64,000 nucleotides of DNA from contig WGNM01000034.1 of NCBI GenBank assembly GCA_016124575.1, positions 1 to 64,000 of the forward strand, in the 5' to 3' direction. Below the pieces are notes generated by a model that saw only the letters and a list, made by a program, of their open reading frames with translations, ran no database searches and was not told the origin of the DNA. Positions 1-64,000 of the stretch are shown in pieces. Position 1 is the stretch's first letter. Each line of letters begins with the position of its first letter. The translations under genes and the position numbers were made by a program. Origin of the DNA: Cryomorphaceae bacterium (lineage in GTDB: Bacteria > Bacteroidota > Bacteroidia > Flavobacteriales_D > Sanyastnellaceae).

Positions 1-124
1 AGGAGCCACAATCTCGACAGTACAACCCTTGCTGTTCTCGTAGGCCCTTGAAATAATGAACAGCAGATTCATTGGTTGGGAAAATGAGGTCAAACTCTGC
101 CAATTTGGAGGTGTTCTTGCACAT
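1..124 (-). CDS. IS1595-like transposase, N-terminal fragment (runs off window)
   Basis: Reading the minus strand from an ATG at 124 gives 41 codons, open to the window edge, starting MCKNTSKLAEFDLIFPTNES and ending in a Cys-x-x-Cys-Gly zinc-ribbon start (YCRDCGS). The FP-(D/T)-E-SA-x-x-YF-x-x-LR-x-x-x-G-x-x-C-x-x-C pattern is that of the N-terminal zinc ribbon of IS1595/ISXO2-type transposases. Only the first domain is visible, so the catalytic DDE/DDN core and the terminal repeats cannot be checked. The element end should lie between 125 and 336, but I could not identify an inverted repeat. Family assignment is inference from a short match. Confidence 0.55.
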   Translation of the reverse strand, partial: MCKNTSKLAEFDLIFPTNESAVHYFKGLREQQGLYCRDCGS

Positions 125-179
125 GTTTTTAGCTTATGTTAGTTCAAACATACTGGCTAGAAACACAGCTCCGACAACG

Positions 180-213
180 ACTTTGTGGGTGCTAGCTATA
201 ACTTTGTGGATGC
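180..213. repeat. Imperfect direct repeat in the leader of the IS1595-like gene
   Basis: ACTTTGTGGGTGC at 180-192 recurs as ACTTTGTGGATGC at 201-213, a 13-base unit with one mismatch and a 21-base period. It sits between the transposase start and the next gene at 337. It may belong to the IS end or be chance. The rest of 125-336 shows no gene. Confidence 0.35.
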
Positions 214-336
214 CGTTTTTCGGGGTCAGGAAGCTTTGCGGATAATCAAAAAAGGATGACAAAGGTTAATTCAAAATTGGATGTCCATGACATTTTCAAG
301 AATTTAGAAATATCTTCCGTTCTCAAAAAATGAATC

Positions 337-1293
337 ATGAAGTACCTTCTTACACTAACACTATTCTGTTTCTGTTATATCGTCAACGCACAAAACATTT
401 GTGGAGTGTTTGAAGCAACAGGAGCAAAGCCAGTAAAAGTTACCTTTTATACCGATTTGAGCGATTGTTTTGTACTTACCTACAACGGACAACAAATCAA
501 TCCAGAGCCGTCAGGAAGGGTGGTTTATTATATGGATTATGAAATAGGAAAAGCTTTTGTAAAACTCGACAACGGAACGGTGGTGGAACAGAAGGTGATG
601 CTAACCAATACGGCACTGGCAGAAGCTGTTTATGAGCTGACAAAAAATGAAAAGAAGGGAACATATAATTTGAAGTTCAGAGCTTCTCAAGGAGCTCTAA
701 CCGAAGAAGGGAAAGCGAAGCAACAAAGTGATTTGGCCGCCATGACCGCGGCCAACAAGCAAAAGTTAGCCGACGACCAAAAAGGATTTGATGAACAACA
801 AGGAAAAACCCAGCAGAAGCAACAGGAGGAGTTAAAAGAAGAATTGACATTCAGCGAAGCCAAAGAGCCTGAACCTGCCAAAGAAACGACGCCAGTAATA
901 AAGGAAGAAAAGCCTGTGGCCGATTCTCACTACAATGCCAAAAATGGGTACTATCCTTTTCAGTTTAAGTTCAACGGTAAACCTATCGCCGAACGTAGGT
1001 TTATCGTTGATTACCGCGATACTGAGAATCGCATGATGGGCGGAATGAGTGATTTTAACGGAGTGGTGATGATGGAGACAGACTTGCCATGGTCAACCTA
1101 CGCTGTCGATATCCGCTTCTGGGTTGCAGATGGCGTTGAAATCAGTAAGTTGCAATACACAGTCACCCTCAGCGAACACGATGGCACCCCAACCGTAATC
1201 GATTTTAGAGAATACGTTGAAGTGATGGCTGAAATGATGGATATGTCGATTGATTCAGCCGAAAGTTTATTGGGGTTTGGGAGGTTGAAGTGA
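337..1293 (+). CDS. Secreted hypothetical protein with Gln/Lys-rich linker
   Basis: A 318-residue protein with a clear signal peptide (MKYLLTLTLFCFCYIVNAQ, cleavage after NAQ), so it is exported. Residues about 20-120 form one predicted domain. Residues about 122-195 are a low-complexity Gln/Lys/Glu-rich segment, probably helical or extended. Residues about 198-318 form a second domain beginning with an NGYYPFQFKFNGKPI-type stretch. I do not recognise a family. There is no T9SS sorting signal or lipobox, so a periplasmic location is most likely. It stands alone between two transposase remnants, with no co-oriented neighbour. Confidence 0.8.
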   Translation: MKYLLTLTLFCFCYIVNAQNICGVFEATGAKPVKVTFYTDLSDCFVLTYNGQQINPEPSGRVVYYMDYEIGKAFVKLDNGTVVEQKVMLTNTALAEAVYELTKNEKKGTYNLKFRASQGALTEEGKAKQQSDLAAMTAANKQKLADDQKGFDEQQGKTQQKQQEELKEELTFSEAKEPEPAKETTPVIKEEKPVADSHYNAKNGYYPFQFKFNGKPIAERRFIVDYRDTENRMMGGMSDFNGVVMMETDLPWSTYAVDIRFWVADGVEISKLQYTVTLSEHDGTPTVIDFREYVEVMAEMMDMSIDSAESLLGFGRLK

Positions 1294-1443
1294 TAAATGC
1301 TACTAATGTCATAGAAAGCGAAAGCAAATGGATTAGTTAACGCGTTGCGCTACTGAATATGTGTATAAGTAAATGATGAAAATGTCGTGCAATGTATTGG
1401 TATTCAGTATTATAAAGTTACGAAAATCAAAACATTGAGCACC

Positions 1444-1811
1444 ATGCATGACCTGAGAGCAATGTTCGAAAAGACCCTAGAAATTGCACAGGAAGATTCC
1501 ATGAAGATGTGAATGAACGAGGTGATTTTAACTTCAAACCAAGACCTTCAAAGTTGACAGACTTACAAGTGATCGCTTTAGCAGTATTGTCAGAGTCGGC
1601 CGGTATTGACAGTGAGAACCTATTATTCAGCAAGTTGTAGACTGATTTTAAAAGTAGATTTCCTGAGCTCATAGAACGAAGCAGATTCAATAGGAAAAGA
1701 AGGTTGCTTCAGCCATTTATTGTAGAGCTAACAAAGCGGATCTCAATGACGATCGGTGTTTCGTGTGATATCAACATCGTGGATTCGATGCCTTGTCCTG
1801 TACCGAGATAG
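1444..1811 (+). pseudogene. Decayed IS982-family transposase remnant
   Basis: Translation of the plus strand gives MHDLRAMFEKTLEIAQEDS from 1444, then a frameshift near 1505. The next frame reads RPSKLTDLQVIALAVLSES, SAGIDSENLLFSKL, ERSRFNRKRRLLQPFI and NIVDSMPCPV. These match the N-terminal half of IS982 transposases, including the D-x-E-N-x-L-F, ERSRFNRRRR and (V/I)-(V/I)-DSMP motifs. The copy has the frameshift, an amber stop at 1638, another stop at 1809, and lacks the C-terminal half of a usual ~290-residue enzyme. It is a dead fragment. Terminal repeats were not found. Confidence 0.8.
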
Positions 1812-1864
1812 TTGGCAATCAACTTTATAGGCTATGACCAGAATTGCTTAAACGAACACCTTTC

Positions 1865-2452
1865 TCACCCCCCAAAACGATAATGCCCGATAATGCGGTA
1901 GGAAAATAGACAATCTTCTAATTCTTGTCCGCTGCCGATGTTGTGGACAATCATGAATCGGTGTCCGTCTCTGGATTTTTGATTTGAGACGATTCCAATG
2001 TGTGTTATAGCTCCACCTAAGTTCCAACATACAATATCCCCAGGTTGATAGTCAAGCGGGTTGCCGGTAATTTCTATTTCCGCCCCTTGCCGAGAAAAAA
2101 AAGTCATGAGGTTGGGAACTCTGCGGTGGTCGATGTTTTTATCTGGTTTTGAAAGACCCCAGATTTTTGGATATCTGGTAAAATTGCCTTTCATGTCTTC
2201 ATGAACTTCTTTTTGTAAATCAATGCCAAGTTTTCGGTAAGCACGAATCACAACATCTGTGCAGACACCTTTTCCAGCTGGGATATCTCCATTAGGATAA
2301 TCAATTCTAAAGTAGGAGGGATCGTATTGCACATTCTGGTTGGTCAACAACAAGGCTGAATCTGCGAGACGATTGTAGAAAGTGCTTTGGCCAAAGGCTT
2401 GAGGTAGCCAAAAAACCAACATGAGACTTATCAGAACAATTCTTATTTTCAT
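1865..2452 (-). CDS. DUF1287 family secreted protein
   Basis: A 195-residue protein with a signal peptide (cleavage after about residue 21, AFGQ) and the full DUF1287 domain. Visible landmarks are GVCTDVVIRAYR with Cys64, the PGDIVCWNL segment, THIGIV with His151 and MIVHNIG with His170. This Cys-His-His spacing resembles NlpC/P60-like papain-fold amidases, so a cell-wall peptide amidase or peptidase role in the periplasm is plausible but unproven for the family. Length fits the family. It lies beside the decayed transposase on the opposite strand with no operon partner. Confidence 0.85.
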   Translation of the reverse strand: MKIRIVLISLMLVFWLPQAFGQSTFYNRLADSALLLTNQNVQYDPSYFRIDYPNGDIPAGKGVCTDVVIRAYRKLGIDLQKEVHEDMKGNFTRYPKIWGLSKPDKNIDHRRVPNLMTFFSRQGAEIEITGNPLDYQPGDIVCWNLGGAITHIGIVSNQKSRDGHRFMIVHNIGSGQELEDCLFSYRIIGHYRFGG

Positions 2453-2591
2453 TTCGAAGAAACGTCTGATGCGATTATTTATTTTTCACTAGCTCGGAAT
2501 CATTAAAAGGTTGTTTTGTAACATTCTCGTGATATAAAACTATGAGTGGTGTATCTTCGAATTTCTAGATTTTGGCTCTCATTTCTCCCAA

Positions 2592-3179
2592 TCACCAAAT
2601 CTCCCTTATGACTACAATCGTCCACTCTTTATAAGTCGATTCGCAACGCTCTTTGATGATTTGTTGTTTGTCGTTACGAGTATAGGTGTAACGGTTGTTG
2701 AGAACGACATCCCTTGAGTTTACATCGATGTTGCAGCTGTACTTTATTTCAAGTTTATCGAATTTGTTGTTGAAATTGTAATAAGCGATAGATTGGAAAT
2801 GGTTGGATGGGTCATCGACGATCACTTTTTCACAAAATCCATTTTCACCAAAATAGGTGGTGGTTTTCGTTGGATATCTCAGCCCATTTTCGACAATTCT
2901 TTTCAATTCCTTATTTTCTATTAGGTAGGTGGTCCTTATCGATGACCTTGTGTCGTAACTGCTTTCGAGTAAACCACTCGCATTGAAGTCCACTCGCAGC
3001 GTGTCTTTTCCATTGATCTCCATTACCCGAACTGCAGCTCCACGGATCTTGAAATCCTCCCGATTCTTCTCTGTTTTCTGTGCATTGAGCTGGTGTAGCT
3101 ATGGTTGCACAGGTTCCTCGCTCTACGAAAAAGCGGAGAAGGAGAGGAGAAGAAAAGCGACGAAAGGTGCAGTATTCAT
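2592..3179 (-). pseudogene. Secreted protein gene interrupted by two in-frame TAG codons
   Basis: The open part from 3023 down to 2592 encodes 143 residues beginning MEINGKDTLRVDF. Upstream in the same frame an ATG at 3179 encodes a good signal peptide (MNTAPFVAFLLLSFSAFS), followed by TAG, SEEPVQP, a second TAG, and then about 26 residues leading into MEINGK without a frame change. The simplest reading is a formerly secreted protein inactivated by two nonsense changes. The remaining domain is beta-rich and unrecognised. A shortened cytoplasmic product from 3023 is possible but would have lost its export signal. Confidence 0.6.
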
Positions 3180-3246
3180 TTTGAAAGAAGATTTATTTAC
3201 CTAATTCAAGTTGAGTATAGATTTTAATTGGAAGGATTAGTTCATT

Positions 3247-4608
3247 TTATGACAAACTACTAGGGAATTCCTGTGCTATTAGATCATCAATAGTTTTGGG
3301 AGGTGTTTGTGTATTGAGCTTATCAAGTAAAGCGAGAGTTTCTCTGTATTCCATTGCTTCAGGTAATCTTGAGAATTCAGCTTCAAGACCAATTTCTTTT
3401 ACCTTTTCCTCTATCTCATCTATGGTTACATTGAAGAACTCTTTGCGATAATTTAGCATGTTGACCTTTTTATTGGTAAATGCTTTGTGCAATTCATTTT
3501 CTAGAGTAGGTGCCTCATCTGAATAAATCATTGCATGAATGTCGAATTGAAAAGGTACTGATGCATCGCCAAGCTCTTTCACCCGATCGGTTGGTTCCAA
3601 ACGTCTAGTCATTCCTATTTTATATACGTTTTCTCCGAACGACCCAATGTTTGAAATTACATAGACATGACCTCTTTTGGTTTGCTGAGCCATAGATAAA
3701 GCCCGTTCCTTTTTCTCTTGTGCTTCTTTCAATTCTTGCTCTAATTTTTCAATTTGGGCCTGTAACTGATCATGCTTTTCTCCTGTAGATGCTTCAAATT
3801 CTTTTCTGGCTTTATCTAAAGCTTTTTGATAAGAGTTTTCTTCTTTTTCAGCTTCTTTTTGCGCTTGCTCAAATTCTCTGCGTGCTCTTTCCTCTTCCCT
3901 CAATTCTTCTTGAACTGCACGCAATTCTTCTTTCTCTTTTTGTCTCTTTGATTGGTATTCGTATTCCAGAATTAATTCTTTTCGCTTTAGATCTAAATAT
4001 TCATCGTTCAAAAAAACATGAAAGCTCTCGCCGAGTTTGTTTAATGCGTCAAACAATTTCTGCATTCGTTCTGTCATTTGATTTACATTATTCCACTTTA
4101 CTTTTGAAATTAGTACATCACACTCTCCATTGAAGGCTCTAAGAATCAACTTTTTGTAGACTTTGACCATAGCCTGACCTTTTGATTCACTGCCTTCTAC
4201 TTTCCAGTTTGTATTACAAATCGCAGCAGTATCGAGCGAAATCAATTCTTTTTGAAGTTGAATAATTTTGTTTTGTTCTTCCCTATAGTCATCAGATTTT
4301 TCAAAATCATAAACAGGCTCATATATACCATATTCTATGATGTCTAATTTGCTTTCAAAAAGGCTTACTTCTTTACGCAGATTTTTGTAAGTTTCTAATG
4401 CGGTTAGGTAGTTCTCATTCAAAGTGCTATAAACGGATTCAAGTTTTTTAATTTCTTGATTTTTCGAAATAATAACTCCGTCAAGTTCCTTTTTTTGTCG
4501 ATTAGCTTCTTCTTCAATGTCGGAAATCAGTTTGTATCGTTCGAGCTGTTCCTGAAGTCGCTTGATTTCTGAAAACTCTTTTTTCTTTAGAAAGTCAAAT
4601 AGACCCAT
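3247..4608 (-). CDS. DUF4041 / T5orf172 (GIY-YIG-like) protein
   Basis: A 453-residue soluble protein. The N-terminus (about 10-75) is charged coiled coil, residues about 90-225 match DUF4041, and about 225-310 are a long Glu/Lys/Gln-rich coiled coil. Residues about 312-410 form a T5orf172/MUG113 domain (GHVYVISNIGSFGENVYKIG, then a DRVKELG segment and an ENELHKAF segment), a branch of the GIY-YIG nuclease fold. This architecture is found in phages and mobile or defence regions. The biological role is not established. It sits upstream of a toxin-antitoxin-like pair and downstream of IS debris, consistent with an accessory island. Confidence 0.8.
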   Translation of the reverse strand: MGLFDFLKKKEFSEIKRLQEQLERYKLISDIEEEANRQKKELDGVIISKNQEIKKLESVYSTLNENYLTALETYKNLRKEVSLFESKLDIIEYGIYEPVYDFEKSDDYREEQNKIIQLQKELISLDTAAICNTNWKVEGSESKGQAMVKVYKKLILRAFNGECDVLISKVKWNNVNQMTERMQKLFDALNKLGESFHVFLNDEYLDLKRKELILEYEYQSKRQKEKEELRAVQEELREEERARREFEQAQKEAEKEENSYQKALDKARKEFEASTGEKHDQLQAQIEKLEQELKEAQEKKERALSMAQQTKRGHVYVISNIGSFGENVYKIGMTRRLEPTDRVKELGDASVPFQFDIHAMIYSDEAPTLENELHKAFTNKKVNMLNYRKEFFNVTIDEIEEKVKEIGLEAEFSRLPEAMEYRETLALLDKLNTQTPPKTIDDLIAQEFPSSLS

Positions 4609-4738
4609 GACTGTAGATTTAGAAATTTAAATGTCGGTAAAAATAGTGTTTTTATTTGATTTCGAACTTAAATCACAAATCGAAGGACAATTTACTCAAT
4701 ACCTAAAAGACAATTCACAATAGACTAAGGAAAAGAAG

Positions 4739-5185
4739 CTACTTCAAAAGTCTCAAATACTTTTTCTTTACCGCTTTCGAATTGCGCAAACATTCCAAAA
4801 GCTGCTGGTAAAGCTCGGGTTTCAGCCTTCCGAAAATTGTGTAATCGGTGCCTTCATGTCGATAAATATCTTTAAAGGTCTTAATGGAATAGATATCAAG
4901 TTGATGACCGTAAACGAATGTATTCACATGAAATCTTTTGCCGCATGTTGTGACTATTGTGTCTGTGTTGAATACAAATGAGTTCAGGTTGATATCTGGT
5001 TTTTCAATACACCCCGCCAACGCCAGGCCGCTCGGAATAGAATCTTTACTCGTAGGCAAGCTGGCAATGATGGTTTCGTTGGTCAGGGATTTGATGACAA
5101 TGCAGTACTTCGGCTTATTATCAGACTTGCCATTCGAAAAATAAAAAGGCGTGAAATAAACAATGTTCCCTTCTTCGAACATCAA
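4739..5185 (-). CDS. Probable toxin of a Panacea-type pair (PemK/MazF-like fold suspected)
   Basis: A 148-residue soluble protein. The N-terminus reads EEGNIVYFTPFYFSNGKSDN, followed by KPKYCIVIKS and IIASLPTSKD. This resembles the beta-barrel start of PemK/MazF/Kid-like proteins (G-x-I-V-x-x-x-F-P-x-x-x-x-x-KxRP-x-x-V-I). The start overlaps the end of the upstream Panacea-domain gene by four bases (ATGA), so the two are translationally coupled in antitoxin-first order. The toxin role rests on this arrangement and a weak fold resemblance. It could instead be an unrelated small protein. Confidence 0.6.
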   Translation of the reverse strand: MMFEEGNIVYFTPFYFSNGKSDNKPKYCIVIKSLTNETIIASLPTSKDSIPSGLALAGCIEKPDINLNSFVFNTDTIVTTCGKRFHVNTFVYGHQLDIYSIKTFKDIYRHEGTDYTIFGRLKPELYQQLLECLRNSKAVKKKYLRLLK

Positions 5186-5754
5186 TGTCTGGTCTTGAAA
5201 TCTTTATACAATAGCAGTTTTCGCTCGTCGTCTTGAATAAGCTCTTCCATATCAACCACAAACTCGGTGTTGTTGATTTCTTCATTATTCAAGTATCCGA
5301 GGACGCCGTTTTTTGTTGCTGATATATACCATGGAGCACCTTGTCTATGGGTGTAGCTGATTAGCTCTTTCGCCGTTTTATTGCCAAATTTAGATATCAC
5401 TTCATCCATCAAGTCGATATCGTTTTGAGAAAACTCGTCGTCGGTGAAATCTGCGGCGGGCAATATATACATGTGCTCACCTTCAGATATTTTTTTCAAG
5501 TAACCCTTTAAAAACGTCGCTTCAGATGATAATTCTATAAAAATATCTTCCGAAACCGGTCCGAACTTCCATGTCTTAAACTTTAAATTCAAAACTGGAA
5601 TACCGCTTCGCTGAATAGAAATCTCCTCGAGAATGTACAAAAGCTTCAAAAGCTTGGTCTTTGAAAGCTTGTCGATACGCTCACTGAAGTAGATGATTGA
5701 GTTGCCAATCTTAGCTACCTGGTCGGGGCTGAATTTGGTGTAGAACTCAGACAT
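5182..5754 (-). CDS. Panacea (SocA-like, DUF4065) domain antitoxin
   Basis: A 190-residue protein whose residues about 8-125 carry the Panacea/SocA signature: a helix with KTKLLKLLYILEEISIQRSG, then LKFKTWKFGPVSEDIF and a later TAKELISYTHRQGAPW segment. Panacea domains act as antitoxins for many unrelated toxins, and SocA is a proteolytic adaptor for its toxin. The downstream gene overlaps by four bases and encodes the likely toxin partner. The start at 5754 follows a short leader, and a C10 tract lies about 150 bases upstream. Domain call is confident; antitoxin activity is inferred from family and layout. Confidence 0.8.
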   Translation of the reverse strand: MSEFYTKFSPDQVAKIGNSIIYFSERIDKLSKTKLLKLLYILEEISIQRSGIPVLNLKFKTWKFGPVSEDIFIELSSEATFLKGYLKKISEGEHMYILPAADFTDDEFSQNDIDLMDEVISKFGNKTAKELISYTHRQGAPWYISATKNGVLGYLNNEEINNTEFVVDMEELIQDDERKLLLYKDFKTRH

Positions 5755-5901
5755 GATCGTTTTTTGGGATAATCAAATGTACGGATTTCTGATGGAGATT
5801 TGGTAGGCTTTTCGGGATTTAAACGTTTAAATTTCAATATCCCATCCCACACATTTTAACAGCTATTTATTTAATGGCTTTTGATTGCGTGGTTCTGAAA
5901 T

Positions 5902-5911
5902 CCCCCCCCCC
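5902..5911. repeat. Homopolymeric C10 tract between divergent genes
   Basis: Ten consecutive C residues lie in the intergenic region between the Panacea gene (start 5754, minus) and dnaX (ATG 6006, plus). Such a run is unusual in this moderately AT-rich sequence and is prone to length change by slippage. It is 94 bases upstream of the dnaX ATG, so length variation could alter promoter spacing. No effect is demonstrated. Confidence 0.6.
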
Positions 5912-6005
5912 TCATCCGTGCCGTGCGCACGAAGACCCCACCTGTTAACCGCTTGTTCATAACTCGGTTTTCATAGACAGTCGTTTCATCCGATATTTGT
6001 ACCCT

Positions 6006-7130
6006 ATGTCTGATCAGCAATTTCTTGTTTCTGCCCGCAAATACCGTCCGCAACGATGGGAGACTGTTGTGGGTCAAGAGAGCGTTACAACTACGCTCCG
6101 ACAAGCCATTGCCCACAATGAAATTGGTCAGGCATACCTGTTTTGTGGCCCACGTGGAGTAGGTAAAACATCGTGCGCTCGCATCTTCGCTCGTGCAATA
6201 AACGAAGGGGTGCAGGCCGGTAGCAGCGATGATCTCGATATTCTCGATGACAATGCGCAAGATTGGTCGTTCAACATCTTTGAACTCGATGCGGCTTCCA
6301 ATAATAAGGTTGAAGATATCCGCACGCTCACCGATCAGGTGCGCATACCGCCAGCCCAAGGGAAATACAAGGTGTACATCATCGATGAGGTGCACATGCT
6401 ATCAACAAATGCGTTTAACGCGTTTTTGAAGACCCTGGAAGAACCGCCAGCTCACGCGATATTTATTCTTGCGACTACCGAAAAACATAAGGTGATACCA
6501 ACCATCCTTTCACGCTGTCAAATCTATGATTTCCAGCGTATAACGGTGAAAGATATAGTGGTGCATCTCCAAAAAATCGTAGACGAAAAAGGCATTTCTG
6601 CCGAGCCTGAAGCACTACATGTTATCGCTCAAAAGGCCGATGGCGCCATGCGCGATGCACTGTCGATATTCGATCAAGTTGTGGCTTTTACCGATGGGAA
6701 ATTGACCTACCAGGCGGTGGCAGATAATTTGAATGTGCTCGGACATGATCTCTATTTTGAGATGACCGACATGATTCTCAATGAAGACATCCCCGGTGTG
6801 CTTATGAAACTTGATGGGGTGGTGCGAAAAGGTTTCGATCTCCATCACTTTGTTTCTGGAATGGGTGAGCACTTTCGTAACCTGCTCGTGGCGTTTCATC
6901 CACAAACCATCGATATCCTCGAACTGAGCGATGGGGTGAAGGAGCAATTCAAAGACCAAGCGAAACGCGTCGAACTGTCGATCATTCAAAATGGGCTGAA
7001 TGAACTCAACGATGCCGACATAAACTACAAAAACAGTCGGAACCCGCGACTGCTCGTTGAACTGTCGCTCATGAAACTCTGTTCGCTACCTGCTCGCATC
7101 AGAGAAAAAAAAAAGATTCAGCTAGCTTAA
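6006..7130 (+). CDS. dnaX: DNA polymerase III subunit gamma (zero-frame product of dnaX)
   Basis: The clamp-loader ATPase of the replisome. Landmarks are SARKYRPQRWETVVGQ near the N-terminus, Walker A (FCGPRGVGKTSCARIFARAI), Walker B and SRC-type motifs (VYIIDEVHMLS, ATTEKHKVIPTILSRCQ) and the sensor/lid region with GAMRDALSIFDQ. The zinc-module cysteines usual between Walker A and B in many DnaX proteins are absent. I start at ATG 6006; an in-frame TTG at 5997 is possible. The frame ends at TAA 7128-7130, four codons after an A10 tract, giving about 374 residues. A -1 shift in that tract would continue into the tau extension. Confidence 0.92.
   Translation: MSDQQFLVSARKYRPQRWETVVGQESVTTTLRQAIAHNEIGQAYLFCGPRGVGKTSCARIFARAINEGVQAGSSDDLDILDDNAQDWSFNIFELDAASNNKVEDIRTLTDQVRIPPAQGKYKVYIIDEVHMLSTNAFNAFLKTLEEPPAHAIFILATTEKHKVIPTILSRCQIYDFQRITVKDIVVHLQKIVDEKGISAEPEALHVIAQKADGAMRDALSIFDQVVAFTDGKLTYQAVADNLNVLGHDLYFEMTDMILNEDIPGVLMKLDGVVRKGFDLHHFVSGMGEHFRNLLVAFHPQTIDILELSDGVKEQFKDQAKRVELSIIQNGLNELNDADINYKNSRNPRLLVELSLMKLCSLPARIREKKKIQLA
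7105..7115 (+). other. dnaX frameshift site (A10G, contains A AAA AAG)
   Basis: Ten A residues (7105-7114) are followed by G. In the zero frame the codons are GAA AAA AAA AAG, so 7109-7115 reads A AAA AAG, the canonical -1 heptamer used by E. coli dnaX. After a -1 shift the next codon is GAT at 7115 and the frame stays open to 7750. The A10 run also permits RNA-polymerase slippage, as in Thermus dnaX. I see no strong stem-loop immediately downstream, only a weak AGCTA/TAGCT pairing (7120-7124 with about 7158-7162). Confidence 0.8.
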
Positions 7131-7750
7131 TTCCAATCATCGGTGCAAAGGTGCGCAAGATAGCTACCGAAGCAGCAGTAGTCGTCGAGTCTTCCGTGCG
7201 AAAAACTGTAGCTCCACAACCACTCTCCGCACCAGCCGGTTTACTCAAACGTGAACATGTCCGCATCTCTGAACAAGAGACGTTTCGCATGAACGAAGAA
7301 TTGCTTCGCCGACGCCGTGCCGATATCGCCGGAAAACCGCTGGTAGAAGAAGAGGTGACGCAAGATCAAGCATTGCCAAGCCACGACTTCGACCTTGAAA
7401 AAATGCTGGAATCGTGGAATGAATTCGTGAGTAAATTGCGCGCTGATGACCGTTTGAGCTTGGCTGCAACACTCTCTGCTGAAGCGCCGACGCTGGAGAA
7501 TACTACCATTCATTTCAGAGTCAGCAATGATTTGCAGTTGCGCGATATCGATGGACTACGCATGGAGATGCTCGAATTTTTACGCCGAAAACTACAAAAC
7601 TATACTGTCGACTTAAATGTGATTCTCGATCAGGAAGCAACCATTAAGCTGAAGTTGCTTACCGATAAAGATAAGTACGAGAAGTTGCTTGAGAAACACC
7701 CGTCTCTCGAAAAGCTACGCCAAGCGCTGAATCTCGATATACGCATGTGA
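7115..7750 (+). CDS. dnaX: DnaX tau-specific C-terminal extension (reached by -1 frameshift)
   Basis: The -1 frame is open from the A10 tract to TGA at 7748-7750, encoding about 211 residues (DSASLIPIIGAKVRKIATEA onward). The first part is a Pro/Ala/Val-rich linker. The rest is a compact domain with FDLEKMLESWNEFV, ENTTIHFRVSNDLQL and LEKHPSLEKLRQALNLDI, typical of tau C-termini in Bacteroidota. No convincing independent start exists (GTG 7151 only, no ribosome site). Full-length tau would be about 581 residues. The alternatives are a sequencing error in the homopolymer or a true split gene. Confidence 0.8.
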   Translation, partial: DSASLIPIIGAKVRKIATEAAVVVESSVRKTVAPQPLSAPAGLLKREHVRISEQETFRMNEELLRRRRADIAGKPLVEEEVTQDQALPSHDFDLEKMLESWNEFVSKLRADDRLSLAATLSAEAPTLENTTIHFRVSNDLQLRDIDGLRMEMLEFLRRKLQNYTVDLNVILDQEATIKLKLLTDKDKYEKLLEKHPSLEKLRQALNLDIRM

Positions 7751-7762
7751 TTTTTAGGTCAC

Positions 7763-7790
7763 AAAAAAAACCTCCCAGGAGGTTTTTTTC
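7763..7790. terminator. Bidirectional rho-independent terminator after dnaX
   Basis: A short GC stem (CCTC 7771-7774 with GAGG 7779-7782) is extended by an A8 run on the left and a T7 run on the right, giving A/T-flanked symmetry. It serves dnaX on the plus strand and the convergent small gene ending at 7803 on the minus strand. Confidence 0.8.
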
Positions 7791-7802
7791 TGATGGCAAT
7801 AT

Positions 7803-8159
7803 CTATTTCGTGGCTGCTTCGTTCTTAGTCATCCACTGTTTGAATTTCTCTTTTTGCTCGTGATTCAACAACTTTTGCATGTCGCGTTCGAAATCGTTTT
7901 GCAACTTATCTTGCATCTCAGAACTGCGGTTTATTTCCATAGAGCGTGAAATGTAGTAGTCTAGGCTCAAGCCTAAGATGTCGCTCACCTCTCTGCGGTC
8001 TTTGATGCCACAGACGCGGGCTATGTTATAACCATTTTGCATGGCCTGTTCTTCGACAGTCAATTCAGGCAAGGGAGTGGTAACTTGAGTATCTTGCGCA
8101 AATATTGACGCAGATATAACAAGAAAGACAGCGGAAAGAGTGATTTTTAACCTTTTCAT
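7803..8159 (-). CDS. Small periplasmic helical protein, Spy/CpxP-like
   Basis: A 118-residue protein with a signal peptide ending SIFAQ. The mature part is largely helical with regularly spaced charged residues (SEMQDKLQNDFERDMQKLLN, then EQKEKFKQWM), reminiscent of Spy/CpxP LTxxQ-type chaperones but without a clean LTxxQ motif. It is transcribed divergently from the TonB-dependent receptor across a 59-base gap, so the two may share regulation. Family membership is tentative. Confidence 0.75.
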   Translation of the reverse strand: MKRLKITLSAVFLVISASIFAQDTQVTTPLPELTVEEQAMQNGYNIARVCGIKDRREVSDILGLSLDYYISRSMEINRSSEMQDKLQNDFERDMQKLLNHEQKEKFKQWMTKNEAATK

Positions 8160-8218
8160 CGTGTTGTATTTTGAACCTTTATGAAACTTCGTTGTTTACT
8201 TCGCGACACCACAACGAT

Positions 8219-10621
8219 ATGAAGCATCTATTTACTTTTCTACTCCTGATTGTTGCCGTATCGGTCTATTCTCAAAACGGAATTATTAAAGGACAGGTTA
8301 CCAATAAAAGGAACAATGAGTCTGTACCTTTTGCAAGTATTGTCCTACAAGGTTCAGATCAGGGTGCGAGCAGTGATATGGATGGAAACTATGAAATTAC
8401 TGGTTTGAAGCCCGGTGTCTACAACATTGAGGTGTCGTTCATCGGGTTCGAAAGGCAGGTGGTTTACGAAATAGAAGTTACCAATGCACGCGCTGCAACA
8501 GTAAATGTTGCCCTCAACGAAATGGCGGTTCTAGTGGGTGAGGCCGAAGTTACCACGAGTGCTTTTGTAAATAGGGAGGATGCACCTGTGTCTGTCCGCA
8601 ACATTGGTGTAAATGAGGTGAAGCGAAATCCGGGCGGTAACCGCGATATCTCACGTGCCATTCGTTCTTTACCAGGTGTAGCTTCAACACCGTCGTTTAG
8701 AAATGATATTTTAATTCGGGGTGGAGCTCCGAATGAGAACCGTTTTTATATCGATGGAATTGAAATTCCAAACATCAATCACTTTGCAACGCAAGGTGCA
8801 GGTGGTGGACCGGTGGGGTTGATAAATGTAGACTTGATAGACAATGTTGAATTCTACAGTGGTGCCTTTCCGGCAAACCGCGGCAATGCGTTGAGCTCTG
8901 TGTTCGACTTCGGTTTTAAGGACGGTAGAACTGATAAATATACCCTCAATGCAGTTGTCGGTTCAAGTGATATCGGTGTTACCATTGAAGGTCCTACAGG
9001 TCCGCGCTCTTCGATAGTTGCCAGCGCTCGTCGCTCGTACCTACAGTTTTTATTCGAAGCCCTCGGTTTGCCTTTTTTACCAACCTACAACGACTTTCAG
9101 TTTAAATGGAAGTTGAAGGTTGACGACAAAAATCAACTCACGGTGTTGGGTATTGGCGCGATAGATCAATTTGCGCTAAATCTGGGGCTGGCGAACGATA
9201 CCACGAGTGAAGATTTTGCAAGCAATAGGTACATCTTAGATTTCTTACCTGTAACTACGCAATGGAACTACGCTGTGGGTGCGAAATGGGAACATTTTGC
9301 TGAAAATGGATTGTGGACGTTTGTGGCAAGTAGGAATATGCTGAACAACAGGACGTTTAAGTACGAGGATAACGATGAGTCTTTGCCACTAACAACCGAC
9401 TACTTGAGCCAGGAAATGGAGAACAAGTTCCGCATCGAACATAAGCTTTACCTGGATAAGGGTTGGAAGTTCGCCTATGGTATCAATTACGAGTTTGCGA
9501 AGTACAACAACAGTTCTCAGTTTCAACAGTTTTCTTACGCGTCAGGTGAACTGGGTACCATAAATTTTTACTCGGAGTTCGACATGCACAAGTACGGTGC
9601 GTTTAGTCAGGTAAGTCGCACGTTGTTGGGACAACGCCTGGTGCTTTCAGCGGGGTTGCGGATGGATGGCAATGAGTACAGCGCATCGATGGAGAATCCG
9701 CTTGAACAGTTGTCACCTCGTTTTGCTGCCAGCTACTACCTCGCTCCGGGTTTGAGTGCGAATTTTAATACGGGCATATACTACCAATTGCCTACGTATA
9801 CCATCTTGGGTTACCGCGATCAGACGGGGTTTGTAAATCAACGCAATGATATCAAGTACATTCGCAACAAGCAATTGGTGGGTGGTTTGAGATACGATTG
9901 GGATGAACGCAACACGGTTGTTTCTGTTGAAGGTTTTTGGAAGGGGTATGATCGCTATCCTTTCAGTGTAGACAAACAAATCGCTCTTGCGAATTTGGGG
10001 ACCAATTTCGGGGTGATTGGAAACGAAGAGGTGACGTCGACGGCTAACGGACATGCTTACGGAGCGGAGGTGCTGTACCAGCAGAAGTTGTACAAAGGGT
10101 TTTATGGCATCGTTGCCTACACCTGGGTGCGCAGCGAGTTTTCTGATGCTTCAGGTACGTTGATTCCGTCAAGCTGGGATAGTCAGCACCTGGTCTCGTT
10201 AACGGGTGGAAAAAAGTTTAAGCGCAATTGGGAACTCGGTTGCCGTTTTCAATACTCAGGTGGTTTGCCGGCCACTCCTGTTGATGTCGAACAAAGTATG
10301 CTCATTCCGAACTGGAATGCCACAGGGTTCGCCATTACCGATTTTTCGCAGTTGAATACCCAACGTTTGGGCGCCTATCACCAGTTGGATGTGCGAATCG
10401 ATAAAAAATGGTTTTTCACGAAGTGGAGTTTGAACCTGTTTTTCGATATCCAAAACCTGTATGGCTTTGAGGCGCAACAGCCCGATGAGCTCGATGTGGT
10501 GCGTAACTCGCAAGGCACGCCTATCGAAGACCCGAACAATCCTGGGTCTTATCAACCGGTGTTTTTGAATACCGCGGCGGGGTCGACTTTGCCAAGTATT
10601 GGTATCATCATCGAGCTGTAA
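8219..10621 (+). CDS. TonB-dependent outer-membrane receptor with CarboxypepD_reg-like domain
   Basis: About 800 residues. I start at ATG 8219 because MKHLFTFLLLIVAVSVYSQ is a good signal peptide; the frame extends upstream without support. Residues about 21-105 form a carboxypeptidase-regulatory-like beta-sandwich (GIIKGQVTN, SDMDGNYEITGLKPG). Residues about 115-225 are the plug (SRAIRSLPGVAS, DILIRGGAPNENRFYIDGIE). The rest is an aromatic-rich barrel ending at IGIIIEL. It imports a large ligand using TonB energy. No SusD partner or surface enzyme is adjacent, so the substrate cannot be predicted. Confidence 0.92.
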   Translation: MKHLFTFLLLIVAVSVYSQNGIIKGQVTNKRNNESVPFASIVLQGSDQGASSDMDGNYEITGLKPGVYNIEVSFIGFERQVVYEIEVTNARAATVNVALNEMAVLVGEAEVTTSAFVNREDAPVSVRNIGVNEVKRNPGGNRDISRAIRSLPGVASTPSFRNDILIRGGAPNENRFYIDGIEIPNINHFATQGAGGGPVGLINVDLIDNVEFYSGAFPANRGNALSSVFDFGFKDGRTDKYTLNAVVGSSDIGVTIEGPTGPRSSIVASARRSYLQFLFEALGLPFLPTYNDFQFKWKLKVDDKNQLTVLGIGAIDQFALNLGLANDTTSEDFASNRYILDFLPVTTQWNYAVGAKWEHFAENGLWTFVASRNMLNNRTFKYEDNDESLPLTTDYLSQEMENKFRIEHKLYLDKGWKFAYGINYEFAKYNNSSQFQQFSYASGELGTINFYSEFDMHKYGAFSQVSRTLLGQRLVLSAGLRMDGNEYSASMENPLEQLSPRFAASYYLAPGLSANFNTGIYYQLPTYTILGYRDQTGFVNQRNDIKYIRNKQLVGGLRYDWDERNTVVSVEGFWKGYDRYPFSVDKQIALANLGTNFGVIGNEEVTSTANGHAYGAEVLYQQKLYKGFYGIVAYTWVRSEFSDASGTLIPSSWDSQHLVSLTGGKKFKRNWELGCRFQYSGGLPATPVDVEQSMLIPNWNATGFAITDFSQLNTQRLGAYHQLDVRIDKKWFFTKWSLNLFFDIQNLYGFEAQQPDELDVVRNSQGTPIEDPNNPGSYQPVFLNTAAGSTLPSIGIIIEL

Positions 10622-10636
10622 TCGCGCGGAACTTCT

Positions 10637-10644
10637 TATTTTTG
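10637..10644 (+). promoter_or_regulatory. -7 promoter element of hslR
   Basis: TATTTTTG matches the Bacteroidota -7 consensus TAnnTTTG and ends four bases before the ATG at 10649. In that geometry transcription would begin at or next to the A of the ATG. A clear -33 TTG is not visible. Confidence 0.5.
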
Positions 10645-10648
10645 CTGC

Positions 10649-11029
10649 ATGCGCGTCGACAAGTATCTTTGGTCCATTCGTCTGTTCAAAACCCGCACAC
10701 TGGCTACTGACGCCTGTCGTGATGGTCGAATCGCCATCGGCGAGGATGTGGTAAAGGCTGCACGGGATGTCAAGGTGGGCGACAAAATTAGCATCCGCCG
10801 CGGCGCCATACATTTCCAATGGAAGGTGGTGGCGATTCCGAACTCACGGGTTGGAGCGGCTTTGGTGCCGACGTATGCAGAAGACATTACCTCGGAAGAT
10901 GAACGTCGGAAGTTGGAGATGATCAGGCTCGGACAAGAACAACGTCCGCGCGGCTTAGGCCGCCCAACAAAGAAAGATCGACGCAATTGGGACGACTTCT
11001 TTTTTGATTCAGATGACGATGAAGATTGA
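10649..11029 (+). CDS. hslR: S4-domain RNA-binding protein, Hsp15-like
   Basis: A 126-residue protein. Residues 1-65 are an S4 domain (MRVDKYLWSIRLFKTRTLAT, then GEDVVKAARDVKVGDKI). A basic segment follows (RPRGLGRPTKKDRRNW) and a highly acidic tail (FDSDDDED). Hsp15 binds free 50S subunits carrying nascent peptidyl-tRNA and recycles stalled ribosomes. The acidic C-terminus is typical of Bacteroidota members. The end overlaps the start of the next gene by about 17 bases, so the two are probably coupled. Confidence 0.88.
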   Translation: MRVDKYLWSIRLFKTRTLATDACRDGRIAIGEDVVKAARDVKVGDKISIRRGAIHFQWKVVAIPNSRVGAALVPTYAEDITSEDERRKLEMIRLGQEQRPRGLGRPTKKDRRNWDDFFFDSDDDED

Positions 11030-11462
11030 ACGGGTGCCATCAATAAAAACAAGACCTCTGCGTTACGAAGTGCTTTGGCCACATCGCGAGAGCGTGGATG
11101 CTTGTTTTATAGACATCGATGATCGCCCGGATGCGATTCATCTGGCGGCATATCACAACAATGAGATAGTGGGAGTTTGTTCTTTGTTTGAGATGCACTC
11201 ACCGAAGTTAGCCGATATCAAACAATACCGTCTTCGAGCTATGGCGACGCATCCAAGTGTCCGCGGTAAAGGTGCCGGTAGAATGCTGATAGATCAGGCG
11301 TTAGCGATTGTAGAATCTTCAGGACACGATGTTTTGTGGTGCGATGCCAGGGAAGTGGCTCTAGGGTTTTATGAGCAACTGGGTTTTGAACGCATCGATG
11401 AGTGGTACGATATCCCGAATATCGGTAAACACCAGTTCATGTTTTATCGGTTCAATCGCTAG
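11013..11462 (+). CDS. GNAT family N-acetyltransferase
   Basis: About 150 residues with the acetyl-CoA loop LRAMATHPSVRGKGAGRMLI (R/Q-x-x-G-x-G/A type), the preceding beta strand region around VCSLFEM and the C-terminal YEQLGFERIDEWYDI. It resembles the YiaC/ElaA-type single-domain GNATs acting on small molecules or protein N-termini; the substrate is unknown. ATG at 11013 or 11019 are both plausible starts; both overlap hslR. Its last four bases overlap the convergent acyltransferase gene. Confidence 0.85.
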   Translation: MTMKIERVPSIKTRPLRYEVLWPHRESVDACFIDIDDRPDAIHLAAYHNNEIVGVCSLFEMHSPKLADIKQYRLRAMATHPSVRGKGAGRMLIDQALAIVESSGHDVLWCDAREVALGFYEQLGFERIDEWYDIPNIGKHQFMFYRFNR

Positions 11463-12523
11463 AATACACGTCGATACGTGGCTGGGAAATAGCGGTCACG
11501 AAGCGATAACATAGGCAGTTCTATCAGACGGTAAGCCAGAAAAGCAAAAATATACGCCAACCCTGATGCCAACAACAAGACGAAGGCTTTGGGCATGTTT
11601 TCAGTGTAGTGAAAAACCAAATCGAAACACATGGGGTGAATGAGGTAAAGTCCGTAGGTGAGGATACTCGTTTGGGTGACGACTAGTAAAACGACACTGT
11701 TTGATGTCGTAACTGTGCTAAACCAAGGAAGCATCAGGGCTATTGTGAAGGGCAACAGCGTGAAACCGATGGTACGCGGAATGAATGATTCATTTATCGC
11801 ACCTGCGTTGCTTGAAATTGTCCAATAGTAGAAGATGTAGCCGATAAATGTTATGGCTCCCAACAAGGCAGTGCGGCTGTTGGTTAGCATGTCCCACATG
11901 GAAACGGCGTAGTGCTTGATCCACGCCAAGAGAACACCCAGAAATAGGGCGTCGAACCGCAACAAAAACTGGCTGTTTAAACCTTCATAAGGAGTATCTC
12001 GCAGCACCACCATCAACATCCGCGCAGCGAGAATAAAAAAGATAAAAACTGAAATGCCTACGGGTACTGCAGACTTGTTTTTAAGGAAGTACAACAGCAA
12101 GAGGGGCAAGGGTGCAAGGAGGTAGAACCATTCTTCGATGACCAAACTCCATGAGACATCGAAAAAGGAAACGCCGTAGAAATTGTTTTGAAGAAATACC
12201 ACATACCAGCCGATGTTGGCGCCGACGTTGTTTTCGATGAAGAAAAAACGAAAAAGCAAGACTGTGTAGTAGAGTGGGAGTGTGCGCAACCAACGCCGCG
12301 CCCAGAACTCTTTTAGAATTGGACCTTTGAATTCGTGAGAAGAGAAGGTTTTGAAAAGCAGACTACCGATGAGGAGTCCGCTCAGGACAAAGAAAAATTC
12401 TACCCCCACAATGCCAATGCGAAGCGGTGCCAAGCCCGGAATGTTTATGTGAGCATGCTGCATGAGAACCAGCCAAATACTCACCGTCCTCACCAAATCG
12501 AGTCCGAAATTGCGCACCATCAA
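11459..12523 (-). CDS. Acyltransferase family 3 membrane protein (OafA/YrhL-like)
   Basis: A 354-residue integral membrane protein with about ten hydrophobic segments. The N-terminus carries the family signature: GLDLVRTVSIWLVLMQHAH with the conserved His, then VEFFFVLSGLLIGSLLF. Such enzymes move acetyl or other acyl groups to sugars of polysaccharides, lipids or peptidoglycan. Its start overlaps the end of the upstream APC permease gene by four bases (ATGA), indicating coupled translation. Nothing here shows the acceptor; the glycosyltransferase cassette is nearby but divergently arranged. Confidence 0.88.
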   Translation of the reverse strand: MMVRNFGLDLVRTVSIWLVLMQHAHINIPGLAPLRIGIVGVEFFFVLSGLLIGSLLFKTFSSHEFKGPILKEFWARRWLRTLPLYYTVLLFRFFFIENNVGANIGWYVVFLQNNFYGVSFFDVSWSLVIEEWFYLLAPLPLLLLYFLKNKSAVPVGISVFIFFILAARMLMVVLRDTPYEGLNSQFLLRFDALFLGVLLAWIKHYAVSMWDMLTNSRTALLGAITFIGYIFYYWTISSNAGAINESFIPRTIGFTLLPFTIALMLPWFSTVTTSNSVVLLVVTQTSILTYGLYLIHPMCFDLVFHYTENMPKAFVLLLASGLAYIFAFLAYRLIELPMLSLRDRYFPATYRRVF

Positions 12524-14304
12524 ATGATCAATCGCACGCCGCCCAATTCTTCAATTCGATATGGGAATTTGTTTGTCGGAGAGCCGATGAACATGAAGTT
12601 GATGGGAATGCCCCATTCATTGGAAAGTTCTTTGATTAAGTCAGGACCAAAAGCACCTTTTTTAACGATGAATTCGATGTCAATTTCGGGATACTCACGA
12701 TCAAGAAAATCGATTTCTTTGTAGATGTCTTCTGGCAACTCATCGCCCTCTTTCAATACGGTTACGATCTTGATTTTTCGGGTGTGTTCGTTGTTTTTGA
12801 TGTAGAGCATCACTCGGTTTAGAGTAGCGATGTTTTCTCCTTTTGTGAAGAAAACAAATTCTTGCGAATTGATGCGCTCAATGAGAGCGATGATGCCACT
12901 GTTTACCTTATATACAAACCGTTGAATGGGTTTGAAAAAAGCTTGGATGACGCGGAAGGTAAGTCGCAAGAGTGCAGTTCTGTTCAACATCACGGCAATG
13001 AAGATGATGAATGGAATGAAATATTGCATAAAGACGGTCAAATTGCTTGGGGAATCGCCTTTTGGTGGCATAATGACGTTTCCATACAAGGCAATGCACA
13101 CGGCAGTGATTGCAATGAGAATAGAGATCCACGAGGCTTGAACTGGCCTTGGTAGCTGTCCGCGTTTTACCTTCAAAAAGATGTTTCCAATGGCAAAAAG
13201 TGCCATCACCGACAAAAACGAAATCGTATAAACACCTGCCAAAAGGGTCACATTGCCACCTGTGATGAGCAGCACTGAAATGCTCAAGATCAAGAATGCT
13301 ATGATGATGAGATACGAGCTTCCTCTTTTGTTTCTTTTAAGGAACATTTGGGGTAAGATGCGGTCGAGGGCCATGCGTTCGAGCAAACCTGTTACGCCAA
13401 CAAAGCTTGTGAGCACGGCACCGCTCAAAACCAGCACGGCATCTATCGCGATGAGCACAGAAAGCCATTTGCCACCTGCCTCTTCTCCCATGTGGATGAG
13501 CAGTGTGTTTTGAAAACTATCTGACTGAAGCACTGGAAGGGCAAAGAGGGCAAGTGCGAAGATAGCCGTGAGTGGATTGATGACTGAAACAATTCCCCAC
13601 ATGTTGCGAAGCGTTTTTGGAAAAACACCTCTTTCTTGCTCCTCAACGAAGTTGGCAGAACTCTCAAAACCAGAAACGCCGAGCATGGAGGCGGCGAATC
13701 CGAGGAAGATGGCAGTCATTATGCTTCCTTCTCGTACAGGAGCGTTTTGGTTGGTGATGAATTGATCAAAACCATGTGTCATCAAATACCAACCTACAGC
13801 GCCAAATAAGACAACCAACGAAATGAGGTGGAAAAAGAAAATGCCGATGGCAACTTTGGCCGATTCGGTTATTCCTCCTATAGTTAGCGCCGCAAACAAA
13901 CAGAGTAAGACAATCGTCGCAATAATAACAGGCATTTGTGGGAGTAAATGTCCGAGATAATGCATGGCTTCATTCGCCGAAATCACGGCCGTCGCCATGT
14001 ACGAAAGTATGGTGAGGGTGGCAGCAAAAGACGCCATCGATTTACTGGTGGTGTTCAATAAGGCGTTGTAAGCGCCGCCGTTGAGTGGAATGGCGCCAAC
14101 GACTTCGGAGTAGATGTTTCTGAAGAGAAAAAGGACAACCCCTACGATCAACAAAGTTATCCATGCGTATTGTCCGGCCCAGTAAATAGACAACGCCGAA
14201 ACATACAAAACAGATGAGCTAATATCGTTTCCGCAGATAGCAGTTGAGGCGAGTTGTCCGAGTTTGGTGTGTGGCTTCTGAATAGGTTCGATGGTTTTGG
14301 CCAT
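12520..14304 (-). CDS. APC superfamily amino acid permease
   Basis: About 594 residues. I choose ATG 14304 (MAKTIEPIQKPHTKLGQLAS) over an upstream in-frame ATG because homologous permeases begin near this point. About 12 transmembrane segments occupy residues 20-430 with the APC motif region around VGAIPLNGGAYNALLNTTSK in TM2-3. A roughly 130-residue cytoplasmic C-terminal domain follows (ALIERINSQEFVFFTKGENI, LYIKNNEH). That tail is larger than in basic APC transporters and may be regulatory. The substrate is not identifiable. Confidence 0.87.
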   Translation of the reverse strand: MAKTIEPIQKPHTKLGQLASTAICGNDISSSVLYVSALSIYWAGQYAWITLLIVGVVLFLFRNIYSEVVGAIPLNGGAYNALLNTTSKSMASFAATLTILSYMATAVISANEAMHYLGHLLPQMPVIIATIVLLCLFAALTIGGITESAKVAIGIFFFHLISLVVLFGAVGWYLMTHGFDQFITNQNAPVREGSIMTAIFLGFAASMLGVSGFESSANFVEEQERGVFPKTLRNMWGIVSVINPLTAIFALALFALPVLQSDSFQNTLLIHMGEEAGGKWLSVLIAIDAVLVLSGAVLTSFVGVTGLLERMALDRILPQMFLKRNKRGSSYLIIIAFLILSISVLLITGGNVTLLAGVYTISFLSVMALFAIGNIFLKVKRGQLPRPVQASWISILIAITAVCIALYGNVIMPPKGDSPSNLTVFMQYFIPFIIFIAVMLNRTALLRLTFRVIQAFFKPIQRFVYKVNSGIIALIERINSQEFVFFTKGENIATLNRVMLYIKNNEHTRKIKIVTVLKEGDELPEDIYKEIDFLDREYPEIDIEFIVKKGAFGPDLIKELSNEWGIPINFMFIGSPTNKFPYRIEELGGVRLII

Positions 14305-14388
14305 AATTTTATTTTCGCTTTGCGCTGAAAGATACAAATTGAAGCGCGGAATGGTTAGTCAATTCAAATTGCTTTGCATAGTTAAGAA

Positions 14389-14425
14389 TTTGTGATTTCC
14401 TATCGCCATAAGTTCGTTACTTTTG
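14389..14425 (+). promoter_or_regulatory. Promoter of the aminotransferase-glycosyltransferase operon
   Basis: TTTG at 14389-14392 and TACTTTTG at 14418-14425 fit the -33/-7 Bacteroidota elements, with a slightly long 25-base spacer. The -7 element is 19 bases before the ATG at 14445. Confidence 0.5.
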
Positions 14426-14444
14426 TCGCTCAAATTGTTTTGAA

Positions 14445-15674
14445 ATGCCGTCAATCTCACAGAAAGGCGTCGCCATGCCGGCCTCGCCAATACGTAAACT
14501 GGTGCCTTTCGCTGAAGCTGCAAAAGCAAAGGGAAAAAAGGTGCATCATTTGAATATCGGACAACCTGATATTGAAACGCCAGCGGTTGTGCTTGATAAA
14601 ATGCGCAACCTGGATAGAAAAGTGATTGAATATTCAAACAGCGAGGGCTTTATGAGCTATCGCATGGGTTTGGCTAAGTACTATAAAGACAATGGCATTC
14701 AACTGAATGTCGAAGATATCATGATCACCACCGGTGGTTCGGAAGCTTTGATTTTTGGATTTCAAACGTGTTTGAATCCTGGCGATGAGCTGATTATTCC
14801 TGAACCTTTCTATGCAAACTACAATGGTTTTGCAGTGATGTCGGGTGTGAAAATCGTTCCCGTTACCGCTACCATTGACGATGGTTTCGCTTTGCCTCCT
14901 GTTGAAGCATTTGAAGCGATGATCACACCAAAAACAAAGGGGATTTTGATTTGCAATCCCGGCAATCCAACAGGGTATCTCTATTCGCAGGCTGAGTTAG
15001 AAAAGCTGCGTGATATTGTTTTGAAACACGATTTGTACCTGTTCGCTGATGAGGTGTACAGAGAGTTTTGTTACGATGGCGCGAAACCTTTTTCTGTGAT
15101 GAACCTAGCGGGAATCGATAACAATGTGATCTTGGTAGATTCGGTATCGAAGCGCTACTCTATGTGCGGAGCACGCATCGGTGCATTGATATCGCGCAAC
15201 AAAGAAGTGATGGCTGCCGCTTTGAAATTCGGTCAAGCCCGTTTGTCGCCACCTACTTTTGGTCAATTGGCGAGTGAAGCCGCTTTAAATACGCCAGCTG
15301 AATATTTCACTGCTGTAACAGCTGAATATGTGCACCGTCGGGATGTTCTCGTAGATGGTCTCAATGCCATACCGGGTGTTGTTTGTCCGAAACCTAGCGG
15401 TGCGTTTTACTGCATCGCCGAGCTTCCTGTCGACAACGCTGAGCGCTTTTGTCAGTGGATGTTGGAGGAGTTTGATTTTAACGGCCAAACTGTGATGATG
15501 GCTCCTGCAGCGGGTTTCTACGCTACCCCTGGAGCAGGTGCTAATCAGGTGCGTTTGGCGTATGTGCTTGAAATTGCAGCGCTTAAAAACGCGGTGGAGT
15601 GTCTTAAAGTGGCGCTCACGGTTTACCCAGGCAAGCTGGAAATCGTTTCTGAAAACAGTGCAAATCATTCGTAA
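14445..15674 (+). CDS. PLP-dependent class I/II aminotransferase
   Basis: A 409-residue fold-type I aminotransferase. Landmarks are GQPDIETP near the N-terminus, TTGGSEALIFGF (phosphate-binding), CNPGNPTGYLYS, LFADEVYREFCYDG and SVSKRYSMCGARIG with the Schiff-base Lys. The C-terminus has the substrate-binding Arg in VRLAYVLE. It is annotated across Bacteroidota as aspartate-like aminotransferase; the amino donor is uncertain. It is the first gene of a co-directional run with three glycosyltransferase-like genes, 32 bases upstream of the first, which may link it to amino-sugar or glycolipid synthesis or may be fortuitous. Confidence 0.9.
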   Translation: MPSISQKGVAMPASPIRKLVPFAEAAKAKGKKVHHLNIGQPDIETPAVVLDKMRNLDRKVIEYSNSEGFMSYRMGLAKYYKDNGIQLNVEDIMITTGGSEALIFGFQTCLNPGDELIIPEPFYANYNGFAVMSGVKIVPVTATIDDGFALPPVEAFEAMITPKTKGILICNPGNPTGYLYSQAELEKLRDIVLKHDLYLFADEVYREFCYDGAKPFSVMNLAGIDNNVILVDSVSKRYSMCGARIGALISRNKEVMAAALKFGQARLSPPTFGQLASEAALNTPAEYFTAVTAEYVHRRDVLVDGLNAIPGVVCPKPSGAFYCIAELPVDNAERFCQWMLEEFDFNGQTVMMAPAAGFYATPGAGANQVRLAYVLEIAALKNAVECLKVALTVYPGKLEIVSENSANHS

Positions 15675-15706
15675 CACCTATCATCCCGCATAGCGGAAAA
15701 GAAGAA

Positions 15707-16405
15707 TTGAAAGTGCCTGTTGTTGATGTTGTAATCCCTGCCTGGAACGAAGAATTGAGCATTGGGAATGTGGTTCGCGACATCGATAAAACGATGGTGC
15801 GTCATGTTTTTGTTGTCGATAACAATTCGAAAGATAAAACGGCAGTGGTCGCTCGTGAATCAGGTGCTACGGTTGTTACTGAAACCCATCAGGGTTACGG
15901 TGCTGCTTGTCTTAAAGGCATAGCTGCCGCCAACGGCGCCGATGTCCCAGCTGATATCATTGTCTTCATGGATGCCGACTACTCCGATTATGCTGAAGAG
16001 ATGATTTCACTCTTAGACCCGATCTTGAAAGGTGATGCCGATATGGTAATTGGCTCTCGAGCACGTGGATTGCGGGAACGCAAAAGCATGACAGTGCCCC
16101 AGGTTTTTGGAAATTGGCTAGCAACACGCATGATCCGCTTGTTTTACGGTTTTACGTATACCGATTTGGGTCCGTACCGAGCTATTCGACTAGAATCGTT
16201 GAATGCATTGGGGATGAGAGATAAAGATTTTGGTTGGACGGTGGAAATGCAGATTCGAGCCCTTAAAATGAAATTGAAAATCTCTGAGGTACCTGTAAAT
16301 TATAGACGTCGTATCGGTGTGTCGAAGGTTAGCGGTACCGTGAAAGGGACTATCATGGCGGGATATAAAATTATTACAACCATACTCAAACATACGTGGA
16401 GCTAA
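15707..16405 (+). CDS. GT2 glycosyltransferase, DPM1-like
   Basis: A 232-residue GT-A enzyme. Visible motifs are DVVIPAWNEELSIGNVV, VVDNNSKDKTAVVA, a GYGAACLKGI segment and the metal-binding DADYSD, then the YTDLGPYRAIR segment typical of dolichol/polyprenyl-phosphate hexose synthases and the UDP-glucose:polyprenol-P branch. It lacks C-terminal membrane segments, so it acts at the inner leaflet as a peripheral protein. The start is TTG at 15707 (GTG 15713 is an alternative), after an AG-rich stretch. It probably supplies a polyprenyl-phosphate sugar donor to the GT-C-like protein downstream. Confidence 0.88.
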   Translation: MKVPVVDVVIPAWNEELSIGNVVRDIDKTMVRHVFVVDNNSKDKTAVVARESGATVVTETHQGYGAACLKGIAAANGADVPADIIVFMDADYSDYAEEMISLLDPILKGDADMVIGSRARGLRERKSMTVPQVFGNWLATRMIRLFYGFTYTDLGPYRAIRLESLNALGMRDKDFGWTVEMQIRALKMKLKISEVPVNYRRRIGVSKVSGTVKGTIMAGYKIITTILKHTWS

Positions 16406-17862
16406 TTGTAATCATAGTCTATGGGTTGTTGCTGATGTTCATTCTGGCGTATAGCCTGGTGCAACTGTCGTTGGCACGCACCTATGCGCGAAGTTTCAAA
16501 AGCCATCACGCGTTGGTTATCCCTGATGTGTTGGAAGCATGGCCCCCAGTTACTATTCAATTGCCTGTGTTCAATGAGTTGTATGTTGTTGAACGTCTGA
16601 TAGATGCCGTTGCAGCAATCGACTATCCTGCTGATAAACTGGAGATACAGGTTCTCGACGATGGAAATGATGATTCGGTTGAATTGGCCATAAACCGTGT
16701 GGCTTTTTGGAAAGGCAAAGGAATCAATATAGCACACATCCAACGTCCTGATCGGGTGGGATACAAGGCCGGTGCGCTGGCGTATGGTTTGGAAATTGCC
16801 AAGGGTGAGTTTACAGCGATTTTTGATGCAGACTTTATTCCTGATCCGCTGTTTCTTAGAAAGACAATACCTTTTTTAATGGCCGATTCTTCGTTGGGTG
16901 TGGTGCAGACAAAGTGGGAGCATGTGAATGAAGACTATTCGATGCTGACGCGTATGCAAGCTTTCGGACTGGATGCGCATTTTTCGGTGGAGCAGGTGGG
17001 GAGAAACGAAAAAGGACATTTCATCAACTTCAATGGTACTGCGGGTGTATGGAGAAATGCGTGCATTGCGGATGCTGGGGGGTGGCAACATGATACAATC
17101 ACCGAAGACTTAGATCTTAGCTACCGCGCGCAATTGAAAGGGTGGAAATTCAAATACCTCGAAGAGGTTGGCTCGCCGTCGGAATTGCCGGCAGAAATGA
17201 ATGGTCTTAAATCGCAGCAGTTTAGGTGGACGAAGGGTGCGGCTGAATGCGCAGTGAAGAATCTAGGCAAGGTTATCAGAAAAAAGGGCTTGCCTTTTTC
17301 AACTAAGCTGCACGCTATTTTTCACTTGATGAATAGCTTTGTCTTTTTATGCATCCTCGGCGCAGCAATGCTCAGTCTGCCAATACTCTGGGTGAAAATC
17401 AACAGGCCTGTGTATGATTTGCTCTTCAACCTGGCTGCCATATTCCTCATCGGTTTTTTAATTCTCGCCTATTTTTATTGGATGAGCAGAAAGCGGAAAA
17501 ATGAATCGGGCCTGAAATTTTTAGGATATTTTCCGCTGTTTTTATCAGTTTCAATGGGACTTTCTTTGCATAACAGTATTGCAGTCATTGAAGGGTATAT
17601 GGGTAAGAAGACACCGTTTGTGCGGACGCCAAAATATGCGTTGACAGAGAAAAATGGGACATGGACTGGCAAACGTTATGCTGCTTTGAAAGCCAATCCG
17701 CTGACCTTGGTAGAGCTGCTTTTGATGCTGTATTTTATTTTCGGAATGGTACTCGGTATTTCAAATTCGGAGTTTGGTTTGTTGCCATTTCATTTGATGC
17801 TCTCTTTCGGTTTTGGATATGTTGCATACATGTCGATAAAACACTCTCGTGGTGTCGAATAA
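16396..17862 (+). CDS. Membrane-bound GT2 glycosyltransferase, CESA-like
   Basis: A 488-residue processive-type GT2. One N-terminal transmembrane helix is followed by the catalytic domain: VTIQLPVFNELYVVERLID, VLDDGNDDS, DADFIPDP, TEDLDLSYRAQLKGW and the Q-x-x-R-W motif (QQFRWTKGAAE). Four or so C-terminal membrane helices follow (about 310-485). This is the set of D,D,D,QxxRW residues of cellulose-synthase-like enzymes, but family members also make mannans and glycolipids. The start is GTG at 16396, overlapping the previous gene by ten bases. No PilZ domain or cellulose operon genes are present. Confidence 0.88.
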   Translation: MELIVIIVYGLLLMFILAYSLVQLSLARTYARSFKSHHALVIPDVLEAWPPVTIQLPVFNELYVVERLIDAVAAIDYPADKLEIQVLDDGNDDSVELAINRVAFWKGKGINIAHIQRPDRVGYKAGALAYGLEIAKGEFTAIFDADFIPDPLFLRKTIPFLMADSSLGVVQTKWEHVNEDYSMLTRMQAFGLDAHFSVEQVGRNEKGHFINFNGTAGVWRNACIADAGGWQHDTITEDLDLSYRAQLKGWKFKYLEEVGSPSELPAEMNGLKSQQFRWTKGAAECAVKNLGKVIRKKGLPFSTKLHAIFHLMNSFVFLCILGAAMLSLPILWVKINRPVYDLLFNLAAIFLIGFLILAYFYWMSRKRKNESGLKFLGYFPLFLSVSMGLSLHNSIAVIEGYMGKKTPFVRTPKYALTEKNGTWTGKRYAALKANPLTLVELLLMLYFIFGMVLGISNSEFGLLPFHLMLSFGFGYVAYMSIKHSRGVE

Positions 17863-19156
17863 ATCACAGTTCTACCTGGCCATGTTTGTATTGGTGCTAG
17901 GTACCATCTACATGGGCTACCAGGTTGATCGTTCAAACAGTTGGAAGGTCATTGGTGGCTTCGCTGTGATGTTTGTGGCGATGTTTTTTGTCCTCAAGAA
18001 TGCAACAGGTATGACTTTTCGCACTTTGTTGCTACTTGGAATAGGGGTGAGGGCAGTGCTTCTTTTTTCTACTCCTCAGTTGTCTGACGATTACCATCGT
18101 TTTTTTTGGGATGGCTCCCTTACGTTGCATCAGGTAAATCCTTATCTGGTGCTGCCAGAAGGGGTAAATATGTCGGCTGATTCTACCGCTCCTGAAATGC
18201 AAGTTGCCTTGGAGCGTATGAATTCGGCAGAATACTACACGGTGTATCCTCCCATCAGTCAGGCTTATTACGCAGCAGCGGTGCTTTTCGGAAGCCACAC
18301 GATGTCGGGGTTTTTATTTTGGATGCACGTTTTTCTGCTTGTCGCAGAGTCGTTTTTGCTCCTCTTTATGGTTTTTCTCCTAGTGAAAACCGATAGAAAT
18401 CCGCAATTGATGGCGCTCTATGCCTTCAATCCGCTCGTCATCATCGAATTTTCGGGCAACCTGCATTTTGAGGGTGTCGTGCTTTTCTTTCTTGCCATCA
18501 CTGCGTGGATGTTGATGCACAGCAGGGTTTATCTGGCTGCTGTGCCTTTGGCAATGGCCATTTCAGTAAAGCTTCTTCCTTTGATTTTCCTGCCGTCAAT
18601 CTGGAATTGGCTCAAGAACAAACGTTACCTTTTTTATCTGCTGGTGTTTGCATTGTTCGCGGTTACTTTTGCTCCTTTCGTTTCTCGCGAGTTGCTGCTG
18701 CACTGGCATTCGAGTCTGAGCCTGTATTTCAAAACCTTCGAATTCAATGCCTCGCTGTACTACGCAGTGAATCGTGTGTGTGGCGCTTTTGTGGGTTTTA
18801 ATCCAATAGCGGTGGTGGGACCGTTGATGTCTGTTGTGGCTTTTGCAGGCATTCTGTTCGTCGCATTCAAAAAATCGTTTTCAATTCCTGAACGCATCTA
18901 TTGGTCTCTCTTTATTTACTTGTTGTGTGCCACTACCATTCATCCGTGGTATGTAGCTCCACTCATCGCATGGATGATCTTTACCAAACGACGTGAGGCT
19001 GTGGTGTGGACGTTCCTAGTAACCCTGAGTTACATCCATTATCACAACAATGCATTCTCAGAAAACTACGTATTCATCACGTTGGAATACATCCTTCTAT
19101 TTGCTGCCATCTTGACCCACAAGCGTTGGGCTCATCGGATGCCTTTGATGATATAA
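17849..19156 (+). CDS. GT-C type polyprenyl-phosphate mannosyltransferase-like membrane protein
   Basis: A 435-residue protein with about 11 hydrophobic helices. The first external loop has the acidic motif SDDYHRFFWDGSLTLHQVNP, and later YYTVYPPISQAYYAAA and LLPLIFLPSIWNW, which are shared by GT-C mannosyl/hexosyltransferases using lipid-linked donors. It would transfer a sugar on the periplasmic side. GTG at 17849 or 17852 is the start, overlapping the upstream gene by about 14 bases. Its 3' end overlaps the convergent DUF1704 gene by 25 bases. Donor and acceptor are unknown. Confidence 0.82.
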   Translation: MVSNKSQFYLAMFVLVLGTIYMGYQVDRSNSWKVIGGFAVMFVAMFFVLKNATGMTFRTLLLLGIGVRAVLLFSTPQLSDDYHRFFWDGSLTLHQVNPYLVLPEGVNMSADSTAPEMQVALERMNSAEYYTVYPPISQAYYAAAVLFGSHTMSGFLFWMHVFLLVAESFLLLFMVFLLVKTDRNPQLMALYAFNPLVIIEFSGNLHFEGVVLFFLAITAWMLMHSRVYLAAVPLAMAISVKLLPLIFLPSIWNWLKNKRYLFYLLVFALFAVTFAPFVSRELLLHWHSSLSLYFKTFEFNASLYYAVNRVCGAFVGFNPIAVVGPLMSVVAFAGILFVAFKKSFSIPERIYWSLFIYLLCATTIHPWYVAPLIAWMIFTKRREAVVWTFLVTLSYIHYHNNAFSENYVFITLEYILLFAAILTHKRWAHRMPLMI

Positions 19157-21135
19157 GCATAAATAGGATCATTTAAATCGGGTCGCGGATCAGCAAAGGC
19201 TTGGGTGATATACTTGGGCTGTTTCAAGATGCCTCGATCAATCAATTCTACAAGTGTGGTGTAGTATTCGATGGAGGTTTTGCCGATCAAAAGCGGACGG
19301 ATATCATTTCCAGAGCTCCAAAAATTGTAGATTTCTTTCAAGCCACGCAGGTACAAATGATCTTTGGTAAATCCACCGCCGCGGTAGATGCGCGTAACCA
19401 AATAATAGGCGTCATTAACATCCATGCGAAGCTCTTGCACCATCCTTTGATAGGTTTGCACGAAAGTCGCTCCGTTCGAAAGCATTTCGGTAGCAATTAC
19501 GCGCTGGCCGAGTTCTTTCAATCGTTTCATCATGACGTTGCCCGAAAGGTACTCACTCAAAACAGCTAAGCCTTCTTGTGTCTTGGTGTTCACGGGCATG
19601 CCTACACTAAGAATTTTTAAGGGCTGTTCGGCGCAGTTCATGGTGGTAACCATGTGGACGCCAATTTCGTGGTGCATGAGGTATTGCAGTCCTTTTTCAC
19701 TAAAAGTAGCCCCCTTTTTCAAGATCACTTTCTTCTGACTGTTCGATACCATGGCATCGGCAACAAGGTGTTTTGAAACTTCAATTTTTCCTGTAAAACC
19801 ATATTCATCAAAGCTCTTTTTGAAAAGTGCAATGGCGTCGTTTACATCGAGTTTCTTCTCCATCCGAGGCTCTTCAACTGGAGGTAGGTGCTGCAAAAAC
19901 CAAGCGTTGCGCATATCGGCTTCGTTTGGCTCTCCGAAGTAACGCAGTGAGTTGTATAAAAAACGCTCTGTGCCAAGTGAAGCGAGCATGTCGATCTTGT
20001 CGCTAAACGCATTGATCACTCCTTCATACAATCGCTGCAAGTGGATGTCTTGAATCTTCTCCAACTCCAAGCGGTGCAATTTGCGCTTTAACCCAAACGT
20101 ATCAATGTTTATTGGTCGGTATGAAAAGTCTGGATTCTCGGTACAACGGCTATCGAAGAATTTTTTCTTCTGCTTTTCAACGTTTGTGGGATTGACAAAA
20201 CTAAGCAGCTCAAAATTTTTCAACATGGCGTGCAATTCGTTGTCGATCTTCTTTAAATCTTGTCCGACATCGTGCGAAAGCAATTTCGATTTTTTGTTGT
20301 GCTTCCAGTTGGTGAAGTTGTCGGCGAACAATTGTGCATGTCCAACAATGGCCTTCTTCAACGCTTCCTTCAGTCGCTTGATGATTTCTGGATAGGGCTC
20401 GCCATTCTCCTCGTTGCAGTATATTTTGCTTACTTCGGTGGCCAGCACCAAGGTGTTTTCAAAATTCTTGGTGATGAATTCAAGGTTGTAACCACGACCA
20501 AAGAAAACGTCGTTGATGGCCGATTTGTTGACAATTCCATTTGGCAATTCAATGCCGCTCAACTCTTTTTTCCATGCCTTAACCATCTTGCCGTATTTCT
20601 TCTCATCAATGAGCTCGGCGCCAATGTTGAAGACTGGGACATCTCTTTCCCAACGTTTGTAGTTGTAAGAGTGCATGTCGTAAACAACACAGCCATCAAA
20701 CAAGCTCTCTAACTTCGAAATCAATGCATGCGTTACGCGGTAATAGTTCCTGTGCTTAGACAAACTGCGCTCTCTTTCGGCTTTGGTTAACGCTTGCTTC
20801 CAAACTTTTTTGCCCCACGCTTCTTTGTAAATACAGGTTTCTGGCTTGCGGTTCAAATCGTATTCGAAACGAGAATCTTTTCCAGCTAGCACTATCGGCA
20901 TCGATGATATAAAGTCGGCGGTGTAAGGATCTTCTTCATACCACCGTTCATAATCGGTTAGGGCTGTTTTAAGCTTTAACTCGTTCCTGAAGGCATGTCC
21001 GTCGTGAATCGCTGTGCACACATAAGGCACGTATTCTTTGATGGCTATTCTAAACCCACCGTCTTTGCTCGTGGCTTCAAATATTTCACCTTTTTCTATG
21101 CGGCGGATAATGTCGTCAATGGTTAAACTAAGCAT
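19132..21135 (-). CDS. Fusion of N-formylglutamate amidohydrolase and DUF1704 (QEGLA) metallopeptidase
   Basis: A 667-residue cytoplasmic protein with two enzyme domains. Residues about 30-260 match N-formylglutamate amidohydrolase: AIHDGH (42-47), SRFEYDLNR (88-96) and DMHSYN (153-158), which supply zinc and substrate ligands. Residues about 330-667 are DUF1704 (named after the QEGLA motif and related to the MATCAP tyrosine carboxypeptidases): HEIGVH (489-494, HExxxH) and TQEGLAVLSEYL (QEGLA 520-524). The start overlaps the upstream GshB-like gene by eight bases. Together they suggest a system that forms and removes amide-linked amino acids. The substrate is unknown. Confidence 0.85.
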   Translation of the reverse strand: MLSLTIDDIIRRIEKGEIFEATSKDGGFRIAIKEYVPYVCTAIHDGHAFRNELKLKTALTDYERWYEEDPYTADFISSMPIVLAGKDSRFEYDLNRKPETCIYKEAWGKKVWKQALTKAERERSLSKHRNYYRVTHALISKLESLFDGCVVYDMHSYNYKRWERDVPVFNIGAELIDEKKYGKMVKAWKKELSGIELPNGIVNKSAINDVFFGRGYNLEFITKNFENTLVLATEVSKIYCNEENGEPYPEIIKRLKEALKKAIVGHAQLFADNFTNWKHNKKSKLLSHDVGQDLKKIDNELHAMLKNFELLSFVNPTNVEKQKKKFFDSRCTENPDFSYRPINIDTFGLKRKLHRLELEKIQDIHLQRLYEGVINAFSDKIDMLASLGTERFLYNSLRYFGEPNEADMRNAWFLQHLPPVEEPRMEKKLDVNDAIALFKKSFDEYGFTGKIEVSKHLVADAMVSNSQKKVILKKGATFSEKGLQYLMHHEIGVHMVTTMNCAEQPLKILSVGMPVNTKTQEGLAVLSEYLSGNVMMKRLKELGQRVIATEMLSNGATFVQTYQRMVQELRMDVNDAYYLVTRIYRGGGFTKDHLYLRGLKEIYNFWSSGNDIRPLLIGKTSIEYYTTLVELIDRGILKQPKYITQAFADPRPDLNDPIYAYIIKGIR

Positions 21136-22156
21136 CCTTCACTGTTTTTCGCAATTCCCCCCGTCTTACGCTTGATGTCTCTTTCGATTTTACCGAATCA
21201 TCACAATAATCGATGACTTTCTTCTGCAAATTCGTTTTGTTTAGCTTGTTGATGTAGGTAATTCCACCCGGACTAAGCACGTTCACTTCGATGAGTTTTC
21301 CTTCGATGAGGTCCAATCCAACGAAAAACAAGCCGTCTTTCACGAGTTTTGACCCGACCACTTTACAAAGTCGTTTTTCTGCTTTGTTCAATACGTGCTT
21401 TTCATACGTTCCTCCTGCTGAAAGATTTGAACGTGCATCGCCTTCGGCAGGAACCCTGCGCATAGCTCCTATTGGTTCGCCATGCAGCATGAGCACACGT
21501 ATGTCGCCTTTTTCAGCACCTTCTACATACTCTTGAACAATCACATAACTGCTGTCGTCTTTCCCCGTGTTGATATAAAAATCAAGGAGTGAACTGATGT
21601 TTTTATCTGCTCCTTTTTCTAAGACAATTACCCCGCTGCCACCATAACCGTTAAGCGGCTTCATGATCATCTTGTCGGCGTTGCTCTCTTTGATGACGCG
21701 CTGCAAATACTCTTTGTTCTTCGAAACGTGAGTAACCGGTATAATCTCTTTCTTCGGGTCGTGAAAGGCGGCGGTGTAGAGTTTGTTGTTGGCTTCTCTC
21801 AATCCTTCTATGGAGTTGATGATGAAAACGTCGTTTTTCACTGAGTCCAAAAAGTTCAACACAATGGAATCAAGCGGTGGATTTGCTCGCATGAAAATAA
21901 CGTCGAATCCTGCCAATGGCAACATCTGTTCTTTGAATTTCGCTGCTTTGTAAAAAGCGGGTATCGACTTCGGGACTTTTCCTTTTTCGAATACTTTACA
22001 AAACGCCATCGGCGTGGAGTCGCGAATGGTGAGGTTGGCTCCAACAGTCATGGCCACAGTATATCCGCGATCAACTGTTTCGTGAATCAATCTCAATGTG
22101 GTGTCGTTTAACGGTTTCACGCGCTCCCACGGGTACATTATGAATAGGTAGTTCAT
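21128..22156 (-). CDS. ATP-grasp ligase, glutathione synthetase (GshB)-like
   Basis: A 342-residue protein with the GshB layout. The N-terminal substrate domain contains FMRANPPLDS (88-97; GshB has MRKDPPFD). The ATP-grasp core has KPLNGYGGSGVIVLEKG (166-182), IVQEYVEGAEKGDIRVLMLH and LDLIEGKLIEVNVLSPGGI with the metal-binding Glu/Asn. No GshA is nearby and many Bacteroidota lack glutathione, so the acceptor may be another peptide or amino acid. It is the first gene of a two-gene operon with the FGase-DUF1704 fusion, which argues for a joint role. Confidence 0.85.
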   Translation of the reverse strand: MNYLFIMYPWERVKPLNDTTLRLIHETVDRGYTVAMTVGANLTIRDSTPMAFCKVFEKGKVPKSIPAFYKAAKFKEQMLPLAGFDVIFMRANPPLDSIVLNFLDSVKNDVFIINSIEGLREANNKLYTAAFHDPKKEIIPVTHVSKNKEYLQRVIKESNADKMIMKPLNGYGGSGVIVLEKGADKNISSLLDFYINTGKDDSSYVIVQEYVEGAEKGDIRVLMLHGEPIGAMRRVPAEGDARSNLSAGGTYEKHVLNKAEKRLCKVVGSKLVKDGLFFVGLDLIEGKLIEVNVLSPGGITYINKLNKTNLQKKVIDYCDDSVKSKETSSVRRGELRKTVKDA

Positions 22157-22443
22157 TCTTTTCTGTCGTTTTTCTTTCGGGCTAAATGTATGCGATTTAC
22201 ATAAACCCGATGTAAATTTTGTCCCAACTTATAAGCGAATCTTAAATTATTCGCTGCTCTTCTCTGATCGCTGTCTGTGGTAGCAGTGGTACGCAGTTTT
22301 TAAGTTTTGGTTTTACCATTGAATTAATGCGGTTATTTTGTTCTTCAGACACCCAAACTGCTTGCTGATTTTTTCAGATATTGTGACTCCTTTTATACCT
22401 AATTATGAGATTTTCAATCGTTACTACTCAGCGCCTCAAAGCC

Positions 22444-25400
22444 ATGAAATACGTTTTTTCTTTTCTCTTCCTCGCAGGATGTTTAATGGGTGCTGCCAAT
22501 CCCGGTGATACTACCATTGTTCAGACATTCTCTTTTGAAGAACAAAACAACCCCAACACGGCATACGATTCACCCGGTCGTCGCTGGTTTTCTTTTCCCG
22601 ACGACAATACCTCTTACCGAAAAGTGTTAATGTACCACAAGCTGAAGTGCTTTGAAGATGGTGGAGCAGGTGGTTTGGCTTTCCCATGCGGTGAATGGGA
22701 TTATCTGACTTACAACTACCTTTTTGAACATACGGGTGAACTTGACTCTGCAGCTTTGCAACATCCGTTCTATCTGCTCGATAATCAGGATTTTGAATCG
22801 GTAGATCTAATTGAAACGCCGAGGTTCAATTTTCTGACGTTGCAATACGACGCGCTCGATATTCAGGGGGTTGCAAACATAAACGATTATCAAGTTGGCG
22901 CTGCTAATGGCGATTCACCAGATGTCTTTAAGGCCGATAATTCACAACATCGCTATCAAGCAATATATACCGCTGAAGAGCTTTTGAACGCTGGCCTAAC
23001 GGCTGGAGATATCAATCGTATCTCTTTTCCTGTTGTGTCTGGTGGGGTGATGGATTATGTTTGTATAAAATTAGGAGCGCGCTCTGGTTTCGCATTCAAT
23101 GGTTTCGATAATGGGACTTTCTCCACGGTTTTCGAAGATGATCTTACGCTGTCGGCAGGTACCCAAACAATTGCACTGACCAATGCATTTACTTGGGATG
23201 GAGTATCGGATATTCTTGTCGATATATCGTCTTTCAATAGCGATCTCGCTCAAAGCATTCTCATCGGTGCAGAATCGTCGATGAGCCAAGCCATCGCCAG
23301 CGGAGGTGCAAATGAAAGCTATATGCGCTTTAATTGGAATGATGAAATAAAGGTTCCTGCTTCTGTTTTTTCTACCATTGATGAGGCTGTTACAATTTCT
23401 TTTTGGTTGCGTGGCGATGCCGATTTCCAGCCAGAGAATGGAACTGTATTTGAAGGCGTGGATGCCGCTAACAATCGTGTTCTAAACAGCCATTTGCCTT
23501 GGAGCAACTCACGTGTTTACTGGGATGCTGGATGGGATGCTGGCTACGACCGCATCGATAAAGCTGCAACCGAAGCCGATTTTGAAGGGGAATGGAATCA
23601 CTGGGCGTTCACCAAAGACAATGGCACGGGTGATATGAGGATCTACCTGAATGGTGTCCTCTGGCACAGTGGCTCTGGTTTCGATAACCCGATGTCGGGA
23701 ATTGTGAAGTTCTCCATCGGCGCTGCCACGGGCTGGTCGAACTTCTACCACGGCGACATCGATGAATTCCGTATTTTCAATGCCGCGCTCTCTGAAGCTG
23801 AAATCGCTAGCTCACTTGCTGCAGATATCGATGTCGCTCACCCGTTATACAACCAAATGGTCTTGAACTATACGTTCGATCATCCTTTCGGAACGGAAGC
23901 TATCGACTTGAGTGCGTCGGCAACAAATGGCATTCTCGCTGGTTCGCCGCAACAAAAACTATTTATGCCGTGGGAGCTTTCTAATACGTATGCGATGCTC
24001 AATGAGCGGGCTGTGCTTTCGTTCGGACATGCTGATTATACGGTGGCGGTTGTTCCAAGTGCGATAAATATTCCTATGCTGGCAGAATATTCAATTTTAA
24101 CTGAGTGGGAAGTGGCCGACAATGATGTTCACATTGTAAGTGCTATCGCGCATTGGTTGCCGGGTGATGTGTTGTACTTCTATGAAGATGGAGAAGTGTA
24201 CGATGCCGTGCAGGATACAAATCCAACGGAGACGTTTACAAATGATGTATTGGACTATTTTGGTGCGCCGTTCGAAGTGATAAACCGCTTTGAGCTCGGT
24301 CGTTTTATTACTCCATACGGTATTCAATTGGATCTCGAGGAGGGGTGGACCTGGGTTTTTGATGTTACCGATTACGAAAAACTCCTCCACGGAGAAGTTG
24401 AACTGGAAGCCGGTAACTGGCAAGAACTGCTTGACCTGAAATTTGTATTCATTGAAGGTACCGCTCCGCGGGATGTGAAACGTATCGAAACGCTTTGGAG
24501 AGGATCTTTCGGGTTAAGCACATTCGAAGAACAAGTGGGCGTGAAATCGGTAGATGTTTTAGATGGCGAGACGATGTTTCGATTGAAAACAAGGGCGTCG
24601 GGTCATGGATTTGGAACAGGTAACAATTGCGCTGAATTTTGCTTCAATCAACACAAGGTGAAGGTAAATGGCTCTCAACAATGGGCGTGGGAAATCATGC
24701 AAGAATGTGCAGATAATCCGCTCTATCCGCAAGGTGGGACGTGGATATACGACCGAGCTGCCTGGTGTCCGGGTGCTCCTGTGGCAACACAAGACCTTGA
24801 ACTAACGCCTTTTGTTTCGGGTGATCAGTTTGAGGTGGACTATGATATTACGTATGATCCGTATGGGAATTATGTCTTTGAAGGACAAATCGTTGCATAC
24901 GGCGATATGAACCATCAAAACGATGTTGAACTCGATTGGATCATTTCTCCAAGTGATTGGAAAATCAATAGCCGCGTAAACCCTATCTGCGATGAGCCTG
25001 TGGTGCGCATCGAAAACGCTGGCGCGCAAACGTTGACTTCGTGTGTTATTACTTACAATGCGGGTGGTAGCAATGAATCGATGACATGGACTGGCTCGCT
25101 GGAACCTTTCCAAACTGAAGATGTGACCCTCGAAATTAGCGATCCTGCTTTCTGGTCCGGTAGCCCCGATGAGGTGCAGTTGTTTACGGTAAATGTGAGC
25201 TCGCCAAATGGTGTGGCTGATGAATACGAGGCGAATAATACGGGGACAAGCACCTTCAATCGTCCTCCTGTTTATACCTACGGCACGGGTGCCGACGATG
25301 ATAACCGTCTAATCATTTGGACCAAAACGAACAATGCTCCTTGGGAAACAGAAGTACGCATCGAAACGCTTGATGGTGAGGTGGTGTTCTTTCGCGACGA

Positions 25401-25896
25401 TTACAGCACGGCAAACACGAACTACCGCGATACCATTCAGTTGAATGCGGGCTGCTATAAAGCAATTCTCAGCGATTCAGATGAAGATGGCTTGAGCTTT
25501 TTTGCCAACAATGATGGCAGTGGTTTCTGTCGTTTTAAGAAGGTTGCAGGAGCGAATTTTATCGCTTTCGAACCTGATTTCGGTAAAGAAATCATCCACT
25601 ATTTCCAGTTTGAAACGGGGCTCACCACGGTTGAAGAATGGGTTGCTGATAAGCCGTTTTTAACGGTATACCCAAACCCAGGTAACAATGAAATGATGGT
25701 GAAAACTGGTCGGTGGAAGAATGATTTGGTGTGGACGCTTTTTGATGTCAATGGTCAAGCTGTAAAGGCCGGTAGCCACCGGTTAAATAGTGGTGATTTT
25801 TTCAGTGTGAACACACGCGAAATAGCTGCTGGATTGTATTTCTTGGTGGTTGACGATGGTAAAACACGTGTCAGCTCTCGCTGGATGAAAGAGTAG
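22444..25896 (+). CDS. Secreted PNGase F-like deglycosylase with inserted LamG region and T9SS type A signal
   Basis: About 1150 residues from ATG 22444 (signal peptide ending MGAA). Residues about 20-100 match the start of the PNGase F N-domain with CGEWDY (Asp86, aligned to catalytic Asp60). After a roughly 500-residue insertion containing a LamG/concanavalin-like domain (about 300-460), PNGase F homology resumes at GRFITPYG (619) and FIEGTAP (Glu671, like Glu118). It continues through NCAEFCFNQH (Glu731, like Glu206) and YDRAAWCPGAPV. The last 75 residues are a T9SS type A domain (VYPNPGNN, AAGLYFLVV). It probably releases N-glycans from proteins outside the cell. Alignment is by eye. Confidence 0.85.
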   Translation: MKYVFSFLFLAGCLMGAANPGDTTIVQTFSFEEQNNPNTAYDSPGRRWFSFPDDNTSYRKVLMYHKLKCFEDGGAGGLAFPCGEWDYLTYNYLFEHTGELDSAALQHPFYLLDNQDFESVDLIETPRFNFLTLQYDALDIQGVANINDYQVGAANGDSPDVFKADNSQHRYQAIYTAEELLNAGLTAGDINRISFPVVSGGVMDYVCIKLGARSGFAFNGFDNGTFSTVFEDDLTLSAGTQTIALTNAFTWDGVSDILVDISSFNSDLAQSILIGAESSMSQAIASGGANESYMRFNWNDEIKVPASVFSTIDEAVTISFWLRGDADFQPENGTVFEGVDAANNRVLNSHLPWSNSRVYWDAGWDAGYDRIDKAATEADFEGEWNHWAFTKDNGTGDMRIYLNGVLWHSGSGFDNPMSGIVKFSIGAATGWSNFYHGDIDEFRIFNAALSEAEIASSLAADIDVAHPLYNQMVLNYTFDHPFGTEAIDLSASATNGILAGSPQQKLFMPWELSNTYAMLNERAVLSFGHADYTVAVVPSAINIPMLAEYSILTEWEVADNDVHIVSAIAHWLPGDVLYFYEDGEVYDAVQDTNPTETFTNDVLDYFGAPFEVINRFELGRFITPYGIQLDLEEGWTWVFDVTDYEKLLHGEVELEAGNWQELLDLKFVFIEGTAPRDVKRIETLWRGSFGLSTFEEQVGVKSVDVLDGETMFRLKTRASGHGFGTGNNCAEFCFNQHKVKVNGSQQWAWEIMQECADNPLYPQGGTWIYDRAAWCPGAPVATQDLELTPFVSGDQFEVDYDITYDPYGNYVFEGQIVAYGDMNHQNDVELDWIISPSDWKINSRVNPICDEPVVRIENAGAQTLTSCVITYNAGGSNESMTWTGSLEPFQTEDVTLEISDPAFWSGSPDEVQLFTVNVSSPNGVADEYEANNTGTSTFNRPPVYTYGTGADDDNRLIIWTKTNNAPWETEVRIETLDGEVVFFRDDYSTANTNYRDTIQLNAGCYKAILSDSDEDGLSFFANNDGSGFCRFKKVAGANFIAFEPDFGKEIIHYFQFETGLTTVEEWVADKPFLTVYPNPGNNEMMVKTGRWKNDLVWTLFDVNGQAVKAGSHRLNSGDFFSVNTREIAAGLYFLVVDDGKTRVSSRWMKE

Positions 25897-25902
25897 GTCT
25901 TT

Positions 25903-27528
25903 CTATTCGAGTATCGCACGCACGGTGCGGATGCGGTGGTCCTGCTCAAATTGTAAGTAGTACACGCCGGCTGATAGTCCGAGTGAACGTAAATCAAGGG
26001 TCCCAATTCCACGAGACGAGTCAATGTATACGCAGGGAAGGTCCGCTAGGATTCTTCCCTGTGTCTCATATATGCGCACGTTCTCGCTTGTGATGCCCGA
26101 TACTTCAAAGCGTATCAATCCATCCGATGGATTGGGGTAAATGAGTATCCCGTTTGCTTGCGCTGAAAATTTGTTCAACAAGTACTGGTGTGCTTTGCCG
26201 AAATCTGGAATGCCATAGCCAAGAGAATCATTGGGATTCGCATATAGGTGTGCACTGCGCTCTATCGCTTCGATGATTTCCATATTTGTAGCTTGTGGAT
26301 GTGCTTGCCACAAGCAGGCTGCCGCGCCACACAGTATAGGTGATGAAAAACTGGTCCCGTTTCCCTGTCGAATGGTGCTGTCGTTGGCAGCATACGAGGC
26401 GGCTTGACCCATAGCAACAACGTTGGGTTTTACCCTGCCATCTGCCGAAGGCCCGAATGAACTGAAAGGGGCGTGCTCACCTAAATTATTGATGGCCCCA
26501 ACGGTAAGTATGCTGTCGGCATCTCCAGGGGTTGAGATGTAATGCCAATCACTACTCCCAAGGTTTCCAGCACTGGTAACTACCAACATGCCCCTGCGGG
26601 CTGCCATGGTTGCGGCAATGGCAATGTGTGTGGTTCTTCCGTCCATGTCGAAATAGCTGTGGTCTTGCAGTGAATCGTCAAAGGTGCTATACCCCAATGA
26701 TGAATTTACGATGTCGATGCCGATGCTGTCAGCTTCTTCAATGGCTGCTACCCAGTTGTCTTCTTCTATGATGTACTCTGTTGCCCCATCTTCTGTGCGG
26801 AAAAGAAAATAATGGGCGTCGGGTGCCGTGCCCACAAGGCTGTCTTGCAAATATCCACCCATGGTGCTTAACACGTAAGTGCCATGGTAATGGTGATCGG
26901 TAACGATATTGTCCCAGTCTACAAAGTCATGGACTTCGGTTATTGTCTCTCTTTCATACAGTCGTTCAAAAACTGGGAGGATAGGCACTCGCCTAAATCC
27001 TGCATCTAAAACGCCTATCCACATGCCTTCTCCACGGTATCCGAGCGCATGAAGATAATCACCATTTATCTGTTTCAATTGATCCAGGCCTTCTCCGTAT
27101 ATGCTGCTTTCAAATTCTGTTGCTGTGCTTCTGATTATCGCTTGGGGTGCAATAGGTGAGTGGAAGGTGCGCACTTGCCGAACCTGAGAAACGAATGGCA
27201 AGGCTGCTATGTCTGCTAGCAAGGTCGAATCTGTGGTTTTTATGGAAATGGCGTTAAACCACTTCGAGCTGTGCAGGTGCTCGATGTTGCCGATGGATAA
27301 AACGGCTTGAATGTAATTCGAATTTACAGGAAGATCTTCTAAAGTAATGGACTGAGCGCTTTTTGCTCTTCGTGCTAAAGCACGCTCTGAAAGGAATTCT
27401 GAGGGATTATTGGTGCTGAATGATGAGTTGTCTTTGTCTGAAAAGCGAATCCAATATTTGTTCGGGGCGGTTTGACTGAAGCTGCAAACAACCTGCAAGA
27501 AGAAGCTTATAAATAGCAATAACCTCAT
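25903..27528 (-). CDS. Secreted subtilisin-like S8 protease with T9SS type A signal
   Basis: A 541-residue protein. It has a signal peptide (ending CSFSQ), a propeptide-like region to about 140, and a subtilisin domain with Asp in IGVLDAGFRR, His in HHYHGTYVLSTMGG, Asn in TSAGNLG and Ser in GNGTSFSSPILCGAAA. A T9SS type A domain closes the protein (IYPNPSDGL, GLSAGVYYLQF). It is exported across the outer membrane and either anchored or released. It is last in an overlapping three-gene operon behind a lipoprotein and a MORN-repeat protein, and ends six bases from the convergent PNGase F-like gene. Confidence 0.92.
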   Translation of the reverse strand: MRLLLFISFFLQVVCSFSQTAPNKYWIRFSDKDNSSFSTNNPSEFLSERALARRAKSAQSITLEDLPVNSNYIQAVLSIGNIEHLHSSKWFNAISIKTTDSTLLADIAALPFVSQVRQVRTFHSPIAPQAIIRSTATEFESSIYGEGLDQLKQINGDYLHALGYRGEGMWIGVLDAGFRRVPILPVFERLYERETITEVHDFVDWDNIVTDHHYHGTYVLSTMGGYLQDSLVGTAPDAHYFLFRTEDGATEYIIEEDNWVAAIEEADSIGIDIVNSSLGYSTFDDSLQDHSYFDMDGRTTHIAIAATMAARRGMLVVTSAGNLGSSDWHYISTPGDADSILTVGAINNLGEHAPFSSFGPSADGRVKPNVVAMGQAASYAANDSTIRQGNGTSFSSPILCGAAACLWQAHPQATNMEIIEAIERSAHLYANPNDSLGYGIPDFGKAHQYLLNKFSAQANGILIYPNPSDGLIRFEVSGITSENVRIYETQGRILADLPCVYIDSSRGIGTLDLRSLGLSAGVYYLQFEQDHRIRTVRAILE

Positions 27529-28184
27529 TCAGTGCCGTAATCTATAACACGCATTTCGTATGATACACCTACAATCTCTTGGTTTTGAAATGTGAGATCG
27601 GTGAGTTTTTTATGTATCAGTCCAATTCCTTCAGCGTATATTTCCCAAGCATCTTCTTGGTCAATGAGGTTGATGTTGTTCCGCTGATTTACCCGTAGCG
27701 TTTTCTCAAAGGTTTGTCCGTTCAGCTCGTAAGAAACCCCAATGTTTTCATAGCGATAATTCCATGCATCCTCGGTATTGTAAACGTTTCCATCCCAATT
27801 GTTTTCAGGCTTGATGGGGAAGGTGAGGCGCACATAGCGTATGTTTTCTTCTACACGCTCTGCGGTAGTGGTTGTTCGCTTTTGAAACCAAACATCTGTC
27901 AATGTCCAATCAGCATCTAAATTGGGTCTTTTGTAACGTTCAAATCGGGTAGCAAGCTGTCCCTCATTGTCTACAAACTCTTCGGCAACTTTCTCTCGCA
28001 AATAGAAATGGGAGGTATCGTTAACGGTGCCGTATGAAATTGAATCCACTTCATAGTCGATGAATGTGGCTAGAACGTTTGGGAAGTATTTGTACCCGAA
28101 GTCTATGGCTTCGTAGTCTGTATTCTTTTTGCAGCTAAAAACGAATGCTCCGCATATCAGCCCTAAGAGGAGATGTTTTTTCAT
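27525..28184 (-). CDS. Hypothetical lipoprotein
   Basis: A 219-residue protein with a lipoprotein signal (MKKHLLLGLICGAFVFSCKK, lipidation at Cys18). The mature part is beta-rich with no family I recognise; GYKYFPN and VYNTEDAWNYRYEN are typical of small Bacteroidota surface or periplasmic lipoproteins. Start and stop both overlap the neighbours by four bases, so it is translationally coupled between the YwqK-like protein and the S8 protease and likely works with one of them. Confidence 0.8.
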   Translation of the reverse strand: MKKHLLLGLICGAFVFSCKKNTDYEAIDFGYKYFPNVLATFIDYEVDSISYGTVNDTSHFYLREKVAEEFVDNEGQLATRFERYKRPNLDADWTLTDVWFQKRTTTTAERVEENIRYVRLTFPIKPENNWDGNVYNTEDAWNYRYENIGVSYELNGQTFEKTLRVNQRNNINLIDQEDAWEIYAEGIGLIHKKLTDLTFQNQEIVGVSYEMRVIDYGTE

Positions 28185-29251
28185 CGTGTTTCTACGGATT
28201 GTAATTTGCCTTCAAGATAGTGTTCAATTTTCATGATTCGACCTTTTTCGTTGTACCATGTCACCGGCCCATCCAACAAGTCGTTTACATAGTCGCCTTC
28301 GCATTTAACCTGCGTGCCCACCAAACGTTCTTTGAATTGTATGCCGCCTCCAGGCAGGGGCTCTGTCATTTGCTCGCGAATCCACTCCCCTTGGTCAAAC
28401 CATTCTGTAAATGGACCGTTCTTTTTTCCACCTTCGTAGTTGTAGGTAGCACTCGGAATTCCGCCAGCAAAGTAGTCGGTGAACTCTCCATTCTCCCGGC
28501 GAGTCGCAACTTCTGCTCCTTTGTCATACTTGATGTTTAACTCTATCTCTCCTGATTTGTTGAATTTGATCCACAAGCCATCTTTGGTGCCTTTGTGGTA
28601 GCTGCCCTGAACAAACGGACGTCCATTGGCTTCGTAGAGTTTATACGGACCGCTGAGTTCATCGTTTTCATAATTTCCTTCGCCTTTTAGTCGTCCGTTT
28701 TCAAAGTACTCTCTCCATGCGCCGTTCTTTTGGTCGTGCAAATATGAAGTTTCTGCGAGTACTTTCCCCGATTCGAAATATTCTATTGATTTTCCTTCTC
28801 TCAGGTTATCGACATAGGTCTCTTTTGTTTTCAAAGCGCCCGATTCGGAATAAAACTCCCACTCGCCTTGTTTGATTTTTTCCGCTTTTCCGTCAATCAT
28901 TTTTTCAGAATAGCTCCCAACAGAAAGTTTTTTTCCGTTTTTGTGAAAGTTTATCACCTCCATTTTCTTGGTGCCATCCAGGTGATTTACTTCACTCATT
29001 TTCTCACCTGAATCGTAAAAAAATATAAATGTCCCAGTCGGAATTCCATCGGTAAACTGTCCGCGGTAATAAAGCTTCCCAGTTGGGTAAACCCGCACCC
29101 ACAGCCCTTGTCGGCCATTGTCATTGGTTACATTGTAGTCTACCCCAGCTTCTCCTTCTGGTAATGTATTATTGCCTGGTTGTGCCATGCTCACAAGGGA
29201 GAATAGGCAAAAAAAAGCGGTAATAATTGTCAGTTGCATTGCATCATTCAT
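28181..29251 (-). CDS. Periplasmic MORN-repeat (YwqK-like) protein
   Basis: About 356 residues from ATG 29251 (MNDAMQLTIITAFFCLFSLV, signal peptide ending MAQ); ATG 29239 is an alternative start. The frame extends upstream into the mdh promoter region, which I reject. The mature protein is a chain of about ten 22-24-residue MORN/YwqK-type repeats (GEWEFYSESGALKTKETY, NGAWREYFENGRLKGEGNY and similar). These repeats build extended beta sheets. Family members are named after the YwqK antitoxin but no toxin is adjacent here. First gene of the operon with a lipoprotein and an S8 protease. Confidence 0.85.
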   Translation of the reverse strand: MNDAMQLTIITAFFCLFSLVSMAQPGNNTLPEGEAGVDYNVTNDNGRQGLWVRVYPTGKLYYRGQFTDGIPTGTFIFFYDSGEKMSEVNHLDGTKKMEVINFHKNGKKLSVGSYSEKMIDGKAEKIKQGEWEFYSESGALKTKETYVDNLREGKSIEYFESGKVLAETSYLHDQKNGAWREYFENGRLKGEGNYENDELSGPYKLYEANGRPFVQGSYHKGTKDGLWIKFNKSGEIELNIKYDKGAEVATRRENGEFTDYFAGGIPSATYNYEGGKKNGPFTEWFDQGEWIREQMTEPLPGGGIQFKERLVGTQVKCEGDYVNDLLDGPVTWYNEKGRIMKIEHYLEGKLQSVETR

Positions 29252-29325
29252 CGGCTTCGAAGTTACATAATTTGTGTGCCTAATTTCTAAGGGCAAACGG
29301 CGGGTTCTAAACAAAAATTGTTTCG

Positions 29326-29333
29326 TAATTTTG
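29326..29333 (+). promoter_or_regulatory. -7 promoter element of mdh
   Basis: TAATTTTG matches TAnnTTTG and lies 66 bases before the mdh ATG, giving a leader of about 60 bases. The region between the divergent mdh and MORN gene is only 148 bases, so both promoters are compact. Confidence 0.5.
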
Positions 29334-29399
29334 TCGAAATAAATAGGGGTAACCCTTTTTGTTGAAGCACTCAATTTGAAAACCATAATTCGTTCTTTC

Positions 29400-30341
29400 A
29401 TGAAAGTAACAGTAGTAGGAGCAGGCAATGTGGGCGCAACATGCGCCGATGTATTGGCCACCCGCGAAATCGCAAATGAAGTAGTACTTCTAGATATCAA
29501 AGAAGGCTATGCCGAAGGTAAAGCTCTCGATATCTGGGAAACAGCTCCTATCAATTTGTACGATACGCGCACAATCGGTTCAACCAATGATTATTCCAAA
29601 ACTGCCGATTCTGAAGTTGTTGTTATAACTTCTGGTCTGCCACGTAAACCTGGAATGAGCAGAGACGATTTGATCGCTACCAATGCTGGCATCGTAAAGA
29701 GCGTTACTGAAAACGTGATTAAATATTCTCCAAATGCGAAAATCATTGTCGTTTCAAACCCGCTTGATGTGATGACTTACTGCGCTTATCTAAGCGCAAA
29801 GGTAGATAGCAGCAAGGTTTTCGGTATGGCTGGTATCCTCGATACCGCTCGATACCGCGCATTCCTTGCTGAAGCGTTGGATGTTTCTCCAAAAGATATT
29901 CAAGCTGTTTTAATGGGCGGTCATGGCGACACCATGGTTCCACTTCCACGTTACACTACTGTTGGTGGTATTCCCGTTACTGAGCTTATCGATAACGAAA
30001 AATTGGATGCTATTGTTGAACGTACAAAGAAGGGTGGCGGTGAAATCGTGAACTTGCTCGGAACTTCAGCTTGGTATGCACCAGGAGCTGCAGCAGCCCA
30101 AATGGTGGAAGCTATCGTTCGCGACCAAAAACGTGTTTTCCCAGTTTGTGCTTGGCTTGATGGTCAGTACGGTTTGAAAGACATCTACTTGGGTGTTCCG
30201 GTGAAACTCGGTAAAAATGGTATCGAAGAAATCATCGAACTTCAATTGAATGATGCTGAAAAAGCCCTTCTAGCAGAGTCTGCAAAAGCTGTGCGCGAGG
30301 TTATGGATGTGCTCGACAATATGAATAGCGTTCAAGCGTAA
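29400..30341 (+). CDS. mdh: Malate dehydrogenase
   Basis: A 313-residue LDH/MDH-family enzyme of the TCA cycle, interconverting malate and oxaloacetate with NAD. I start at ATG 29400 (MKVTVVGAGNVGATCADVLA, the Rossmann glycine motif), since the upstream extension is not conserved in the family. Other landmarks are the NAD-specific acidic residue in VVLLDIKEG, the substrate loop Arg residues in GLPRKPGMSRDDL, NPLDVMTYCAY, and the catalytic His in GGHGDTMVPL. It resembles the homotetrameric LDH-like MDH type. A terminator follows. Confidence 0.96.
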   Translation: MKVTVVGAGNVGATCADVLATREIANEVVLLDIKEGYAEGKALDIWETAPINLYDTRTIGSTNDYSKTADSEVVVITSGLPRKPGMSRDDLIATNAGIVKSVTENVIKYSPNAKIIVVSNPLDVMTYCAYLSAKVDSSKVFGMAGILDTARYRAFLAEALDVSPKDIQAVLMGGHGDTMVPLPRYTTVGGIPVTELIDNEKLDAIVERTKKGGGEIVNLLGTSAWYAPGAAAAQMVEAIVRDQKRVFPVCAWLDGQYGLKDIYLGVPVKLGKNGIEEIIELQLNDAEKALLAESAKAVREVMDVLDNMNSVQA

Positions 30342-30361
30342 TCTATTGTTAGAAAAATATG

Positions 30362-30396
30362 GAAGGGTGATCTCAATGAGGTCACCCTTTTTTTTG
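30362..30396 (+). terminator. Rho-independent terminator after mdh
   Basis: GGGTGA and TCACCC pair around a CTC/GAG inner stem, followed by a run of eight or more T residues. It lies 20 bases after the mdh stop. Confidence 0.85.
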
Positions 30397-30445
30397 TCGC
30401 TACCTTTTGTGTGGATTTTGTGTTTCTTTACTTTTTTCTATACAA

Positions 30446-31321
30446 ATGAAGATGCACATTCTTTACCTCATTTTGTGTTTGACTTTTATCTGCAATGCTC
30501 TATCTGGTCAGCAATTCGTTGATCTTGCGAAGCTGGAATACCGCATCTCACCAAACAATGTTGTGCTCGATTCTACCAATGCGAATTTCAACATCGCTTA
30601 CGCGGATGCTAGCGCTCTCGTTCCGTTGAAGGTAGATTCTGCAAATTATGTTCTTGCCGGCTTTGCGCACTCTACACTGGTGCTCGATGGTGATGTTTTT
30701 CAAAGCAATACGCTGCAAGTGGGCTGGCAACACAACTGGAATGCGGCATGGAAAAGTACTTTTTTGCTGCTGCCGAAGTCGAGTGCTAAGCGTGGAAATC
30801 TCGGAAGTGGTGATTTTCAATTTGGTGGATTGGTGATTGTTTCAAAATCGAAGTCGCCAACTTTTCAATGGAAATTCGGTGCCTATGTCAATGGTGATAA
30901 ATTCGGACCGTTGACGGTTCCTATCTTTGGCTTCAAATGGCAAGCGTCTACTTCTCTTCAAATAGATGCTACGCTGCCTCTAGGTGCTACTGTTCGTAAA
31001 ACTTTGAATGATAGACTGCATGCGGGTATTGTTTACAGTGGCAGGAAATACTCATACAATGCAAATGATGCCTACCTGGAAGTGGGTGAAAACAATGTTT
31101 GGGGCTTCGCAGATGTGTATGTAACGCGTTCTTTGGTGCTGAATCTTCGAGCCGGACATTCCATACTGCGCGATTATCAGTTTTTCAAGAATGCAGATTT
31201 GGTTGATGTCTCTTTTGGTTCTTTTGAACTGGGCGACAACCGCTCTCAGCTAACGGGGTCGCTGAGCCAGGGGTATTCGTTTCATGCTGGACTGATTTGG
31301 AGAATCAATCTCGATAAGTAA
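30446..31321 (+). CDS. Outer-membrane beta-barrel protein, DUF6268-like
   Basis: About 291 residues from ATG 30446 (MKMHILYLILCLTFICNALS, signal peptide ending SGQ). The mature protein alternates short hydrophobic/aromatic strands and turns (FQFGGLVIVS, WKFGAYVNGDKFG, LNLRAGHSIL) and ends in an aromatic-rich strand (FHAGLIWRINL), as in outer-membrane barrels. It fits the DUF6268 group of Bacteroidota proteins by length and pattern, from memory. Function unknown. It sits alone between mdh and a convergent FG-GAP gene. Confidence 0.75.
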   Translation: MKMHILYLILCLTFICNALSGQQFVDLAKLEYRISPNNVVLDSTNANFNIAYADASALVPLKVDSANYVLAGFAHSTLVLDGDVFQSNTLQVGWQHNWNAAWKSTFLLLPKSSAKRGNLGSGDFQFGGLVIVSKSKSPTFQWKFGAYVNGDKFGPLTVPIFGFKWQASTSLQIDATLPLGATVRKTLNDRLHAGIVYSGRKYSYNANDAYLEVGENNVWGFADVYVTRSLVLNLRAGHSILRDYQFFKNADLVDVSFGSFELGDNRSQLTGSLSQGYSFHAGLIWRINLDK

Positions 31322-31342
31322 CCCTCTTTTTGGTTAGTGATG

Positions 31343-33592
31343 TTAATTCACAAGCACTTTTGCCGTCAATGTGGCTTTTGCGGTTGGGACAAGAACCGTA
31401 TAGAGCCCAGAACTTAAAGAAGATACATCAACGGAAATGTTGTTGCTGCCAAAACCTTCACTCACTTTTTTACCCAACATATCGAAAATGAAGTAGTAAT
31501 GTACTCCATTAGCCGGCAGCACCACTGTGAATTGGTCTTCAGCTGGATTTGGGAAAATGGTAAGGCTTTCAGCATTGAAGCTTTCAACTGTGGGAACGGG
31601 ATCAACAGCATCTCCATCAAAGTATACCAACCCTCCATTGATGATTCCGTAAAACATGTCCCACTTGCCGTCGTTGTCTATATCCTCAACCCAAACAGCT
31701 GAACGATCGCCTTCTCTGAATCCATCCAGACCAAAAGGTTCTGCATCGAATAAGCCGTCGATGTTGTTGTTGATGTTGTTGAACAATTGTATGGTTCCTG
31801 TTTCATTTCCTAAAAATAGGTGCATGACATCATTGGTGTCGCGTACCATGTTCGGGACACTGTATCCATTAATTCCGAGATATGTTGTTGCCGAAACACC
31901 TCCCAACGAATCACCTGCAGCACCCTGAACCCTTGTCCACAATGGGAAGCTAGCAGTACCTGTGTTCCTGAAGTAGTTCACCAAACCGAGTTTTTCTCCT
32001 ATCAAAAGGTCAAGCTTTCCGTCGTTGTCGACATCAAAAATTTGAGGTGTGGCAAATTGACCGATGTCGATAACGGTTCCTTGTGAGTCAGTAATGGCGG
32101 CTGCTTCAAGCACGAAGTTGGCCTCATTACCCACTCCCGCGGTATTTTCGAAATAGTGCAAAATTCCTGTCTCTTCGCCGAGTATCATATCAAAATCGCC
32201 ATCTCCATCGAGGTCACCGAAACTAGGGTAGATGCTTTCGATAGCATACGATGGAATATCCAGCCAATTCAGATCTACCAATGTATATCCAGGTGCTTCG
32301 GCAGTGCCTGTATTCCGAAACAATGCGAGCTGCGATGGCAAGACGTCGATTTCTTCATAGTACTCTTTGTTTGCAACAACCAAGTCTTTCAATCCGTCAC
32401 CATCAAAGTCGAATAAAACGGGATAGGCGCCACGGCCTAATTCAATCATTTGGTCTTGTAAAAAGTTGTCTTTGACAAAGGTGAAATCTGGTAGGTCTTC
32501 TTGTCCTTCATTGATGTAAAACCAAACACTGTGGTCGTCGTCTCCATCAAAACGACTATTTGGTGCTACCAATAAATCAGAAATCCCATCGTTGTTGATG
32601 TCTTCATAGTACGCTGCCGGAAAACGTTGCAGTGCCACTGCAGGTCCACTTCCATTGTTAACGGGAAAGGCAGGGTCAACAAAAATGGCGCTGTCTTGTC
32701 CGTCAACGGCATCTTCCAATTTCAAAAGCAACAAGTTGTTGTAAGTCACATCGCCTATAATAATGTCTTTGATGCCATTTTGGTCGACATCGATGTCGCA
32801 CAAGGTACCCCCAGCATGCAGCGCTCTGGTTTGGGCACTGCGTGGATCGGCAACTTGAAACGGACATTGAAAATCATCGGCGTAGATTACAACGTTGCTC
32901 TCGGTACTTTCGTTGAACATGCCGTAACAACGGTTTATGCACTCAAATTGAAGCAGCGAGCAATCGCCTTGGTCGACGCCAGTGCCGCGGAAATAGTAGA
33001 GCGTAGTGGCCGATTCTGTGAACGTTATGATGTCTATGTCGCCGTCGCCGTCATGATCGCCAATAATCGGTAGGTCCATCGACAGACATACCAGCGGTAA
33101 CTCCGTATCGCCAGCGCCAAAATCAAAAGTCCCAAAAATTTGATTGGTGAATAGCTCAAATTGAAGTCCAGACTCAGGAGTGGAAACGTTTCTATAGACT
33201 TTGATGCTCGATTGAAAATTTGTAAAGATGTCTTCTTTTCCATCGCAGTCAAAATCGCGCAGCAGCGCCCATTCTTTTAGCACCGGAAATGCATCAGCAT
33301 ATTCTGGGGCGTACTTGTAGTTTATCGCGCCGGGTGTTGGATCCATGTTCAAGAAAACCAATTTTCTTCCGCCATCACGATCGAAAATAAACAGGTCTTT
33401 GTCTCCATCTAAATCGACGTCGATGCGAGAAAATTGAGGAGCCGTTAATCCACCCGTCCAAGCGTTTGTCAAGGTTCCAGCATCATCGTTTACCATCAAA
33501 CTCAAGTCTCTAATGAAGTTGATTTGCGCTGTACACATGCTTGCGAGTAAAAAACAAGTAAGTGTCAATCCGCTGCTAATCTTGAAACCCAT
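31343..33592 (-). CDS. Secreted FG-GAP/VCBS-repeat protein with T9SS type A signal
   Basis: A 749-residue protein with a signal peptide (ending MCTAQ). Many calcium-binding-like repeats of FG-GAP/VCBS type follow: DVDLDGDKDLFIFDRDGG, DFDCDGKEDIFT, GDHDGDGDIDIITF, DINNDGISDLLVAP, DFDGDGLKDLVVAN, DVDNDGKLDLLIG and others, suggesting a beta propeller. The C-terminus is a T9SS type A domain (IFPNPAEDQF, LSSGLYTVLV). It is probably surface-exposed, with a binding or adhesion role. No co-directional partner is adjacent. Confidence 0.9.
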   Translation of the reverse strand: MGFKISSGLTLTCFLLASMCTAQINFIRDLSLMVNDDAGTLTNAWTGGLTAPQFSRIDVDLDGDKDLFIFDRDGGRKLVFLNMDPTPGAINYKYAPEYADAFPVLKEWALLRDFDCDGKEDIFTNFQSSIKVYRNVSTPESGLQFELFTNQIFGTFDFGAGDTELPLVCLSMDLPIIGDHDGDGDIDIITFTESATTLYYFRGTGVDQGDCSLLQFECINRCYGMFNESTESNVVIYADDFQCPFQVADPRSAQTRALHAGGTLCDIDVDQNGIKDIIIGDVTYNNLLLLKLEDAVDGQDSAIFVDPAFPVNNGSGPAVALQRFPAAYYEDINNDGISDLLVAPNSRFDGDDDHSVWFYINEGQEDLPDFTFVKDNFLQDQMIELGRGAYPVLFDFDGDGLKDLVVANKEYYEEIDVLPSQLALFRNTGTAEAPGYTLVDLNWLDIPSYAIESIYPSFGDLDGDGDFDMILGEETGILHYFENTAGVGNEANFVLEAAAITDSQGTVIDIGQFATPQIFDVDNDGKLDLLIGEKLGLVNYFRNTGTASFPLWTRVQGAAGDSLGGVSATTYLGINGYSVPNMVRDTNDVMHLFLGNETGTIQLFNNINNNIDGLFDAEPFGLDGFREGDRSAVWVEDIDNDGKWDMFYGIINGGLVYFDGDAVDPVPTVESFNAESLTIFPNPAEDQFTVVLPANGVHYYFIFDMLGKKVSEGFGSNNISVDVSSLSSGLYTVLVPTAKATLTAKVLVN

Positions 33593-33643
33593 ATCTTCGA
33601 AGTTGAATATTATAGACCAATTTATTTCTGAAAGTTAAGCAAA

Positions 33644-34165
33644 ATGGAAGCTCTTACGTTGACTCTGACGGCCCTAATTCCTTCAATTATTGTGTTTCTG
33701 GTGGCGATTTTCTTTTTCTGGAAGATGCGCGATGACCAAAAGGAGTTTCAGCAACTGGTTGTTGGAGCTGAAGATCGCCGACAAAGTTTACCGCTTAAGT
33801 TGAAGGCGTACGAGCGTTTGATCATAATGCTAGAAAGAATTACTCCCTCTGCACTTGTGATGAGAATGAATTCAAGAGGAATGACCTCAACGCAGTGGCA
33901 GTTTGAATTGTTGAAAGCCATTCGCGATGAGTACGATCACAATATATCAATGCAGATGTATGTCAGTCAACCTGCCTGGGAAGCTGTTCGCAAAGCACGC
34001 GAGGAAGTGGCTGAAATGGTTAAAGTAGCAGCGAAACGCGCCGGAAATGAAGCGCAAGCGATGGAAGTTAACCGCCACCTGTTCGACTTGGAAGCTGCAA
34101 CCAACAACGGTGTTATCAAATATGCTTTGGAAATATTGCGGGTTGAAGCGCAACGCTTGATGTAA
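33644..34165 (+). CDS. Single-pass membrane protein of unknown function
   Basis: A 173-residue protein with one N-terminal transmembrane helix (about 8-25, ALIPSIIVFLVAIFFFWKM) and a helical cytoplasmic part. The latter includes LKLKAYERLIIMLERITPSA, the segment YDHNISMQMYVSQPAWEAVR and a long amphipathic helix. Proteins of this type are conserved in Bacteroidota without assigned function. There is no clear coupling to the convergent fasciclin gene. I can describe topology only. Confidence 0.8.
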   Translation: MEALTLTLTALIPSIIVFLVAIFFFWKMRDDQKEFQQLVVGAEDRRQSLPLKLKAYERLIIMLERITPSALVMRMNSRGMTSTQWQFELLKAIRDEYDHNISMQMYVSQPAWEAVRKAREEVAEMVKVAAKRAGNEAQAMEVNRHLFDLEAATNNGVIKYALEILRVEAQRLM

Positions 34166-34170
34166 TGGAA

Positions 34171-34791
34171 TTATAGCCCTTCGGGGATGTAAAACAATTC
34201 ATTCATGGTTAAAATCAGTCCGTCGTTGGTGTAAATTTCTTCTGACCCGATACTCGCCTTATCTACGGTTACTCCGCCATCTGTATTCACGCGTAACTGA
34301 CGACCAGCATGATTCGAAACCACGGACTCATTTTTCAATGTTTTGTAGCTGTAGCTCTTGTCTAACACATAGTTCGAAACAAAAAGATCCAGTTTTTCAA
34401 TGTTCGATGGATCCATGAGTTTTGTGTAGGCAGGGAAGCTTTCAAATGCTTCATTCGAAGGAGCTAACAAGGTGACATGTCCGCTATGTATGTGTTTGCT
34501 AACACCAGAAGCTTTCACCAATGCCCCAAATATGCTGTATTTCTCTGATGAAGTGATGTAGCGGTACGGACTGGTGATATTGTCAACAGATTGAGTGACC
34601 TCTTCTTTTTTGCGATTCATTTCAGCCGTTGCGGCTTCGTCTGCTGCATCAGGCAGTTTGTTCACCAAATTCGCTGGGTCGTTTGGGTTTGATTCAATAC
34701 GCTCTGGAGTCTGCGTTTCTGTATCTGTGTTATTGGTACAGGCAGTAAATATGGCAACTATCGCTAAGCCGAGTAAAAAGGTCTTCTTCAT
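34171..34791 (-). CDS. Fasciclin-domain lipoprotein
   Basis: About 206 residues from ATG 34791 (MKKTFLLGLAIVAIFTACTN, lipidation at Cys18). After a Thr/Asn/Glu-rich linker, residues about 75-205 form a fasciclin (FAS1) domain: SIFGALVKASGVSKHIHSGH, VTLLAPSNEAFESFP, LFVSNYVLDKSYSY and the closing ILTMNELFYIPEG. FAS1 domains mediate adhesion or surface contacts. It is likely anchored in a membrane facing the periplasm or the outside. Confidence 0.9.
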   Translation of the reverse strand: MKKTFLLGLAIVAIFTACTNNTDTETQTPERIESNPNDPANLVNKLPDAADEAATAEMNRKKEEVTQSVDNITSPYRYITSSEKYSIFGALVKASGVSKHIHSGHVTLLAPSNEAFESFPAYTKLMDPSNIEKLDLFVSNYVLDKSYSYKTLKNESVVSNHAGRQLRVNTDGGVTVDKASIGSEEIYTNDGLILTMNELFYIPEGL

Positions 34792-34796
34792 CTCCG

Positions 34797-34804
34797 TAAT
34801 TTTG
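34797..34804 (+). promoter_or_regulatory. -7 promoter element of the DUF423 gene
   Basis: TAATTTTG fits TAnnTTTG, 26 bases before the ATG at 34831. It lies between the divergent fasciclin and DUF423 genes. Confidence 0.45.
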
Positions 34805-34830
34805 GGCCTAATATACAAAATAGTATCGCC

Positions 34831-35226
34831 ATGTTGATTTCGAAAAAGGCTGTCGTGCTTTCATTATTCCTCATCATTACAGGCATCACAGCCGGCGCTT
34901 TGGGTGCGCATATGCTGAAATCGGTGCTCTCTGCTTCTCAGTTGCAATCGTTCGAAGTGGGTGTGAGGTATCAGATGTATTCGGGCATTGGCGTTTTGGC
35001 TTTGACTGCTTTGTCTCAAGTGTTTAAAGGTGTCTCAAACGCTTCGCTGTGGTTTATTTTGGTGGGGACTGTGTGTTTTTCATGGTCGATTTATTGCCTG
35101 TTGGCTCTTCCAAATGGCCATTTTTTAAGAGGGTTGCTGGGTCCGATAACCCCGTTGGGAGGCGGACTGATGATTTTTGGTTGGACGTGGGCTTTGGTTG
35201 GTATACTTCGCCGACAAAGTGTATAA
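34831..35226 (+). CDS. DUF423 family membrane protein
   Basis: A 131-residue protein with four predicted membrane helices. Family signatures are GALGAHMLKSVLSASQLQSF in the first loop, VGVRYQMYSGIGVLALTALS and SWSIYCLLALPNG, ending TPLGGGLMIFGWTWAL. DUF423 (YgdD-like) proteins are small inner-membrane proteins of unknown role found across bacteria. Length is typical. It is a single-gene unit upstream of pckA. Confidence 0.92.
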   Translation: MLISKKAVVLSLFLIITGITAGALGAHMLKSVLSASQLQSFEVGVRYQMYSGIGVLALTALSQVFKGVSNASLWFILVGTVCFSWSIYCLLALPNGHFLRGLLGPITPLGGGLMIFGWTWALVGILRRQSV

Positions 35227-35310
35227 TAGACACTTAGTTGAATGGGTGCGGAATTGAGGAAAATGTGCGTGAATTGTGGAAAAGCATGATAAATATTAGG
35301 GTTTTAGAAT

Positions 35311-35343
35311 TGCTTTTGTCCCGCTGAAAAAGGGTAATTTTGG
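35311..35343 (+). promoter_or_regulatory. Promoter of pckA
   Basis: TTG at 35311-35313 and TAATTTTG at 35336-35343 are separated by 22 bases, a good match to the Bacteroidota -33/-7 promoter. The -7 element is 30 bases before the ATG at 35374. Confidence 0.65.
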
Positions 35344-35373
35344 AGCCCAAATACAATTATCAAAGGATTGTTT

Positions 35374-36987
35374 ATGAATCATTACGGAAGAAAAGCAGCA
35401 GAGGCCGGACTAGAGTCAATAGGTCTAGGTGGTGTTGCGAACGTTAATTGGAATTTAACTCCGGCAGAGCTCGTTGAGGAAACCATCATTCAAGGACAAG
35501 GGATCTTGACAAACACTGGAGCACTGGCAGTAGACACTGGCGAGTTCACAGGTCGTTCACCTAAAGATCGTTTTGTCGTTTGTGATGCAGAAACTGAAAA
35601 TTCAGTTTGGTGGGGAGATGTAAACATCAAGTTTACAACAGCTCAGTTTGATGCACTTTACAATCGCATGGCGGCTTACCTTTCGAATCGCGATGTTTAC
35701 GTGAGAGATGCGTACGCTTGCGCAGATGAAACCTACCGCATGAACATTCGTGTTGTGACCGAGTTTTCTTGGTCGAATATGTTTGCCTACAACATGTTTC
35801 TTCGCCCGAATGCCGATGAATTGGAGAACTTCACTCCTGATTGGCACATCGTATGCGCTCCTGAATTTATGGCTATTCCAGAAATTGATGGCACGCGCCA
35901 ACACAATTTCGCAATATTGAACTTTACCCGCAAGATGATCATCATCGGCGGAACAGGATATACGGGCGAGATCAAAAAAGGGATCTTCTCAGTTTTGAAC
36001 TATGTACTCCCTCATCACAGAAATGTGCTTTCTATGCACTGCTCTGCAAATGTCGGAGCCGATGGCGACACAGCAGTATTCTTCGGCCTTTCAGGTACTG
36101 GTAAGACAACCTTGTCATCGGACCCAAATCGCCGTTTGATTGGTGATGATGAACACGGGTGGTCTGACAAAGGTGTTTTCAACTTCGAAGGGGGCTGCTA
36201 CGCAAAAACCATCGATCTGTCTCGTGAGAAAGAACCGCAGATTTACGACGCCATTAAGTTTGGTGCCATTTTGGAAAACATCGGTTTTGAAGACGATGGC
36301 TGCACTCCTGATTACACTGATAAGTCGAAAACTGAAAACACGCGTGTCTCTTATCCGATTGACCACATCGACAATATCATGGTGCCATCTGCCGGTGGTG
36401 TGCCTCAGAATATTTTCTTCTTGACGTGCGATGCATTTGGAGTTTTGCCTCCAATCTCTCGTCTTTCAAAAGGTCAGGCGATGTACCACTTCATTTCGGG
36501 TTATACTGCTAAAGTGGCTGGTACCGAAGCTGGAATCACTGAGCCACAGACGGCTTTCTCAGCTTGTTTTGGTGCTCCTTTCTTACCATTGCACCCAACG
36601 AAATATGCGGAAATGCTAGGTCGTAAGATTGATGAGTCGAATGTCCGTGTATGGCTTATCAACACAGGATGGAGCGGGGGCTCATATGGTGAAGGGAAGC
36701 GCATTAGCTTGAAGTATACGCGTGCTATGATTACGGCAGCGCTTAACGGGCAGCTCGACAACGTAGAATACAATACCCACAAAGTGTTCGGTTTGCAGAT
36801 GCCTGCCGCTTGTCCGGATGTGCCTGCTGATATCCTTTGGCCTCGTAACACATGGTCGAACAAAGAGGCGTACGATGTTAAAGCAAATGAGCTTGCGCAG
36901 AAATTCGTGACCAACTTCACCAAATACAGCGAATTCGCAAGCGAAGAAATTTTAGCAGCAGCACCGCAAGTAACAGCCGCTGTCTAA
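35374..36987 (+). CDS. pckA: Phosphoenolpyruvate carboxykinase (ATP)
   Basis: A 537-residue enzyme converting oxaloacetate and ATP to PEP and CO2, the entry to gluconeogenesis; many Bacteroidota also use it for CO2 fixation. Landmarks are TGRSPKDRFVV, the FGLSGTGKTTLSSDP kinase-1a loop, GDDEHGWSDKGVFNFEGGCY (kinase-2 and metal site), VPQNIFFLTCDAFGVLPPIS and the INTGWSGGSYGEGKR C-terminal region. I start at ATG 35374, after an in-frame TTG at 35368. It has its own promoter and terminator. Expected partner enzyme Mdh lies 5 kb upstream. Confidence 0.97.
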   Translation: MNHYGRKAAEAGLESIGLGGVANVNWNLTPAELVEETIIQGQGILTNTGALAVDTGEFTGRSPKDRFVVCDAETENSVWWGDVNIKFTTAQFDALYNRMAAYLSNRDVYVRDAYACADETYRMNIRVVTEFSWSNMFAYNMFLRPNADELENFTPDWHIVCAPEFMAIPEIDGTRQHNFAILNFTRKMIIIGGTGYTGEIKKGIFSVLNYVLPHHRNVLSMHCSANVGADGDTAVFFGLSGTGKTTLSSDPNRRLIGDDEHGWSDKGVFNFEGGCYAKTIDLSREKEPQIYDAIKFGAILENIGFEDDGCTPDYTDKSKTENTRVSYPIDHIDNIMVPSAGGVPQNIFFLTCDAFGVLPPISRLSKGQAMYHFISGYTAKVAGTEAGITEPQTAFSACFGAPFLPLHPTKYAEMLGRKIDESNVRVWLINTGWSGGSYGEGKRISLKYTRAMITAALNGQLDNVEYNTHKVFGLQMPAACPDVPADILWPRNTWSNKEAYDVKANELAQKFVTNFTKYSEFASEEILAAAPQVTAAV

Positions 36988-37010
36988 TTTTAATATTCAG
37001 ACTATTCATA

Positions 37011-37038
37011 AAAAGAGGCTTTCTAAGCCTCTTTTTTT
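37011..37038 (+). terminator. Rho-independent terminator after pckA
   Basis: A ten-base-pair stem (AAAAGAGGCT 37011-37020 with AGCCTCTTTT 37026-37035), a five-base loop and a T tract, ending 14 bases before the rsmE ATG. Confidence 0.9.
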
Positions 37039-37051
37039 ATTCCTTTGCACC

Positions 37052-37753
37052 ATGCAACTGTACTATGTAAACGAAGTATATCACTTCGAAGCCGTTCTTC
37101 CTCCAGATGAGTCAGCTCACGCTATAAAAGTGATGAGATTGGGCATAGGAGACATTATTTATGTTACCGATGGCAGAGGTTCACTTTATGAAGCAACCAT
37201 CATGGATGCTTCGTATGTTTCTTGCCGTGTGCATATGAACAGGTTGCAAAGCCATGACCGCGATACTTCAGACTTGGTGATAGCCATTGCTCCAACCAAG
37301 AATAAGGATCGTTTCGAATGGTTCATTGAAAAAGCTGTTGAGCTAGGATGCACTGAGATACAACCTATTTGGTGCGAGCACTCAGAACGCCGTCAAGCGC
37401 GGACAGACCGATGGGATAAAATCGCTTTGGCAGCTATGAAGCAAAGCTTACATCTGTACTTGCCAACCATACACGAGCCAATTGAATTCAAAGAGTTTGT
37501 GGCAGCAAACAAGAAGAAAGGCTATATCGCGTGGGTAGGTGAAGAGCCTTCTCCCATGTTCTATGGCGAATACGATGCTGCAAAACCAGGTGTCATTGCC
37601 ATTGGTCCAGAAGGTGATTTCTCAGAAGATGAAATCAAGTTCGCTCTAAATGCGGGATGGAAACCTGTAGGTCTCGGCTCATATCGGCTGCGCACAGAAA
37701 CGGCTGGTGTTACCGCGATGTCGCAAGCCATGCTGAAAGTAGAGATCAGCTAA
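37052..37753 (+). CDS. rsmE: 16S rRNA (uracil1498-N3)-methyltransferase
   Basis: A 233-residue SPOUT methyltransferase modifying U1498 in the 30S decoding region. The N-terminal PUA-like domain covers about 1-65 (DGRGSLYEATI). The SPOUT knot is clear: VIAIGPEGDFSEDEIKFAL and LGSYRLRTETAGVTAMSQ, the AdoMet-binding trefoil. The FEWFIEKAVELGCTEIQPIW and CEHSERRQAR segments are also diagnostic. An imperfect promoter element (TTCCTTTG 37040-37047) sits four bases before the ATG. Confidence 0.94.
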   Translation: MQLYYVNEVYHFEAVLPPDESAHAIKVMRLGIGDIIYVTDGRGSLYEATIMDASYVSCRVHMNRLQSHDRDTSDLVIAIAPTKNKDRFEWFIEKAVELGCTEIQPIWCEHSERRQARTDRWDKIALAAMKQSLHLYLPTIHEPIEFKEFVAANKKKGYIAWVGEEPSPMFYGEYDAAKPGVIAIGPEGDFSEDEIKFALNAGWKPVGLGSYRLRTETAGVTAMSQAMLKVEIS

Positions 37754-37831
37754 CAGTCTGCTGTTACTTCATCGTTTTATTTTCTCGAATTGTGATGATG
37801 TGATTGGCTAACTTTCCACAAAGGTTTTGCC

Positions 37832-38155
37832 ATGAAAAAAATCATCCTGATCGTTGCTTTGCTGATGGTGGCGCTGCTGGCGACAAATCCCAATGAAAAT
37901 GATTTTCAAAGGTTTGTTGAAAATGCACTGCAAGACAAGCTAGAAAAGAAAGCCCTGCCAGATAATCAAGTCAGTGAACTTATCGAAGAACGCATCGGTA
38001 AATTGGCTGCAAGTTTTGCAAAAGAGATCGCTGTACGCCACAATTATTACGTGTTTTCAATATACACGGTGTCGATGGCTGGCGATGATTTCCACTATTT
38101 AGGTATCGCAAAAATCTTCGTTCCCCTTCAATCTACTCAGCCAGGAAATTTATGA
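37832..38155 (+). CDS. Small membrane-anchored protein, DUF4359-like
   Basis: A 107-residue protein with one N-terminal hydrophobic helix (MKKIILIVALLMVALLATNP), then NPNENDFQRFVENALQDKL, which resembles the DUF4359 start (NP-x-x-x-D-(F/Y)). The C-terminus (NYYVFSIYTVSMAGDDFHYL) looks like a compact beta unit. Its stop overlaps the start of the GH20 gene by four bases (ATGA), suggesting coupled expression. Function unknown; family call is from memory. Confidence 0.7.
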   Translation: MKKIILIVALLMVALLATNPNENDFQRFVENALQDKLEKKALPDNQVSELIEERIGKLAASFAKEIAVRHNYYVFSIYTVSMAGDDFHYLGIAKIFVPLQSTQPGNL

Positions 38156-40341
38156 GAGCAATTGTGCTTCTTTTTGCCGCGATACTTCTTTTCGCATGCA
38201 CACCAGAGCTGAATGTTGAACAGCCAAGCTTGATTCCGATTCCTCAACAGGTGGAGTGGAAAGATGGTGCCTTCTTGCTAGATAGCAAGGTGCCTTTGTC
38301 TTTTGATACGCTGTTTGCCAACGAAGCGGAATTCTTAAAAGCAATGGTGTCTGAGTCGATGCAGTTCTCGCCTGTTGTCGGTTCGTTTCCAAAAGCCATG
38401 ATCGCGATGACCTACAATGAATCGCTAGGCGCTGAAGAGTATCTGCTAAAGATCAATGAAGCAGGGATAACTATTTCAGCATCTGATCCTGCAGGAATGT
38501 TTTATGGTGTCCAAACTTTTCGTCAGTTTTTACCTCATAATTCAGGACAAGATGAAATCCTTCTACCTTTTGTCAGCATTGACGATGCGCCGGCATTTAA
38601 GCACCGAGGAATGCTGCTAGACTGTTGTCGGCATTTTATGGATCCAGACTTTGTTAAGCGCTATATCGATTTGCTGGCACGGTTTAAAATGAATGTCCTG
38701 CATTGGCACCTCACTGAAGATCAAGGGTGGAGATTGGCAATTGATGCCTATCCAGATTTAACGAATGTAGGTGCCTGGCGGATAGAGGATAGCGGTGAGC
38801 GATATGGTGGCTTTTACACGAAAAATGAGGTTCGTGAAATAGTGGCTTATGCGGCAGAGCGTCATGTAAAAGTGATTCCTGAGATTGAGATGCCCGGACA
38901 TTCTAGTGCTGCCATTGCAGCATATCCGTGGCTAGGCTGCACAGGTGAGAGTATTGAGGTGGAAACTGAATGGGGTGTTTTTAAAGACATTTACTGCGCA
39001 GGAAATGATTCAACCATAGCATTTCTTGAGACTGTGCTCGATGAGGTAATGGAGCTTTTTCCCTCAGAAATTATCCACTTGGGAGGTGATGAAGCGCCAA
39101 AAGCACATTGGGAAGAATGTGATAAATGCAAGAAGCGAATCGCAGAGCATGGCTTAAAGGATGCCCATGAACTGCAAAGCTTTTTCATTCAGCATTTTGC
39201 CAATTACTTAAAGCAGCATGGCAGAAAAGCCATTGGTTGGGATGAAATTTTGGAGGGTGGATTGCCGGAAGGTGCCATGGTACAATCATGGAGAGGCATG
39301 CAAGGCGGAATTGAGGCTGCAACCGCTGGGAGAGATGTGGTGATGTCGCCAACATCTCACGCGTATTTCGACTACGATGTAAAGTCAACCGATTTGGCAG
39401 AAGTGTACCATTTTCAACCGGTAGCGGATTCTCTCGACAAGGAAATAGCCAAGCACATCATTGGCGGTGAATGCAATATGTGGACAGAACATGCGCCGCA
39501 AGACAAAGTTGACGCGAAGATGTTCCCAAGGATGTTGGCTATGGCTGAGGTGCTTTGGACAAATCAGAAAGTCCGCAACTACGACGAGTTTTTGAATCGG
39601 GTGCAAGGCATGTATCACTATCTCGATTTTCTTGATGTCGATTATGGCCCTGAAGGTGTGCCATTTACTTTCGAGTCGGCCATTAAAAACAATGGATTGG
39701 AAGTGATATTTAATACGTCTTTTCAAGATGGATATTTGGCGCTTGAAAATGGCGTTAAAATGACCTCAGATACACTCTTTGTAACTGAAAGTTTTGATCA
39801 ATATATATACGCCGTTAGAAACGGAGAAAAATATGGTGACTCTACACAAGTGTCGTTGAGCTACCACTATGGAGTTGGTAAACCCATTGTCCTTCAAAAT
39901 GGTTATTCGACGTACTATACAGGGGGAGGTGATCAGGCATTGAACGATGGTGTACGGGGAAGTTTTGATTTCCGTGATGGACATTGGCAAGCGCTTACTG
40001 GTAATGATATGGAGATTCAAATTGACTTGTTAGAAGTACAATTTATTACACGTTTAATTACCTCGTTTTATACGTATGCGAATGCATGGATATTTATGCC
40101 TTTGGAAGTGAAATTTGAATCATCAGAAAATGGCGTTGATTGGAGTGTGCTCGGCGTTTATAGAAACGAACTTGCGGAAGATGATAAACGACAAGAAATT
40201 GTTCCAATTGACCTGAGTTTAAAGGGGAGGAATGCACGGTACATTCGAATGACCGCCAAAAACCGCGGTGTTTGTCCGCCTTGGCACGACGCGCCCGGTG
40301 AGCCCGCTTGGCTGTTCTGCGATGAACTCATTATTCGTTAG
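38152..40341 (+). CDS. GH20 beta-N-acetylhexosaminidase lipoprotein
   Basis: A 729-residue enzyme with a lipoprotein signal (LLFACTPEL, Cys16). Residues about 22-140 form the GH20b domain (LIPIPQQVEW). About 145-490 form the catalytic barrel: FKHRGMLLDCCRHFMD, HWHLTEDQGWR, PEIEMPGHSSAAI and HLGGDEAPKAHW with the Asp313-Glu314 pair of the substrate-assisted mechanism. The C-terminal 200 residues resemble a chitobiase C-terminal plus F5/8-type carbohydrate-binding module. It removes terminal GlcNAc/GalNAc from glycans. Translationally coupled to the small gene upstream; 11-base convergent overlap downstream. Confidence 0.95.
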   Translation: MRAIVLLFAAILLFACTPELNVEQPSLIPIPQQVEWKDGAFLLDSKVPLSFDTLFANEAEFLKAMVSESMQFSPVVGSFPKAMIAMTYNESLGAEEYLLKINEAGITISASDPAGMFYGVQTFRQFLPHNSGQDEILLPFVSIDDAPAFKHRGMLLDCCRHFMDPDFVKRYIDLLARFKMNVLHWHLTEDQGWRLAIDAYPDLTNVGAWRIEDSGERYGGFYTKNEVREIVAYAAERHVKVIPEIEMPGHSSAAIAAYPWLGCTGESIEVETEWGVFKDIYCAGNDSTIAFLETVLDEVMELFPSEIIHLGGDEAPKAHWEECDKCKKRIAEHGLKDAHELQSFFIQHFANYLKQHGRKAIGWDEILEGGLPEGAMVQSWRGMQGGIEAATAGRDVVMSPTSHAYFDYDVKSTDLAEVYHFQPVADSLDKEIAKHIIGGECNMWTEHAPQDKVDAKMFPRMLAMAEVLWTNQKVRNYDEFLNRVQGMYHYLDFLDVDYGPEGVPFTFESAIKNNGLEVIFNTSFQDGYLALENGVKMTSDTLFVTESFDQYIYAVRNGEKYGDSTQVSLSYHYGVGKPIVLQNGYSTYYTGGGDQALNDGVRGSFDFRDGHWQALTGNDMEIQIDLLEVQFITRLITSFYTYANAWIFMPLEVKFESSENGVDWSVLGVYRNELAEDDKRQEIVPIDLSLKGRNARYIRMTAKNRGVCPPWHDAPGEPAWLFCDELIIR

Positions 40342-40636
40342 GCCCATTTGGTATTGGCATCCAATGGGTGACGTCACCGAAAAAATGGTTGCTATTTCCT
40401 TCTCCTTGCCAGAAGTGGATACCGTGTTTTTCGGCCTTGTCAGGACGATCGGCGTAGAAATTTTCGATAAAACGCAGAACGATCACTTCACGAAGTTCAA
40501 GTCCAGACAACCCCGGTAGCACAACTTTGTTGTTCGGGATAAATGCCAAAATACGCTCTTCGTTTTTCGGCAGTCTGACGTTGATGTCAATCCATTCCAA
40601 GCAAGGAGAATTGTTGAAGGATGATGTTTTGCTCAA
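40331..40636 (-). CDS. DUF551 domain protein
   Basis: A 101-residue protein. WIDINVRLPKNEERILAFIP and the closing DVTHWMPIP are the two hallmarks of DUF551, a family common in phages and mobile elements. The ATG at 40636 lies inside the 3' end of the same-strand response-regulator gene (50-base overlap in another frame). A TTG at 40600 in CLEWID would reduce this to 14 bases. It also overlaps the convergent GH20 gene by 11 bases. Function unknown. Confidence 0.75.
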   Translation of the reverse strand: MSKTSSFNNSPCLEWIDINVRLPKNEERILAFIPNNKVVLPGLSGLELREVIVLRFIENFYADRPDKAEKHGIHFWQGEGNSNHFFGDVTHWMPIPNGPNE

Positions 40637-40991
40637 TTTTTTCCTCCGTCAAAGGCTTGTGGATGTAGCCTTTTATACTGTCTTTGGTTTGAGCAATTTG
40701 AATGTCGTCGGCATGAATCGATGAACTGAGGATGATGATATCAGAGGTACGTCCATGTGCTTCCAATTGACGAACAAATTCCCATCCATCCATTTCAGGC
40801 ATGTTGATGTCGAGAAGGATCAGGTCTGGTTGTTCGATCTTACCCTTCTTAAAATAGTCGATAACAACGGCAGCATTTTGAAAAGCTGTAATCGTGGCTT
40901 TAGGTATCGAAAACGTTAAAAACTGTCGGTTCAGCAAGTTGTTGATCAAGTCGTCATCAATCAACATAATCGTACGGTAGGGAGAGGTCAT
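40587..40991 (-). CDS. Single-domain response regulator (receiver only)
   Basis: A 134-residue CheY-like receiver from ATG 40991. The acidic pocket is IMLIDDD, the phosphoacceptor Asp is in LILLDINMPEMDGWEF, the switch Ser/Thr is in IIILSSSIHADD and the Lys is in GYIHKPL. There is no output domain, so it works through protein contacts, as in many Bacteroidota histidine-kinase relays. No kinase gene is nearby. Its end overlaps the DUF551 gene downstream. Confidence 0.92.
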   Translation of the reverse strand: MTSPYRTIMLIDDDLINNLLNRQFLTFSIPKATITAFQNAAVVIDYFKKGKIEQPDLILLDINMPEMDGWEFVRQLEAHGRTSDIIILSSSIHADDIQIAQTKDSIKGYIHKPLTEEKIEQNIILQQFSLLGMD

Positions 40992-41078
40992 AATAGTATG
41001 ATTAGTGCACTTAAAGATACAAAGCACGCTTTGATTCTTTAAAGCACATCATGCTACTTATCAAAACAAAGATGTGTA

Positions 41079-41855
41079 CTATTGCCCAATGAAGGCCGGC
41101 TTTCTTTTCTCAATAAAAGCGGCAACTCCTTCTTTGTAGTCATGTGTTTGACCAGCAGCAGTTTGCAATTCACCTTCGAGATCGAGTTGGGTATTGAGAT
41201 CGTTTTCAAACGCCATGTTAAAAGCCCTTTTGGTCATGCCCAATGCTTTGGTTGGCATGGTTGCAAGTTGGGTTGATAGCTTGGCGATAGTCTCTTCGAA
41301 ATCATCATCGGCCACAGCTTTGAAAATCATTCCCATGGCCATAGCGTCGGCTGCAGAGATCTTTTCTCCTAGCATAGCGAGTGCAGTAGCACGTTGCAAG
41401 CCGATCAAACGAGGTAGCATCCAAGTACCTCCGCTATCGGGCACCAAGCCAATTTTAGAAAAAGCTTGGATAAATGTAGCCGATTCTTTTGCTATGCAAA
41501 TGTCGCAGGCAAGGGCAATGTTTGCTCCAGCACCAGCAGCAACACCATTTACAGCGGCGACGATTGGTTTTTCAATCGCACGCAAGCGGCGGATGATGGG
41601 GTTGTAGTGTTGGTGAACGATGTTTGGAAGGCCTGGTCCGGCAGGATCAATGACTTCCCCAAGGTCTTGACCCGCGCAAAAAGCCCGTCCCTCTCCCGTT
41701 AATACAATGCATCGCACTGCATCATCGTTTGCGGCATTGTCGAGGGCGGCATGAAGTGCCAGCGCCATTGACCTGTTGAAACTATTGAAAACAGCAGGAC
41801 GGTTTAAAGTGATTGTCGTGATGCCGTTGTTGTGGTTTACAAGAAGCTCTTCCAT
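41079..41855 (-). CDS. Enoyl-CoA hydratase/isomerase family, PaaG-like
   Basis: A 258-residue crotonase-fold protein from ATG 41855 (MEELLVNHNNGITTITLNRP). The CoA/oxyanion segment is GEGRAFCAGQDLGEV, followed by KPIVAAVNGVAAGAGANIAL and the acid in SKIGLVPDSGGTWMLPRLIG, typical of the PaaG (epoxyphenylacetyl-CoA isomerase) and related branch. PaaG acts in phenylacetate degradation, but no other paa genes are here, so general fatty-acyl-CoA hydration is equally possible. It stands downstream of the STAS-like gene, separated by a terminator. Confidence 0.88.
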   Translation of the reverse strand: MEELLVNHNNGITTITLNRPAVFNSFNRSMALALHAALDNAANDDAVRCIVLTGEGRAFCAGQDLGEVIDPAGPGLPNIVHQHYNPIIRRLRAIEKPIVAAVNGVAAGAGANIALACDICIAKESATFIQAFSKIGLVPDSGGTWMLPRLIGLQRATALAMLGEKISAADAMAMGMIFKAVADDDFEETIAKLSTQLATMPTKALGMTKRAFNMAFENDLNTQLDLEGELQTAAGQTHDYKEGVAAFIEKRKPAFIGQ

Positions 41856-41912
41856 ATCGTTTGAATGAGTGGCAAATATAGCGCACTCGTTTTTGGATGA
41901 TCGGTTTTGGGG

Positions 41913-41949
41913 AAAAAACAAATCGCCTCAATTTTAGTTGAGGCGATTT
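41913..41949 (-). terminator. Rho-independent terminator of the STAS-like gene
   Basis: A 12-base-pair stem (AAATCGCCTCAA 41920-41931 with TTGAGGCGATTT 41938-41949) and a six-base loop, followed on the minus strand by a T6 run (plus A6 at 41913-41918). Confidence 0.88.
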
Positions 41950-41974
41950 GATAGTTAATTTGTGGACAACTGCT

Positions 41975-42289
41975 TTACACAGCAGCATTTTCGTGTGCCA
42001 ATTTTGCGGCTGTAACGACGCTTTTTAACGACACTTTGCCTGTAAGGGAGATGTCTGTGATTTCAATCAATTCTTTCACCAAATCCTTATTGTGATCGCG
42101 ATATATTTGACCAATTGCGGATTCGAGGAACGGGTCAGCTAGCGTTTCGACATTTTGAAAAGACAGGATGACTTTTTGATTGTTTTCAATTGCTTCTTCG
42201 AGTAAAACATGCACTTTCTCACCATCTTCTGCAGACAAGCAAGAAGCACTTCCAACGATATTGTAGATATTCAGAACTAAAGTTTCCAT
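41975..42289 (-). CDS. STAS-like (DUF4325) domain protein
   Basis: A 104-residue cytoplasmic protein from ATG 42289 (METLVLNIYNIVGSASCLSA). The frame runs further upstream but the METLVLN start fits the compact domain. The core VHVLLEEAIENNQKVILSFQ, NVETLADPFLESAIGQIY is the DUF4325/STAS-like pattern, with the T/S-x-x-F-L/x-x-x-(G/A) helix start. Such domains often occur with ATPase partners in regulatory or accessory contexts, but no kinase neighbour is visible. Function is unassigned. Confidence 0.78.
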   Translation of the reverse strand: METLVLNIYNIVGSASCLSAEDGEKVHVLLEEAIENNQKVILSFQNVETLADPFLESAIGQIYRDHNKDLVKELIEITDISLTGKVSLKSVVTAAKLAHENAAV

Positions 42290-42449
42290 GATGCCAATCT
42301 TTAGGGGGTTCATGCATACAATGTACAAATTCAAATTCATGAAACATATAAAAAGCTTACAAACTATGTTCAACATAAGTTCCAAACGTGCAGCAGCATT
42401 TACATCCGCCGATTGAGGCGAGAAAGCATGAGAAATCACCACAACGTAC

Positions 42450-42457
42450 TATCTTTG
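42450..42457 (+). promoter_or_regulatory. -7 promoter element of smpB
   Basis: TATCTTTG matches TAnnTTTG and ends four bases before the ATG at 42462, predicting a leaderless transcript. The upstream -33 element is unclear. Confidence 0.5.
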
Positions 42458-42461
42458 CGCC

Positions 42462-42902
42462 ATGGCGGTGGAGATAAAAAATAAAAAAGCCCTGTATCGA
42501 TTTTTCTTGCTCGACGAGTTTACGGCGGGCATGGAATTAACGGGTTCAGAAATTAAATCCATTCGCAATGGCAAAGCCAGTATCGTTGAAGGATACTGCA
42601 AAATGAAGAAAGGCGAATTGTACGTCATCAACATGTACATTGCTGAATATGAGAATGGTGGGTATGCTAACCACAAACCGAAACGCGAGCGAAAATTGTT
42701 ACTGAACCGCACCGAGTTGAGCAAGCTAGAACGGAAATTGAAAGATCAAGGATTGACCGTGGTACCAATTGAGTTGTTCATCAGTGAGAAGGGTTATGCG
42801 AAGTTGAAAGTCGCACTTGCCAAAGGTAAGAAGATGCATGATAAGCGTGAAGACTTGAAAGACAAAGACATTGCCCGCGACATGGATCGAAAAGGCGAGT
42901 AG
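42462..42902 (+). CDS. smpB: SsrA-binding protein SmpB
   Basis: A 146-residue protein that binds tmRNA and brings it to stalled ribosomes for trans-translation. Diagnostic segments are [58 protein letters not shown] and the C-terminal tail [20 protein letters not shown] that mimics the codon-anticodon helix. Slightly shorter than most SmpB but complete. It lies two bases before bioA. The tmRNA gene itself is not in the window. Confidence 0.97.
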
Positions 42903-42904
42903 GA

Positions 42905-44164
42905 ATGGAATACCGAATTTGGCATCCGTTTACTCAGCACGGACAAAAAGCCGAGTTGCCCGAGATAGTTGCCGCGAGCGGATCATGGATAACCGATAAA
43001 TCAGGAAAACGGTATTTTGACGCCATTTCGTCGTGGTGGGTGAACCTGCACGGACATTCACATCCGCACATAGCGGAGCGTGTTAACGAGCAGATGAAAA
43101 CCTTAGAGCACGTTATTTTTTCGGGTTTTACACATGCTCCTGCGCAAGAACTCTGCAATCGGTTGATGAACCATTTGCCGAAGAACGATTGGAAATTCTT
43201 TTTTTCAGACAACGGATCTACCGCAATCGAGGTGGCAATGAAGATGGCCATTCAATATTTGCGTCAGCAGGAAGCAGGTACAAAAGTGAAAGTGATTGGG
43301 CTTGAAGGAAGTTATCACGGCGACACGTTTGGTGCTATGTCGGTTGCTGAGCGCAGTGTCTTCACCACTTCATGGGATGATTTCTTATTTGATGTCGTGC
43401 ATATCCCCGCTCCTTTGCCAGGTTCTGAAAATGCTTGTTTGGAAGCTTTGGAGCGCCATGCCGACAGCAATACCATTTTCATTTATGAGCCCTTGGTGCA
43501 GGGTGCAGGAGGTATGCGGATGTATTCTGATGAAGCCCTGCATCAGATGCTATCGGTGGCGAAGTTGAAAGGATGTGTATTGATAGCAGACGAAGTCATG
43601 ACCGGTTTTGGAAGAACGGGGAGGTGGTTTGCTAGCAGCGCATCGGCGATTGTTCCAGACATTATTTGTTTGAGCAAAGGACTTACTGGCGGGGCCTTGC
43701 CTATGTCGTTAACGGTATGTGGTAACCACCTGTACGAAGCATTTTTGGATGAACGGTTTATAAAAGGCTTTTTGCACGGACATTCATTTACAGGCAATCC
43801 GGTAGGGTGTGCGGCAGCCTTGGCCAGCTTGGATTTGATGGAAGAAAACGAGACTTGGATGGCAATCTCGATGATAGAGAAAGAGATAGCGAAGATTGCT
43901 GAAAGGCTCACTGTCTTGGAGAGAGTAACCGATATTCGGCACAAGGGGACCATTTTAGCATTTGAGTATGCGGGTGCAGGTAGTTACGATCATCAGATGC
44001 GTGAAGTATTGTATGAACGGTTTATGCATGCAGGCCATTTGATTCGTCCGCTTGGAAATACAGTGTACATCATGCCCCCTTATTGCACTACAAAAAAAGA
44101 GCTTGAGGTCGTTGGAACCGTGATTATTGATGTGATTCAAAGCATAGAGGAGGAGCAGTTTTGA
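42905..44164 (+). CDS. bioA: Adenosylmethionine-8-amino-7-oxononanoate aminotransferase
   Basis: A 419-residue class III aminotransferase of biotin synthesis, converting KAPA to DAPA using S-adenosylmethionine as amino donor. Visible features are WHPFTQHGQ at the start, SWWVNLHGHSHPHIAE, FSDNGSTAIEVAMKM, LEGSYHGDTFGAMS, LIADEVMTGFGRTG and the PLP Lys in ICLSKGLTGGALPMS. It begins two bases after the smpB stop and overlaps the following ketosynthase start, so these belong to one operon. The other bio genes are absent from the window. Confidence 0.95.
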   Translation: MEYRIWHPFTQHGQKAELPEIVAASGSWITDKSGKRYFDAISSWWVNLHGHSHPHIAERVNEQMKTLEHVIFSGFTHAPAQELCNRLMNHLPKNDWKFFFSDNGSTAIEVAMKMAIQYLRQQEAGTKVKVIGLEGSYHGDTFGAMSVAERSVFTTSWDDFLFDVVHIPAPLPGSENACLEALERHADSNTIFIYEPLVQGAGGMRMYSDEALHQMLSVAKLKGCVLIADEVMTGFGRTGRWFASSASAIVPDIICLSKGLTGGALPMSLTVCGNHLYEAFLDERFIKGFLHGHSFTGNPVGCAAALASLDLMEENETWMAISMIEKEIAKIAERLTVLERVTDIRHKGTILAFEYAGAGSYDHQMREVLYERFMHAGHLIRPLGNTVYIMPPYCTTKKELEVVGTVIIDVIQSIEEEQF

Positions 44165-45258
44165 TTTCGATTTCGTCGTATGCTTTTGCTGGTGCATCTT
44201 TTGACAAACTAGAAAGTTTGCACTCTATCTTGAGTTCAGCAAATCACGGTTTAGTGGCATGGGATAGCGAATGGGCCGGACGATTGCCTGTTAGCATTGA
44301 GAAAGCCATTGAGCGCATGCGTAGCATTCGAAAAGACTACGCTGTTTTGGATAGAGTGACATTGTTATCGATGTTATTGGCGCAATCAGCAACGAATGGT
44401 TTCGATTCAAAAGACATGATTGTTTTGGTTGGTTCTGCTCGAGGAGCAACTGCAACTTTGGAGGCTGCGACGGCATCGTTTTTAAAAGGTGAGCGTTTGG
44501 CACCGCAGACATCTCCTATTACTACAGCAGGTTCAATTTCGGCCATGACTGCCCGTCATATTGGTGCAGAGCGCGGCGCGATGTCGATGTCGATGACCTG
44601 CGGCACCGGTCTGCAAGCCGTTGTCCACGCATGCCATTTACGCAAATACGGCGTATCCCAAAACATCCTTGTGGGAGGTGTAGAAGCGCCGCTAACGCCA
44701 TTTACAAAGGCTCAGTTTCTAGCCTTGCGTTTGCTATCTAAAGAACAATCAAGATATCCATCGCAGCCACTGGTGTTTGAGGGAAATCGTGTTGTATTGT
44801 CTGAAGGCGGCGGATTTTTGCTTCTCGGCGAAGGCGGTAGATTTGAGATTATTGGTTGGGGTGAAGCCATGAGTGTGGAAGGGTCGGCAGTGACTTTTTC
44901 TCAAGAAGCAATGGAGCGATCGATGGGGTTGGCATTGCACATGAGTAAATTGGATGCTGTAGACGTTGTTGTTCCGCATGCGCCAGGCACTCAATTGGGC
45001 GATAGGTTTGAGTTGGATGCTATAGAAAAGTTGTTTCCGCAGGCGAACGTCTATAGTTCTAAGTGGGCAACAGGTCATTCATTGGGTGCGAGTGGAATGA
45101 TAGGGGTTGCCACAGCGATGCTTATACTCGAAGGCGGAGATTACAACATGCCTCATTTAAATGGATGGGCTAGCACCAAAATGGCCAATACAGTGATGGT
45201 AAACGCTTCAGGATTTGGAGGCAATTGCACCTCTGTTATACTCAGAAAACGGATTTAG
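44161..45258 (+). CDS. Beta-ketoacyl-ACP synthase-like protein coupled to bioA
   Basis: A 365-residue thiolase-fold protein. The Cys-His-His triad is present: Cys in MSMTCGTGLQAVV, His in VVVPHAPGTQLGD and His in KWATGHSLGASGM. It is shorter than FabF (about 410) and has a divergent N-terminus. It starts with TTG at 44161, overlapping the bioA stop by four bases, so it is translationally coupled. Because of this, a role in making the pimeloyl precursor of biotin is inferred; a general fatty-acid role cannot be excluded. It overlaps the convergent gene by four bases. Confidence 0.85.
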   Translation: MISISSYAFAGASFDKLESLHSILSSANHGLVAWDSEWAGRLPVSIEKAIERMRSIRKDYAVLDRVTLLSMLLAQSATNGFDSKDMIVLVGSARGATATLEAATASFLKGERLAPQTSPITTAGSISAMTARHIGAERGAMSMSMTCGTGLQAVVHACHLRKYGVSQNILVGGVEAPLTPFTKAQFLALRLLSKEQSRYPSQPLVFEGNRVVLSEGGGFLLLGEGGRFEIIGWGEAMSVEGSAVTFSQEAMERSMGLALHMSKLDAVDVVVPHAPGTQLGDRFELDAIEKLFPQANVYSSKWATGHSLGASGMIGVATAMLILEGGDYNMPHLNGWASTKMANTVMVNASGFGGNCTSVILRKRI

Positions 45259-45806
45259 GCCTGTTGCGGAATAACCCGAAACTTATCTTGAAAAGCCTTC
45301 CAATCCCAAATAAAGTTCTCGAGCAGGTCGCTCAAATTCTTTTGGAAAATTGGGTTAGGAACATTTAATCCACGGAAATATTCTTCTTGAGCGTGGTTCA
45401 AATTGTATTTGTAGAATACCGCGCGAGACATGCCGTACAGGGTGTTTTTGCTTGGGTGGCTGACACGTGAAATGAAATCTCTGTATTCTTTCACCTTTTG
45501 TGCGAAAACATCGGGTTGTAATCCTACAACTTCAGAAAATTGCACCACCAATCCTTGAATAATCTCTTTGTCTACCCCTTGGTCAAAATGCGTTGGGATA
45601 AAGTTGAAGTTACCGGCGACTACAAGAAGCAGGAATTTTCCGTAATCTTCGTGGTTGACATTTGGTCGGATTTCAAATTCCGGACTGTCGTTGATAAACC
45701 CGGCAACTTCAGGCCAGCCTTGCTCAACAGCGTTTAGAGTTGTGGCAACAACATGTTTTACCACAGCATCTACCGAAATTTTTTTACGTCCGAATATCAC
45801 CATCAT
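45255..45806 (-). CDS. Hypothetical cytoplasmic protein
   Basis: A 183-residue soluble protein with no signal or membrane helix. It starts MMVIFGRKKISVDAVVKHVV and contains FIPTHFDQGVDKEIIQGLVV and YRDFISRVSHPSKNTLYGMS. It appears all-alpha with well-mixed charge, and I do not recognise a family. Its stop overlaps the convergent ketosynthase stop. The ATG at 45806 is followed by a second ATG at 45803; either could be used. Confidence 0.7.
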   Translation of the reverse strand: MMVIFGRKKISVDAVVKHVVATTLNAVEQGWPEVAGFINDSPEFEIRPNVNHEDYGKFLLLVVAGNFNFIPTHFDQGVDKEIIQGLVVQFSEVVGLQPDVFAQKVKEYRDFISRVSHPSKNTLYGMSRAVFYKYNLNHAQEEYFRGLNVPNPIFQKNLSDLLENFIWDWKAFQDKFRVIPQQA

Positions 45807-45898
45807 ACGAAGGTCCCTTTGAGGGTCAAAGTTAGGAGTGAGTTTGGGTTTAGTTAAGTAGATATGAAATCAACTATCAACAAAGTTATTCACCGAGC

Positions 45899-45976
45899 TT
45901 AAGTCATCAACAAGGCAAAAGCTATGCTAACCAGAACCGCTACAGCTACACGCTTGAATCGTAAAGTTGCTGTCAT
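45899..45976 (-). CDS. Possible 25-residue hydrophobic peptide
   Basis: A short frame reads MTATLRFKRVAVAVLVSIAF then ALLMT and stops. It has a basic N-terminus followed by a single hydrophobic helix, as in small membrane peptides. No strong ribosome site is visible, though the upstream region is A/T-rich. It occupies the 316-base gap between the hypothetical gene (start 45806) and pyrD (ATG 46123). The rest of that gap holds only the pyrD promoter. Coding is possible but unproven. Confidence 0.3.
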   Translation of the reverse strand: MTATLRFKRVAVAVLVSIAFALLMT

Positions 45977-46082
45977 GAGATTAAATTAAGTTAATTGGTG
46001 GCGCAAATTACCATCTTAGTTTGCGCGTTTTTAGCGTGTTAAGGTTGAAGCATTAAGACCGAATGGTTAATAACCCTAAAAA

Positions 46083-46118
46083 TTGTTGATAACATTGATG
46101 TTTCCCGTTGTATTTTTG
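46083..46118 (+). promoter_or_regulatory. Promoter of pyrD
   Basis: Two overlapping TTG (46083-46088) and TATTTTTG (46111-46118) are separated by 22 bases from the second TTG, matching the Bacteroidota -33/-7 arrangement. The -7 element ends four bases before the ATG at 46123, predicting a leaderless mRNA. Confidence 0.6.
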
Positions 46119-46122
46119 CGGC

Positions 46123-47151
46123 ATGTACAAGTTTATAATCAAGCCAATTTTCTTCTTATTTCGTCCAGAAGTAGCTCATAACATGAGTTTTTACTTGTTG
46201 AGAGCCACTCTTTTGATACCTGGAATGAAGTATTTGTTTCACAGTCGCTTCGTGGTTAACGACGATCGCTTGAAAAGAAGAGTCTTTGGGTTAGACTTTC
46301 CGAATCCAGTTGGCTTGGCAGCAGGCTTTGATAAAGACGCCACATTGTTTAACGAATTGGCATGTTTGGGGTTTGGGTTTGTTGAGATTGGGACAGTTAC
46401 ACCAAAGGCACAACAGGGCAATGATCAGCCGCGTTTGTTTCGCTTGCCAAAAGATCGAGCATTGATCAACCGCATGGGATTTAACAACCACGGCGTTCAT
46501 GCTGCAGCAGAGCGTTTGAAGCATCGAAAGACCCGAATTATTTTAGGGGGCAACATAGGTAAGAACAAGAATACGCCCAATGAAGATGCTATTTCTGATT
46601 ACGTTATTAGCATGGAAGCTTTGCATCCGGTAGTCGATTACTTTGTTGTAAATGTAAGTTCACCGAATACGCCAAACCTTCGTGCTTTGCAGGAGAAGGA
46701 GCCGTTGAAGGCGTTGCTAAACGAGCTTATGCTCCGCAACCGCACCACGGGCGCCCCTCGGCCCCTTCTCCTGAAAATCGCACCAGATTTGACAAATGAA
46801 CAGCTGGATGACATTGTAGAAATCGTTTTAGAGACCGGCATTGATGGAGTGATTGCGACCAATACCACCATTGCCCGCGAACCGCTAACGACAGACGCTG
46901 CGGCTGTTCAAGAGATCGGGGCGGGCGGATTGAGTGGTTTGCCTGTAAAGGACAAGAGCACTGAAGTTATCCGCTATTTGCATTCGAAATCGAACGGAGC
47001 ATTCCCAATAATAGGAGTGGGTGGCATATCGAATGCGAGTGATGCGAGAGAAAAATTAGACGCCGGTGCTTCATTGGTACAGGTGTATACCAGTTTTATT
47101 TACGAGGGACCGGCCTTGGCATCGAATATTAACCGCGGATTGCTTTCTTAG
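46123..47151 (+). CDS. pyrD: Quinone-dependent dihydroorotate dehydrogenase (class 2)
   Basis: A 342-residue flavoenzyme of pyrimidine synthesis, peripheral on the inner membrane and reducing quinone. The N-terminal amphipathic helix ([20 protein letters not shown]) is the class 2 hallmark. The core has [45 protein letters not shown], the catalytic Ser in [11 protein letters not shown], and ATNTTI plus [14 protein letters not shown] near the FMN phosphate. I start at ATG 46123 because the promoter element lies just upstream of it. The 3' end overlaps the convergent ABC gene by four bases. Confidence 0.96.
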
Positions 47152-48965
47152 TCGAATTGTTGCATTTCAACGAGCGTTTTGTAGACACCGTTTTTCTCAA
47201 TCAATTCAGCGTGTGTGCCTTGCTCAGCGATTTGTCCGTCTTTCACCACAACAATCAAATCAGCCTTTTGAATTGTGCTTAAGCGGTGCGCTATTACGAG
47301 TGCCGTTCGGTTTTCCATCAGATTCGTAATCGCTTGCTGTACAAGTTTTTCGCTTTGCGTGTCTAACGCAGATGTTGCTTCATCCAGAATCAGGATAGGT
47401 GGGTTTTTGTATACCGCTCGTGCAATGGATATCCGTTGTTTTTGTCCGCCCGAGAGCTTGCCACCCCCATCTCCAACAACAAAGTCATACGTCCCTGGCA
47501 GATCTTTCACGAACTCTTCTGCGTTTGCTATCCGCGCTGCATGCGCGACCTTTTCTTGTGAAATTACATCTGCGCCGAGGGCGATATTTCCTGTTACGGT
47601 ATCGTTGAAGAGTATTGAATCTTGCGTAACGACCCCCATCAATTTCCGAACATCATTTATTTTGCAATTTCTGATGTCGACACCATCAATTTTTATTGCC
47701 CCTTCAGAGACATCGTAGAAACGACCCAGCAGGTTTGCTAGAGTAGATTTTCCGCCGCCCGATGGCCCAACAAGTGCTACCGTCATGCCCTTTTTGAGCG
47801 TCAAATTAATGCCTTTTATTACAGCGTCTTCGCCGTATGCGAAATGGACATTTTCGAAAATGATTTCATGTTCAAAGTTTTCAAGACGTTCAGGATTTTC
47901 TTGATCCATGATATCGATAGGAGCGAGCAGTATATCGTTCACACGTTCCATAGACGCTGCACCCTTGTTGATTCTGAAGACAGCATCAGAGATAGCGCGA
48001 GCGGGTTGAATGATTTGAGAGAATACCACCAAGTAGCCAATAAATAGGTCGCCACTTAGTCCATCGGTGCCGCTGAGCACCAATCTGCCACCTACATAGA
48101 GTAAGATAGCGATAACAGAAAGCGAAATGAATTCGCTCATAGGAGATGACAGGTATTCACGTTTGTACAGTTTCCTCATCAAGCGGAAATAGCGACCATT
48201 AACTTCATCGAAACGATCATTAAACTGTTTTTCGGCATTAAACGCCTTGATGACTTTTAGTCCGCCCAATGTTTCTTCAATAACCGAAATCAGCTCACCC
48301 AATTGAGCCTTCCCGCGTTTGGCTGCATTTTTCAGACTTTTAGCAATTCTACTAATTAGAAAACCACTTATGGGTAAGAAAATCAGTGCGAAGAGGGTTA
48401 ATTTCCAGGATATGGCGAAGAGCATTCCAAGCGAAATCAGCAACATAATCGGTGATTTGAATATCACTTCTACCGCACCAATTACAGAGAATTCTATCTC
48501 CATCAGATCGTTTGTCATACGAGATATGACATCTCCTTTTCTTTCATTGGTATAGAAACCAATAGGCAGGTCGACAACCTTTTTGTAGAGCGTCTTTCGC
48601 AAGTCTCTGGCCACACCAGTGCGGATAGTTGCCAGGCTATAAAGCGCGAAATAGTTTACGATATTCTTTACAAGAGCCAAGATTACAATCCACAAGCACA
48701 TCCACATTAGTGCGGCCGGCGCGCCATTTTCGACGACATACGTATCGAGTTTTAAGGCGATTACATGGTACCAATATTCGCCACCAGAAGTCGCATTCGT
48801 AGTTGTTGGTTGGTTTCCTGCCGAGAAAAGGATGCGGAGGAAGGGCACTACACTGAGGAAAGTGAACAGCGACAGAATCGCATTGAGAAGATTAAAGAAA
48901 ATGTTCCCATAGATATTCCACTTATATGCAGTGGCCAGCTTGAACAATCCTTTGAACTTCTTCAT
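47148..48965 (-). CDS. MsbA-like ABC exporter (permease-ATPase)
   Basis: A 605-residue half transporter. Six membrane helices span about 20-330. The ATPase domain follows with Walker [17 protein letters not shown], the [14 protein letters not shown] signature, Walker [13 protein letters not shown] and the switch His in IAHRLSTIQ. It resembles MsbA-type lipid/lipid A exporters of Bacteroidota by length and layout; the substrate cannot be read from sequence. It begins one base after the purB stop, so the two share an operon. Confidence 0.93.
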
Positions 48966-48966
48966 T

Positions 48967-50310
48967 TCAGATTCCGGTATAATTGGCAGGTGAGATCGCT
49001 TTCAGTTCGTCTTTTAGCTCGTCTGAGATTGGCAATTCATTGATAAATGCAGCGATAGAATCTTTATTAATCGCAGCATTTGTCCGTGTCAAACCCTTCA
49101 ATGCCTCGTAAGGTTTTGGGAAACCTTCACGGCGCAAGATGGTTTGAATGGCTTCAGCTACCACTGCCCAGTTGGCTTCAAGATCGCGTTCTAGAGCGGG
49201 TTTATTAAGAAGCAGTTTTCCAAGACCTTTCGCCGTTGAAGCGATAGCGATTAGCGTGTGAGCCACGGGGACACCGATGTTTCGAAGGACAGTGCTGTCA
49301 GTGAGGTCGCGTTGCAGACGAGACACAGGCAGTTTAGCGGCCAAGTGTTCGAGCATTGCGTTGGCGACACCTAGATTTCCCTCACTATTTTCGAAATCGA
49401 TAGGGTTCACCTTGTGCGGCATAGCAGAAGAACCGATTTCACCATCTTTGATCTTTTGCTTGAAGTAATCCATTGATATGTAAGTCCACATATCTCTGTT
49501 CAAGTCTACAAGTATGGTGTTGATTCGTTTTAGTCCATCACACAAAGCAGCCATATTATCATAGTGCTCGATTTGCGTTGTTGTTTGCGAGCGATCAAGG
49601 CCTAGCGTATTATTTACGAAAGCATTTCCGAACTCAGTCCAATTAATATTCGGGTAAGCGACATGGTGCGCATTGAAGTTTCCTGTTGCTCCTCCAAATT
49701 TCGCACTATGCGGCACCGATTTAAGGGCATCTAGTTGTTTTAACAGACGTTCTTCAAAAACCTTAAATTCTTTACCAAGCCGTGTAGGAGACGCCGGTTG
49801 TCCGTGTGTTCTCGCCAACATCGGCACATCTTTAAAATCTACAGATAGTGCGTGGATTTGCTCAATTACCTGATTGATAGCAGGATAGTATGTGCTTTCC
49901 AGAGCATCTTTCAGAGAAAGAGGAACAGCGGTGTTGTTGATGTCTTGAGAGGTCAGTCCAAAGTGGATAAATTCACCATATTTAGACAAACCTAGATTGT
50001 CCAATTGCTTTTTAATGAAATATTCTACTGCTTTAACATCATGGTTCGTTGTCTTCTCAGTTTCTTTGATTTCTAGCGCATCATTTTCAGAGAAATTCAG
50101 ATAAACATCGCGCAGGTCATCTTTCTTATCAGAGGGGAAGTCAGCAAGTTGCGGCAGTGGCAATTCGCAGAGCGCAATAAAGTATTCTACTTCGACCTGC
50201 ACGCGGTATTTGATTAGTCCGAATTCAGACAAAAAAGTAGCCAATACAGCCGTTTTATTTCGGTAACGGCCATCGATAGGAGATATCGCAGAAAGTTCAG
50301 AAAGATTCAT
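48967..50310 (-). CDS. purB: Adenylosuccinate lyase
   Basis: A 447-residue fumarase-superfamily enzyme of purine synthesis, cleaving SAICAR and adenylosuccinate. I start at ATG 50310 (MNLSELSAISPIDGRYRNKT), which fits the family; the frame extends upstream over the promoter. Diagnostic segments are HDVKAVEYFIKKQL, HFGLTSQDINNTAVPLSL, MLARTHGQPASPTRLGKEF and the signature GSSAMPHKVNPIDFENSEGN. It is in an operon with the ABC exporter, and divergent from the metallohydrolase gene. Confidence 0.96.
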   Translation of the reverse strand: MNLSELSAISPIDGRYRNKTAVLATFLSEFGLIKYRVQVEVEYFIALCELPLPQLADFPSDKKDDLRDVYLNFSENDALEIKETEKTTNHDVKAVEYFIKKQLDNLGLSKYGEFIHFGLTSQDINNTAVPLSLKDALESTYYPAINQVIEQIHALSVDFKDVPMLARTHGQPASPTRLGKEFKVFEERLLKQLDALKSVPHSAKFGGATGNFNAHHVAYPNINWTEFGNAFVNNTLGLDRSQTTTQIEHYDNMAALCDGLKRINTILVDLNRDMWTYISMDYFKQKIKDGEIGSSAMPHKVNPIDFENSEGNLGVANAMLEHLAAKLPVSRLQRDLTDSTVLRNIGVPVAHTLIAIASTAKGLGKLLLNKPALERDLEANWAVVAEAIQTILRREGFPKPYEALKGLTRTNAAINKDSIAAFINELPISDELKDELKAISPANYTGI

Positions 50311-50330
50311 TTCCGATAAATTGAAAAGCG

Positions 50331-50369
50331 CAAATGTAACGAATTGCAAGGTGTTAGCGGTTATATTTG
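50331..50369. promoter_or_regulatory. Divergent promoter pair of purB and the metallohydrolase gene
   Basis: TACATTTG on the minus strand (50331-50338) lies 20 bases before the purB ATG. TATATTTG on the plus strand (50362-50369) lies 45 bases before the ATG at 50415. Both match TAnnTTTG, so the two genes appear to be divergently transcribed from a compact region. Confidence 0.5.
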
Positions 50370-50414
50370 GGCCCAGAGAGACATCAAGTTTACCCAAAAA
50401 CTGCAAATTGCGAT

Positions 50415-51266
50415 ATGAAATTACATTCGATACCAACAGGGAATTTCAAATTAGACGGAGGGGCGATGTTTGGGGTAGTACCCAAATCGCTTTGGCAGCG
50501 CACCAATCCTGCCGATTCCAATAACATGTGCACATGGGCTATGCGGTCATTGTTAATAGAAGATCAAGGGCGGCTGATATTGGTAGACTGTGGGATTGGC
50601 GACAAGCAGGACGAGAAATTTTTCAGTCATTTTCATCTTCATGGAGAAGACAGTTTAGACAAGTCGCTGAACAAGCTAGGGTTTCATAGAGATGATATCA
50701 CCGACGTCTTTTTAACCCATTTACATTTTGATCATTGCGGCGGGGCGATAGGCAGAGAAGGAGATCAATTTCGGCCAACATTTAAGAACGCCCATTTTTG
50801 GAGTTGTGAGCGACATTGGGAATGGGCAACCAAGCCCAATGCTCGGGAGAAAGCATCTTTTTTGAGTGAGAATATTCGTCCGATAGCTGACAGCGGACAA
50901 TTAAAGTTCATCGACAGAGCATCTTCTGAAACAAAGTCTGTATTTCCTGGCATTGACGTTTATTTCATGGACGGGCATACAGAGAGTCAGATGTTACCGA
51001 AGATAGAAGTAGGGGGTAGGACCATTGTTTTCATGGCTGATTTGTTGCCAAGTGTAGGTCATATACCATTACCGTATGTTATGGGATATGACACGCGACC
51101 ATTGCTCACACTCGATGAGAAAGAGAAATTTTTGAATGAGGCAGCCGATCGGCAATATATTTTGTTTTTAGAGCACGATTCAGAGAACGAATGTTGCGTT
51201 GTAGAGCATACAGAACGAGGAGTAAGGCTAGCACGGGCGGGGAAGTTGGGAGATTTTTTAGGTTGA
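50415..51266 (+). CDS. Metallo-beta-lactamase-fold hydrolase
   Basis: A 283-residue protein from ATG 50415 (MKLHSIPTGNFKLDGGAMFG). The metal motif is THLHFDHCGG (101-110), with later ligands in FMDGHTESQML (His188) and MADLLPS (Asp209), forming the di-zinc site. The layout fits the soluble lactonase-like subgroup of the superfamily (quorum-quenching lactonases and related enzymes), but substrate is unpredictable. The frame upstream of 50415 is not used because it would cover the promoter. Confidence 0.9.
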   Translation: MKLHSIPTGNFKLDGGAMFGVVPKSLWQRTNPADSNNMCTWAMRSLLIEDQGRLILVDCGIGDKQDEKFFSHFHLHGEDSLDKSLNKLGFHRDDITDVFLTHLHFDHCGGAIGREGDQFRPTFKNAHFWSCERHWEWATKPNAREKASFLSENIRPIADSGQLKFIDRASSETKSVFPGIDVYFMDGHTESQMLPKIEVGGRTIVFMADLLPSVGHIPLPYVMGYDTRPLLTLDEKEKFLNEAADRQYILFLEHDSENECCVVEHTERGVRLARAGKLGDFLG

Positions 51267-51388
51267 TGATTTTTTTAGAAAAAATTGAAACCTTACAAAG
51301 GAAGGTGTCGTTAAAGAACCTGTAGAATGTTTCATTTGAAGTTCTATAAGCAAAAAGTTAAGCAAGCAATCTCACCCTTGAGAAAATT

Positions 51389-51414
51389 AAAAGTCCGGGC
51401 GCGGACTTTTTTTT
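51389..51414 (+). terminator. Rho-independent terminator in the gap before the DUF983 gene
   Basis: A nine-base-pair stem (AAAAGTCCG 51389-51397 with CGGACTTTT 51402-51410), tetraloop GGCG and T8. It lies 123 bases after the metallohydrolase stop (51266). The 338-base gap 51267-51604 otherwise shows no open frame of note, only the promoter element of the next gene. Confidence 0.85.
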
Positions 51415-51592
51415 GTGCCCATTTTTTACTGTTAGAGCCAATCTAGTTGATTGAAATGAAAGATTTTAAAGGATTATGTGAACCATACCTTTCATTTTGT
51501 AAGTGAATGTATAAGGTTGGGTATCTTTGCAGACAATCAACGAATTCAGAAGTTTGTGACTTAAGTCATATTATTTCATCCCCTCCAATCGC

Positions 51593-51600
51593 TACTTTTG
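51593..51600 (+). promoter_or_regulatory. -7 promoter element of the DUF983 gene
   Basis: TACTTTTG matches TAnnTTTG and ends four bases before the ATG at 51605, again predicting a leaderless transcript. Confidence 0.5.
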
Positions 51601-51604
51601 TCCA

Positions 51605-52030
51605 ATGGCATTCAAATCCTCAAAACTCTACCCAATCCTATCTTTTCGATGTCCTAAGTGTCATCAGGGAAAACTATTCATTGAGCCAAATCCTTACAAA
51701 TTCTCTGCTATGACCACAATGCATTCCAAATGCAATTGCTGTCAAGAAGATTTTGTGAGGGAACCTGGTTTCTTTTTCGGAGCGGCTTATGTGAGTTATG
51801 CGCTAACCGTTGCTCTGTGGGTTGCTGTTTTGGTGGCGCTGATGACCTTCAATGCCCTTGGTTGGATCTCCTTTTCTTTTTTTGAGAACCCTGCAACGTT
51901 TCTAACTGTTGGAGTAACAACTTTGGTTGTTTTGCTCCCAGTCTTATTCCGTTTGTCTCGCGCAATATGGATCGCAATGTTTGTCCATTACGACAAAAAC
52001 GCAACTTGCAAATCTGAATCTACCAAATAA
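51605..52030 (+). CDS. DUF983 family membrane protein
   Basis: A 141-residue protein. The N-terminal zinc-ribbon-like motif is FRCPKCHQGKLF (residues about 15-27), paired with a second CNCCQEDF (about 43-50). After that come GFFFGAAYVSYALTVALWVA and two or three membrane helices. This is the DUF983 arrangement. The function is unknown; members sit near cytochrome oxidase assembly genes in some bacteria, but no such genes are here. Its end overlaps the convergent DAHP synthase gene by 11 bases. Confidence 0.92.
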   Translation: MAFKSSKLYPILSFRCPKCHQGKLFIEPNPYKFSAMTTMHSKCNCCQEDFVREPGFFFGAAYVSYALTVALWVAVLVALMTFNALGWISFSFFENPATFLTVGVTTLVVLLPVLFRLSRAIWIAMFVHYDKNATCKSESTK

Positions 52031-53126
52031 CCTCGTCTTCTTTACCGGTGTTCATTACAGTACTTTGAGTCCGTATCGACGTAGAATGCGTTAACTGCAG
52101 ATATTGCTTGATGTACTCGGTGTCTAAACCCATCTCTGTTGCCCATTTTATCCTCGTTTCTACAATCTCACGCCAGCGCTCAAGCTGAAGGATGGTTAGG
52201 TCATGCTCTTTTTTATAGAGTCCAATCTCTTCTATTACGGATAGCCTTTGCTTCATAAAGCGGAAAATTTGCTCGTCGATTGTGTCAATTCGCGCTCGCA
52301 AATCCTCAAGTGTATGGGTCACGGCCGGGTCTTCCAATCGTAAACTGCGAATCTCCAATCCCTCTGTTAAGGTTTTGAAGACGTCTGGGGTGATCTGCTG
52401 TTGTGCATCACTCCATGCTTGATTGGGATTGGGATGAACCTCAATCATGAAGCCTAACATGCCCAAATCCATCGCTTTTTGAGCTATAGGGAACAACAAA
52501 TCTCTGCGACCACCAATATGGCTAGGATCACACAAGACCGGCAGCTTCGGCAGCATTGTCATCAGTGAAATCGGAATCTCCCACATAGGTGGATTTCGGT
52601 AGGCATCCGAACCATAGTTCGAAAATCCGCGGTGCATAGCCATCAACTTTGTAATGCCGCTGAGTGAAAAGCGTTCTATTGCCCCAAGCCATAGCTGAAG
52701 ATCGGGATTGATGGGGTTTTTGACAATTACGGGAATGTCTACTCCTTTCAACGCATCAGCTATCTCTTGAACTGAGAATGGATTCACTGTGGTGCGCGCT
52801 CCTACCCACAAGACATCAACTCCTGCTTTAAGGGCAGCTTCGACATGGGCTGAATTTGCGACTTCAGTTGTTACTGGAAGGTTGGCGTTTCTGCCTGCTT
52901 CAACAAGCCATTGCAAAGCTGGCTCGCCTATGCCCTGGAAAAATCCTGGTCGGGTTCTTGGTTTCCAAATGCCGGCTCGAAATAAACTTACTTTACCTGT
53001 CTTTCCCAATTCCGCAGCTGTTTGGAATACCTGCTCTGGGGTTTCAGCGCTGCATGGCCCTGCGATGATGAGCGGACGAGCTGTGTTGATAGGCCATTCA
53101 GAAAGTGGTTTGATCTCGATATCCAT
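52020..53126 (-). CDS. DAHP synthase / chorismate mutase type II fusion
   Basis: A 368-residue bifunctional enzyme at the head of aromatic amino acid synthesis. Residues about 1-265 are a class I DAHP synthase (RPLIIAGPCSAETPEQVFQT, FRAGIWKPRTRPGFFQGIGE, MHRGFSNYG, PVLCDPSHIGGRRD, MIEVHPNPNQAWSDA). Residues about 275-365 are an AroQ-type chorismate mutase (LRARIDTIDEQIFRFMKQRL, IGLYKKEHD). This order (synthase first) is usual in Bacteroidota, and the mutase domain often gives prephenate feedback control. It appears to be a single-gene unit. Confidence 0.95.
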   Translation of the reverse strand: MDIEIKPLSEWPINTARPLIIAGPCSAETPEQVFQTAAELGKTGKVSLFRAGIWKPRTRPGFFQGIGEPALQWLVEAGRNANLPVTTEVANSAHVEAALKAGVDVLWVGARTTVNPFSVQEIADALKGVDIPVIVKNPINPDLQLWLGAIERFSLSGITKLMAMHRGFSNYGSDAYRNPPMWEIPISLMTMLPKLPVLCDPSHIGGRRDLLFPIAQKAMDLGMLGFMIEVHPNPNQAWSDAQQQITPDVFKTLTEGLEIRSLRLEDPAVTHTLEDLRARIDTIDEQIFRFMKQRLSVIEEIGLYKKEHDLTILQLERWREIVETRIKWATEMGLDTEYIKQYLQLTHSTSIRTQSTVMNTGKEDEVIW

Positions 53127-53286
53127 ATTTGTATAACATCACGGTTTGTGTGGTGTTCTATGGTTACAAAGATATAGGAAGAACGATCATGAAGCACTTA
53201 AATGATGGATAGTGCTTGCTGTGAATCTGAAATCATTTCAAGCGAACAAAGCTTAATAATGAAGTGTGAGGAGGATAAATGAAAAG

Positions 53287-53370
53287 TGCCCAGAGCGGGA
53301 CTCGAACCCGCACACCCTTTCGGACACATGGCCCTCAACCATGCCTGTCTACCAATTTCAGCACCTGGGC
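53287..53370 (-). tRNA. tRNA-Leu (anticodon GAG)
   Basis: The minus strand folds as a class II tRNA of 84 bases. The acceptor is GCCCAGG with TCTGGGC plus discriminator A, and the anticodon stem CATGG/CCATG encloses loop TTGAGGG. A long variable arm and a GGTTCGAGTCC T-loop complete it. The anticodon GAG reads CTC/CTT leucine codons. No CCA is encoded. Confidence 0.93.
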
Positions 53371-53501
53371 AGATGCCTCGACCTTCAAAGGCTCGTGATT
53401 CATCGATTACCTAATCAAAACCGAGGCGGAGCTCGGCAAGAAAGCCAACCGGAATGGTTTCACAACCTGACCTAGCCGAGATCAAATAATGTAAGAAAAA
53501 G

Positions 53502-53531
53502 AAAAGGCAGATTCATTAAACTGCCTTTTTT
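53502..53531 (-). terminator. Terminator between tRNA-Lys and tRNA-Leu genes
   Basis: AAAAGGCAG (53502-53510) pairs with CTGCCTTTT (53521-53529) around a ten-base loop, with T/A-rich flanks on both sides. It lies just downstream of tRNA-Lys on the minus strand, so the two tRNAs may be separate units. Confidence 0.7.
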
Positions 53532-53536
53532 ATAAG

Positions 53537-53609
53537 TGACCCCGCTGGGACTCGAACCCAGGACCCGTACATTAAAAGTGTACTGCTCTACCAGCTGAGC
53601 TACGAGATC
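53537..53609 (-). tRNA. tRNA-Lys (anticodon UUU)
   Basis: A 73-base class I tRNA on the minus strand: acceptor GATCTCG/CGGGGTC with G-U pairs and discriminator A. The D-arm begins TAGCTCAG, the anticodon stem GTACA/TGTAC encloses loop CTTTTAA and the T-arm is CTGGG TTCGAGT CCCAG. Anticodon UUU reads both lysine codons. No CCA is encoded. Confidence 0.93.
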
Positions 53610-53715
53610 ATTTTCCCCTTTCTTTAGGGGCTGCAAATATAAAGGAGTTTCTGTTAAATCTGCAAATGGAATTCAGATAAAAGATTAAATAACTGATATT
53701 CAATATCGTACATGT

Positions 53716-54876
53716 TTATCCGACAATCGGTGCACGGTTAAATGCACGGTTTTCGTCGAACAAAACACGGTATGTTGCCAACGTTCTATACTTAATTGCA
53801 CCCAAATTCTCAGCAACATGAATCATTTTCGGATTGAAATCGCCAATCCATGTCAGTGTGGTGGTGTGATAACGATTCAGACTTACGATGTTATCTTCCG
53901 TCCACTTGATCATGGCACCCTCCAAGCCTTGTCCGTGATAGGCTCTATCAACGCCAAAGACAATCCCGACCATAATTTTTGAAGTCTTTCTCCATTTGTG
54001 CCAAAGAAATTTCAATTTCCCAAGCCAATTCAAGTTACCCCCAACATGTCGGAATATCTCATTCAATTCTGGGATGTTCACGTAGAAGGCCACGGGCTTA
54101 TCGTTGTGGTAAACGAACACAATTATGTCTCTGTCTATAATAGGTTTTAGACTGGAAATAATGCGCTTCGCTTGCGCTTCGGGCATTGCCTTAAATCCAT
54201 GGTGACCACCCCAAGCGTTGTTGTAAACAGTTCTGAAGTCTTCAGCCAATTGATCCCAATTGTGATTTCTAACGTTGCTGATACGGAAAGCTGGATCCTT
54301 CATCAAATGATTGTACTTTCTTACGAAGACCTCTTGAGCAGGCAGATGTAAATCACGCCAATAAATGAATTGGTTGTAATAGCGCTGGAAACCGTAGTTT
54401 TCGAAAAGGCCGACGTAGTAGGCCGGATTGTAATTTAACGCATAGCTGCTCAAATCTGTAAAATTCTCAACCAACAATCCCCAAAAGCGATCTTTCTCTC
54501 CAAAATTTATCGGGCCATCCATGGCTTCTGCCCCTTGCTCGAGTAACCATTTTTTACATGTTTCAAAAAGCAAATTCGCAGCTTCTTGATTGTCAATGCA
54601 ATCGAAAAAACCCATTCCTCCTGTGGGCTGCTCCATGCCTTTCGAATATTTGGAAGAATAAAACGCAGCGACTCTTCCAATGCATCGGGTGCTATCCATT
54701 ATTATCCACTGTTTTGCTACACCATCCCGATACGATCTGTTCGCTTTGGGGTCAAACACTTTTTGGATGTCCTGCTTCAAATGAGGAATCCAGTTCGGAT
54801 CATTGCGATATATATAGCTGGGTAGGTCAAGAAATGCTTTCACCTCAGCCGGTGTTGTAACTTCAACAAGCTTCAT
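53716..54876 (-). CDS. GNAT-like N-acetyltransferase of unknown substrate
   Basis: A 386-residue cytoplasmic protein. The N-terminal half begins KLVEVTTPAEVKAFLDLPSY with FGEKDRFWGLLVENF in the middle. The C-terminal half carries the GNAT-like VGIVFGVDRAYHGQGLEGAM segment and GDFNPKMIHVAENLGAIKYR (acetyl-CoA loop and following helix). Proteins of this length and pattern are widespread in Bacteroidota and generally unassigned. It is upstream of, and divergent from, the T9SS operon at 55106. Confidence 0.8.
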   Translation of the reverse strand: MKLVEVTTPAEVKAFLDLPSYIYRNDPNWIPHLKQDIQKVFDPKANRSYRDGVAKQWIIMDSTRCIGRVAAFYSSKYSKGMEQPTGGMGFFDCIDNQEAANLLFETCKKWLLEQGAEAMDGPINFGEKDRFWGLLVENFTDLSSYALNYNPAYYVGLFENYGFQRYYNQFIYWRDLHLPAQEVFVRKYNHLMKDPAFRISNVRNHNWDQLAEDFRTVYNNAWGGHHGFKAMPEAQAKRIISSLKPIIDRDIIVFVYHNDKPVAFYVNIPELNEIFRHVGGNLNWLGKLKFLWHKWRKTSKIMVGIVFGVDRAYHGQGLEGAMIKWTEDNIVSLNRYHTTTLTWIGDFNPKMIHVAENLGAIKYRTLATYRVLFDENRAFNRAPIVG

Positions 54877-55034
54877 ATATTGGTCGGTTTGCGACGCAAA
54901 GAAAAGGAATCAGTTTGTTTTCACTGCGGTTAGAATTGCCAAACAATTTGAAAATTCAGCATAGAATACCTCGTTTTGCAATTTCTTGAACGTGGTTTCT
55001 GTATAAGAAGAGGGCTCTAACCGACGAAAATTGG

Positions 55035-55042
55035 TATTTTTG
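55035..55042 (+). promoter_or_regulatory. -7 promoter element of the 55106 operon
   Basis: TATTTTTG matches TAnnTTTG, 63 bases before the ATG at 55106. The gap 54877-55105 holds no other gene. Confidence 0.45.
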
Positions 55043-55105
55043 ACCTTGGAGGCAACTTCTTTCGAACGTTTGTCATCTATGAAATAAACCTGAAATAAGT
55101 AAACG

Positions 55106-55543
55106 ATGAAACAGTTCTGGAGCGTCTTAGGCGCAGTTCTCATGGTTTCTTTAGTGAATGCACAAGACTTAGGTGCGTCACGAGTAGAGGCCGCATTCTC
55201 TCCTGCAGAGCTCGCTGCAATGGATCAATTACAGTCGGATCAATTGGCATTTTGGTCATTGAGCGGTTGGCAGTTCATAGTGGATGCGAAAATTACTGAC
55301 GAAATGTTGAATATCGCTGATTTGACACCGAAATCAAATGCGCCAGCATTGACTGCTGGAAATTTCAACCCGGAAACATTCAATCCACTTCTATACAATG
55401 TGGAGCTTTCCGATGACAAGCCAACCTATTATCGTGTGGGAGATAAAGGAGTACTGTTTTTCTTCAGCAATGATAGATTTAACGTGCTGAATGAACGGAA
55501 TAAAGTGAACCAAGCCGCGGCTGCAAATCGTCAAGGGAAATGA
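55106..55543 (+). CDS. Secreted hypothetical protein preceding a T9SS type B protein
   Basis: A 145-residue protein with a signal peptide (MKQFWSVLGAVLMVSLVNAQ). The mature part contains SPAELAAMDQLQSDQLAFWS, PALTAGNFNPETFNPLLYN and the end RVGDKGVLFFFSNDRFNVL. No known domain. Its stop overlaps the start of the large type B cargo gene by four bases, so the pair is translationally coupled and the small protein may assist export or surface assembly. That role is inferred from position only. Confidence 0.8.
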   Translation: MKQFWSVLGAVLMVSLVNAQDLGASRVEAAFSPAELAAMDQLQSDQLAFWSLSGWQFIVDAKITDEMLNIADLTPKSNAPALTAGNFNPETFNPLLYNVELSDDKPTYYRVGDKGVLFFFSNDRFNVLNERNKVNQAAAANRQGK

Positions 55544-57840
55544 AAAAGTTAATCGGATTGCTAATTGCAATTTTGCCTTTGTTTTCTTTCGCTCAAGAAA
55601 TGTCGGTTGCAGGTCCAGATATCACTGCGTGTGTCGGCTTCCTTGTAGACTCTGGTATGACCGCCGGCGACTACACAGCGAATGAAAACCATACAATCAC
55701 AATCTGCGCCGAAGCGCCTGAAACTGTGATTAACCTGTACTTTAATCTTTGCGACCTTGGTGATGGTGACCAAATTACAATTTATGATGGCCCTGATAAT
55801 ACTGCGCCCGTAATCGGCACATACACAGGTTTCACGCTACAAGCTCAGAATGTCTTCAACTCAGTTGACAATACAAGTGGTTGTATAACTTTGAATTTTA
55901 CCAGTGATGGCGCTGATAACGGTAACTTTACTGCTGAGATTTCTTGTGGATATCCATGTGAGCCTCCTGTTGCTGTTGTAAACACAGATGGAGGTTCGCC
56001 TGTGCTTACTTGCCCTGGAACTGAACTATCGTTCGATGCCTTCCAGTCTACTGTTGCCGAAGGTTTTCAGATCGTATCTTATGAATGGAATATGGGTAAC
56101 GGTGATGTAGTTACTACAACCATCCCTGAAATAAACTACACTTACGCAGAACCAGGTGGATACAAAATCCAGTTGCATGTAACTGATGATACAGACTGCG
56201 AGAACAACAACTTGACTGATTATGTAGTCATGGTGGCTACGGATCCTGATTTTACTGGAACTTCTGAGGATGTTCAGATTTGTCTCGGACAAGAAATTGA
56301 TTTGAATGGTGTTGTGAATGGTGTAATTTGGGATGGCTCGCCAAGTACAAATTTGGGTGGACTCTTATTTATTCCAGATGATCAGTCGACTTGTTTTGAA
56401 AGTGATATTACGTTTACGGCCTATGCTCCTGGTCAAACGTTGGAGACTATTTCAGACTTACAAGACATATTTATAAATTTCGAACACTCTTACATGGGAG
56501 ACTTAACCATTTCGGTTATTTGTCCGAACGGTCAGTCTCTTGCACTGCATCAACAAGGCGGAGGTGGAACCTATCTTGGTGTTCCTGTAGACGATGATGG
56601 TCAGCCAAATGAGCAAGGGGTTGGATTTGACTACTACTGGGCCTGGGATGCCACCAATGGAACTTGGGTTGATGAATCGATTTCGTTTACTACTCTGCCT
56701 TCTGATACATATGCTGCCGCTCAACCATGGGATTTGTTGCTTGGTTGTCCGCTCAATGGTAACTGGACCATAGAAATTTGCGATTCTTTCGGCTCTGATA
56801 ATGGATTTATTTTCGACTGGACAATTAACTTTAACCCAGATCTACTTGCAGATCCAATTATCTTCACACCGACTTTTGGAGCTGCTTGTGACTCCACTTT
56901 TTGGTCGAATGATACGTGGGTAACAAACACTTCAGCCGACTGCAATGATCTCACAATCCTGCCAACTGAATTGGGTGCTCAGGAATATGTTTATAATGTA
57001 ACGAATAACCATGGTTGTTCTTACGAGGAAACAGTAACCGTTACTGCAGTGCAAGGCCCAATTGCTGCCGCTAGTGCGCCGGCATATTTCTGCGGTAACA
57101 CAATTACCCTGAACGGAACTGTGACCAACCCAATGGCTGGTCAGCAATATGTTTACCAATGGGATCAACCTACGCTCCTCAACAACCCGAGTATCGCAAC
57201 GCCTTCTGTGAGTAACCTTACATCAGAAACCGTATTCAATGTCACGGTATTCCCTGTTGGTGCACCTGAATGTTCTTCAACATCTTCTATAACAGTTGGT
57301 ATTCCACCATCAATTGCCATTTTTAATCCGGATACATTGTTGGAATGCAGCGGACAATTGGTATTGTTAACAGCACCAGAGCAAAGCAACATTGGCGAGT
57401 ATACTTACCTGTGGCAGGTTTACAACGAAGAAACAGAAACGTTTGATTTTGTGAGCGACAACCTGTGGGCAGAAGTGGAGGAACCAGGGCTATATCAGTT
57501 TACGGTTTCAATGACCGAGCCTTGTCAGTTTGTTGAATCAAGCACTCACCTTGTTGAACTGCAACTGTGCGAAGTAGGCGATATTCCGAACGTCATCAGT
57601 CCGAATGATGATACGAAAAACGATAAGTTTTCGATTGAAGGTTTGACTTACTTCAAAAACAATACGCTGCAAGTCTACAACCGCTGGGGAACGCTTGTCT
57701 ATGAGTCGTTAAATTACGACAACAATTGGTCGCCTCGTGAAGAAGATGTTGCTGATGGAACATACTACTTCATACTTGGCATCAACTTCCCAACAGGTAT
57801 GCACATGTACTCAGGTGAGTTGACCATCTTGAGAAAATAA
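55540..57840 (+). CDS. Secreted T9SS type B protein with CUB, PKD and P domains
   Basis: A 766-residue protein with a signal peptide (ending LFSFAQ). Residues about 25-135 look like a CUB domain (ICAEAPETVINLYFNLCDLG, DQITIYDGPDN). Residues about 145-230 are a PKD domain (YEWNMGNGDVVTTT, YAEPGGYKIQLHVTD). Residues about 300-435 resemble a proprotein-convertase P domain (FINFEHSYMGDLTISVICPN, CPLNGNWTIEICDSFG). The last ~80 residues are the gliding-motility/type B sorting domain (PNVISPNDDTKNDKFSIEGL, VYNRWGTLVYES). A terminator follows. Confidence 0.92.
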   Translation: MKKLIGLLIAILPLFSFAQEMSVAGPDITACVGFLVDSGMTAGDYTANENHTITICAEAPETVINLYFNLCDLGDGDQITIYDGPDNTAPVIGTYTGFTLQAQNVFNSVDNTSGCITLNFTSDGADNGNFTAEISCGYPCEPPVAVVNTDGGSPVLTCPGTELSFDAFQSTVAEGFQIVSYEWNMGNGDVVTTTIPEINYTYAEPGGYKIQLHVTDDTDCENNNLTDYVVMVATDPDFTGTSEDVQICLGQEIDLNGVVNGVIWDGSPSTNLGGLLFIPDDQSTCFESDITFTAYAPGQTLETISDLQDIFINFEHSYMGDLTISVICPNGQSLALHQQGGGGTYLGVPVDDDGQPNEQGVGFDYYWAWDATNGTWVDESISFTTLPSDTYAAAQPWDLLLGCPLNGNWTIEICDSFGSDNGFIFDWTINFNPDLLADPIIFTPTFGAACDSTFWSNDTWVTNTSADCNDLTILPTELGAQEYVYNVTNNHGCSYEETVTVTAVQGPIAAASAPAYFCGNTITLNGTVTNPMAGQQYVYQWDQPTLLNNPSIATPSVSNLTSETVFNVTVFPVGAPECSSTSSITVGIPPSIAIFNPDTLLECSGQLVLLTAPEQSNIGEYTYLWQVYNEETETFDFVSDNLWAEVEEPGLYQFTVSMTEPCQFVESSTHLVELQLCEVGDIPNVISPNDDTKNDKFSIEGLTYFKNNTLQVYNRWGTLVYESLNYDNNWSPREEDVADGTYYFILGINFPTGMHMYSGELTILRK

Positions 57841-57882
57841 AGCTTGAATCTTTAGGGTTCATAGACAATACATTTTACTTTT

Positions 57883-57911
57883 AAAGCCCGTTCACCAAGT
57901 GGACGGGCTTT
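57883..57911 (+). terminator. Hairpin terminator abutting the helicase start codon
   Basis: AAAGCCCGT (57883-57891) pairs with ACGGGCTTT (57903-57911), and the 11-base loop can pair further as CAC/GTG around CAA. The T-rich tail is short and runs into the ATG at 57916, four bases after the stem. It can terminate the type B cargo transcript and would also mask the helicase ribosome site. Confidence 0.75.
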
Positions 57912-57915
57912 ATTT

Positions 57916-59784
57916 ATGGAAAAAACTGCCGTTGAAGAATTGGGAAAGGTAGCGCTGTTGCTGCGAATGGAAAGAGATGAAGAAGAGCGTCGACTTGAAA
58001 GCGTCATTTCCAACAGAAGCATCAAAGAGAAGAAAGAAGATGGACTTTGTTGGTACCCAATTGAATTTAAAGAATTTGGATTTGGAAACGGTGGACAAAT
58101 TTGGGTCGTTTTTAACCGTGTTCACGGTGATCATCCTGCCGATAATTTCCAAACGGGAAGTCCTGTTTTTCTATATAAAACCGATGATGCTGGCGACAAG
58201 TTAAAGGCCCTCATTGCTTGGATCAAATCGGATTCAGTCAAACTGATTTTTTCGACTGATGAACTTCCTGATGGCATCCGTGACGGCAGATGGGCCATGG
58301 ACGTCCGTTTCGACGATCGCTCCTTCTTCGAAATGGAGAAAGCAATGAGCGAAGCAATAAATGTCGAGAAAGGGCGATTGAAGGAAATCAGAGATATCCT
58401 CTTAGCCTATAAATCAACAACTTTATTGAGAGAGGCTCAGCATGGCCTCGATCTTTTTAATGATTCGCAAAAGAACGCGATTGAAACGATCATTGGTTCT
58501 GAAGATGTAATTGTTGTGCACGGACCTCCAGGCACAGGGAAAACCACAACTCTTGTAGAGGCAATCCGCCGAATGGCGCAAAAAGAAAAAATCTTAGTAA
58601 GCGCGCCAAGTAATGCGGCTGTGGATCACCTTACTTTAAAATTGCAAATGGCGGGTGTGAATGTGCTGCGACTCGGACATCCTTCGCGGCTGAGCGAAGA
58701 AGTTTTAACATCTGGGTTGGATCATAAATTAAGTCTGATGCCAGAGCAAAAGGTCATCAAAGAATTGCGAAAAAGGGCGGATGACAGCAGAAAGGAGGCG
58801 GATAAATACAAAAGAAATTTTGGCCCGGAAGAACGCAAACAACGCTCGGAAGCGAGGGCTGAAGCGAGAAGTCTGGATAAAGAAGCACGGGAAATATCAA
58901 ATTTTGCAGAACAAAGTTTGATCGCTAAAGCGGATGTGATTGCTTGCACATTGATTGGTGCCTCTGATCGTCGGTTGAAAGAAGTTGAGTTCAATACGGT
59001 GTTTATTGATGAAGCTGCACAATCACTTGAACCTGCCACATGGATACCGATTTTAAAAGCCAACAAAGTGGTTTTGGCAGGCGATCCGTGGCAGTTGCCG
59101 CCAACCGTAAAGTCGGCGAAAGCCGCGAAAGAAGGGCTGGAGATAACATTGATTGAAAAGGCGATAGGAAGAAGCGAAGATGCACTATTATTGAACGAAC
59201 AGTACCGCATGAACAATGAAATAATGGCGTTTTCGAACCGCTATTTCTATGGCGATAAACTAATTGCCAATGCTGATAACGCCATGCGTAAATTGGGCAT
59301 TGATGAAATGGCAATTGAATTTATAGATACTGCAGGATGTGGGTTCGAAGAGAGCCGATCAACATCCGGCGAAAGCCGAAACAATAGTGAAGAAGCAAGT
59401 TTGTTGTGCCGTCACCTAGCTGCTTTAATGAATCAATACCCGGATTTGGCTGATATTGGTGTTATTTCGCCATACCGTGCACAAGTTGATTTGTTGGATG
59501 AGATGCTGATAAAGGATGACAGAATTGCTGTGCAAACCGTTGATGGGTTTCAAGGACAAGAGCGCGAGGTTATTTATATATCGTTGGTGCGAAGCAATGA
59601 CGACGGACAGCTTGGCTTTTTAACAGACTACAGAAGGATGAACGTGGCTATGACTCGAGCTAAGAAGAAACTTGTTGTGATAGGCGATAGTGCCACCTTA
59701 GGAAATGATGCTTTTTATGCTTCGTTTCTTGAGTTTTGCGAAGAAATAGGGGCATACAAATCGGCATGGGAATTCATGGGTTAA
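57916..59784 (+). CDS. IGHMBP2-like SF1 helicase
   Basis: A 622-residue helicase of the UPF1/IGHMBP2 type in superfamily 1. After a roughly 180-residue N-terminal domain come NDSQKNAIETIIG (Q motif), HGPPGTGKTTTLVEAI (Walker A, about 203), VSAPSNAAVDHLT, FIDEAAQSLEPATW (motif II, about 363), GDPWQLPPTV, LNEQYRMN, VQTVDGFQGQEREVIYISLV and NVAMTRAKKKLVVIGD. It unwinds DNA and/or RNA in the cytoplasm; the bacterial role is uncertain. Length is typical for Bacteroidota members. Its only apparent upstream signal is the hairpin at 57883. Confidence 0.93.
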   Translation: MEKTAVEELGKVALLLRMERDEEERRLESVISNRSIKEKKEDGLCWYPIEFKEFGFGNGGQIWVVFNRVHGDHPADNFQTGSPVFLYKTDDAGDKLKALIAWIKSDSVKLIFSTDELPDGIRDGRWAMDVRFDDRSFFEMEKAMSEAINVEKGRLKEIRDILLAYKSTTLLREAQHGLDLFNDSQKNAIETIIGSEDVIVVHGPPGTGKTTTLVEAIRRMAQKEKILVSAPSNAAVDHLTLKLQMAGVNVLRLGHPSRLSEEVLTSGLDHKLSLMPEQKVIKELRKRADDSRKEADKYKRNFGPEERKQRSEARAEARSLDKEAREISNFAEQSLIAKADVIACTLIGASDRRLKEVEFNTVFIDEAAQSLEPATWIPILKANKVVLAGDPWQLPPTVKSAKAAKEGLEITLIEKAIGRSEDALLLNEQYRMNNEIMAFSNRYFYGDKLIANADNAMRKLGIDEMAIEFIDTAGCGFEESRSTSGESRNNSEEASLLCRHLAALMNQYPDLADIGVISPYRAQVDLLDEMLIKDDRIAVQTVDGFQGQEREVIYISLVRSNDDGQLGFLTDYRRMNVAMTRAKKKLVVIGDSATLGNDAFYASFLEFCEEIGAYKSAWEFMG

Positions 59785-59864
59785 AAGCAAATGACCTGGA
59801 TAAACAACGCAACTGCATTATTACCCAGGCCACTTTTGCTTACTTTACACACAAAAACAACTAA

Positions 59865-62800
59865 CTATTTGGCGAACTCGCCACTTTTCAAAATCGTTTT
59901 TTCGGTCTGAATGCCATACGTGTATAGTCCTTGATTCAAACTCGAGATATCAATGGTTGTAGCGCCCGCTGGAAGTTCATTCATCGTTTTATCAAAAACC
60001 AATTGACCTGTTAAGCTATTGATTTTGAGAACAATTTGTCCCTCAATGGCTACTTCAGATAGAATTTGTAACTGATCGGAAAATATTTTCACATCCATGG
60101 ATCGATTGGTTAATTGTGGATCTTCCTGAATGGCGGCCATGGCTTCGGTTGAATTGTTACTTCCGGAGTTTCCAACGCCACTCACCTGAACAATCATCTG
60201 CGCTGTGTCGGTGCAAAATGCATTGTTGGCAATCAACTTCACGTTGTAAGTCCCCCAGTGGTTGTAAATATGCAATGGAGAAACATTTGTTGAATCAACT
60301 TCTCCGTCGCCAAATTCCCACTTGAAATTGGTACAATTCGTTGAAGAGTTGTTTAGAAAGGATATTTTACCACCTTCGGCGATGCTTGTTGAAGTGCAAA
60401 TTGCTGATGGATTTGAATACACGGCATCAGGATCTCTTAAGTTCAAGATTTGTGTTTCAAGCTGATTCGGACACCCGTTGTCGGCGATTAACGAGTATAC
60501 TCCCGCTCCCAATTGAGTAATTAAAGTATCAGATTGAATATTCGTTAATTCAATGACTTCGTTGTTTTCACCGTTGGTAATTGTGATATAATAGCTAAAA
60601 TCATCGTTGATGTTCAAAGCTATGCTTCCATTACCGAGGGTGTTGCAATTTTCTGGAGTACATGTAGATACGATATCTGGCAGTTGAGCGGCTTCTACCT
60701 GCACAACTTCAATGGCGGAATTACATAACTCATTGTTATTGGATACCTCGATGGTATAAAATCCAGGTGAGAGATTTTCAAGTTTATCGGCTTCATAGGC
60801 GTTTTCAGTTGTTTTGATTATGTTCCCCATCTCATCTGCCCATTCAAATGTCCACGGAGCCTCACCATAACCCTGAGCAGTTATTTTTGCGTTGTCGTCT
60901 CCCTGACAAGTTTCGCCCATCACGATAACATCCATCGGGGCACCTACAACCAATGCGAAGCGATACCGAAGATCAATTTCTCCTACACTAAATTCATATT
61001 TTTCACCTAAGTTAAACGCATAGAGTTGGTCGGTTTCTCGATCGAGCAGCTTCAGACAAAAGTTGTCTTCGAAAGAATCAATCATACCGTTTTCAATTGA
61101 GAATGTCGTTTGATTTCCTGCCTTGATCATCAGGTTAATAACGGTTTCATCAACCGGAACTGGAAATGTCGAAATACTCATCGATTGAGAAGTAAGGGTG
61201 TCGGGATAGATGGCAATGTTCGGTACGTTCGTATCGTTGGCGAAAAGTTTTAGTGCATCGAGATTCTCATCAAAAAATTCTGAAGCGAGGTAGTTGAAGC
61301 CAACGACACAATCGTCGATAGGGACGTTGTTTTGATTGTTCAATATCACACGCACCAGACTTTCCGTGTTCGCGTCGGTGCTTCGAAGCATAACACCCGC
61401 TGAAGTGGCTTTGGCATTTTCATTCACAGTAACGTTCATGCCTGTGCCATTTGTTTTAACCCAAAATGCCTGAAAAGATTCGATTTTTCCATTCATTCTT
61501 CCTGTAGAAACGCCATTTACGTAAGACGAATACTGACCTGTGGTGGGATCGAAGGCATAAACAGCATTTGAAATATCGTTTTTCGACCAGCCGGAAGATT
61601 TATCCCAGTCGATCGGACAAGGATAAGGATTGCCCAACATATGCCAACCGTTGTTTTGGTTGAGGGTTGGACTGCCATTTGAGCGGATCCATGTGTGATT
61701 GCCTTTCAAAAAGGTACCTGTCATATCTATCGTAGTTTCCGACGGAATAAAGTAAACGAAATGACCATCTCCTAAAGGAATGGAATCAGTGATGTTTTCA
61801 ATTGATTCAAAAGTTTGAGACATGGTTTCGTTGAGGTTTTCCCCATCGTATGTCCGTATGTTAGACCATGGATTTGAAGCATTTGGGTAATTTGGATAGT
61901 CAGCACCTAAAAACCCGGTTGTAGGAATGTCGTCGTTCCATTGCTCGTATGTTGCATCATTCAGCGGTGAACTTAGCATTCTCCAATTTCCGGATCCTGC
62001 CGGGAAAAAGCGATGGTATTCGAGTGAATCCCCAATGAATACGCAGGTGCTTTTAATCTGTCCAATAGCCCCTGTGAAATCTGCATCAGAATATATCCGA
62101 AGCTTATGCCCGTTCATATCAAATGTGCCGCGGTCGGGTTGAAGAAAACCGGATATTGAAATGTCTGAATTGAGTGTAACTGTTGAATATGAATTGATTC
62201 TTAAGTTGTGAAATGTAGTTAATGATGTACCTCCAATAAGTTGAGGGGTTCCTCCTTCAAGAGATATTTTACCTTTCAAAGGGTTAAATTCACCATCGCT
62301 GATAATATCGCCTGTCAATCTAACATTGATTGAATTGTCGGCAATGCTTGCTGAGCTTCCAGCTTCTAAGATGAGGTCTTTGATACAAATGTTTTGGCTT
62401 ATCATCATGGGGTTTTGAGCTTCCGAGGAAACCAGAATGTCTGATCCAGAGTAAGGGACAACAGACTCGTCCCAATTCAAAGGATTTGACCAGCTGCTAT
62501 TCACCGTGCCCAGCCATTTCGCTGTATTGTTAGCAGGTGTTTCATAGCTATAATCCTGAGAAATGGTTTGATACAATATACCAGGGCCACTTATAAGAAG
62601 TTGCAATGTATTGCACCCTATAAGATCGGGTGTGCTTTGCTCACAATTGCAATGATAACTAAAGCCTGTGCCAGATGTTGTTGTGCCGCTGCCTGCTGTT
62701 TCAGGAAGTTGAAAAAAGTGAGATCCTGCATCACAGCCAACATATCCTTGCATGACCCATAAACTAGCGGGAATATTTGTTCCCGAGAATGAGATTGTGT

Positions 62801-63011
62801 AATCAAGGTCAACTTGATAGTTGTAACCGTTGGCACAGGAAGTAGTTGCCTGTACCGACGTCGGTAATAGTGTCACATGAACAGTATAGCCATGGCTTGA
62901 AGGAACTTCGAAAGTTGCTTGGCCGCTCAGTTTGCTTACTACTATGATAAGAAATGCAAGCGCTGAGATGGTTTTAAAAAATTTTCGACTTTTTTTGACA
63001 GTTGATTCCAT
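59865..63011 (-). CDS. Large secreted surface protein with PKD domain and T9SS type A signal
   Basis: A 1048-residue protein with a signal peptide (ending KLSGQ). Residues about 170-330 form a repetitive beta stretch like autotransporter-type helices (NWDESVVPYSGSDILVSSEA, ISLEGGTPQLIGGTSLTTFH). Residues about 330-700 hold sandwich-like modules. A PKD domain follows (CTNFKWEFGDGEVDST, YNHWGTYNVKLIANNAFC). The T9SS type A tail is MDVKIFSDQLQILSE through GLYTYGIQTEKTIL. It is a paralogue of the next gene on the same strand, 38 bases away. An adhesive role is inferred. Confidence 0.88.
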   Translation of the reverse strand: MESTVKKSRKFFKTISALAFLIIVVSKLSGQATFEVPSSHGYTVHVTLLPTSVQATTSCANGYNYQVDLDYTISFSGTNIPASLWVMQGYVGCDAGSHFFQLPETAGSGTTTSGTGFSYHCNCEQSTPDLIGCNTLQLLISGPGILYQTISQDYSYETPANNTAKWLGTVNSSWSNPLNWDESVVPYSGSDILVSSEAQNPMMISQNICIKDLILEAGSSASIADNSINVRLTGDIISDGEFNPLKGKISLEGGTPQLIGGTSLTTFHNLRINSYSTVTLNSDISISGFLQPDRGTFDMNGHKLRIYSDADFTGAIGQIKSTCVFIGDSLEYHRFFPAGSGNWRMLSSPLNDATYEQWNDDIPTTGFLGADYPNYPNASNPWSNIRTYDGENLNETMSQTFESIENITDSIPLGDGHFVYFIPSETTIDMTGTFLKGNHTWIRSNGSPTLNQNNGWHMLGNPYPCPIDWDKSSGWSKNDISNAVYAFDPTTGQYSSYVNGVSTGRMNGKIESFQAFWVKTNGTGMNVTVNENAKATSAGVMLRSTDANTESLVRVILNNQNNVPIDDCVVGFNYLASEFFDENLDALKLFANDTNVPNIAIYPDTLTSQSMSISTFPVPVDETVINLMIKAGNQTTFSIENGMIDSFEDNFCLKLLDRETDQLYAFNLGEKYEFSVGEIDLRYRFALVVGAPMDVIVMGETCQGDDNAKITAQGYGEAPWTFEWADEMGNIIKTTENAYEADKLENLSPGFYTIEVSNNNELCNSAIEVVQVEAAQLPDIVSTCTPENCNTLGNGSIALNINDDFSYYITITNGENNEVIELTNIQSDTLITQLGAGVYSLIADNGCPNQLETQILNLRDPDAVYSNPSAICTSTSIAEGGKISFLNNSSTNCTNFKWEFGDGEVDSTNVSPLHIYNHWGTYNVKLIANNAFCTDTAQMIVQVSGVGNSGSNNSTEAMAAIQEDPQLTNRSMDVKIFSDQLQILSEVAIEGQIVLKINSLTGQLVFDKTMNELPAGATTIDISSLNQGLYTYGIQTEKTILKSGEFAK

Positions 63012-63049
63012 AACTAAGTTGTTAGGTTCTTAAAAACTTGGGGTATATG

Positions 63050-64000
63050 TTATTTGGCGAATTCACCACTCTTCAACATTGTTTTTTCTGTTTGAATCCC
63101 AAATGTGTATAATCCTTGATTCAAACTCGAAATGTCTATCGCGGTGCCTTCTGTTGGCAATTCATTCAGTGTTTTTTCCATCACAAGTTGTCCTGTAATG
63201 CTGTTTATTTTGACAGTGATCTGTCCTTCAACAGCTTCTTCTGCTTGGATCATCAAGCTTTGATCTGTAAATGTAACATCGAGCTTTAGCTCTGAAGCAG
63301 TCGTTTCTTGATCGGTCAAGTTTGCAAGCATTTCTACACCTGAGAAATCGCCTGTTGACTGCACTCCAGTTACTGATACTAAGGTTTCAAATGTATCCGT
63401 GCAGTTTTCGTTTGAAGCAGTAAGTCGGACGTTGTACTGCCCCCAATGCTGATAGCTGTGTGCTGGCATTGTGCTCAAACTATCCGATGTGCCATCGCCA
63501 AATTCCCATTTGAATGAATGACAATTTGTGGAGCTTGTGTTATTGAATTGAATGAGCCCTCCATCAGCAATGCTGACTACAGACTCTGATGCCTCGAAAC
63601 TGGCGGTTACAGCGTTGTTGTCAATCAATTCTATAGTGGATTTTCTGAATGAATTTTGACAAAAGTTGGAAGCCGTGAATTCATAAATACCACTCGAAAG
63701 TCCTGAAATTAAGGAGTCCGACGAAACATCATTTAGCACAATTGTCGTCGCATTTTCAAGATCAGTTAACGAGATGTCCCATGACCTATAATCACCAATT
63801 TGGAATATAACAAGTCCGTTTTCTTCGCTATTGCAAGCAGGTGCCGAGACATGGGTTATAATATCGAAATCTGGTGCAGTATCTATTTGAATGATTTTTT
63901 CTGCGCTGTTGCACACTTCGGCATTGTTGGTAATGCGCACTTCGTAAAATCCTGGGGCAAGGTCGTCGAGAACATCTGCAGACGTTGAGTTCTCTGTTGT
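63050..64000 (-). CDS. Paralogous T9SS type A surface protein, C-terminal part (cut by window edge)
   Basis: Open from the window edge (64000) down to 63050, about 316 residues of the C-terminus; the 5' end is outside. The visible part repeats the neighbour's layout: a PGFYEVRITNNAEVCNS segment, a PKD domain (CHSFKWEFGDGTSDSLST, YQHWGQYNVRLTASNENC), and a T9SS type A tail (DVTFTDQSLMIQAEEAVEG, GLYTFGIQTEKTML). Similarity to the adjacent protein is strongest in the last 80 residues. It arose by tandem duplication. Confidence 0.88.
   Translation of the reverse strand, partial: TTENSTSADVLDDLAPGFYEVRITNNAEVCNSAEKIIQIDTAPDFDIITHVSAPACNSEENGLVIFQIGDYRSWDISLTDLENATTIVLNDVSSDSLISGLSSGIYEFTASNFCQNSFRKSTIELIDNNAVTASFEASESVVSIADGGLIQFNNTSSTNCHSFKWEFGDGTSDSLSTMPAHSYQHWGQYNVRLTASNENCTDTFETLVSVTGVQSTGDFSGVEMLANLTDQETTASELKLDVTFTDQSLMIQAEEAVEGQITVKINSITGQLVMEKTLNELPTEGTAIDISSLNQGLYTFGIQTEKTMLKSGEFAK

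Follow-up and report, generated by a model that had tools for sequence, protein, structure and literature searches.

The window, that is, the whole stretch of 64,000 nucleotides that was analysed, contains on its + strand a single stop-free frame that starts at 22405 or 22444 and ends at 25896. The protein that it encodes combines a PNGase F-like core, split by a long insert carrying a LamG domain, with a T9SS sorting tail. Residues are numbered here from the second ATG (22444), such that residue n begins at 22444+3(n-1), and the features of the gene are as follows.

22444..25896, + strand: whole gene, 1,150 residues, with an upstream in-frame ATG at 22405
22444..22500, + strand: residues 1-19, leader peptide as judged by eye
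22501..22704, + strand: split PNGase core, N-terminal part, residues 20-87 (profile match, model)
22699..22701, + strand: D86, equivalent of PNGase F Asp60, within CGEWDY (residues 82-87) (alignment)
22705..22830, + strand: arm 1 of the loop extension, residues 88-129, common to insert-less relatives (profile alignment)
22831..24057, + strand: nested block, residues 130-538, without counterpart in insert-less relatives (profile alignment)
22822..23310, + strand: all-beta region ahead of LamG, approximately residues 127-289 (model; no Pfam match)
23314..23982, + strand: LamG (ConA-like) sandwich, residues 291-513 (model; Pfam match to 299-455)
24058..24297, + strand: arm 2 of the loop extension, residues 539-618 (profile alignment)
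24298..24912, + strand: split PNGase core, C-terminal part, residues 619-823 (profile match, model)
Residues 619-625: GRFITPY motif (sequence)
24412..24414, + strand: G657, in the Glu118 slot (alignment, conservation)
24421..24426, + strand: Q660-E661 pair (conservation)
24454..24456, + strand: E671, within FIEGT, a variable column
24604..24606, + strand: H721, within GHG (conservation)
24634..24636, + strand: E731, equivalent of PNGase F Glu206, within NCAEFCF (alignment, conservation)
24751..24774, + strand: DRAAWCPG, residues 770-777 (conservation)
25003..25245, + strand: weak CARDB-like match, below the family cut-off, residues 854-934 (Pfam)
25666..25890, + strand: T9SS type A sorting tail, residues 1075-1149 (Pfam/TIGR04183)

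Three Pfam families score above their cut-offs, namely Laminin_G_3 (PF13385; residues 299-455, E 3e-19), N-glycanase_C (PF09113; residues 712-800, E 3e-11, 43.8 bits versus a cut-off of 25), and Por_Secre_tail (residues 1075-1144, E 2e-9). N-glycanase_N (PF09112) is matched only by a fragment below the cut-off (E 0.02, 15.1 bits versus 22.4), and the region concerned is the one split by the insert; two relatives lacking the insert, L098 and L099, also fall just under this cut-off (20.8 and 21.9 bits). A Pfam search of residues 127-289 returned no match. A chimera or frame artefact is ruled out by the stop-free frame and by the identical layout found in 56 distinct genes.

The motifs CGEWDY and GRFITPY lie more than 500 residues apart in the window protein, and the relationship to PNGase F is detectable from sequence: a search of solved structures returned PNGase F at E 5e-14, and a 16-member profile matched PNGase F at E 1e-22 and zebrafish Ngly2 at E 1e-12. 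Two AlphaFold2 models were examined. Model 1, of the full-length protein, is mediocre (pLDDT 66.6, pTM 0.40); Foldseek placed PNGase F only at rank 29, and in VIA-align no PNGase appeared among the best 50 matches listed, which were filled by LamG matches. Model 2, covering residues 18-835 and built with 18 sequences, is better, though of moderate confidence (pLDDT 70.0, pTM 0.50), and here Foldseek ranked 1png first (E 5e-10). VIA-align superposed model 2 on 1pgs with Z 20.1 and an rmsd of 3.6 over 260 of 311 residues, pairing model 4..806 with chain 4..306, and on Ngly2 (9lwg; Z 18.9, 259 aligned) and PNGF-II (4r4x; Z 17.1). As the piece after the insert contributes approximately 210 residues to the aligned range, at least 50 aligned residues precede it, although the alignment to 1pgs is known by its end points and part of these could sit within the insert. 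Since the alignment begins at the N-terminus and extends across to the opposite end, we read the model as showing that the pieces on either side of the insert form a single PNGase fold, with the two adjacent jelly rolls of the superfamily making up one catalytic domain. The loops around the cleft have pLDDT values below 50 in both models. The preliminary description had proposed a PNGase F-like core with LamG inside it, on which the Pfam, profile, and model matches agree; CGEWDY at approximately residue 82, GRFITPY at 619, NCAEFCF, and DRAAWCPG were all found where it had put them, and its own test of the idea, whether the two halves form one jelly roll, came out in its favor on model 2.

Conservation was assessed over 56 distinct insert-bearing genes, including that of the window, with the duplicates L059, L052, and L105, the row L143, and the fragment L001 left out. 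CGEWDY is present in all 55 genes that hold this part of the protein; the 56th (L097, the retained copy of the duplicate L105) is cut before the Asp motif. H721, R771, W774, and C775 are invariant (56/56), and E731 is found in 55, with the single exception, reading GHGAHGEF, being an alignment slip. The equivalents of both Asp60 and Glu206 are thus kept. The earlier claim that all three catalytic acids are retained holds for D86 and E731, but not for E671, the column of which is variable (31 Glu, 19 Lys, 4 His, and 2 Val among the 56 genes) and aligns, in PNGase F, not with Glu118 but with the VYGTP Tyr; E671 as the third catalytic acid is ruled out by both its alignment place and its variability. 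By profile alignment the Glu118 slot is instead occupied by G657, a Gly in 55 of the 56 genes, and W659, in the Trp120 slot, is Trp in only 34. Among 21 longer relatives without the insert, the His and E731 equivalents are present in all, with the Glu118 slot being variable and Gly in 10.

A Gly in this slot is no argument against catalysis, since type II PNGases have Gly there too. In a type II enzyme, G380 at the Glu118 place is described as making a pocket for core alpha-1,3-fucose, with a compensating Glu numbered E418 in the text and E419 in a legend (PMC9522356). Consistent with that spacing, the NVMEMA Glu of the PNGF-II chain follows the Gly of FIGNY by 39 residues, and motif and residue counting make FIGNY correspond to AGNW in the window protein. 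At 38-39 residues further on, no invariant acid was found nearby in the insert-bearing proteins, where E682 varies and loop lengths differ. The Q660-E661 pair, on the other hand, is present in all 56 genes, which makes E661 a speculative candidate for a substitute acid in the Glu118 role.

PNGase F, the type I enzyme (1pgs, 1pnf, 3pms), shares with the window protein its fold, Asp60, Glu206, GRFITPY, and DRAxWCPG. It differs in having Glu118 where the window protein has Gly, in lacking LamG, and in the distance from Asp60 to YEIGRFITPY, which is approximately 15 residues compared with approximately 530 between the matching motifs here. PNGase F is also reported to carry Trp191 where most PNGases have His (PMC12381499). 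The type II enzymes PNGF-II (4r4x, 4r4z) and the B. massiliensis PNGase (7zgn) have in common with the window protein the fold, the Gly in the Glu118 slot, and the GHG and EF motifs; unlike it, they contain an N-terminal bowl domain and an Asp motif reading GDAYDR, and have no LamG, and in relatives the loop from Asp to FTPF is approximately 56 residues long. A bowl domain of this kind, which most group 2 sequences possess, is absent from the window protein, in which fewer than 30 residues separate leader and core. At Glu118, where type I has an acid and type II has Gly, the residue is of the type II kind here. Zebrafish Ngly2 (9lwg) shares the fold and the active-site Asp and Glu, and is described as an enzyme of animal lysosomes that also carries PA and Tx-like domains, the available part of that account mentioning no LamG (PMC12753239). 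PNGaseDo and PNGaseL are T9SS-tailed PNGases of Bacteroidota that were among six PNGases expressed and assayed (PMC12381499). Compared by description only, their accessory modules lie N- or C-terminal to the catalytic module; modules modelled over PNGase active sites are described in the same work, with PNGaseDo having a beta module in that position (PMC12381499). Among the papers listed in the literature searched, in which subscription journals are thinly covered, none dealt with a PNGase bearing LamG, and no description was found of LamG inside the catalytic domain, though a published tree of 1,897 sequences may include LamG-bearing proteins (PMC12381499).

The insert itself was dissected by comparison with relatives. 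From the Asp motif to FITPY, 56 insert-bearing rows (54 distinct, window excluded) span 519-553 residues, and relatives without LamG span 20-59 or 122-131 where the spacing is readable, the pattern having failed in 33 rows without LamG and in L097 and L113. Six relatives without the insert (L098, L099, L126, L130, L131, and L132) have the 122-131-residue spacing and no LamG block, and share CGEWDY, both arms of the loop, and the C-terminal region with the window protein; L098 and L099 also have a T9SS tail, weakly matched. In a profile alignment of the insert to seven loops of approximately 125 residues (of eight chosen, the loop of L133 being missed), residues 82-129 matched loop columns 1-48 (E 2.6e-11) and residues 539-628 matched columns 55-143 (E 8e-13), both E-values being helped by conserved motifs at the loop ends. 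By this alignment the insert is nested, with approximately 409 residues (130-538), comprising the all-beta region and LamG, lying within a loop extension of approximately 125 residues. An insertion of approximately 500 residues, as previously described, is the correct figure when measured against PNGase F. Relative to insert-less kin, the additional block amounts to only approximately 409 residues, inside the loop extension. The row L143 is ruled out as an inserted form, its LamG preceding the Asp motif, but it still stands among the 38 rows labelled as LamG-bearing in the tree and among the 60 rows of the conservation count that included insert-less relatives.

The modelled LamG domain superposes on PAPP-A and pentraxin domains with Z 20-22. 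Nine residues of it (R345, N348, H350, P352, W353, W360, D361, D369, and R370) form a motif present in 37 of 37 rows (L032-L068, duplicates included). The same motif occurs on the viral contigs L101, L102, and L104, and partially on L103, these viral relatives matching in LamG only, and it was not found in the divergent LamG domains of L097/L105, L112, L113, L119, and L120. This distribution indicates that the motif marks a LamG subfamily; given its presence in L101, L102, and L104, it does not count as evidence of an adaptation to the PNGase.

At the other end of the protein, the TIGR04183 sorting domain scores 41.2 bits against a cut-off of 23, and the T9SS link made in the preliminary description is confirmed by Pfam and TIGR04183 as a type A tail. 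The host genome (G000) encodes SprA (SprA_N, E 3e-160), as do 109 of 114 genomes of the host family and all 50 near-complete ones, and a T9SS tail was found in 11 of 16 alignment members, in rows trimmed to their match ranges. The window protein is thus probably exported by the T9SS, to judge from sequence.

PF09113 is found in 105 of the 114 host-family genomes (48 of the 50 near-complete ones), in 192 of 245 genomes of the order, and, in an even draw of the phylum, in 66 of 392 genomes, with all forms counted. A frame of at least 1,000 residues is present in 92 of the 114 family genomes by our own count, and the long form is mostly single copy in the family; G045, the other genome of the host genus (85% complete), has no PF09113 match. 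In a quick tree of 81 of the 111 distinct cores, with own-family and short rows thinned and without bootstrap, 36 insert-bearing genes fall into a single clade (SH-aLRT 99), and the insert-bearing L097 groups with three insert-less genes (SH-aLRT 97). The pattern could be accounted for by two gains or by a gain plus a loss. Named relatives include Flavobacteriales, Crocinitomicaceae, and Saprospiraceae. The LamG-in-PNGase arrangement is old and inherited, and is the usual long form of the host lineage.

The gene is flanked on one side by glutathione-synthetase-like and MATCAP-like genes, a pair kept at 5 of 37 loci compared (several with short flanks, some duplicates), and on the other by a T9SS-tailed subtilase; no N-glycan cluster was found among the flanking genes examined. 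The mannosidase family GH92 has one member in the host genome and occurs in 101 of the 114 family genomes (49 of the 50 near-complete ones). Across the 245 genomes of the order, PNGase and GH92 occur together in 170, PNGase alone in 22, GH92 alone in 32, and neither in 21, an association (odds ratio 5.1, Fisher 1e-5) that ignores kinship and counts all PNGase forms. A close link is contradicted by the genus g26, in which 8 of the 10 genomes have PNGase but none has GH92.

Taken together, the locus encodes a real, conserved architecture within a known enzyme family. The reading that we favor, with a probability of roughly 55%, is that of an active, T9SS-exported member of the PNGase F superfamily that serves N-glycan scavenging and in which LamG docks beside the cleft; its fold, residues, insertion anatomy, and sorting tail are established by sequence and model. 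The chain leaves the core after the catalytic-Asp motif, crosses the loop extension and the block, and then re-enters the core to complete the fold. After export, D86 and E731 would hydrolyse the GlcNAc-Asn bond of external N-glycoproteins, with the Gly in the Glu118 slot leaving space for core alpha-1,3-fucose and with E661, more speculatively, taking the Glu118 role. The LamG block, with its anchorage next to the catalytic Asp, could dock on glycan or protein near the cleft, and the freed glycan may then be trimmed by enzymes such as GH92.

That the enzyme is active and the LamG block merely a spacer or exposure module, neither contacting substrate nor changing specificity, is quite possible though less probable. 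Removal of the bowl domain from a type II enzyme is reported to leave activity and specificity unaltered (PMC9522356), there are insert-less relatives that have both loop arms and identical catalytic residues, and the motif of this LamG also occurs in LamG domains of viral contigs; however, the complete retention of the nine motif residues in L032-L068 and the attachment of the block to the catalytic-Asp loop both argue for a more direct role. A catalytically dead PNGase-like protein that binds surface glycan or protein is unlikely. It would fit the presence of a LamG fold and of Gly in the Glu118 slot, for which no sure substitute acid was found, but not the near-invariance, in the 56 distinct genes, of the His, of WCPG, and of the residues equivalent to Asp60 and Glu206, nor the reported activity of type II PNGases, which likewise have Gly in this position (PMC9522356).

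Very unlikely, in our estimate, is a PNGase acting on the bacterium's own glycoproteins rather than on food: the near-universal presence in the family of a mostly single-copy long form resembles that of a housekeeping gene, and the gene is an orphan as regards an N-glycan cluster in the flanks examined, but GH92 is equally widespread in the family. An extension of the favored scavenging reading would make the protein a third PNGase architecture, a surface deglycosylase in which the catalytic-Asp loop serves as a docking arm, with the LamG block at the cleft mouth, for native, folded, core alpha-1,3-fucosylated glycoproteins (e.g., algal), Q660-E661 replaces Glu118, and the whole is a core trait of the family; we put this forward tentatively and consider it rather improbable in its entirety. 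When glycoproteins are left native, without treatment, PNGase F is reported to keep only a minor share of its activity (PMC12381499).

Under the favored reading of an active enzyme with a docking LamG, a lectin-fold block placed in the catalytic-Asp loop and inherited across much of the phylum would show one of the ways in which such enzymes are aimed, and would suggest that breaking down N-glycoproteins is a core trait of a bacterial family. Such an enzyme could also become a tool for plant- and invertebrate-type N-glycans. The loop itself occurs in a natural series of lengths, of approximately 20-60, 122-131, and 519-553 residues, and this series offers a direct way of testing what the insert does.

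Five relatives (L105, L112, L113, L119, and L120) carry the insert with a strongly diverged LamG domain whose motif region does not align, hinting that the putative ligand surface of the insert differs from lineage to lineage. The LamG domains of three proteins encoded on viral contigs (L101, L102, and L104) have the same motif as the PNGase insert, RxxNxHxPW...YWDxG, and are 33-38% identical to it; the domain common to both may possibly represent shared adhesion domains. In a further PNGase relative, L143 (genome G283), whose frame is truncated by the contig edge, a LamG-like stretch lies upstream of the catalytic-Asp motif (CDPWDQ) rather than being inserted downstream of that motif.

Several members of the host's own family, Sanyastnellaceae, also encode a short PNGase F-type protein, their second, which spans ~390-470 residues (L002-L015 and others). 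The Asp motif of these short proteins is GDPWDK. The genome from which the window derives contains the long, insert-bearing form only.

Three features in and around the window PNGase gene concern its leader and its neighbors:

22471-22482, + strand: LAGC in the PNGase leader, lipobox-like
19132-22156, - strand: MATCAP-like gene and glutathione-synthetase-like gene (domain matches)
25903-27528, - strand: subtilase-family protease gene, adjoining the PNGase gene and convergent with it (domain match)

Since most of the leaders compared by eye showed no lipobox-like motif, the lipobox resemblance of LAGC is probably due to chance. Downstream, the T9SS tail match of the subtilase-family protease is weak, falling below the cut-off, and no such protease was found next to PNGase in the 37 loci whose neighborhoods were compared. 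Upstream, the MATCAP-like gene, with matches to both N-formylglutamate amidohydrolase-like and MATCAP (tyrosine carboxypeptidase-like) proteins, overlaps the glutathione-synthetase-like gene, which is of the ATP-grasp type, and the pair is oriented divergently to the PNGase gene. In the same neighborhood comparison, this pair was observed to adjoin PNGase in 5 of the 37 loci.
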